DNA of 20,613 bases from Bacillota bacterium (GTDB taxonomy: Bacteria > Bacillota_A > Clostridia > Tissierellales > Peptoniphilaceae): positions 1-20,613 of the forward strand of contig JAEZZN010000097.1 of NCBI GenBank assembly GCA_023418535.1. Reading direction: 5' to 3'. Below, one piece after another: positions 1 to 20,613 of the stretch. Both the position numbers and the translations under genes were made by a program. Position 1 is the stretch's first letter. The number at the start of each line of letters is the position of its first letter. The notes under the pieces are model-generated. The model saw nothing but the letters and a program-made list of their open reading frames with translations. It did not search any database and had not been told where the DNA came from.

Positions 1-27
1 CGAGCAAAAAAAACATTAAAAAAGGGC

Positions 28-49
28 TTGTTTTGTGTACACAAAACAA
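28..49. repeat. 22-bp perfect palindrome
   Basis: Arms TTGTTTTGTGT (28-38) and ACACAAAACAA (39-49) are exact reverse complements with no spacer. There is no T-tract after it, so it does not look like a terminator. It lies just upstream of a decayed surface-protein gene and could be a protein-binding or recombination site, or the end of a lost mobile element. No function can be assigned from sequence alone. Confidence 0.6.
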
Positions 50-77
50 ATCATATAAAAAAGCTCTATGAATAAGT

Positions 78-361
78 GAGGATGCTGATTATAAAGAATC
101 AGCACCCCCAACAGTTGACATAGAACCGGAAAAGATTTAGTTGCATTTGAAAAATTACTATACAATGGAGAAGTAATAGCAAGTCATGAAGATATAAATG
201 ATGAAGATCAAACTGTTAGAGTAAATAATATACCAGAAACTCCTAAAAATCCAAGAACAGGCGATTTAGGAATATTATTACAACCTACATTATTGTCACT
301 ATCTTCAATAATCTTATTATTCTTTAGAAGGAAACAAAAAAATAATCGCAAATACATTTAA
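78..361 (+). pseudogene. 3' remnant of a VaFE-repeat surface-anchored protein
   Basis: Reading from 125 to the TAA at 359-361 gives the end of a VaFE-type repeat (GKDLVAFEKL, then NGEVIASHEDINDEDQTV). This is followed by a sortase-like signal (NPRTG at about 238-258), a hydrophobic stretch and a basic tail (RRKQKNNRKYI), the standard C-terminus of a wall-anchored adhesin or pilin-like protein. This frame has a stop at 116-118 and no start codon. The preceding sequence, from about 78 in another frame (EDADYKESAPPTVDIEP), runs into a stop at 138-140, and that frame is itself stopped at 69-71. It looks like a frameshifted, 5'-truncated gene fragment. A family of many hundreds of residues is reduced to about one partial repeat. 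Whether a longer copy exists upstream of the window cannot be seen. Confidence 0.7.
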
Positions 362-425
362 AGAATTATTGAAATGTGCAAGAAGCAATATAGATATTAA
401 AAAGAGAATATTTAAGTGAAAATGA

Positions 426-457
426 TAAAAAGATGGCTAAAAAAGCCATCTTTTTTT
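426..457. terminator. Bidirectional rho-independent terminator
   Basis: The stem AGATGGCT (431-438) pairs with AGCCATCT (444-451) around an A5 loop, flanked by A's on the left and T's on the right. It can therefore terminate both the decayed + strand gene and the minus-strand tRNA-Leu transcript that converges on it. Confidence 0.8.
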
Positions 458-551
458 GTGTCTTATTGATGTTTTGTTTTGTAAAATAAATTATTTATTT
501 TCATGTTTTCAACATATAAATTAAATATATTAAAACTAAAATAAATATTAA

Positions 552-639
552 TGGTGCCGATAGAGGGAATCGAACCCCCACGCCCTTAACAGGCATCAGA
601 TTTTGAGTCTGACGTGTCTACCAGTTCCACCATATCGGC
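552..639 (-). tRNA. tRNA-Leu (anticodon CAA)
   Basis: The reverse complement folds as a class II tRNA. The acceptor is GCCGATA/TATCGGC (7 bp) with an encoded ACCA end, the D arm contains GGTAGAC, and the anticodon stem TCAGA/TCTGA holds the loop CTCAAAA, giving anticodon CAA, which reads UUG leucine codons. It has a long variable arm typical of tRNA-Leu and a T arm with GTTCGATTC. It is 88 nt including CCA. It stands alone, with its own upstream promoter and a terminator downstream, and is divergent from polA. Confidence 0.95.
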
Positions 640-651
640 TTAACAAATAAA

Positions 652-680
652 ATAATAACATTTTATATAAATTTTATCAA
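652..680 (-). promoter_or_regulatory. Promoter of tRNA-Leu
   Basis: On the minus strand a -35 TTGATA (680-675) is followed after exactly 17 bp by a -10 TATTAT (657-652), about 12 bp before the mature tRNA 5' end. This is a near-consensus vegetative sigma promoter. Confidence 0.75.
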
Positions 681-704
681 GAGAAAATAATCGCTAATTT
701 TATA

Positions 705-713
705 TGTTATAAT
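705..713 (+). promoter_or_regulatory. Extended -10 promoter of polA
   Basis: TGTTATAAT is a consensus extended -10 (TGn plus TATAAT at 708-713). No good -35 is seen, as is usual for extended -10 promoters. The predicted transcript would have a leader of about 55 nt before polA. Confidence 0.6.
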
Positions 714-776
714 CTAATTATGAATAATACGAGAGTTTTGCTTTAATGCAAATTTTATTATATTAGGAAGGAAAAT

Positions 777-3413
777 ATGAAGAAAATACTATTAATCGAT
801 GGTTCCAGTTTAATATTTAGAGCATTTTATGCTATAAGAAATTTATCTACTAGAGAAGGAATTCCAACAGGTGCAGTATATGGATTTATAAATATGTACA
901 ATGCAGCACTGGAAAAAATAGATCCGGATTATGTACTAGTTGCTTTTGATAATGCTGGCCCAACTATTAGAACGAGAGAATTTGCTGAATATAAAGGTAC
1001 TAGACAGAAGACTCCAGATGAATTGCTTACTCAATTTGGAATGGTAAAAGATTTATTAGATTCTTACAATGTAAAACATATAGCACTTGATGATTATGAA
1101 GCTGACGATATAATTGGAACTTTATCAAATATGGCTTCAAAAAATGGGGTTAAATCATATATGCTTACAGGAGATAGAGATTATTTCCAATTAGTTAATG
1201 AAACAGCAAATGTTCTTTATACAAAGAAGGGGATTTCAACTCTTGAAATATATGATTTAGAAAAAGTTGAAGATCAGTATGACTTAACACCTGAAAAATT
1301 AATTGAGGTTAAAGGTTTAATGGGAGATACTTCAGATAATATACCTGGAGTACCTGGAGTTGGCGAAAAGACAGCGATTAAATTAATTAAAGAATATGGT
1401 GATATAGAAACTATATATGAAAATATAGATAAAGTTTCTGGAAAGGTTTTAAAACAAAATCTTATAGACAATAAAGCTCAAGCATTTATGTCTAGAAAAT
1501 TAGGAACAATATATACAGATATAAAACTTGATTTTGATATTGAAGACTTAAAGCTTGTTGAACCTAATAGAAATGAATTGTATGAAAAATATAAAGTTTT
1601 AGAATTTGGTAAACTAACTCAAGAATTTTCTCCAAATACTGATGAAGCCTTTGATTTTGAACCTTTAATTGTTGGGTTAAACAGAATGGCTGATGTATAT
1701 CATTATGTTAAATCAGAAAAGAAACTTATATTTGATATTATATGTGAAGGTGATTATTTACAAGAAAAACCAAGATATTTAGCTATAATGGGTAAACAAA
1801 ACCATATTATGTTGGTTGATTTACTTGTGGATGAATTTCCATTTGTAACTAAATTTAAAGATTTATTCGAAGATGATGAAATAGTTAAGGTTGGTTTTGA
1901 TATTAAAAAACTAATTGTAATGTTGAAAAAGATAGATATAAATCTTGAAAAAAATTACCAAGATTTGATGATTATATCATATCTAATCAATCCTAAAGGA
2001 GACTATTCATTAAAGGATATTGCATTTAGTGAATTGGAAAAAGATATTAAATCATTGGATGAATATTTTGGAAAAGGAAAAGGCAAGAAAAATCTTGAAA
2101 CTTTAGAAAAAGTCTATATAGAAGAATATTTAGCAAATAATTTATTTGTAATAGAAAGTAGTATAGATTCTCTTCTAGAAAAAATTGAAAACTTAAATAT
2201 GAAAGATTTGCTATTCAATATAGACTTACCACTTGTTCGTGTTTTAGCAGAAATGGAAATGGTTGGTATTGAAACTCATAAAGATGAGTTTGATAAAATT
2301 GACAAGGAAATTTCTGAAAGACTAGAAACTACTACAAATCGTATTTACGAATTAGCAGATGAAGAATTTAATATAAATTCTCCAAAGCAATTAGGAGAGA
2401 TATTATTTGATAAATTAAAATTACCAGTAATAAAGAAGACAAAGACAGGATATTCTACAAATGCAGACGTGCTTGCGAAATTAATAGATGAGCATGAAAT
2501 CATTCCTTTGATAGAAGAATATAGACAGTTAGCAAAATTAAAAAGCACATATATAGATGGCTTAGTAAACTATATAGCTGAAGATGGAAGAATACATTCA
2601 AAATTTAATCAAACAATTGCAGCAACAGGAAGATTAAGTTCAACTGAACCTAATTTACAAAATATTCCTATTAAAACTGAAGAAGGAAGATTGATTAGAA
2701 AAGCATTTTTCGCTGGTGAAGGTAAGAAATTAGTATCTGCCGATTATTCACAAATTGAGTTGAGAGTTCTCGCAGCACTTACAAAAGATGAAAACATGTT
2801 AGACGCATTTAAACATAATATAGATATACATGCAAAGACTGCATCAGAAGTATTTAATGTAGATTTAGATAAAGTTACAAAAAGACAAAGATCAGATGCA
2901 AAAGCAGTTAATTTTGGTATTGTATATGGAATTTCTGATTATGGTTTATCAGAAGATTTAAATATATCTAGAGCACAAGCAAAAGAATATATTGATGAAT
3001 ATTTGAAATCATATCCAAATATTAAAAAATACATGAAAGATATAGTTAAAAAAGCTAAAGATGATGGATATGTTGAAACTATGTTCCATAGAAGAAGATA
3101 TATAACAGAAATTAGTTCATCAAATTTTAATGTAAGAAGTTTTGGAGAAAGAATTGCTTTAAATACACCAATACAAGGTACAGCTGCAGATATAATAAAG
3201 ATTGCAATGATACATGTTGCAAACAGAATAGAAAAAGAAGGATTGAAATCAAAATTGATTTTACAAATCCATGACGAATTAATAATCGAAGCTGTAGAGG
3301 AAGAGCTTGATACTATTGAGTCTTTATTAAAAGAAGAGATGGAAAATGCGGTAGATATTGGAGTAAAGCTCTTGGTAGAAGTTGAAATGGGTGATAATTG
3401 GTATGAAATCTAA
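777..3413 (+). CDS. polA: DNA polymerase I
   Basis: Fills gaps and removes RNA primers during lagging-strand synthesis and repair. The N-terminal 5'-3' exonuclease/flap domain (about 1-290) shows LLIDGSSLIFRAFYAI, YEADDIIGTL, LTGDRDYFQL and the helix-hairpin-helix segment with GVPGVGEKTA. The C-terminal polymerase domain has motif A DYSQIELR (Asp656), motif B with Lys709 and Tyr717, and motif C HDE (832-834). The middle 3'-5' exonuclease domain is present, but its metal ligands look lost: the DxE of ExoI reads Asp320-Ile-Ile322, the ExoII Asp aligns with Leu379, and the ExoIII YxxxD reads Tyr447...Tyr451. It is therefore probably non-proofreading, as in many Gram-positive Pol I enzymes. Full length (878 aa). 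The start is fixed by the ribosome binding site AGGAAGG at 765-771. It overlaps coaE by 11 nt. Confidence 0.98.
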   Translation: MKKILLIDGSSLIFRAFYAIRNLSTREGIPTGAVYGFINMYNAALEKIDPDYVLVAFDNAGPTIRTREFAEYKGTRQKTPDELLTQFGMVKDLLDSYNVKHIALDDYEADDIIGTLSNMASKNGVKSYMLTGDRDYFQLVNETANVLYTKKGISTLEIYDLEKVEDQYDLTPEKLIEVKGLMGDTSDNIPGVPGVGEKTAIKLIKEYGDIETIYENIDKVSGKVLKQNLIDNKAQAFMSRKLGTIYTDIKLDFDIEDLKLVEPNRNELYEKYKVLEFGKLTQEFSPNTDEAFDFEPLIVGLNRMADVYHYVKSEKKLIFDIICEGDYLQEKPRYLAIMGKQNHIMLVDLLVDEFPFVTKFKDLFEDDEIVKVGFDIKKLIVMLKKIDINLEKNYQDLMIISYLINPKGDYSLKDIAFSELEKDIKSLDEYFGKGKGKKNLETLEKVYIEEYLANNLFVIESSIDSLLEKIENLNMKDLLFNIDLPLVRVLAEMEMVGIETHKDEFDKIDKEISERLETTTNRIYELADEEFNINSPKQLGEILFDKLKLPVIKKTKTGYSTNADVLAKLIDEHEIIPLIEEYRQLAKLKSTYIDGLVNYIAEDGRIHSKFNQTIAATGRLSSTEPNLQNIPIKTEEGRLIRKAFFAGEGKKLVSADYSQIELRVLAALTKDENMLDAFKHNIDIHAKTASEVFNVDLDKVTKRQRSDAKAVNFGIVYGISDYGLSEDLNISRAQAKEYIDEYLKSYPNIKKYMKDIVKKAKDDGYVETMFHRRRYITEISSSNFNVRSFGERIALNTPIQGTAADIIKIAMIHVANRIEKEGLKSKLILQIHDELIIEAVEEELDTIESLLKEEMENAVDIGVKLLVEVEMGDNWYEI

Positions 3414-4008
3414 AATAATAGGATTGACAGGATCAATTGCTACAGGGAAATCAACGGTTTCTAAATATTTAATAAAAAAGGGATATAAAGTAGTTGATGC
3501 AGACAAAATAACTCATGAATTGATGAAAAAAGATAATATCAATTATCTTGAAATAGTAAATTATTTTGGAAATTCTATTTTAGATAAAGATGATGAAATA
3601 GATAGAAAAAAATTAGCAAATATAGTATTTTCAGATAAAAACAAGTTAAATGCATTAAATAATTTGACCCATCCAAATATTTTTAATAAAATTAATGAAA
3701 CGATAGAAGAATCTGATGAAAAAATTATTTTTCTAGATATTGCGTTATTAATCGAATTTATAAAAAATAATAGTTGGAATATTTCACTTGATGAGATTTG
3801 GTTAGTATATGTTAATAAAGATATTCAACTTGAAAGATTGATGAAGAGAAACGATTTTACTGAAAAAGAAGCTAAAATTAGAATAAAATCACAAATGGAT
3901 ATAGATGAAAAAATAAAATATGCTGATTTTATTTTATATAATGATAAAGATTTAGAGTATCTTTATAGACAGATTGATGAGAGGTTAAATTTATATGAAA
4001 GTAATTAA
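3403..4008 (+). CDS. coaE: Dephospho-CoA kinase
   Basis: Phosphorylates the 3'-hydroxyl of dephospho-CoA, the last step of coenzyme A synthesis. The P-loop GSIATGKS lies at residues 10-17. Other family signatures are VDADKITHEL (nucleotide/substrate region), a HPNIF segment and DIALLIE. A reading frame extends upstream to a TTG at 3382, but ATG 3403 puts the protein start directly before the conserved KIIGLTG strand and gives the usual length of about 200 aa. The gene overlaps the end of polA by 11 nt and the next gene by 14 nt, so the three are almost certainly co-transcribed and translationally coupled. The gene is rich in A-runs like its neighbours, with no sign of transfer. Confidence 0.95.
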   Translation: MKSKIIGLTGSIATGKSTVSKYLIKKGYKVVDADKITHELMKKDNINYLEIVNYFGNSILDKDDEIDRKKLANIVFSDKNKLNALNNLTHPNIFNKINETIEESDEKIIFLDIALLIEFIKNNSWNISLDEIWLVYVNKDIQLERLMKRNDFTEKEAKIRIKSQMDIDEKIKYADFILYNDKDLEYLYRQIDERLNLYESN

Positions 4009-4627
4009 AAGATTATTAGTATTATTATTAATAATATTAATTATGTTGTTTGCATTAGGATATTTTATTTTATTTGCAACAGTTAAAAATAATCATAAAC
4101 CACATATGGAATATATAGAAAAATATTCACAAGAATATGGGGTTGAAAAAGAATTAGTTGCAGCGGTTATCAAAACTGAAAGTGGATTTAATAAAGAAGC
4201 CCACTCTAGTGCTGAAGCTAAAGGATTAATGCAAATAACTAATGATACAGGTGATTGGATAGCTAATAGATTAGGTGAAGAGTTTATAGAAGATAAACTA
4301 TATGATCCAGAAACCAATATTAAATATGGTATTTATTATCTAAAATATTTAATTAATTATTATAAATCTGTAGATTATGCAATAATGGCATATAATGCCG
4401 GATTTGGGAATGTTGATTTATGGATAAGAGAAGGTATATTGACAGGGAATGTAGATGATTATGAAAATATTCCATTTGCAGAAACTAGAAACTATATAAA
4501 TAGAGTAAAAAAACAATATCATATAAATCAAGAAATTTATGATATTTATTACACTCCCAAAAAAGATAATAGATGGTTAATATCTTGGAATCTATATAAG
4601 ACATTTTTATCAGATTTATTTAGATAA
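3995..4627 (+). CDS. Membrane-anchored lytic transglycosylase (SLT domain)
   Basis: Cleaves peptidoglycan glycan strands with formation of 1,6-anhydro-muramyl ends, acting outside the membrane. Residues 5-29 form a single hydrophobic N-terminal anchor. The rest is a soluble-lytic-transglycosylase-type lysozyme fold: the catalytic Glu62 lies in the TESGF motif, followed by AKGLMQI (76-82) and, later, AYNAG. The size (210 aa) is typical of short Gram-positive members next to coaE. The ribosome binding site GAGAGG precedes the ATG, and the start overlaps coaE. The gene closes the polA-coaE unit at the terminator at 4633. Family assignment is firm; its role in cell-wall remodelling rather than a specialised process is inferred. 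Confidence 0.92.
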   Translation: MKVIKRLLVLLLIILIMLFALGYFILFATVKNNHKPHMEYIEKYSQEYGVEKELVAAVIKTESGFNKEAHSSAEAKGLMQITNDTGDWIANRLGEEFIEDKLYDPETNIKYGIYYLKYLINYYKSVDYAIMAYNAGFGNVDLWIREGILTGNVDDYENIPFAETRNYINRVKKQYHINQEIYDIYYTPKKDNRWLISWNLYKTFLSDLFR

Positions 4628-4632
4628 ATAAG

Positions 4633-4672
4633 ATATCTGTTGGAATTTATATCCAGCAGATATTTTTATTTT
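4633..4672 (+). terminator. Terminator of the polA-coaE-lytic transglycosylase unit
   Basis: ATATCTGTTGGA (4633-4644) pairs with TCCAGCAGATAT (4652-4663), 12 bp with one G-U pair and a 7-nt loop, followed by TTTTATTTT. Confidence 0.88.
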
Positions 4673-4752
4673 AAAAGATTATTAATAAAATTTCTTTTTT
4701 TACTTTGTGTATAACTGATATTTGCTAAATCCAGAAAAAATAGTTTAGATTA

Positions 4753-4761
4753 TGATATAAT
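4753..4761 (+). promoter_or_regulatory. Extended -10 promoter of the rnf operon
   Basis: TGATATAAT matches the extended -10 pattern. A second TATAAT overlaps at 4761-4766. No convincing -35 is present. Transcription would start near 4768, leaving about 40 nt of leader before rnfC, which contains the ribosome binding site AAAGGAG (4796-4802). Confidence 0.55.
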
Positions 4762-4774
4762 ATAATAGACTATT

Positions 4775-4792
4775 AAGTTAAATATTAATCAA
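4775..4792. promoter_or_regulatory. Possible Rex-like operator (weak)
   Basis: AAGTTAA-ATAT-TAATCAA compares with the Rex consensus TTGTTAA-N4-TTAACAA at 5 of 7 positions in each half. It lies at about +8 to +25 of the predicted rnf transcript, where a repressor would block transcription. The region is very AT-rich, so a chance match is quite possible. Confidence 0.2.
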
Positions 4793-4808
4793 TAAAAGGA
4801 GATTACAT

Positions 4809-6125
4809 ATGGTGTTTAAGAAAACATTTAAACAGGGTTATCATATTCCTGCACATAAGGAAATGAGCCGTGGAAATAAGTACATAGAAATGCCAACTCC
4901 AGATATAGTTAAGTTATCAATGTTACAACACATTGGTACTCCTGCAAATCCTATTGTTGACGTAGGAGATTATGTAAAAGTAGGTCAAAAGATAGGGGAA
5001 AAAGTTGGCGCTATTTCAGCAAATGTTCACTCAAGTGTATCAGGTAAGGTTATAAAAATTGAAAAAGCTCATACTACACGTGGGAATACAGTTTGTATAT
5101 TTATCGAAAATGATCATAAGGATGAATTAGCTTATGAGTTAATGAATAGAGACTATACAACAATGTCAAATGAGGAAATCATCAATATAATTGATGAGGC
5201 AGGTATTACTGGATTAGGTGGGGCATCATTCCCAACATCTGTAAAATTATCACCAAAAGAAGTGATAGAAGATGTAATTATAAATAGTGCAGAATGTGAG
5301 CCATATTTAACATCTGACGACACAATGATGAGAAATTTCTCAGAGGATATTGTAACAGGATTGAAAATTGAAATGAAAGTGGTAAATGCTAAAAGAGGTC
5401 ATATTTTAATTGAAGATGATAAAGCTCAAGCTATTAAAGCGATTAAAGAAGCTGTAAATAACGATCCAAACATATGCGTTGTTGTAGCTAAAGCTAAATA
5501 TCCACAAGGTGATGAAAAAAGAGTTATACAGGTTGCAACTGGGAAAGTTGTACCATTTGGACAATTACCATCAGCAGTTGGATGTATCGTATCAAATGCT
5601 ACAACTGCATATTCAATCACTCAAGCTGTAGTACATAATAAACCTTTATATGAAAGAATAGTGACATTTTCAGGAGAAGCAATGAAGGCAAAATTAAATG
5701 CTTTGGTAAGATTTGGAACTTCTGTATCATTTGCTATTGAACATATAGGTGGAATAGATGAAGGTGTATCTAAATTTATTTTAGGTGGTCCTATGATGGG
5801 ACTTGCATTAGAAGATTTTGAAATACCACTTGAAAAACCAACAAATGGTGTTTTAGCTCTTTCTTTAGAAGAAAGTGATTATCCAGAGCAAGAACCATGT
5901 ATCAAATGTGCGGCTTGTGTTGAAGCTTGTCCAGTGTATTTACAACCTTTTAATTTAGAGCAATTAATTAATAATGGTGAAATAATGGAAGCGAAAGCAA
6001 ATGACTTAATGGCATGTATTGATTGTGGATTGTGTTCATATGTTTGTCCATCACATATTCCTCTTGTTGAAACCTTTAGAGAAGGTAAGAGACAAGTAAG
6101 AGAACTACAGTTGAAAGATAAATAG
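4809..6125 (+). CDS. rnfC: Rnf complex subunit RnfC
   Basis: Cytoplasmic subunit that carries the NAD(H) site of Rnf. It shows the 51K-type flavin/nucleotide fold (GLGGASFP at 135-142 and INSAECEPYLTSDD), an SLBB-like region, and two complete ferredoxin-like 4Fe-4S motifs: Cys364/367/370 with Cys374, and Cys403/406/409 with Cys413. The N-terminal RnfC sandwich domain is seen in the first 110 residues. Length (438 aa) is normal for Gram-positive RnfC. No key residue appears lost, so NADH/NAD chemistry should be intact. It is the first gene of rnfC-D-G-E-A, the ribosome binding site AAAGGAG fixes the start, and rnfD begins 8 nt after its stop. In the usual complex it exchanges electrons with the flavin of RnfD. 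Confidence 0.96.
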   Translation: MVFKKTFKQGYHIPAHKEMSRGNKYIEMPTPDIVKLSMLQHIGTPANPIVDVGDYVKVGQKIGEKVGAISANVHSSVSGKVIKIEKAHTTRGNTVCIFIENDHKDELAYELMNRDYTTMSNEEIINIIDEAGITGLGGASFPTSVKLSPKEVIEDVIINSAECEPYLTSDDTMMRNFSEDIVTGLKIEMKVVNAKRGHILIEDDKAQAIKAIKEAVNNDPNICVVVAKAKYPQGDEKRVIQVATGKVVPFGQLPSAVGCIVSNATTAYSITQAVVHNKPLYERIVTFSGEAMKAKLNALVRFGTSVSFAIEHIGGIDEGVSKFILGGPMMGLALEDFEIPLEKPTNGVLALSLEESDYPEQEPCIKCAACVEACPVYLQPFNLEQLINNGEIMEAKANDLMACIDCGLCSYVCPSHIPLVETFREGKRQVRELQLKDK

Positions 6126-6133
6126 GAGGAGAT

Positions 6134-7054
6134 ATGAAAAAAAGATTAACATTATCAACTACACCTGCTCCTCATATTAGAACTCCAAAAAACACTCAAA
6201 CTATAATGCTTGATGTGATAATAGCAATGTTGCCAGCATTAGCAGCATCTATTTACTTTTTTGGAATAAGATCACTATTTTTAACTTTAGTTACAGTGGC
6301 AGCATGTGTATTGTCTGAATTCGCGATACAAAAAGCTCTTCATAAGAGAGTAAGAGTAAGAGATTTATCCGCAGTGGTAACAGGTATGTTACTTGCATTT
6401 AATTTACCAGTAGAATTTCCATTTTGGATGGCGATTATTGGTGGAATATTTGCAATCGTAGTAGTAAAAGAATTATTTGGTGGTATTGGTCAAAACTTTA
6501 TGAACCCAGCATTAGCTGCTAGAGTATTTTTAATGATTAACTGGCCGGCACAAATAGGTACATTTACATATGATGGCGTAGCAGGAGCTACACCACTTGG
6601 TGGAAGACCAACTTCATTAATGGATTTATTTATAGGTAATATACCTGGGACTATTGGTGAAGTTTCAAAACTAGCTATACTTTTAGGTCTATTATATATG
6701 TTATATAGACAAGTTATTAATTTAAGGATGCCAGTAATTTATGTGGCAACATCAGCAATATTATTCTACATATTGAAGTATGATTTGTATGATACACTAT
6801 ATCAAATATTATCAGGTGGTATTATTTTAGGTGCTGTATTTATGTTAACAGACTATTCATCATCACCAATGTCACCACAAGGGCAAATTGTGTATGCAAT
6901 AGGTGCAGCGATATTGACTGTAGTTATTAGACTATATGGAGGATATCCTGAAGGAGTATCTTTTGCGATCATTATAATGAATGTTTTAGTTCCTACAATT
7001 GATAAATATATTAGACCGCATGTATTTGGTGTAAAAGTGGGAGGCAATAAATGA
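6134..7054 (+). CDS. rnfD: Rnf complex subunit RnfD
   Basis: Polytopic membrane subunit, homologous to NqrB, that carries electrons through the membrane via covalently bound FMN and riboflavin. About ten hydrophobic segments are visible. The flavinylation motif AGATPL gives Thr153 as the FMN attachment site, and the conserved stretch GGIGQNFMNPALAARVFL is present. Length 306 aa is typical. The ribosome binding site AGGAGG (6125-6130) directly precedes the ATG. The stop overlaps the rnfG start (ATGA), implying translational coupling. Nothing in the sequence suggests loss of flavin sites, in contrast to the missing cluster ligands in RnfE and RnfA. FMN attachment would need an ApbE transferase, not encoded in this window. 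Confidence 0.96.
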   Translation: MKKRLTLSTTPAPHIRTPKNTQTIMLDVIIAMLPALAASIYFFGIRSLFLTLVTVAACVLSEFAIQKALHKRVRVRDLSAVVTGMLLAFNLPVEFPFWMAIIGGIFAIVVVKELFGGIGQNFMNPALAARVFLMINWPAQIGTFTYDGVAGATPLGGRPTSLMDLFIGNIPGTIGEVSKLAILLGLLYMLYRQVINLRMPVIYVATSAILFYILKYDLYDTLYQILSGGIILGAVFMLTDYSSSPMSPQGQIVYAIGAAILTVVIRLYGGYPEGVSFAIIIMNVLVPTIDKYIRPHVFGVKVGGNK

Positions 7055-8571
7055 AAAAGACTAGTTCAATAATTATTTTAATTTTATTAATTGCCTTAGG
7101 TATAGGATTAATATATGGAACAAGCAATTTTCTTGCGACCGTTGAAGAAAAAGAAGGCGGAGTAGTAAGTGAATATGCTTCAGTATATCCTGATGGAGTT
7201 GAATTTAATCCTATTGAAATTGAAACTGAAAATAATTTCAATAAGGTTTTAGAAGTCACAGATGGTTCAAATGTAATAGGTTATGTATTTGATGCTGTTA
7301 CAGCAGGGTATGGTGGAGACCTGAATTTTAGAATTGGAATTTCTAAAGAAGGAATAGTTCAAGGATTTCAACCATTAACACATAATGAAACTGAAGGATT
7401 TGGTAAGAAAATAGAAGAATCAGAATTTATTGATGGAGTTAAAGATGTAAATCTTTCTACAGGAAATGTAAATTTTGGAGAAGGAAACAAAGATAATGGT
7501 GAAATTGTAGCCATATCTGGAGCTACAATTACTACAAAAGCTATTACAGATGAACTAGTGAAAATAGTAAATGCTCTTTCTAAAATAGATGAAAATATTA
7601 AATCAGTAGAAAAAGAAATTCCATATTATGCAAATAAATGGCAAGAACTTTTCAAAAATGCACTTCATATATTTAGTTTTGAAGAATTAAAAGATGAAGA
7701 AATTTATAATGAAAACTTTAATAGAATTATAAGAGTAAAAGATAAAAATGGTGAACTAGATTCATACATATTACAATTATCAGAACAAGGATTTGGTGGT
7801 TCTATAAACTCTCTAGTTAGAGTCTCAAAAGATTATAGAATATTTAATATTGCATTTGGTGAATTTAATGAAACACCAAATTATGGTTCCTATGCTGATA
7901 CAGATGAATATAAAGAATTTGTGAAAGGAATTAATTTAGATAAGAATTTAATAACAAAATCAATTAAATTGCTTGAAAATCCAAAACATGAAAAAGATTT
8001 ATTATTAATTTCTGGAGCAACAGTAACATCAAAAGCATTGCAATCATCATTAAATGCGGCAATCCAAGGTTTAGTACAATTTGATAAGATAAAGAATGAT
8101 GATAATAAATATGAAGCTCTAGATGTTGATAAATTACTTGCTGAAAATAAGGAAGATAAAGATGTATCATTCGATCATTCAGGATTTGATGTAGAAGAAT
8201 CTACACCAATTGATGGTGGCAAAAATGATACAGTACTTCAAGTATCTGAAGCTAAAAAAGGTGGAGAGTCAGTAGGACATATATTTGATTTATCGACTTC
8301 CGGATTTGCTGGAAAAATTGAATTTGGTGTATATGTTGACAATGATGGAATTATAAAACAAATAGTTATTTATAATCATAATGAAACTGAAGGTTTTGGT
8401 AAAGGAATAGAAGAAGAATCATATCAAAAATCAGTAATTGGTAAAGATTTGAAATCTATTGACACTTTCAAAGCAGGTGATAATATAGATGCCATTTCAG
8501 GCGCAACAATCACAACTGATGCTATGATAAAAGCATTTAATGCATTATTAGAATCATACAAAGGTTTATAA
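7051..8571 (+). CDS. rnfG: RnfG-like subunit with three tandem FMN-binding domains
   Basis: RnfG carries covalent FMN on the outer face of the membrane. Ordinary RnfG has about 200 residues and one FMN-binding domain; this one has 506. One N-terminal membrane helix (7-30) is followed by three copies of the domain, each ending in the flavinylation motif SGATxT, with FMN acceptor threonines Thr159, Thr324 and Thr486. The motif spacing is nearly constant (165 and 162 residues). Domains 1 and 3 also keep the HNETEGFGK motif (7378-7410 and 8380-8404). Domain 2 has FNETPNYGSYA in that place and is more diverged. Linkers of about 50 acidic and lysine-rich residues separate the domains. The gene overlaps rnfD by 4 nt and lies 12 nt before rnfE. 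Expansion by internal duplication is inferred; function as an extended outward flavin relay is a hypothesis. Confidence 0.93.
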   Translation: MKKTSSIIILILLIALGIGLIYGTSNFLATVEEKEGGVVSEYASVYPDGVEFNPIEIETENNFNKVLEVTDGSNVIGYVFDAVTAGYGGDLNFRIGISKEGIVQGFQPLTHNETEGFGKKIEESEFIDGVKDVNLSTGNVNFGEGNKDNGEIVAISGATITTKAITDELVKIVNALSKIDENIKSVEKEIPYYANKWQELFKNALHIFSFEELKDEEIYNENFNRIIRVKDKNGELDSYILQLSEQGFGGSINSLVRVSKDYRIFNIAFGEFNETPNYGSYADTDEYKEFVKGINLDKNLITKSIKLLENPKHEKDLLLISGATVTSKALQSSLNAAIQGLVQFDKIKNDDNKYEALDVDKLLAENKEDKDVSFDHSGFDVEESTPIDGGKNDTVLQVSEAKKGGESVGHIFDLSTSGFAGKIEFGVYVDNDGIIKQIVIYNHNETEGFGKGIEEESYQKSVIGKDLKSIDTFKAGDNIDAISGATITTDAMIKAFNALLESYKGL

Positions 8572-8583
8572 TAGGGGGTTAAT

Positions 8584-9183
8584 ATGAAAAGAAAATTAGA
8601 TAATATTTTAGTTGATAATCCTGTATTAGTAAGAAGCTTTGGTTTTGTTTCAATACTTGCAGCAAGTACAACAGTAAAAGGTGCGCTATTAATGGCTTTA
8701 GCGGTTACAGCAATTATGATTGCAACAAGTTTAATAGTTTCGTTATTAAAAAATTTAATTGATGAAAAATTTGAAGATATTATATTATTAGTATTAATTG
8801 CTGCATTTTCAGTAGTTGTAACTATGCTTTTAGAGTTTTATTATCCAATAACAGTTCTAAAAATGGGAATATCAGTACCACTAATAGCAGTAAACTCCCT
8901 TCTGTTACATAGATTAAAATCTCATGCAATAGGTGAAGGAGTTGGAAGTGCTTTAGTGGGTGCTATTACAGACGGAATAGGATATTTATTAGTAATACTT
9001 GTAATGGGAGCTTTTAGAGAATTATTTGGAATGGGTACACTATTTGGAATAAGAATAATTCCACAAGAACTTACTATTCCTACATTTTCAACTCCAATAC
9101 TTGGATTTATAATTTTAGGTCTTTTGTTAGCATTTAGTAATTGGTATACAAGAAAGACAAAACTTGGGAGGGCTAGAAAATGA
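8584..9183 (+). CDS. rnfE: RnfE-like membrane subunit lacking cluster cysteines
   Basis: NqrD/RnfE family membrane protein with six hydrophobic helices (199 aa). With its partner RnfA this family normally holds an iron-sulfur cluster in mid-membrane through one Cys in a GLCP motif near the N-terminus and one in a later NC motif. Here these read GFVS (Val22) and VNSLLL (Ser105), and the protein contains no cysteine at all. The flanking family signatures are otherwise recognisable (DNPVLV, VPLIAVN, GAFRELFGMGTLFG). The usual GRAEAFA after the second Cys is HRLKSHA here, another departure. The ribosome binding site is AGGGGG; the stop overlaps the rnfA start. The fold and partner role are probably kept while electron transfer through a cluster is lost. 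Confidence 0.9.
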   Translation: MKRKLDNILVDNPVLVRSFGFVSILAASTTVKGALLMALAVTAIMIATSLIVSLLKNLIDEKFEDIILLVLIAAFSVVVTMLLEFYYPITVLKMGISVPLIAVNSLLLHRLKSHAIGEGVGSALVGAITDGIGYLLVILVMGAFRELFGMGTLFGIRIIPQELTIPTFSTPILGFIILGLLLAFSNWYTRKTKLGRARK

Positions 9184-9752
9184 TATTAATTCAAATAATT
9201 ATAGCAACTGTTTTAGTGAATAATTTGATTCTTAATCAATATATTGGAATCAATCCAACTATTGCAGCTTCAAAAAATCATGAATATACAATTACGATGA
9301 GCCTTGCAATAATGTTTTTAATGACAATATCAAGTCTTCTTACAAAATTGATCAATGATTATATTTTGTTACCTAATTCACTTGGAGATTTTAAAATATT
9401 TGCATTTGTAATTGTCATAGCTTTAGTGATATTTATCGCAAATATAGTATTAAAATCTATAATGAAAGAAAGATATACGAAGATGACAAATTTCATGCCT
9501 ATAGTAGTAATTAATAATCTATTTTTAGGTGTAGCTTTACTTGTGACTAAAGAAGGATTAAGTCTTGTTGAAACTATAGTATATTCTATAGGCGTATCAC
9601 TTGGGTTCATGCTAATTTCTATTATAGTATCATCAATTAATTACAAATATAGACAAGCAAATATGCCAAGACATTTTTTAGAAAAACCTATAACTCTATT
9701 AGCTTTAGGACTTATAGCACTAGCGTTTTACGGATTTTCTGGATTAGTATAA
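9180..9752 (+). CDS. rnfA: RnfA-like membrane subunit lacking cluster cysteines
   Basis: NqrE/RnfA family membrane protein, six helices, 190 aa, ending in the family's typical GFSGLV. The N-terminal VLVNN motif is conserved, but the following GLCP cysteine is Asn25 (IGINP). The second ligand, normally NC before a LGVALL-like motif, is Asn113 (NNLFLGVALL). No cysteine occurs anywhere in the protein. The rest aligns well with family members, so this is substitution at the ligand sites rather than decay of the gene. It overlaps rnfE by 4 nt and is the last gene of the operon: the terminator begins 7 nt after its stop. In most bacteria with the C-D-G-E-A order, rnfB comes next; here it does not. 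Confidence 0.92.
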   Translation: MILIQIIIATVLVNNLILNQYIGINPTIAASKNHEYTITMSLAIMFLMTISSLLTKLINDYILLPNSLGDFKIFAFVIVIALVIFIANIVLKSIMKERYTKMTNFMPIVVINNLFLGVALLVTKEGLSLVETIVYSIGVSLGFMLISIIVSSINYKYRQANMPRHFLEKPITLLALGLIALAFYGFSGLV

Positions 9753-9759
9753 AACACAT

Positions 9760-9787
9760 AAAGAGATGAGCAATCATCTCTTTTTAA
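9760..9787 (+). terminator. Terminator of the rnf operon
   Basis: AAAGAGATGA (9760-9769) pairs perfectly with TCATCTCTTT (9774-9783) around a GCAA tetraloop, with a T-run at the end. It closes the operon right after rnfA. Confidence 0.92.
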
Positions 9788-9804
9788 TTTTTAAATACTT
9801 ATAG

Positions 9805-9810
9805 TATAAT
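9805..9810 (+). promoter_or_regulatory. -10 element for the four-helix membrane protein gene
   Basis: A consensus TATAAT is present about 45 nt before the start codon, downstream of the rnf terminator. The -35 region is only a T-rich stretch near 9781-9787, so the assignment rests on the -10 and its position. Confidence 0.45.
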
Positions 9811-9855
9811 AAGATAATACACAAAAAATATGTCTATGTTTTAGAAGGAGAATTG

Positions 9856-10350
9856 ATGAAAAAAGAAAAAAATTTCAATAAACATGATATTAAAGATGAA
9901 AAAGATTTAATAAGAGAACAAATAAATAATAAAGATTCAGAAGTTGATGAAATCCCAACGTTAAATACATGGAGTATAATTTTATATTCATTTGGGTTAA
10001 CTTTTATAGAATTACTTACTTTTGACTTAGTAATTTCTGATATTAATATTTCACAATATAGGATGAATATAAGTTTAGGATATATAATTACGTTTATAAT
10101 AATATCTACAGTAACTGTTGTATATATGGCTGATAGATTCAAAGATTTTAGAGAAGGATTTATTGATTCAAAAGCAAATAAAATATTTATGATGATTGGT
10201 ATAGTTTCAACGATAATAATTGCAAATGTTTATTTATCAAAGACTTTATTTAGTATAAGTATTTTAACTGTAATAATTATTGCAGCACTTACATTTATAT
10301 CTGGTAGAATAATAGAAAAAAAAGATAAAGAAAAAAGAAATAATAAATAA
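9856..10350 (+). CDS. Uncharacterised four-helix membrane protein
   Basis: Not recognised. The 164-residue protein has a hydrophilic, charged N-terminus (about 1-40, Lys/Asp/Glu-rich, likely cytoplasmic), then four hydrophobic segments at roughly 43-65, 74-95, 113-131 and 137-155, and a short basic tail (KKDKEKRNNK). It has no cysteine and no motif I can name, so it is not a displaced RnfB. ATG 9856 is preferred over an in-frame TTG at 9853 because the ribosome binding site AGAAGGAG (9843-9850) leaves 5 nt before the ATG. It is flanked by the rnf terminator and its own terminator, so it is probably transcribed alone. Any link with the Rnf complex rests only on proximity. Confidence 0.8.
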   Translation: MKKEKNFNKHDIKDEKDLIREQINNKDSEVDEIPTLNTWSIILYSFGLTFIELLTFDLVISDINISQYRMNISLGYIITFIIISTVTVVYMADRFKDFREGFIDSKANKIFMMIGIVSTIIIANVYLSKTLFSISILTVIIIAALTFISGRIIEKKDKEKRNNK

Positions 10351-10351
10351 A

Positions 10352-10389
10352 AAAAGAGATATTTCAAAATTAATTGAAATATCTCTTTT
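10352..10389. terminator. Strong hairpin terminator, probably bidirectional
   Basis: AAAAGAGATATTTCAA (10352-10367) pairs perfectly over 16 bp with 10374-10389 around a 6-nt loop AATTAA. The A-run on the left and T-run on the right allow action in both directions. Confidence 0.85.
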
Positions 10390-10561
10390 CGCTATGTAAC
10401 GTGCGCATTTTGCGACTTTTATGTTAAGTAATGTTTATTTTATATATGTAATTACATAGCATAATCTCATCTAAGAAAATCTTAGATTAGGGGCGAGACT
10501 ATTTATATTATAATGAATAAACAAATATTTTTCAACTATATTTATTTCTTTTACAAATAAT
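10390..10561. other. Structured non-coding leader region upstream of the nrdD promoter
   Basis: About 170 bp with no credible gene on either strand. GCTATGTAA (10391-10399) can pair with TTACATAGC (10452-10460) over 52 nt. The right arm also lies in a local 14-bp palindrome TATGTAATTACATA (10445-10458), so the two pairings exclude each other. A third hairpin, ATCTAAGA/TCTTAGAT (10469-10487), follows, then the GC-rich patch AGGGGCGAGACT (10489-10500), which stands out in this AT-rich DNA. A TATAAT occurs at 10509-10514. I do not recognise a known riboswitch or small RNA. It lies upstream of the predicted nrd start site, so it is not simply the nrdD leader. Confidence 0.5.
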
Positions 10562-10577
10562 ACACAATTTATCGTGT
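10562..10577. promoter_or_regulatory. NrdR box 1
   Basis: ACACAATTTATCGTGT matches the NrdR consensus ACACWATATATWGTGT at 14 of 16 positions. It starts exactly 31 bp before the second box, the helical spacing typical of paired NrdR sites. Confidence 0.85.
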
Positions 10578-10583
10578 TGACTC

Positions 10584-10611
10584 TTGAATTAAACACTATA
10601 TATTGTATAAT
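10584..10611 (+). promoter_or_regulatory. Promoter of nrdDG
   Basis: -35 TTGAAT (10584-10589), 16-bp spacer, -10 TATAAT (10606-10611). NrdR box 2 covers the spacer and part of the -10, so NrdR binding should exclude RNA polymerase. An alternative -35 TTGACT (10577-10582) with TATATT (10599-10604) is also possible. Confidence 0.7.
10593..10608. promoter_or_regulatory. NrdR box 2
   Basis: ACACTATATATTGTAT matches the NrdR consensus at 15 of 16 positions. It overlaps the nrdDG promoter. NrdR represses ribonucleotide reductase genes when dATP is plentiful. Confidence 0.88.
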
Positions 10612-10632
10612 ATTATTGTTGGAGGTATAAAT

Positions 10633-12777
10633 ATGGAAGTTATTAAAAGAAATGGAACGATAGCTGAATTTGATAAAGAAAAAATAATGATAGCTATTGA
10701 AAAAGCTATGAACTCATTTACTGGAATATATGAGGAAGGACTTGCACTAAAGATTGCAAATGAAATAGAAGAGATAGCTTCAAAGATGGATAGAGCGATT
10801 ACCATTCATAGTATAGAAGACGAAGTTTATTATAGATTAATTAAATATGGTAATTTAGCAACAGCAAAATCGTATGAATCTTATAGATCTGTACAAGAGT
10901 TTAAGAGGAAAATGAATACAATAGATAATGATGTATTAGGTATACTTGATAAATCTAATTCAGAAGTTATAAATGAAAATTCAAATAAAGACGCTAAAAT
11001 TGTAAGTACTCAAAGAGATTTAATAGCTGGAGAAGTATCTAAAGATATAGCTAGAAGAAAGCTTATACCAGCAGACATATTATTAGCTCATGATACAGGA
11101 GCTATACATTTCCATGATATGGATTACATAATGCAACCTATGTTCAATTGCTGCCTAATTAATTTGGAAGATATGCTAACAAATGGCACAGTTGTAAATG
11201 GTAAAAAAATAGATTCACCAAAAAGTTTCCAAGTAGCATGTACAGTGACTACTCAAATAATTGCTCAAGTAGCATCAGGTCAATACGGTGGTCAATCAAT
11301 AAATGGTATAGATAGAATTTTAGCACCATTCGTAAGAAAATCATATAATAAATATTTTGAAACTTCCTTAATAGAACAAAAAGAAGTCTATGGAATAGAA
11401 CCAGATATTGAAAAAGCTGAAAAAATTGCGTGGATGCGTACTAAGAAAGAAGTTAAAGATGGAATACAAACTATTCAATATCAAATTAACACATTAATGA
11501 CTACAAATGGTCAAGCTCCATTTGTAACTTTATTCATGCACTTTTTACCTGGATTTGAATTCGAAAAAGAAGCAGCTTTAATCCAACAAGAAATATTAGA
11601 ACAGAGATATCAAGGCATAAAAAATGAAGCAGATGTGTTCGTTACACCTGCATTTCCCAAATTAATCTATGTACTTGATGAACACAATGTACATCCAGAC
11701 TCAAAATATTACTATTTAACAAAACTTGCTGCAAAATGTACTGCAAAGAGAATGTATCCAGACTATGTTTCTGCAAAAAAAATGAAGGAATTATATGAGG
11801 GAAATGTATTTTCACCAATGGGATGTAGATCATTTTTAGCACCATGGAAAGATGAAAATGGAAATTACAAATTTGACGGAAGATTTAATATGGGAGTTGT
11901 AAGTTTAAATCTACCGCAAATAGCCATATTAGCAAATCATAGTGAAGAAAAATTCTTTGAAATACTTGAAAAACGTCTAGAACTTGCTAAGAGAGCTTTA
12001 TTACTTAGATATGATTTATTGAAAAATGCAACAAGTGATGTATCTCCAATTCACTGGCAATATGGTGCTCTAACAAGGCTAGATAAAGGTGGAGAAATTA
12101 GACCATATCTTGAAAATGGATACGCAACTATTTCTCTTGGTTATATTGGAATATATGAAGCTTCTGTATTAATTACAGGTAAGTCTCATACTGAAAAAGG
12201 AAATGATTTTGCACTTAAAGTTGTAAGAAGATTAAGACAAGCGACAGATGCTTGGAAGAAAGAAACAAAACTTGGTTTCGCTCTTTATGGAACACCAGCA
12301 GAAAGCTTAACACATAGATTTGCATCAATCGATAGAAGAAGATTTGGTGAAATTAAAGACGTTACAGATAAAGGGTATTACACTAATTCATATCATGTGG
12401 ATGTAAGAGAAGAGATAACCGTATTTGATAAATTCGATTTTGAATCACAATTCCAAGAATTATCAACTGGTGGTATGATTTCATATGCAGAAATACCTAA
12501 TATGAATAATAATATCGAAGCGGTTGAAACTTTGGTAAGATATATTTACGACCATATAATGTATGCTGAATTTAATACCAAATCTGATTATTGTCATGAA
12601 TGTGGCTTTGATGGTGAAATCAAAGTAAATGAAAATAATGAATGGGAGTGTCCTAATTGTCACAATACTAATAAAGATAAACTTACAGTTATTAGACGTA
12701 CATGTGGTTATTTAGGTGAAAACTTCTGGAATGAGGGACGTACTAAAGAAATAAATGCGAGGGTTTTACATATATGA
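10633..12777 (+). CDS. nrdD: Anaerobic (class III) ribonucleoside-triphosphate reductase
   Basis: Reduces ribonucleoside triphosphates to deoxy forms under anaerobic conditions with a glycyl radical. The N-terminal ATP-cone (about 1-95, MEVIKRNGTIAEFDKEKI) senses dATP/ATP. The active-site cysteines are Cys398 in GCRSFL and Cys173/174 in the NCCLINLEDML segment. A zinc site is formed by Cys654, Cys657, Cys673 and Cys676. The C-terminal glycyl radical loop RTCGYLG puts the radical on Gly692, 22 residues from the end. A frame opens upstream at a TTG (10603), but that lies within the promoter; ATG 10633 follows GGAGG (10621-10625), giving 714 aa. The stop overlaps nrdG (ATGA). Two NrdR boxes control it. 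Confidence 0.97.
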   Translation: MEVIKRNGTIAEFDKEKIMIAIEKAMNSFTGIYEEGLALKIANEIEEIASKMDRAITIHSIEDEVYYRLIKYGNLATAKSYESYRSVQEFKRKMNTIDNDVLGILDKSNSEVINENSNKDAKIVSTQRDLIAGEVSKDIARRKLIPADILLAHDTGAIHFHDMDYIMQPMFNCCLINLEDMLTNGTVVNGKKIDSPKSFQVACTVTTQIIAQVASGQYGGQSINGIDRILAPFVRKSYNKYFETSLIEQKEVYGIEPDIEKAEKIAWMRTKKEVKDGIQTIQYQINTLMTTNGQAPFVTLFMHFLPGFEFEKEAALIQQEILEQRYQGIKNEADVFVTPAFPKLIYVLDEHNVHPDSKYYYLTKLAAKCTAKRMYPDYVSAKKMKELYEGNVFSPMGCRSFLAPWKDENGNYKFDGRFNMGVVSLNLPQIAILANHSEEKFFEILEKRLELAKRALLLRYDLLKNATSDVSPIHWQYGALTRLDKGGEIRPYLENGYATISLGYIGIYEASVLITGKSHTEKGNDFALKVVRRLRQATDAWKKETKLGFALYGTPAESLTHRFASIDRRRFGEIKDVTDKGYYTNSYHVDVREEITVFDKFDFESQFQELSTGGMISYAEIPNMNNNIEAVETLVRYIYDHIMYAEFNTKSDYCHECGFDGEIKVNENNEWECPNCHNTNKDKLTVIRRTCGYLGENFWNEGRTKEINARVLHI

Positions 12778-13280
12778 GAGAATATGGTAATTACGCTCAA
12801 ATAAGAAAATATGATGTGGCAAATGGTTTTGGGATAAGAGTATCAATATTTTGTACTGGTTGTACACATAAATGTCCAGGATGCTTCAATGAGCTTTATC
12901 AAGACCCGAATTATGGGGAAAAATGGACACAAGAGCAAACTGATTTAGTTGTAAAATATATGGAGGACACCGCCGTAAAAGGATTAACATTACTTGGTGG
13001 TGAACCATTCCAAAACACTTGGCTAGTTGATGTAATACGTGAAGTAAAAAAACAAACAAATAAAGAAATATGGGCATATTCAGGCTATACTTATGAAAAA
13101 TTAATCGAAGATGAAGATAGACTGGAAATGCTAAAAGAATGCGATATATTAATCGATGGTCCATTTATACAGGAATTAAAAGATTTGAAATTACGATTTA
13201 GAGGATCTTCAAACCAAAGAGTAATAGATGTTCAAAAAACATTGGAAACAGGCAAAGTTGCGGTATTGGACATTGATTAA
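12774..13280 (+). CDS. nrdG: Anaerobic ribonucleotide reductase activating protein
   Basis: Radical SAM activase that generates the glycyl radical on NrdD. The CX3CX2C motif for the 4Fe-4S cluster is Cys30, Cys34 and Cys37 (CTHKCPGC), preceded by an extra Cys27. The TLLGGEPF stretch is the glycine-rich motif for S-adenosylmethionine binding, and WAYSGYTYE and LIDGPF are typical NrdG segments. Length (168 aa) is usual for the short activase. It overlaps nrdD by 4 nt, so the pair is coupled and shares the NrdR-controlled promoter. A terminator follows 15 nt after the stop. Confidence 0.96.
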   Translation: MREYGNYAQIRKYDVANGFGIRVSIFCTGCTHKCPGCFNELYQDPNYGEKWTQEQTDLVVKYMEDTAVKGLTLLGGEPFQNTWLVDVIREVKKQTNKEIWAYSGYTYEKLIEDEDRLEMLKECDILIDGPFIQELKDLKLRFRGSSNQRVIDVQKTLETGKVAVLDID

Positions 13281-13295
13281 ATAAAAAATAGAATG

Positions 13296-13327
13296 AAGAA
13301 CATTACTATTTTAGTAGTGTTCTTTTT
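13296..13327 (+). terminator. Terminator of nrdDG
   Basis: AAGAACATTACTA (13296-13308) pairs with TAGTAGTGTTCTT (13312-13324), one G-U pair, TTT loop, then a T-run. Confidence 0.9.
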
Positions 13328-13453
13328 GATTGAATAATAAAAATATAAGCTAAGCATGAAAATTAAAATTAAACTGTTATGATATTAAGGTTAAAATTCA
13401 TTTTTATTTATCCTTATTTTTTGATAAGCTATTATTAATATAAAGGAGTTGAC

Positions 13454-14020
13454 ATGGACGATAAAAAAAGATGCCCTTGGGCAGACTCTACAGATAGTAT
13501 GCGAGAATATCACGATACGATTTGGGGAAGAGAAGAAAAAGACGAAAGAAAAATGTTTAGAATGCTAGTTCTTGAAATGTTTCAATCAGGATTATCATGG
13601 CAAACTATTTTGAATAAAGAAGAATATTTTGATGAAGCATTTGATGATTTCGATATCGAAAAAATTGCAAGTTATGATGAGTCAAAGATAGAAGAATTAG
13701 TAAATAATGAAAATATCATTAGACATAGAATGAAGATTGAAGCTACTATCAATAATGCAAATAAAGTGATTGAAATTCAGAAAAAATATGGTTCTTTTTC
13801 AAAGTTTATTTGGAGATATGTAATAGATACTCCGATAATAAATCCATGGTCTGAAATGGAAGAGGTTCCATCACAAAATTATCTTTCCGATAAAATAACT
13901 CATGATTTGAAAAAAATAGGATTTAAGTTTTTAGGAAGCACAACTATTTATTCATGGCTTCAAGCAATAGGAATGATAAATGATCATTTACTTTCATGTG
14001 ATTTTAAATACATCGATTAG
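13454..14020 (+). CDS. tag: DNA-3-methyladenine glycosylase I
   Basis: Removes 3-methyladenine from alkylated DNA, starting base excision repair. The HhH-GPD-type Tag fold is clear: RCPWA at the N-terminus, YHDTIWG, LEMFQSGLSWQTIL, and IIRHRMKIEATINNA. The zinc ligands of the family are all there (Cys7, His20, His178, Cys182). The base-recognition residues Tyr19, Glu41 and Trp49 align with those known in E. coli Tag (Tyr16, Glu38, Trp46). The 188-aa length is normal. The ribosome binding site AAAGGAG (13442-13448) sets the start. It appears monocistronic between the nrdDG terminator and a long hairpin; no convincing promoter was found in the 130 bp upstream. Confidence 0.96.
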   Translation: MDDKKRCPWADSTDSMREYHDTIWGREEKDERKMFRMLVLEMFQSGLSWQTILNKEEYFDEAFDDFDIEKIASYDESKIEELVNNENIIRHRMKIEATINNANKVIEIQKKYGSFSKFIWRYVIDTPIINPWSEMEEVPSQNYLSDKITHDLKKIGFKFLGSTTIYSWLQAIGMINDHLLSCDFKYID

Positions 14021-14022
14021 AA

Positions 14023-14066
14023 AATATAGTTTATTATTGACAATAAAATCAATAATAAACTATATT
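14023..14066. terminator. 18-bp hairpin after tag, probable terminator
   Basis: AATATAGTTTATTATTGA (14023-14040) is an exact inverted repeat of 14049-14066 with an 8-nt loop. The T-tract after it is poor (ATTGTTGATAAAT), so termination efficiency is uncertain, but its position just after the stop fits. Confidence 0.65.
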
Positions 14067-14126
14067 ATTGTTGATAAATAAAATATATAAAAATAAGGGT
14101 TAAAATATTTTATATAGGAAGTTTGT

Positions 14127-15119
14127 ATGAAAAAGAAAATATTATGGATTGTAATTCCTTGTTACAATGAACAGGAAGTTCTTTCAATAACAGCTCCAAT
14201 GTTTTTGGAAAAATTAAATAGTCTTATTGCGTCAGATAAAATTTCTAACGAAAGTAGAATACTTTTTGTTAATGATGGCTCAAAAGATGAAACCTGGGAA
14301 ATTATCAAGAGTATAAGTAGACAAGATGAGCATTATTTAGGCATTAGTCAAAGTAGAAATAGAGGTCATCAAAATGCAGTTTTAGCTGGGTTGATGGAAG
14401 CAAAAGATTATGCAGATATCACAATTTCAATCGACTGTGATGGTCAAGATGATATTAACGCAATGGATGAAATGATTGAAAAATATATGGATGGATATGA
14501 TGTCATTTATGGAGTTAGAAATGACAGAACTACCGATACAATTTTTAAAAGATTTACTGCACAGACATATTATAAATTATTAAATAAACTTGGAGTTGAA
14601 GTTGTTTACAATCATGCAGATTATAGACTTATAAGCTCAAGAGTTTTAAATGAATTTAAGAATTTTAAGGAAGTAAATATATTTTTAAGAGGCTTAATAC
14701 CATTAGTTGGATTTAAAAGTACATCAGTTTATTATAAGAGAAATGAGCGTCTAGCTGGAGAAAGTCATTATCCTTTATTTAAGATGCTTTCTCTTGCGGC
14801 AGATGGCATAACAAGTCTTTCAATAAAACCTATTAGATTTGTAACTACACTTGGAATAGTGATGAGCTTTGTCGCATTTATAGGAGTAATATGGGCAATT
14901 ATAACAGCTCTTACAGGAAATAGCGTAAGTGGCTGGGCTTCACTTGTTTGTATAGTTTCACTTATCGGTGGATTGCAACTATTTTCTTTAGGGATAATTG
15001 GTGAATATGTAGGTAAAACATATTTAGAAACTAAGCAAAGACCAAGATATATTATTTCTGAAAGAACATATGAATATACAAAAAATATAAAGGACTATAC
15101 CGTTTATGAAGAAAATTAA
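14127..15119 (+). CDS. GT2 glycosyltransferase, GtrB/DPM1-like
   Basis: Probably transfers a sugar from a nucleotide donor to undecaprenyl phosphate at the cytoplasmic face, making a lipid-linked sugar for use outside the cell. The GT-A fold comes first: IVIPCYNE (8-15), FVNDGSKDETW with Asp50, SQSRNRGHQNAVLAG, and SIDCDGQDD (Asp103/Asp105 region) for metal and donor binding. Two C-terminal membrane helices (roughly 235-260 and 270-298) end in GIIGEYVGKTYLETKQRPRY, the usual GtrB/YkcC tail. Length 330 aa is typical. It overlaps the next gene by 14 nt. Which sugar is moved cannot be told. No GtrA-type flippase gene is seen nearby. Confidence 0.93.
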   Translation: MKKKILWIVIPCYNEQEVLSITAPMFLEKLNSLIASDKISNESRILFVNDGSKDETWEIIKSISRQDEHYLGISQSRNRGHQNAVLAGLMEAKDYADITISIDCDGQDDINAMDEMIEKYMDGYDVIYGVRNDRTTDTIFKRFTAQTYYKLLNKLGVEVVYNHADYRLISSRVLNEFKNFKEVNIFLRGLIPLVGFKSTSVYYKRNERLAGESHYPLFKMLSLAADGITSLSIKPIRFVTTLGIVMSFVAFIGVIWAIITALTGNSVSGWASLVCIVSLIGGLQLFSLGIIGEYVGKTYLETKQRPRYIISERTYEYTKNIKDYTVYEEN

Positions 15120-16599
15120 TAATAGATTGATAGATATCTTTAATATCATATCGAGAAGTTTAGCTTTTATATTTTTAGCTATATTAGTTGCTTTTTTGTT
15201 ATTTGGTTCTGTACATATTCAACTTACTGAAAAAATAGAATTTATATTTTGGAAGTTTTGTTGGGTATTTTTCTTATTTGGACATTTGCTAGCTATACTT
15301 TTGATTCGAAAAAATTATAGAAAAATTAATGAAAAGCTATTTTTTATTATACTTTCTGCAATTTATTTACTAATTGGAGCGTATATAATATATTTTCTAA
15401 GTTTTAGAATTAGAGCAGATGCATGGATTACATATACTGCGGGAAATGAAATTAGAAATGGAGATTTTTCAAGATTTGCAAAAACAGAATATCTAGGATA
15501 TTATCCTCATCAGCATGGAATGGTGTATTATAGCTATTTACTTACAAATATCATTGAAACTTCAAAGATATTGTTTAGTGCAAATATGTTAGAGATTATT
15601 GGAATAAACTATTTTATTTACAAGATTACAGATACTCTTTTTGATTCCGATAAATTGAAGAATTTACTAGCTATTTATTTATCATTTGCATTTGTACAAC
15701 AATTGATATTTATAACTTTTCCGTACAATTTAATCCCTGGATTTTTATTTATGATAATCGGACTTTATTTTGTAATTAAGTTTAATCAAAATAAAGGACA
15801 CAATAATTTGTTTTTTGCGTTACCATTTTTAATAATTTCTTGTTTTATTAGATCAAATTATATTATTGTTGTCATTGCAATATTTATATATATTTGGATT
15901 ACCAATGTAAATAAGTTAAATTCGCTTAAATTTTTGATTGCATTTTTAATTTTTAATCAAATATTTTCTTTTTCAACTAAGAAATTTACAGAAAATCTTA
16001 CAGGCTATGAAGTAAGTTCTGGTGCTCCTAAAATTCTTTGGATTGCAATGGGCACAGACCCTGAAAATTGGAGAATTGGACCAGGTTGGTACAATGGATT
16101 TAATAAATCTGTAATGGAAGAAACCGATTACGATTTTGATAAAGCAGGGAAAATTGGGAAAGAAAAATTAATAGAAAATTTAAGATATTATGTTTCAAAT
16201 CCTAAAGAAGTAGGGGAATTTTTTGGAATAAAATTTTTAACTACATGGGGGGAACCTACTTATGAATCCATTTGGAGTGGACCGCATATCAAATATGAGC
16301 AGGAAAATAATAGTAAAATACTAAATTCATTATTTAATGAGGGGAAATTATATTGGGTAATGTATAATTATATGAAATCAATACAATTTCTGATATATGC
16401 ATTATGTTTATATTACTTATTTAATTGGAAAATATATAATAAAAAACTTTCAATTTTCTTTATATATTTCTTAGGCGGAGTTGTATTCCATCTGATATGG
16501 GAAACAAAGAGTCAATACGTATATCCATATGTAATTCTTTTAATACCTAATGTTTGTGAAAGTCTAGGATATTTATTTAAGAAAAAGAAAATAATATAG
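15106..16599 (+). CDS. Polytopic membrane protein, probable GT-C-type glycosyltransferase
   Basis: Likely uses the polyprenyl-phosphate sugar made by the preceding enzyme to decorate a surface polymer or protein. About 11-12 hydrophobic helices are spread over 497 residues. The first large outer loop follows helix 3 and carries an acidic site (RADAWITY) and a YYPHQHG motif, features found in GT-C enzymes. A second large outer loop lies at about 290-420. The end has ETKSQYVYPY, resembling the E-x-R-Y-x-P tail motif of bacterial members. The family is assigned by topology and motifs, not by a close match. It overlaps the GT2 gene by 14 nt, strong evidence for a functional pair, and ends about 80 nt before the ABC-F gene. 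Confidence 0.7.
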   Translation: MKKINNRLIDIFNIISRSLAFIFLAILVAFLLFGSVHIQLTEKIEFIFWKFCWVFFLFGHLLAILLIRKNYRKINEKLFFIILSAIYLLIGAYIIYFLSFRIRADAWITYTAGNEIRNGDFSRFAKTEYLGYYPHQHGMVYYSYLLTNIIETSKILFSANMLEIIGINYFIYKITDTLFDSDKLKNLLAIYLSFAFVQQLIFITFPYNLIPGFLFMIIGLYFVIKFNQNKGHNNLFFALPFLIISCFIRSNYIIVVIAIFIYIWITNVNKLNSLKFLIAFLIFNQIFSFSTKKFTENLTGYEVSSGAPKILWIAMGTDPENWRIGPGWYNGFNKSVMEETDYDFDKAGKIGKEKLIENLRYYVSNPKEVGEFFGIKFLTTWGEPTYESIWSGPHIKYEQENNSKILNSLFNEGKLYWVMYNYMKSIQFLIYALCLYYLFNWKIYNKKLSIFFIYFLGGVVFHLIWETKSQYVYPYVILLIPNVCESLGYLFKKKKII

Positions 16600-16606
16600 T
16601 ATGATT

Positions 16607-16656
16607 ATGTTCAAAACATCTGAAAGAAAATCTAAAGAAAATATTGTTTTGAACAT
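16607..16656. repeat. 12-bp inverted repeat in the leader of the ABC-F gene
   Basis: ATGTTCAAAACA (16607-16618) and TGTTTTGAACAT (16645-16656) are exact reverse complements separated by 26 nt of purine-rich sequence. No T-tract follows. It lies 17 nt upstream of the ribosome binding site GGAGG (16673-16677) and within a reading frame that runs from ATG 16601 into the ABC-F gene. It could be an operator for a dimeric regulator or an RNA stem controlling translation. Confidence 0.65.
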
Positions 16657-16681
16657 TGCTAAAATATACTACGGAGGGAAG

Positions 16682-18241
16682 ATGAGTATTTTATCAGTGT
16701 CAAATCTTTCACATAGCTATGGTGGGAGAGAAATACTTGAAAATGTAAATTTTAGATTATTAAAAGGAGAACATGTTGGTTTAATAGGGCCGAATGGTGA
16801 AGGAAAATCATCCTTTATGAATATTATAACTGGTAAATTAATACCAGATAATGGAACTATTGAATGGGCTAAATATGTTAAAGTAGGATATTTAGATCAA
16901 TTAGCATCTTATGACAAAGATGTGACAGTAAGAGAAGTTCTTCAAGATGCTTTTTTAGATTTGTTTGAGAAAGAAGCTAGAATAAATGAAATTTATATGG
17001 CTATGGCAGATGCTAGTGAAGATGAGTTAAATGAAATGATGGAAGAAGTAGGACTTCTTCAAGATATAATAGAATCAAGAGATTTTTACGCAATTGATGC
17101 AAAAGTTGATGAAATTGCACATAGTATGGGAATCATAGATTTGGGATTAGATACTAAATTTTCGGATTTATCAGGTGGACAAAGATCAAAGGTGCTTCTT
17201 TCAAAATTATTATTAGAAAAGCCAGATATTTTAATGCTTGATGAACCTACAAACTATTTAGATGAAGATCAAATAGAATGGCTTAGAAGATATTTACAGA
17301 ATTATGAAAATGCATTTTTACTTATATCGCATGATATAGAATTTTTGGATTCAGTAATAAATTTAATTTATCATGTTGAAAATAAAGAATTAAATAGATA
17401 TGTTGGAAATTATTCAGAATTTGAAAGATTATATGAATTAAAGCAAAGACAAATCGAAAATGCATATAAAAAACAGCAACAAGAGATTAAAAGACTTGAA
17501 GATTTTGTTGCAAGAAATAAAGCTAATATTGCTACACGAAACATGGCGATGTCACGACAAAAAATTCTTGATAAAATGGATAGAATTGAATTACAAAAAG
17601 AAAAACCAGATCCAGAATTTGAATTTAAAGAGATAGGATCTACATCAAGATTAATATTTGAAACAAAAGATTTGGTAATTGGTTATGATAAAGATAATCC
17701 ACTTACAAAACCATTAAATTTAAGGATGGATAGAGGTGATAGAATAGTAATAACTGGTATGAATGGTTTAGGTAAAACTACTCTGGTAAGAACTATTTTA
17801 GGTGAAATACCTCCATTATCTGGAGAAATTCATTTTGGACAAAATCTAAATATAGGATATTTTAAACAAGAAGAATCTTATGGAAAAGAAACAGGAATAG
17901 AAGATTTTTGGGATGCATTTCCATCACTATTACAAAATGAAGTAAGAGCAGCACTTTCAAAATGTGGCTTAACTACTGAACAATATGAATCACAAGTCAA
18001 AGTTCTTTCAGGTGGTGAGAAAGCTAAGCTTAGATTATGTAAAGTTATAAATAAGCCTACAAATATAATAATGCTTGATGAACCTACAAACCATTTAGAT
18101 CAAGTTGCAAAAGAAGAGTTAAAAAGAGCGTTGAAAGAATATAATGGTGGACTATTTTTAATTTCACACGAAAAAGCTTTTTATGATGATCTAGCATCAA
18201 ATATTTGGGATATGGAAGAATTTAGTTTATTATTCAAATAA
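16682..18241 (+). CDS. ABC-F family ATPase, YfmM-like
   Basis: A soluble twin-ATPase protein without membrane domains; ABC-F proteins act on the ribosome at the tRNA exit site, as translation factors or antibiotic-protection proteins. Domain 1 has Walker A GPNGEGKS (36-43), signature LSGGQ (163-167) and Walker B with Asp187/Glu188. Domain 2 has Walker A GMNGLGKT (359-366), LSGGE (442-446) and Walker B with Asp466/Glu467. The interdomain linker (about 255-310, with VARNKANIATRNMAMSRQK) is the ribosome-contacting arm. From memory the sequence closely resembles Bacillus YfmM, also about 519 residues. A frame opens at ATG 16601, but ATG 16682 follows a strong GGAGG and begins with the family's MSIL start. 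A resistance role is not shown. Confidence 0.93.
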   Translation: MSILSVSNLSHSYGGREILENVNFRLLKGEHVGLIGPNGEGKSSFMNIITGKLIPDNGTIEWAKYVKVGYLDQLASYDKDVTVREVLQDAFLDLFEKEARINEIYMAMADASEDELNEMMEEVGLLQDIIESRDFYAIDAKVDEIAHSMGIIDLGLDTKFSDLSGGQRSKVLLSKLLLEKPDILMLDEPTNYLDEDQIEWLRRYLQNYENAFLLISHDIEFLDSVINLIYHVENKELNRYVGNYSEFERLYELKQRQIENAYKKQQQEIKRLEDFVARNKANIATRNMAMSRQKILDKMDRIELQKEKPDPEFEFKEIGSTSRLIFETKDLVIGYDKDNPLTKPLNLRMDRGDRIVITGMNGLGKTTLVRTILGEIPPLSGEIHFGQNLNIGYFKQEESYGKETGIEDFWDAFPSLLQNEVRAALSKCGLTTEQYESQVKVLSGGEKAKLRLCKVINKPTNIIMLDEPTNHLDQVAKEELKRALKEYNGGLFLISHEKAFYDDLASNIWDMEEFSLLFK

Positions 18242-18268
18242 AAGATAGCTTTATAAAATTTTAATATA

Positions 18269-18277
18269 TGTTATAAT
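18269..18277 (+). promoter_or_regulatory. Extended -10 promoter of the lipoprotein gene
   Basis: TGTTATAAT, with a weak TTTATA (18250-18255) 16 bp upstream of TATAAT as a possible -35. The predicted start is near 18284, about 30 nt before the ATG. Confidence 0.55.
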
Positions 18278-18315
18278 ATGATATGTTTATAAGCAAAGAT
18301 TTAAGAGAGGAAAAT

Positions 18316-18810
18316 ATGAAGAAAAAATTAATAGTTTTATTAGGAGCAATCGTATTTTTAGTTGCTTGTAATAAAAATGTTGAAACAGAAAAAGAAACAG
18401 TTCAAGAAACTGTAAAGGAAACAATTCAAGAAACACAAAAAGAAACCGAAACAGAAACTGAAGAAGAAACAGAAAAAGAAACAGAAAAAGAAACAGTTCA
18501 AGAAACTGAGAAAGAAACACAATCAGAAACTGATTTTGAAAATCCAATACCTGATCAATTTACAATTGATGATTTTGAAAATAAAGAAGATTATATTATA
18601 TATAAATTAAAACCAATTACAAATATAAAAAACTTATCAGTTTTAGCTACTGGTAATGAAATAAATATAAATGGAATTTTAGCAGAAGAATACCAAGTAT
18701 ATGAAGATAATTCAGGACACATAGTAACACATGGTTATTATGCGGTAGATAATGCAGGTGTTATTTATGAAAATGATATAATCACAAATCAATGGATTGA
18801 AATTGAATAA
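18316..18810 (+). CDS. Lipoprotein with Glu/Thr repeat stalk, unknown function
   Basis: Not recognised. ATG 18316 follows the ribosome binding site AGAGAGG and starts a type II signal peptide: KKK, a hydrophobic core, then the lipobox LVAC, with lipidation expected at Cys18. Residues 23-73 are a low-complexity stretch built of ETxKET/ETVQET units, strongly acidic and without hydrophobic residues except Val/Ile, so probably an extended spacer that lifts the distal domain off the membrane. Residues 75-164 form a mixed hydrophilic domain (ending HGYYAVDNAGVIYENDIITNQWIEIE) likely to be beta-rich; it has no cysteine and no motif I can name. 164 aa. An upstream in-frame ATG at 18283 lacks a ribosome binding site and would bury the signal peptide. 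Transcribed alone, between its promoter and a terminator. Confidence 0.85.
   Translation: MKKKLIVLLGAIVFLVACNKNVETEKETVQETVKETIQETQKETETETEEETEKETEKETVQETEKETQSETDFENPIPDQFTIDDFENKEDYIIYKLKPITNIKNLSVLATGNEININGILAEEYQVYEDNSGHIVTHGYYAVDNAGVIYENDIITNQWIEIE
18382..18537 (+). repeat. In-frame GAAACA-type tandem repeats in the lipoprotein gene
   Basis: Degenerate 6-bp units (GAAACA, GAAAAA, GAAACT) run through the stalk-coding part. A 31-bp stretch at 18382-18412 recurs without change at 18478-18508, 96 bp apart (32 codons). Since units are multiples of 3, slippage or recombination would alter stalk length without breaking the frame. Confidence 0.85.
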
Positions 18811-18835
18811 TTGATAATATTAATAAAAGATTTAT

Positions 18836-18878
18836 AAAATACTACAATGAAAATAAATTTGTAGTATTTTTTTTATCT
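18836..18878 (+). terminator. Terminator after the lipoprotein gene
   Basis: AAAATACTACAA (18836-18847) pairs perfectly with TTGTAGTATTTT (18859-18870), followed by more T's. Confidence 0.88.
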
Positions 18879-18941
18879 TAAATAAAATATTTAAATCAAT
18901 ATATAATACATAGCTTTTATATAGTAAATATCACCATTTAA

Positions 18942-18950
18942 TGATATAAT
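18942..18950 (+). promoter_or_regulatory. Extended -10 promoter of pheST
   Basis: TGATATAAT about 22 nt before the pheS start codon. The predicted leader is only about 15 nt, just enough for the ribosome binding site, leaving no room for a T-box. Confidence 0.55.
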
Positions 18951-18972
18951 TAATAAGATTATGGAGGTAAAT

Positions 18973-19995
18973 ATGAAAGAAAGATTAGAAGAAATTAAAA
19001 TTAAATCACTTGAAGCCATAAAAACCGCAAAAGAAGAAAGCGGAGTTGAAGAATTAAGAGTAAAACTTCTTGGAAAAAAAGGAGAATTAACACTTTTACT
19101 TAAAGAAATGGGCAAACTTTCTAAAGAAGAAAGACCAGTAGTTGGTAAAATTGCAAATGAAATTAGAAAAGAAATTGAAAAAGCAATAGAAGAAAAGAAA
19201 GAAAGCTTTAAGTGGGAAAAACTTAGAAAAAGACTAATAGATGAAAGAATTGATGTGACAGCATCAAAAGATGAAGTAAAATCGGGGCATAGACATCCAC
19301 TTAATCAGACTATGGAAGAGTTAGAGAATTTATTTAGATATATGGGATTTTCAGTAATTGATGGACCAGAGATAGAAACGGTTGAAAATAATTTTGATAA
19401 ATTAAATTCACCAAAAAACCATCCTTCCAGAGACTTAAGTGATACATTTTATATAGACAAAGAAACATTACTTAGAACTCATACATCCCCAGTACAAGTG
19501 CGTACTATGCTTAGCCAAAAACCTCCAATAAGAATGGTTTCAGCAGGTCGTACATTTAGATTTGATGAAGTAGATGCAACACATTCACCAATGTTCCACC
19601 AAATTGAAGGGCTTGTAGTTGGTGAAAATGTTTCAATGGCAAATTTAATAGATACGATAAATGTATTTATTAAGGAATTATTTGGAGAAGAATTTGAAAC
19701 AAGATTTAGACCTCACTATTTCCCGTTTACAGAGCCATCAATGGAAGTTGATGTTTCATGCTTTAATTGTAAAGGAAAAGGCTGTGAAGTATGCCATAAT
19801 ACAGGATGGTCAATGGAACTTTTAGGATGTGGTATGGTTCATCCACAAGTGCTTGAAAATTGTGGAATAGATAGTAAAAAATATACTGGTTTTGCATTTG
19901 GTATGGGTGTAGACCGTATAACAATGGTTAAATATGGTCTTGATGATATAAGACTTATTTATGAAAATGACAAGAGATTTTTAGAACAGTTTTAG
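18973..19995 (+). CDS. pheS: Phenylalanine-tRNA ligase alpha subunit
   Basis: Catalytic subunit of the alpha2-beta2 enzyme that charges tRNA-Phe. The N-terminal coiled-coil arm (about 1-90, Lys/Glu-rich) binds tRNA. The class II core has motif 2 RTFRFDEVDATHSPMFHQ (from Arg193) and motif 3 FAFGMGVDR (307-315). The CFNCKGKGCEVC segment near 257-268 is a normal feature of bacterial PheS. ATG 18973 is chosen over the in-frame ATG 18961 because the latter overlaps the ribosome binding site GGAGG (18963-18967), giving 340 aa, a usual length. pheT starts 8 nt after the stop. No T-box lies upstream, unlike many related bacteria. Confidence 0.97.
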   Translation: MKERLEEIKIKSLEAIKTAKEESGVEELRVKLLGKKGELTLLLKEMGKLSKEERPVVGKIANEIRKEIEKAIEEKKESFKWEKLRKRLIDERIDVTASKDEVKSGHRHPLNQTMEELENLFRYMGFSVIDGPEIETVENNFDKLNSPKNHPSRDLSDTFYIDKETLLRTHTSPVQVRTMLSQKPPIRMVSAGRTFRFDEVDATHSPMFHQIEGLVVGENVSMANLIDTINVFIKELFGEEFETRFRPHYFPFTEPSMEVDVSCFNCKGKGCEVCHNTGWSMELLGCGMVHPQVLENCGIDSKKYTGFAFGMGVDRITMVKYGLDDIRLIYENDKRFLEQF

Positions 19996-20003
19996 GGGGA
20001 TAG

Positions 20004-20613
20004 ATGTTAGTACCAGTAAAATGGCTTAGAGAATATGTAGATATTAAAGCTGACGCAAAAGAAATAGCAAAAAAAGTAACAGATTCTGGTTCACATGTTG
20101 AATCCATTAGAAGATATAATGGATTATCTAATTTAGTTATAGCTCAAATATTAGAAATAAATAAACATGAAAATGCAGACAATCTTTCAATTGTAAAACT
20201 TGATTTAGGAAGTGAAGAATTAGAAGTAGTAACAGGTGCAAAGAATATGAAAGTTTCTGACAATGTAGTACTGGCAAAAGTGGGTGCAACATTACCAGGA
20301 AATATCACAATTGATGTAGCTGAGTTTAAAGGAGTACAATCTCCAGGAATGTTATGTAGTTACAAAGAGCTTGGTGTATCAGATAATTTAGCGCCTAAGA
20401 ACTGTGAAGATGGAATTATTATTTTAGGAAATGAAGTAAAACCTGGTGATGATGCAATAAAGGCGTTAGATTTAGATGATGATATTATTGAATTTGAAAT
20501 TACACCAAATAGACCAGACTGTTTATCAATTATAGGAATGGCAAGAGAAGTAGCTGCAGTATATGACACTAAAATAAAACACCCATCAATTAAGATTGAA
20601 AGAAAAGAAGATT
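20004..20613 (+). CDS. pheT: Phenylalanine-tRNA ligase beta subunit (5' part, runs off the window)
   Basis: The first 203 codons of the non-catalytic subunit. The sequence starts MLVPVKWLREYVDI, the typical PheT N-terminus, followed by the OB-fold tRNA-binding domain (about 39-150, with ENADNLSIVKLDLG, VVTGAKNM and GVQSPGMLCSYKELG). The beginning of the B3/B4 editing region then follows (EFEITPNRPDCLSIIGMAREVAA). The full protein should be near 800 residues, so about three quarters lie beyond 20613. The ribosome binding site GGGGGA directly precedes the ATG and partly overlaps the pheS stop, so the two are co-translated. The open end is due to the window boundary, not to truncation of the gene. 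Confidence 0.96.
   Translation, partial: MLVPVKWLREYVDIKADAKEIAKKVTDSGSHVESIRRYNGLSNLVIAQILEINKHENADNLSIVKLDLGSEELEVVTGAKNMKVSDNVVLAKVGATLPGNITIDVAEFKGVQSPGMLCSYKELGVSDNLAPKNCEDGIIILGNEVKPGDDAIKALDLDDDIIEFEITPNRPDCLSIIGMAREVAAVYDTKIKHPSIKIERKED

Follow-up and report, generated by a model that had tools for sequence, protein, structure and literature searches.

The rnfCDGEA operon in the 20,613-nucleotide stretch of DNA analysed here (the window) probably encodes an Rnf complex cut down to the NADH half (probability about 0.68), in which electrons from NADH would pass through RnfC, RnfD and the flavins of RnfG to an external acceptor, with RnfA and RnfE remaining as scaffold. The operon belongs to a Helcococcus near H. 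sueciensis and consists of five intact, tightly packed open reading frames (positions 4809-9752; Table 1), in a chromosomal setting (polA-coaE-SLT-rnf) common to the window and several genomes of the family. Against NCBIfam profiles, RnfC (E = 4e-145), RnfD (3e-92) and RnfG (171 versus 102 bits) all scored above the cut-offs, whereas RnfE (102 versus 213) and RnfA (133 versus 229) matched only below them. Five terminator-like sites were found in the region (the hairpin next to rnfA being counted on both strands) versus a mean of 0.8 in shuffled sequence, while a promoter scan was uninformative (48 matches versus 45.5 in shuffles).

Table 1. Features of the rnf region, in positions of the window
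Feature	Position	Strand	Description
Terminator-like hairpin	4630-4666	+	precedes rnfC
rnfC	4809-6125	+	438 aa, NADH/FMN-binding subunit; TIGR01945 483.6 bits versus cut-off 245.95
Two 4Fe-4S cysteine sets of RnfC	5898-6047	+	C364/367/370/374 and C403/406/409/413
rnfD	6134-7054	+	306 aa, membrane flavin subunit; TIGR01946 309.5 bits
rnfG	7051-8571	+	506 aa, N-terminal membrane helix and three FMN_bind domains
RnfG FMN domain 1 (T159), canonical	7198-7590	+	sequence motif and domain tree; approximate boundaries
RnfG FMN domain 2 (T324), added	7663-8085	+	sequence motif and domain tree; approximate boundaries
RnfG FMN domain 3 (T486), added	8182-8568	+	sequence motif and domain tree; approximate boundaries
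rnfE	8584-9183	+	199 aa, Cys-less; V22/S105 at cluster sites, E64/K112 at R67/E115 sites
rnfA	9180-9752	+	190 aa, Cys-less; N25/N113 at cluster positions
Terminator-like hairpin	9760-9783	+	directly 3' of rnfA, the place of rnfB in relatives

On the NADH side the redox sites were retained. RnfC, conserved in sequence across genera, carries the Pfam domains Complex1_51K and RnfC_N, and its 4Fe-4S cysteines are invariant columns in a cross-genus alignment; at the level of domains and cysteines it thus has the NADH/FMN fold and the two 4Fe-4S clusters of an Rnf. When RnfD was aligned against chain D of 9ERI and 7ZC6, T153 fell on the flavinylated T156 of A. woodii, N124 on N123 and D240 on D249, i.e., the Thr that binds covalent FMN and the N/D residues that bind riboflavin (PMC11889175, cited like all papers below from excerpts). 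RnfD matches PF03116 alone, with no fusion to PF00175 as in the two-subunit NQR/RNF-like systems. Nor does the operon resemble Na+-NQR, with its NqrF entry subunit and cofactor-free NqrA: RnfC retains its cluster cysteines, and no nqrF-like gene lies within the window operon.

RnfG was enlarged. PF04205 (FMN_bind) matched it in three stretches downstream of a hydrophobic stretch within residues 1-31, and the covalent-FMN motif of Rnf, SGAT, is present in all three domains (at T159, T324 and T486; located on the 96% relative P0121 and the same in the window). The FMN-site Tyr of A. woodii RnfG is Tyr in domain 1 and Phe in domains 2 and 3. RnfG is accordingly a putative multi-flavinylated extracytoplasmic protein, its export and flavinylation both being predicted from sequence. 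The structural model (mean pLDDT 83.6, pTM 0.50) is confident for the domains and not for their mutual placement, and Foldseek groups it with RnfG/NqrC chains. The number of FMN domains in Helcococcus RnfG ranges from two to four: four SGAT motifs were found in H. kunzii, and the protein of genome G003 has only two domains. Moreover, triple-domain RnfG was found in two related genera (genomes G014 and G044), both with RnfB and all four RnfA/E cysteines, and in a domain tree (28 domains, cut by motif pattern from 12 of 13 RnfG proteins; that of G033 was dropped as none was found) domains 1, 2 and 3 of these two each group with their Helcococcus counterparts. Enlargement of RnfG therefore preceded the losses, contrary to the single evolutionary switch proposed in the initial annotation.

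The losses concern the ferredoxin side. No rnfB, the gene of the polyferredoxin subunit, was found in the window or in any of three Helcococcus genomes of 99-100% completeness, while it was above cut-off in 116 of 120 genomes of the family (116 of 117 outside Helcococcus). The sole exception outside Helcococcus, G073, is 73% complete and has a sub-threshold match; its best RnfA-type match scores in the range of second, NqrE-like matches. From the three congeners we infer that rnfB is absent from the window's own genome as well. A remnant of rnfB 3' of rnfA was also considered and rejected: tblastn of four RnfB proteins of the family against four Helcococcus loci returned just the Fe-S part of rnfC or matches with E of at least 0.86.

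The second loss is that of the AE1 2Fe-2S cluster, whose ligands in A. woodii are RnfA C25 and C113 and RnfE C25 and C108 (PMC11889175). All four positions hold other residues in the window (Table 1), where RnfG, RnfE and RnfA contain zero cysteines each. Each of the three congeneric genomes shows these four losses, as do the listed Cys-less homologues, so chance does not account for them. Among the best 120 homologues for each protein (from 7996 RnfA and 7998 RnfE scored candidates sharing most words), 21 RnfA and 26 RnfE were Cys-less, every named one from Helcococcus. Thus Cys-less RnfA/E, together with the missing rnfB, is a trait of the genus. The 21st Cys-less RnfA (P0023), once a candidate for an independent Cys-less lineage, looks by eye nearest the H. 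kunzii protein, and no second origin was found among the best 120. A contig scan with an RnfA query returned a single locus, that of H. sueciensis. In a simple-pattern check of 20 loci, every position caught in the 17 non-Helcococcus loci was Cys; this check missed the second RnfA position in all 17 and some others too, and our counts come from alignments.

Beyond the cluster ligands, residues that serve the sodium route in A. woodii were replaced as well. Across the Cys-less proteins (24 RnfA and 29 RnfE, none with a Cys ligand for the cluster), RnfE R67 is replaced by E in 28 of 29 and by K in one, E115 is lost in 29 of 29, and RnfA E88 and Q85 are lost in 24 of 24. These replacements take out the ion-pair residues of the route; RnfA N112 (24/24) and RnfE L103, V106 and N107 are retained. 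A charge-swapped RnfE pair (in the window, E in place of R67 and K in place of E115) was dropped, since 17 of the 29 proteins have Q at 115. The fold of RnfA is predicted to persist (model of moderate confidence, mean pLDDT 69.8). Whether RnfA/E remain as channel or scaffold had been left open in the initial annotation, and the replaced residues together with the predicted fold lean towards scaffold. A. woodii Rnf variants without the AE1 cysteines showed no ferredoxin:NAD+ activity (PMC11889175). The Helcococcus complex is predicted to lack this activity and the ion transport that goes with it.

RnfA/E also diverged faster than RnfC/D, in Helcococcus only (12 genomes compared): the ratio of p-distances (A+E)/(C+D) was 1.63-2.12 in three Helcococcus pairs versus 0.71-0.89 in 36 pairs from nine Cys-containing genera. 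Between the window and H. sueciensis, YN00 dN/dS was 0.035 (C), 0.007 (D, the lowest of the five subunits), 0.074 (G), 0.098 (E) and 0.078 (A), and the NG86 range over the operon was 0.028-0.253. These values suggest that RnfA/E are selectively relaxed yet still under purifying selection. An nqrBCDEF cluster is also present in two of the three Helcococcus genomes, with NqrD/E 79/85% identical between the two and their cysteines intact (NqrB 67%, NqrC 50% and NqrF 75%); its NqrF-NqrD/E-NqrC branch could itself pass NADH electrons outward in those two genomes. The third, G002, had no second RnfA/NqrE-type match, hence no NQR set was found.

Gene content also favours loss of the ferredoxin side. 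Pyruvate:ferredoxin oxidoreductase (PFOR) and FeFe hydrogenase were each found in none of three Helcococcus genomes versus all four comparison genera, and pyruvate formate-lyase was found in 3/3. Thus the loss of a ferredoxin branch and the retention of a branch from NADH to outer flavins, both read from the operon in the initial annotation, have good support, reinforced by the missing enzymes and the relaxation of RnfA/E. ApbE has two matches in each of the three genomes. A UbiA-type prenyltransferase was found in none of seven relatives' genomes (14 of 14 controls positive), which argues against quinone feeding the outer flavins, and in these genomes the quinone synthesis of quinone-linked Gram-positive extracellular electron transfer was not seen. 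The extracytoplasmic flavoproteins that the initial annotation suggested looking for occur in part: FMN_bind proteins beyond RnfG and NqrC, lipoprotein-like, are present in two of the three Helcococcus genomes and a full-length FAD_binding_2 flavoenzyme in one. G003 has no such FMN_bind protein, so no obligate acceptor is seen, and a fixed outer partner was rejected.

In the mechanism we propose, two electrons from cytoplasmic NADH would enter the FMN of RnfC, travel one at a time through both 4Fe-4S clusters of that subunit to the two flavins of RnfD, riboflavin and covalent FMN, move on to FMN 1 of RnfG and hop along FMN 2 and 3, to leave for an extracytoplasmic acceptor; candidates are soluble flavin, Fe(III), oxygen, a flavolipoprotein and a flavoenzyme resembling fumarate reductase. 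RnfA/E would form the membrane bed holding RnfD and the RnfG helix, no longer carrying electrons and most likely pumping no ions. For an oxygen-tolerant, PFOR-less fermenter without UbiA-route quinone, the benefit would lie in regenerating NAD+. The midpoint of NADH is -320 mV. For a triple-FMN protein, which reacts with oxygen once reduced, it is -184 mV (PMC10339131). Transfer from NADH to such a protein is thus downhill, which favours outward flow. We infer the path through RnfC, RnfD and RnfG, its outward direction, the acceptor and the absence of pumping. Counting against this reading are the retained sodium-route residues of RnfA/E and the purifying selection on them, the Phe in RnfG domains 2 and 3, the two-domain RnfG of G003 and its lack of a further FMN_bind protein, and the nqrBCDEF cluster of two genomes. 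The chances appear evenly balanced that Helcococcus converted an ancient ion pump driven by ferredoxin into a pump-free, quinone-free and haem-free flavin wire from NADH to the surface, as part of an exit from ferredoxin metabolism (joint loss of PFOR, hydrogenase, RnfB and AE1) as the lineage became oxygen-tolerant.

The same electron path might still pump Na+, if outward flow drove the ion through RnfD by movement of RnfG and RnfA/E belonged to the gate. The ion route is disputed: the model for C. tetanomorphum places it in RnfD, that for V. cholerae in NqrB and that for A. woodii in RnfA/E (PMC12174285), and the strong constraint on RnfD would fit such a role. However, A. woodii mutants put transport in RnfA/E and not in RnfD (PMC11889175), that route has lost several of its RnfA/E residues here, and a net flow of electrons outward would by itself run down the membrane potential; we regard pumping as unlikely. 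Inward flow, with an external donor reducing RnfG and then NAD+ via RnfD and RnfC, is conceivable in a reversible chain for which RnfG to RnfC is the forward direction in canonical Rnf (PMC11889175), but appears distinctly improbable: a multi-FMN protein at the above potential (PMC10339131) would face an uphill reduction of NAD+, and a pyruvate formate-lyase fermenter would rather need NAD+ regeneration.

A ferredoxin-using complex, in which an unrecognised or borrowed subunit (e.g., NqrF) replaces RnfB and feeds RnfA/E, could draw on the nqrF-like gene of two Helcococcus genomes. Such a swap is very hard to credit when none of the Cys-less RnfA and RnfE proteins has a ligand for the cluster, no NQR set was found in G002, and rnfB, PFOR and hydrogenase were found in none of the three genomes. 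That the operon is a decaying relic without function, as the loss of one subunit and one cluster and the faster change of RnfA/E might suggest, has hardly any probability left and is refuted in large part by the five intact reading frames in 4/4 loci compared (window, L013, L014 and L015), the low dN/dS by both methods (0.007-0.098 and 0.028-0.253), the conserved cofactor residues and the extra RnfG domain of H. kunzii.

Rnf is considered an ancient enzyme of respiration, and the site of ion movement in it, RnfA/E or RnfD, is disputed (PMC12174285, PMC11889175). A natural complex without the RnfA/E cluster and ion pair, and with RnfC-RnfD-RnfG under selection, makes this dispute testable, namely whether NADH-driven flow through RnfD alone moves Na+. 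If the flavin wire is indeed pump-free, nature has supplied an uncoupled control for locating sodium pumping in Rnf. The complex would also offer fermenting Gram-positive cocci an electron exit without quinones or cytochromes. In Listeria-type Gram-positive flavin-based extracellular electron transfer, outer proteins are flavinylated by ApbE and the route uses quinone. The FMN_bind lipoprotein-like proteins of two Helcococcus genomes are comparable to such outer proteins, whereas the UbiA-type prenyltransferase was found in none of the seven genomes.

Compared with known Rnf (A. woodii 9ERI, C. tetanomorphum 7ZC6 and A. vinelandii 8AHX), the Helcococcus operon has homologous C, D, G, E and A in the same order, and its C, D and G have the 4Fe-4S, riboflavin and covalent FMN sites in common with them; RnfB, the AE1 cysteines and the RnfE R67/E115 pair are gone, and the FMN domains of RnfG number two to four in the genus. 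The triple-domain RnfG is shared with otherwise canonical Rnf in which RnfG is multi-flavinylated (PMC8238504; also G014 and G044). Of these, G014 and G044 retain RnfB and the cysteines; a second path to outside acceptors was proposed in that paper, which, in the excerpts, counted RNF systems solely where RnfB was present. Among the open-licence PMC papers listed, no Rnf lacking RnfB as well as the RnfA/E cysteines was recognised, and the one paper with both Helcococcus and Rnf is, by its listing, on Cas12a. The core subunits are also homologous to those of Na+-NQR, whose origin was proposed to follow loss of rnfB (PMC4014512): in NQR the RnfA/E-type cluster persisted, the cofactors of RnfC (NqrA) disappeared and NqrF was added. 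Helcococcus Rnf, its mirror image, retained the RnfC cofactor sites and shed the RnfA/E cluster, and would represent a second and opposite fate after that loss. One-way flow that starts at NAD(P)H and ends at an outer FMN domain was likewise proposed for two-subunit NQR/RNF-like systems, which fuse an NqrB/RnfD-like part to an NqrF-like NAD domain and are without the RnfD flavinylation site (PMC8238504, PMC10979944); in contrast, Helcococcus kept RnfC, RnfE and RnfA, with the RnfD flavinylation site intact.

The five rnf genes of the window form an operon, rnfCDGEA, because their ORFs are near-adjacent or overlapping and terminator-like hairpins stand on both sides (Table). The closest named sequence was that of Helcococcus sueciensis DSM 17243 (RnfA 97% identical). 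At the cofactor sites, the initial annotation, which held that the NADH-to-outer-flavin path had been kept and enlarged while the ferredoxin branch was lost, was borne out on both counts: i) RnfC conserved its fold and eight cluster cysteines; ii) in alignment RnfD retained the counterparts of A. woodii T156, N123 and D249 (roles as assigned there by PMC11889175); iii) RnfG carried three FMN domains behind an N-terminal helix, domain 1 with the A. woodii FMN-site residues Tyr and Thr both conserved and domains 2 and 3 with the Thr and with Phe replacing Tyr; iv) RnfA and RnfE lacked all four of the cysteines that hold the membrane 2Fe-2S cluster AE1 in A. woodii; v) rnfB, encoding the ferredoxin-entry subunit, had no match in the three Helcococcus genomes (G001-G003) among 120 family genomes. 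According to PMC11889175, A. woodii variants without the AE1 cysteines had no Fd:NAD+ activity.

Across the family (120 genomes, evenly spread), rnfB was over the cut-off in 116; the fourth genome below it, G073 (73% complete), had a sub-threshold match. All four AE1 cysteines were present in the nine Cys-containing genera aligned. Both cysteines were missing in 21 and present in 99 of the 120 RnfA matches listed, and missing in 26 and present in 94 of the 120 RnfE matches listed; named Cys-less homologues among them were from H. ovis, H. bovis, H. kunzii, Helcococcus sp. and uncultured Helcococcus. The Helcococcus complex is an Rnf by descent and, judged on the two features tested (RnfB and AE1), not a ferredoxin:NAD+ Rnf. 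No earlier description of such a variant was recognised in the literature searched.

In the midpoint-rooted RnfC+RnfD tree of 12 genomes, Helcococcus was a single clade (100/100), which grouped with G014 and G044 from related genera (100/100). RnfG was enlarged first and the ferredoxin branch lost later, because G014 and G044 carry a triple-domain RnfG alongside RnfB and all AE1 cysteines, and because FMN domains 1, 2 and 3 of Helcococcus each clustered with their equivalents there (100/99, 99/99 and 99/96 respectively). This order does not agree with the single evolutionary switch proposed earlier. RnfG had two domains in G003 and four motifs in H. kunzii, where domains 3 and 4 both fell within the domain-3 group. 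The multi-flavinylated RNF clusters of PMC8238504, for which a lateral route to acceptors outside the cell membrane has been suggested, likewise have an enlarged RnfG, as in the first step of the Helcococcus line.

Metabolic context was compared in seven genomes (three Helcococcus, four comparison genera) out of over 130. Pyruvate:ferredoxin oxidoreductase (TIGR02176) and FeFe hydrogenase (PF02906) had no match in 3/3 Helcococcus genomes; in 4/4 comparison genera the former was over cut-off and the latter matched. Thus two main ferredoxin-linked enzymes were lost together with RnfB and the AE1 cluster. Pyruvate formate-lyase was found in all three Helcococcus genomes, G014, G044 and G033, and not in G012 or G064. 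According to PMC11420031, H. ovis and the strains named H. bovis are facultatively anaerobic, and isolates were grown in air with CO2; two other family members are termed obligate anaerobes (PMC9302094); we infer that oxygen tolerance may have driven the change in Rnf.

In the proposed path, NADH would reduce the FMN of RnfC, and electrons would pass via two 4Fe-4S clusters to the riboflavin and FMN of RnfD and on to FMN 1, 2 and 3 of RnfG. Such flow would be downhill, given the midpoint of -184 mV reported for another triple-FMN protein (PMC10339131, which also reports that O2 reacts with the reduced form). ApbE was present. Candidate acceptor flavoproteins were found in G001 and G002 (Table; lipoprotein status judged from N-termini), while G003 had no FMN_bind protein of this kind. 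The G002 flavoenzyme is possibly an extracytoplasmic reductase fed by the Rnf-type complex. The absence of UbiA from 7/7 genomes speaks against a quinone-linked route.

In proposed working, the closest likeness is to two-subunit NQR/RNF-like systems, for which one-way operation was proposed (PMC8238504, PMC10979944), although the Helcococcus complex has another NADH module and a full membrane core. PMC4014512 proposed that NQR originated after rnfB loss, with RnfC cofactors decaying; in Helcococcus, by contrast, rnfB loss was accompanied by decay of the opposite branch. Clusters of nqrBCDEF also occur in G001, G003, G017 and G044, with no nqrA recognised in the neighbourhood of nqrB; the L016 set was checked with NCBIfam. 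Three of these NQR-bearing genomes, G001, G003 and G044, are among the seven without UbiA. The simple [ST]GA[ST] pattern was not found in three FMN subunits (Table).

Table. Coordinates of features in the window and in related genomes
Feature	Location	Position	Remark
Terminator-like hairpin	Window	4630-4666	Upstream edge of operon
rnfC, rnfD, rnfG, rnfE, rnfA	Window	4809-9752	In this order
Terminator-like hairpin	Window	9760-9783	Downstream edge of operon
Small membrane ORF	Window	9853-10350	155-165 aa by start codon
Lipoprotein-like ORF	Window	18283-18810	E/T/K-rich repeats
Candidate acceptor	L037 (G001)		Lipoprotein-like, two FMN_bind domains
Candidate acceptor	L038 (G002)	7378-9240	620-aa lipoprotein-like flavoenzyme, FMN_bind + FAD_binding_2
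Candidate acceptor	L039 (G002)		Lipoprotein-like, one FMN_bind domain
nqrBCDEF	L016 (G001)	6410-10295	Upstream gene 2-oxoacid dehydrogenase acyltransferase-like
nqrBCDEF	L017 (G003)		
nqrBCDEF	L019 (G017)		
nqrBCDEF	L076 (G044)		
NQR FMN subunit	L076 (G044)	6775-7383	
FMN subunit	L075 (G064)	6957-7532	
FMN subunit	L018 (G017)	6617-7180	

Upstream of the operon lie, judging by their sequences, polA and coaE, then a lytic-transglycosylase-like gene; downstream, a small membrane ORF follows the rnf terminator and precedes presumed nrdDG. Pfam and NCBIfam searches covered the rnf genes, the transglycosylase-like gene and the small ORF; the small ORF matched neither database. A relative occupies the corresponding position in G001 (96%) and in G002 (41%), and none was seen in the G003 locus. 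Further along the window, the lipoprotein-like ORF carries behind its signal a long E/T/K-rich stretch similar to the stalks of the L037 and L039 FMN_bind proteins.
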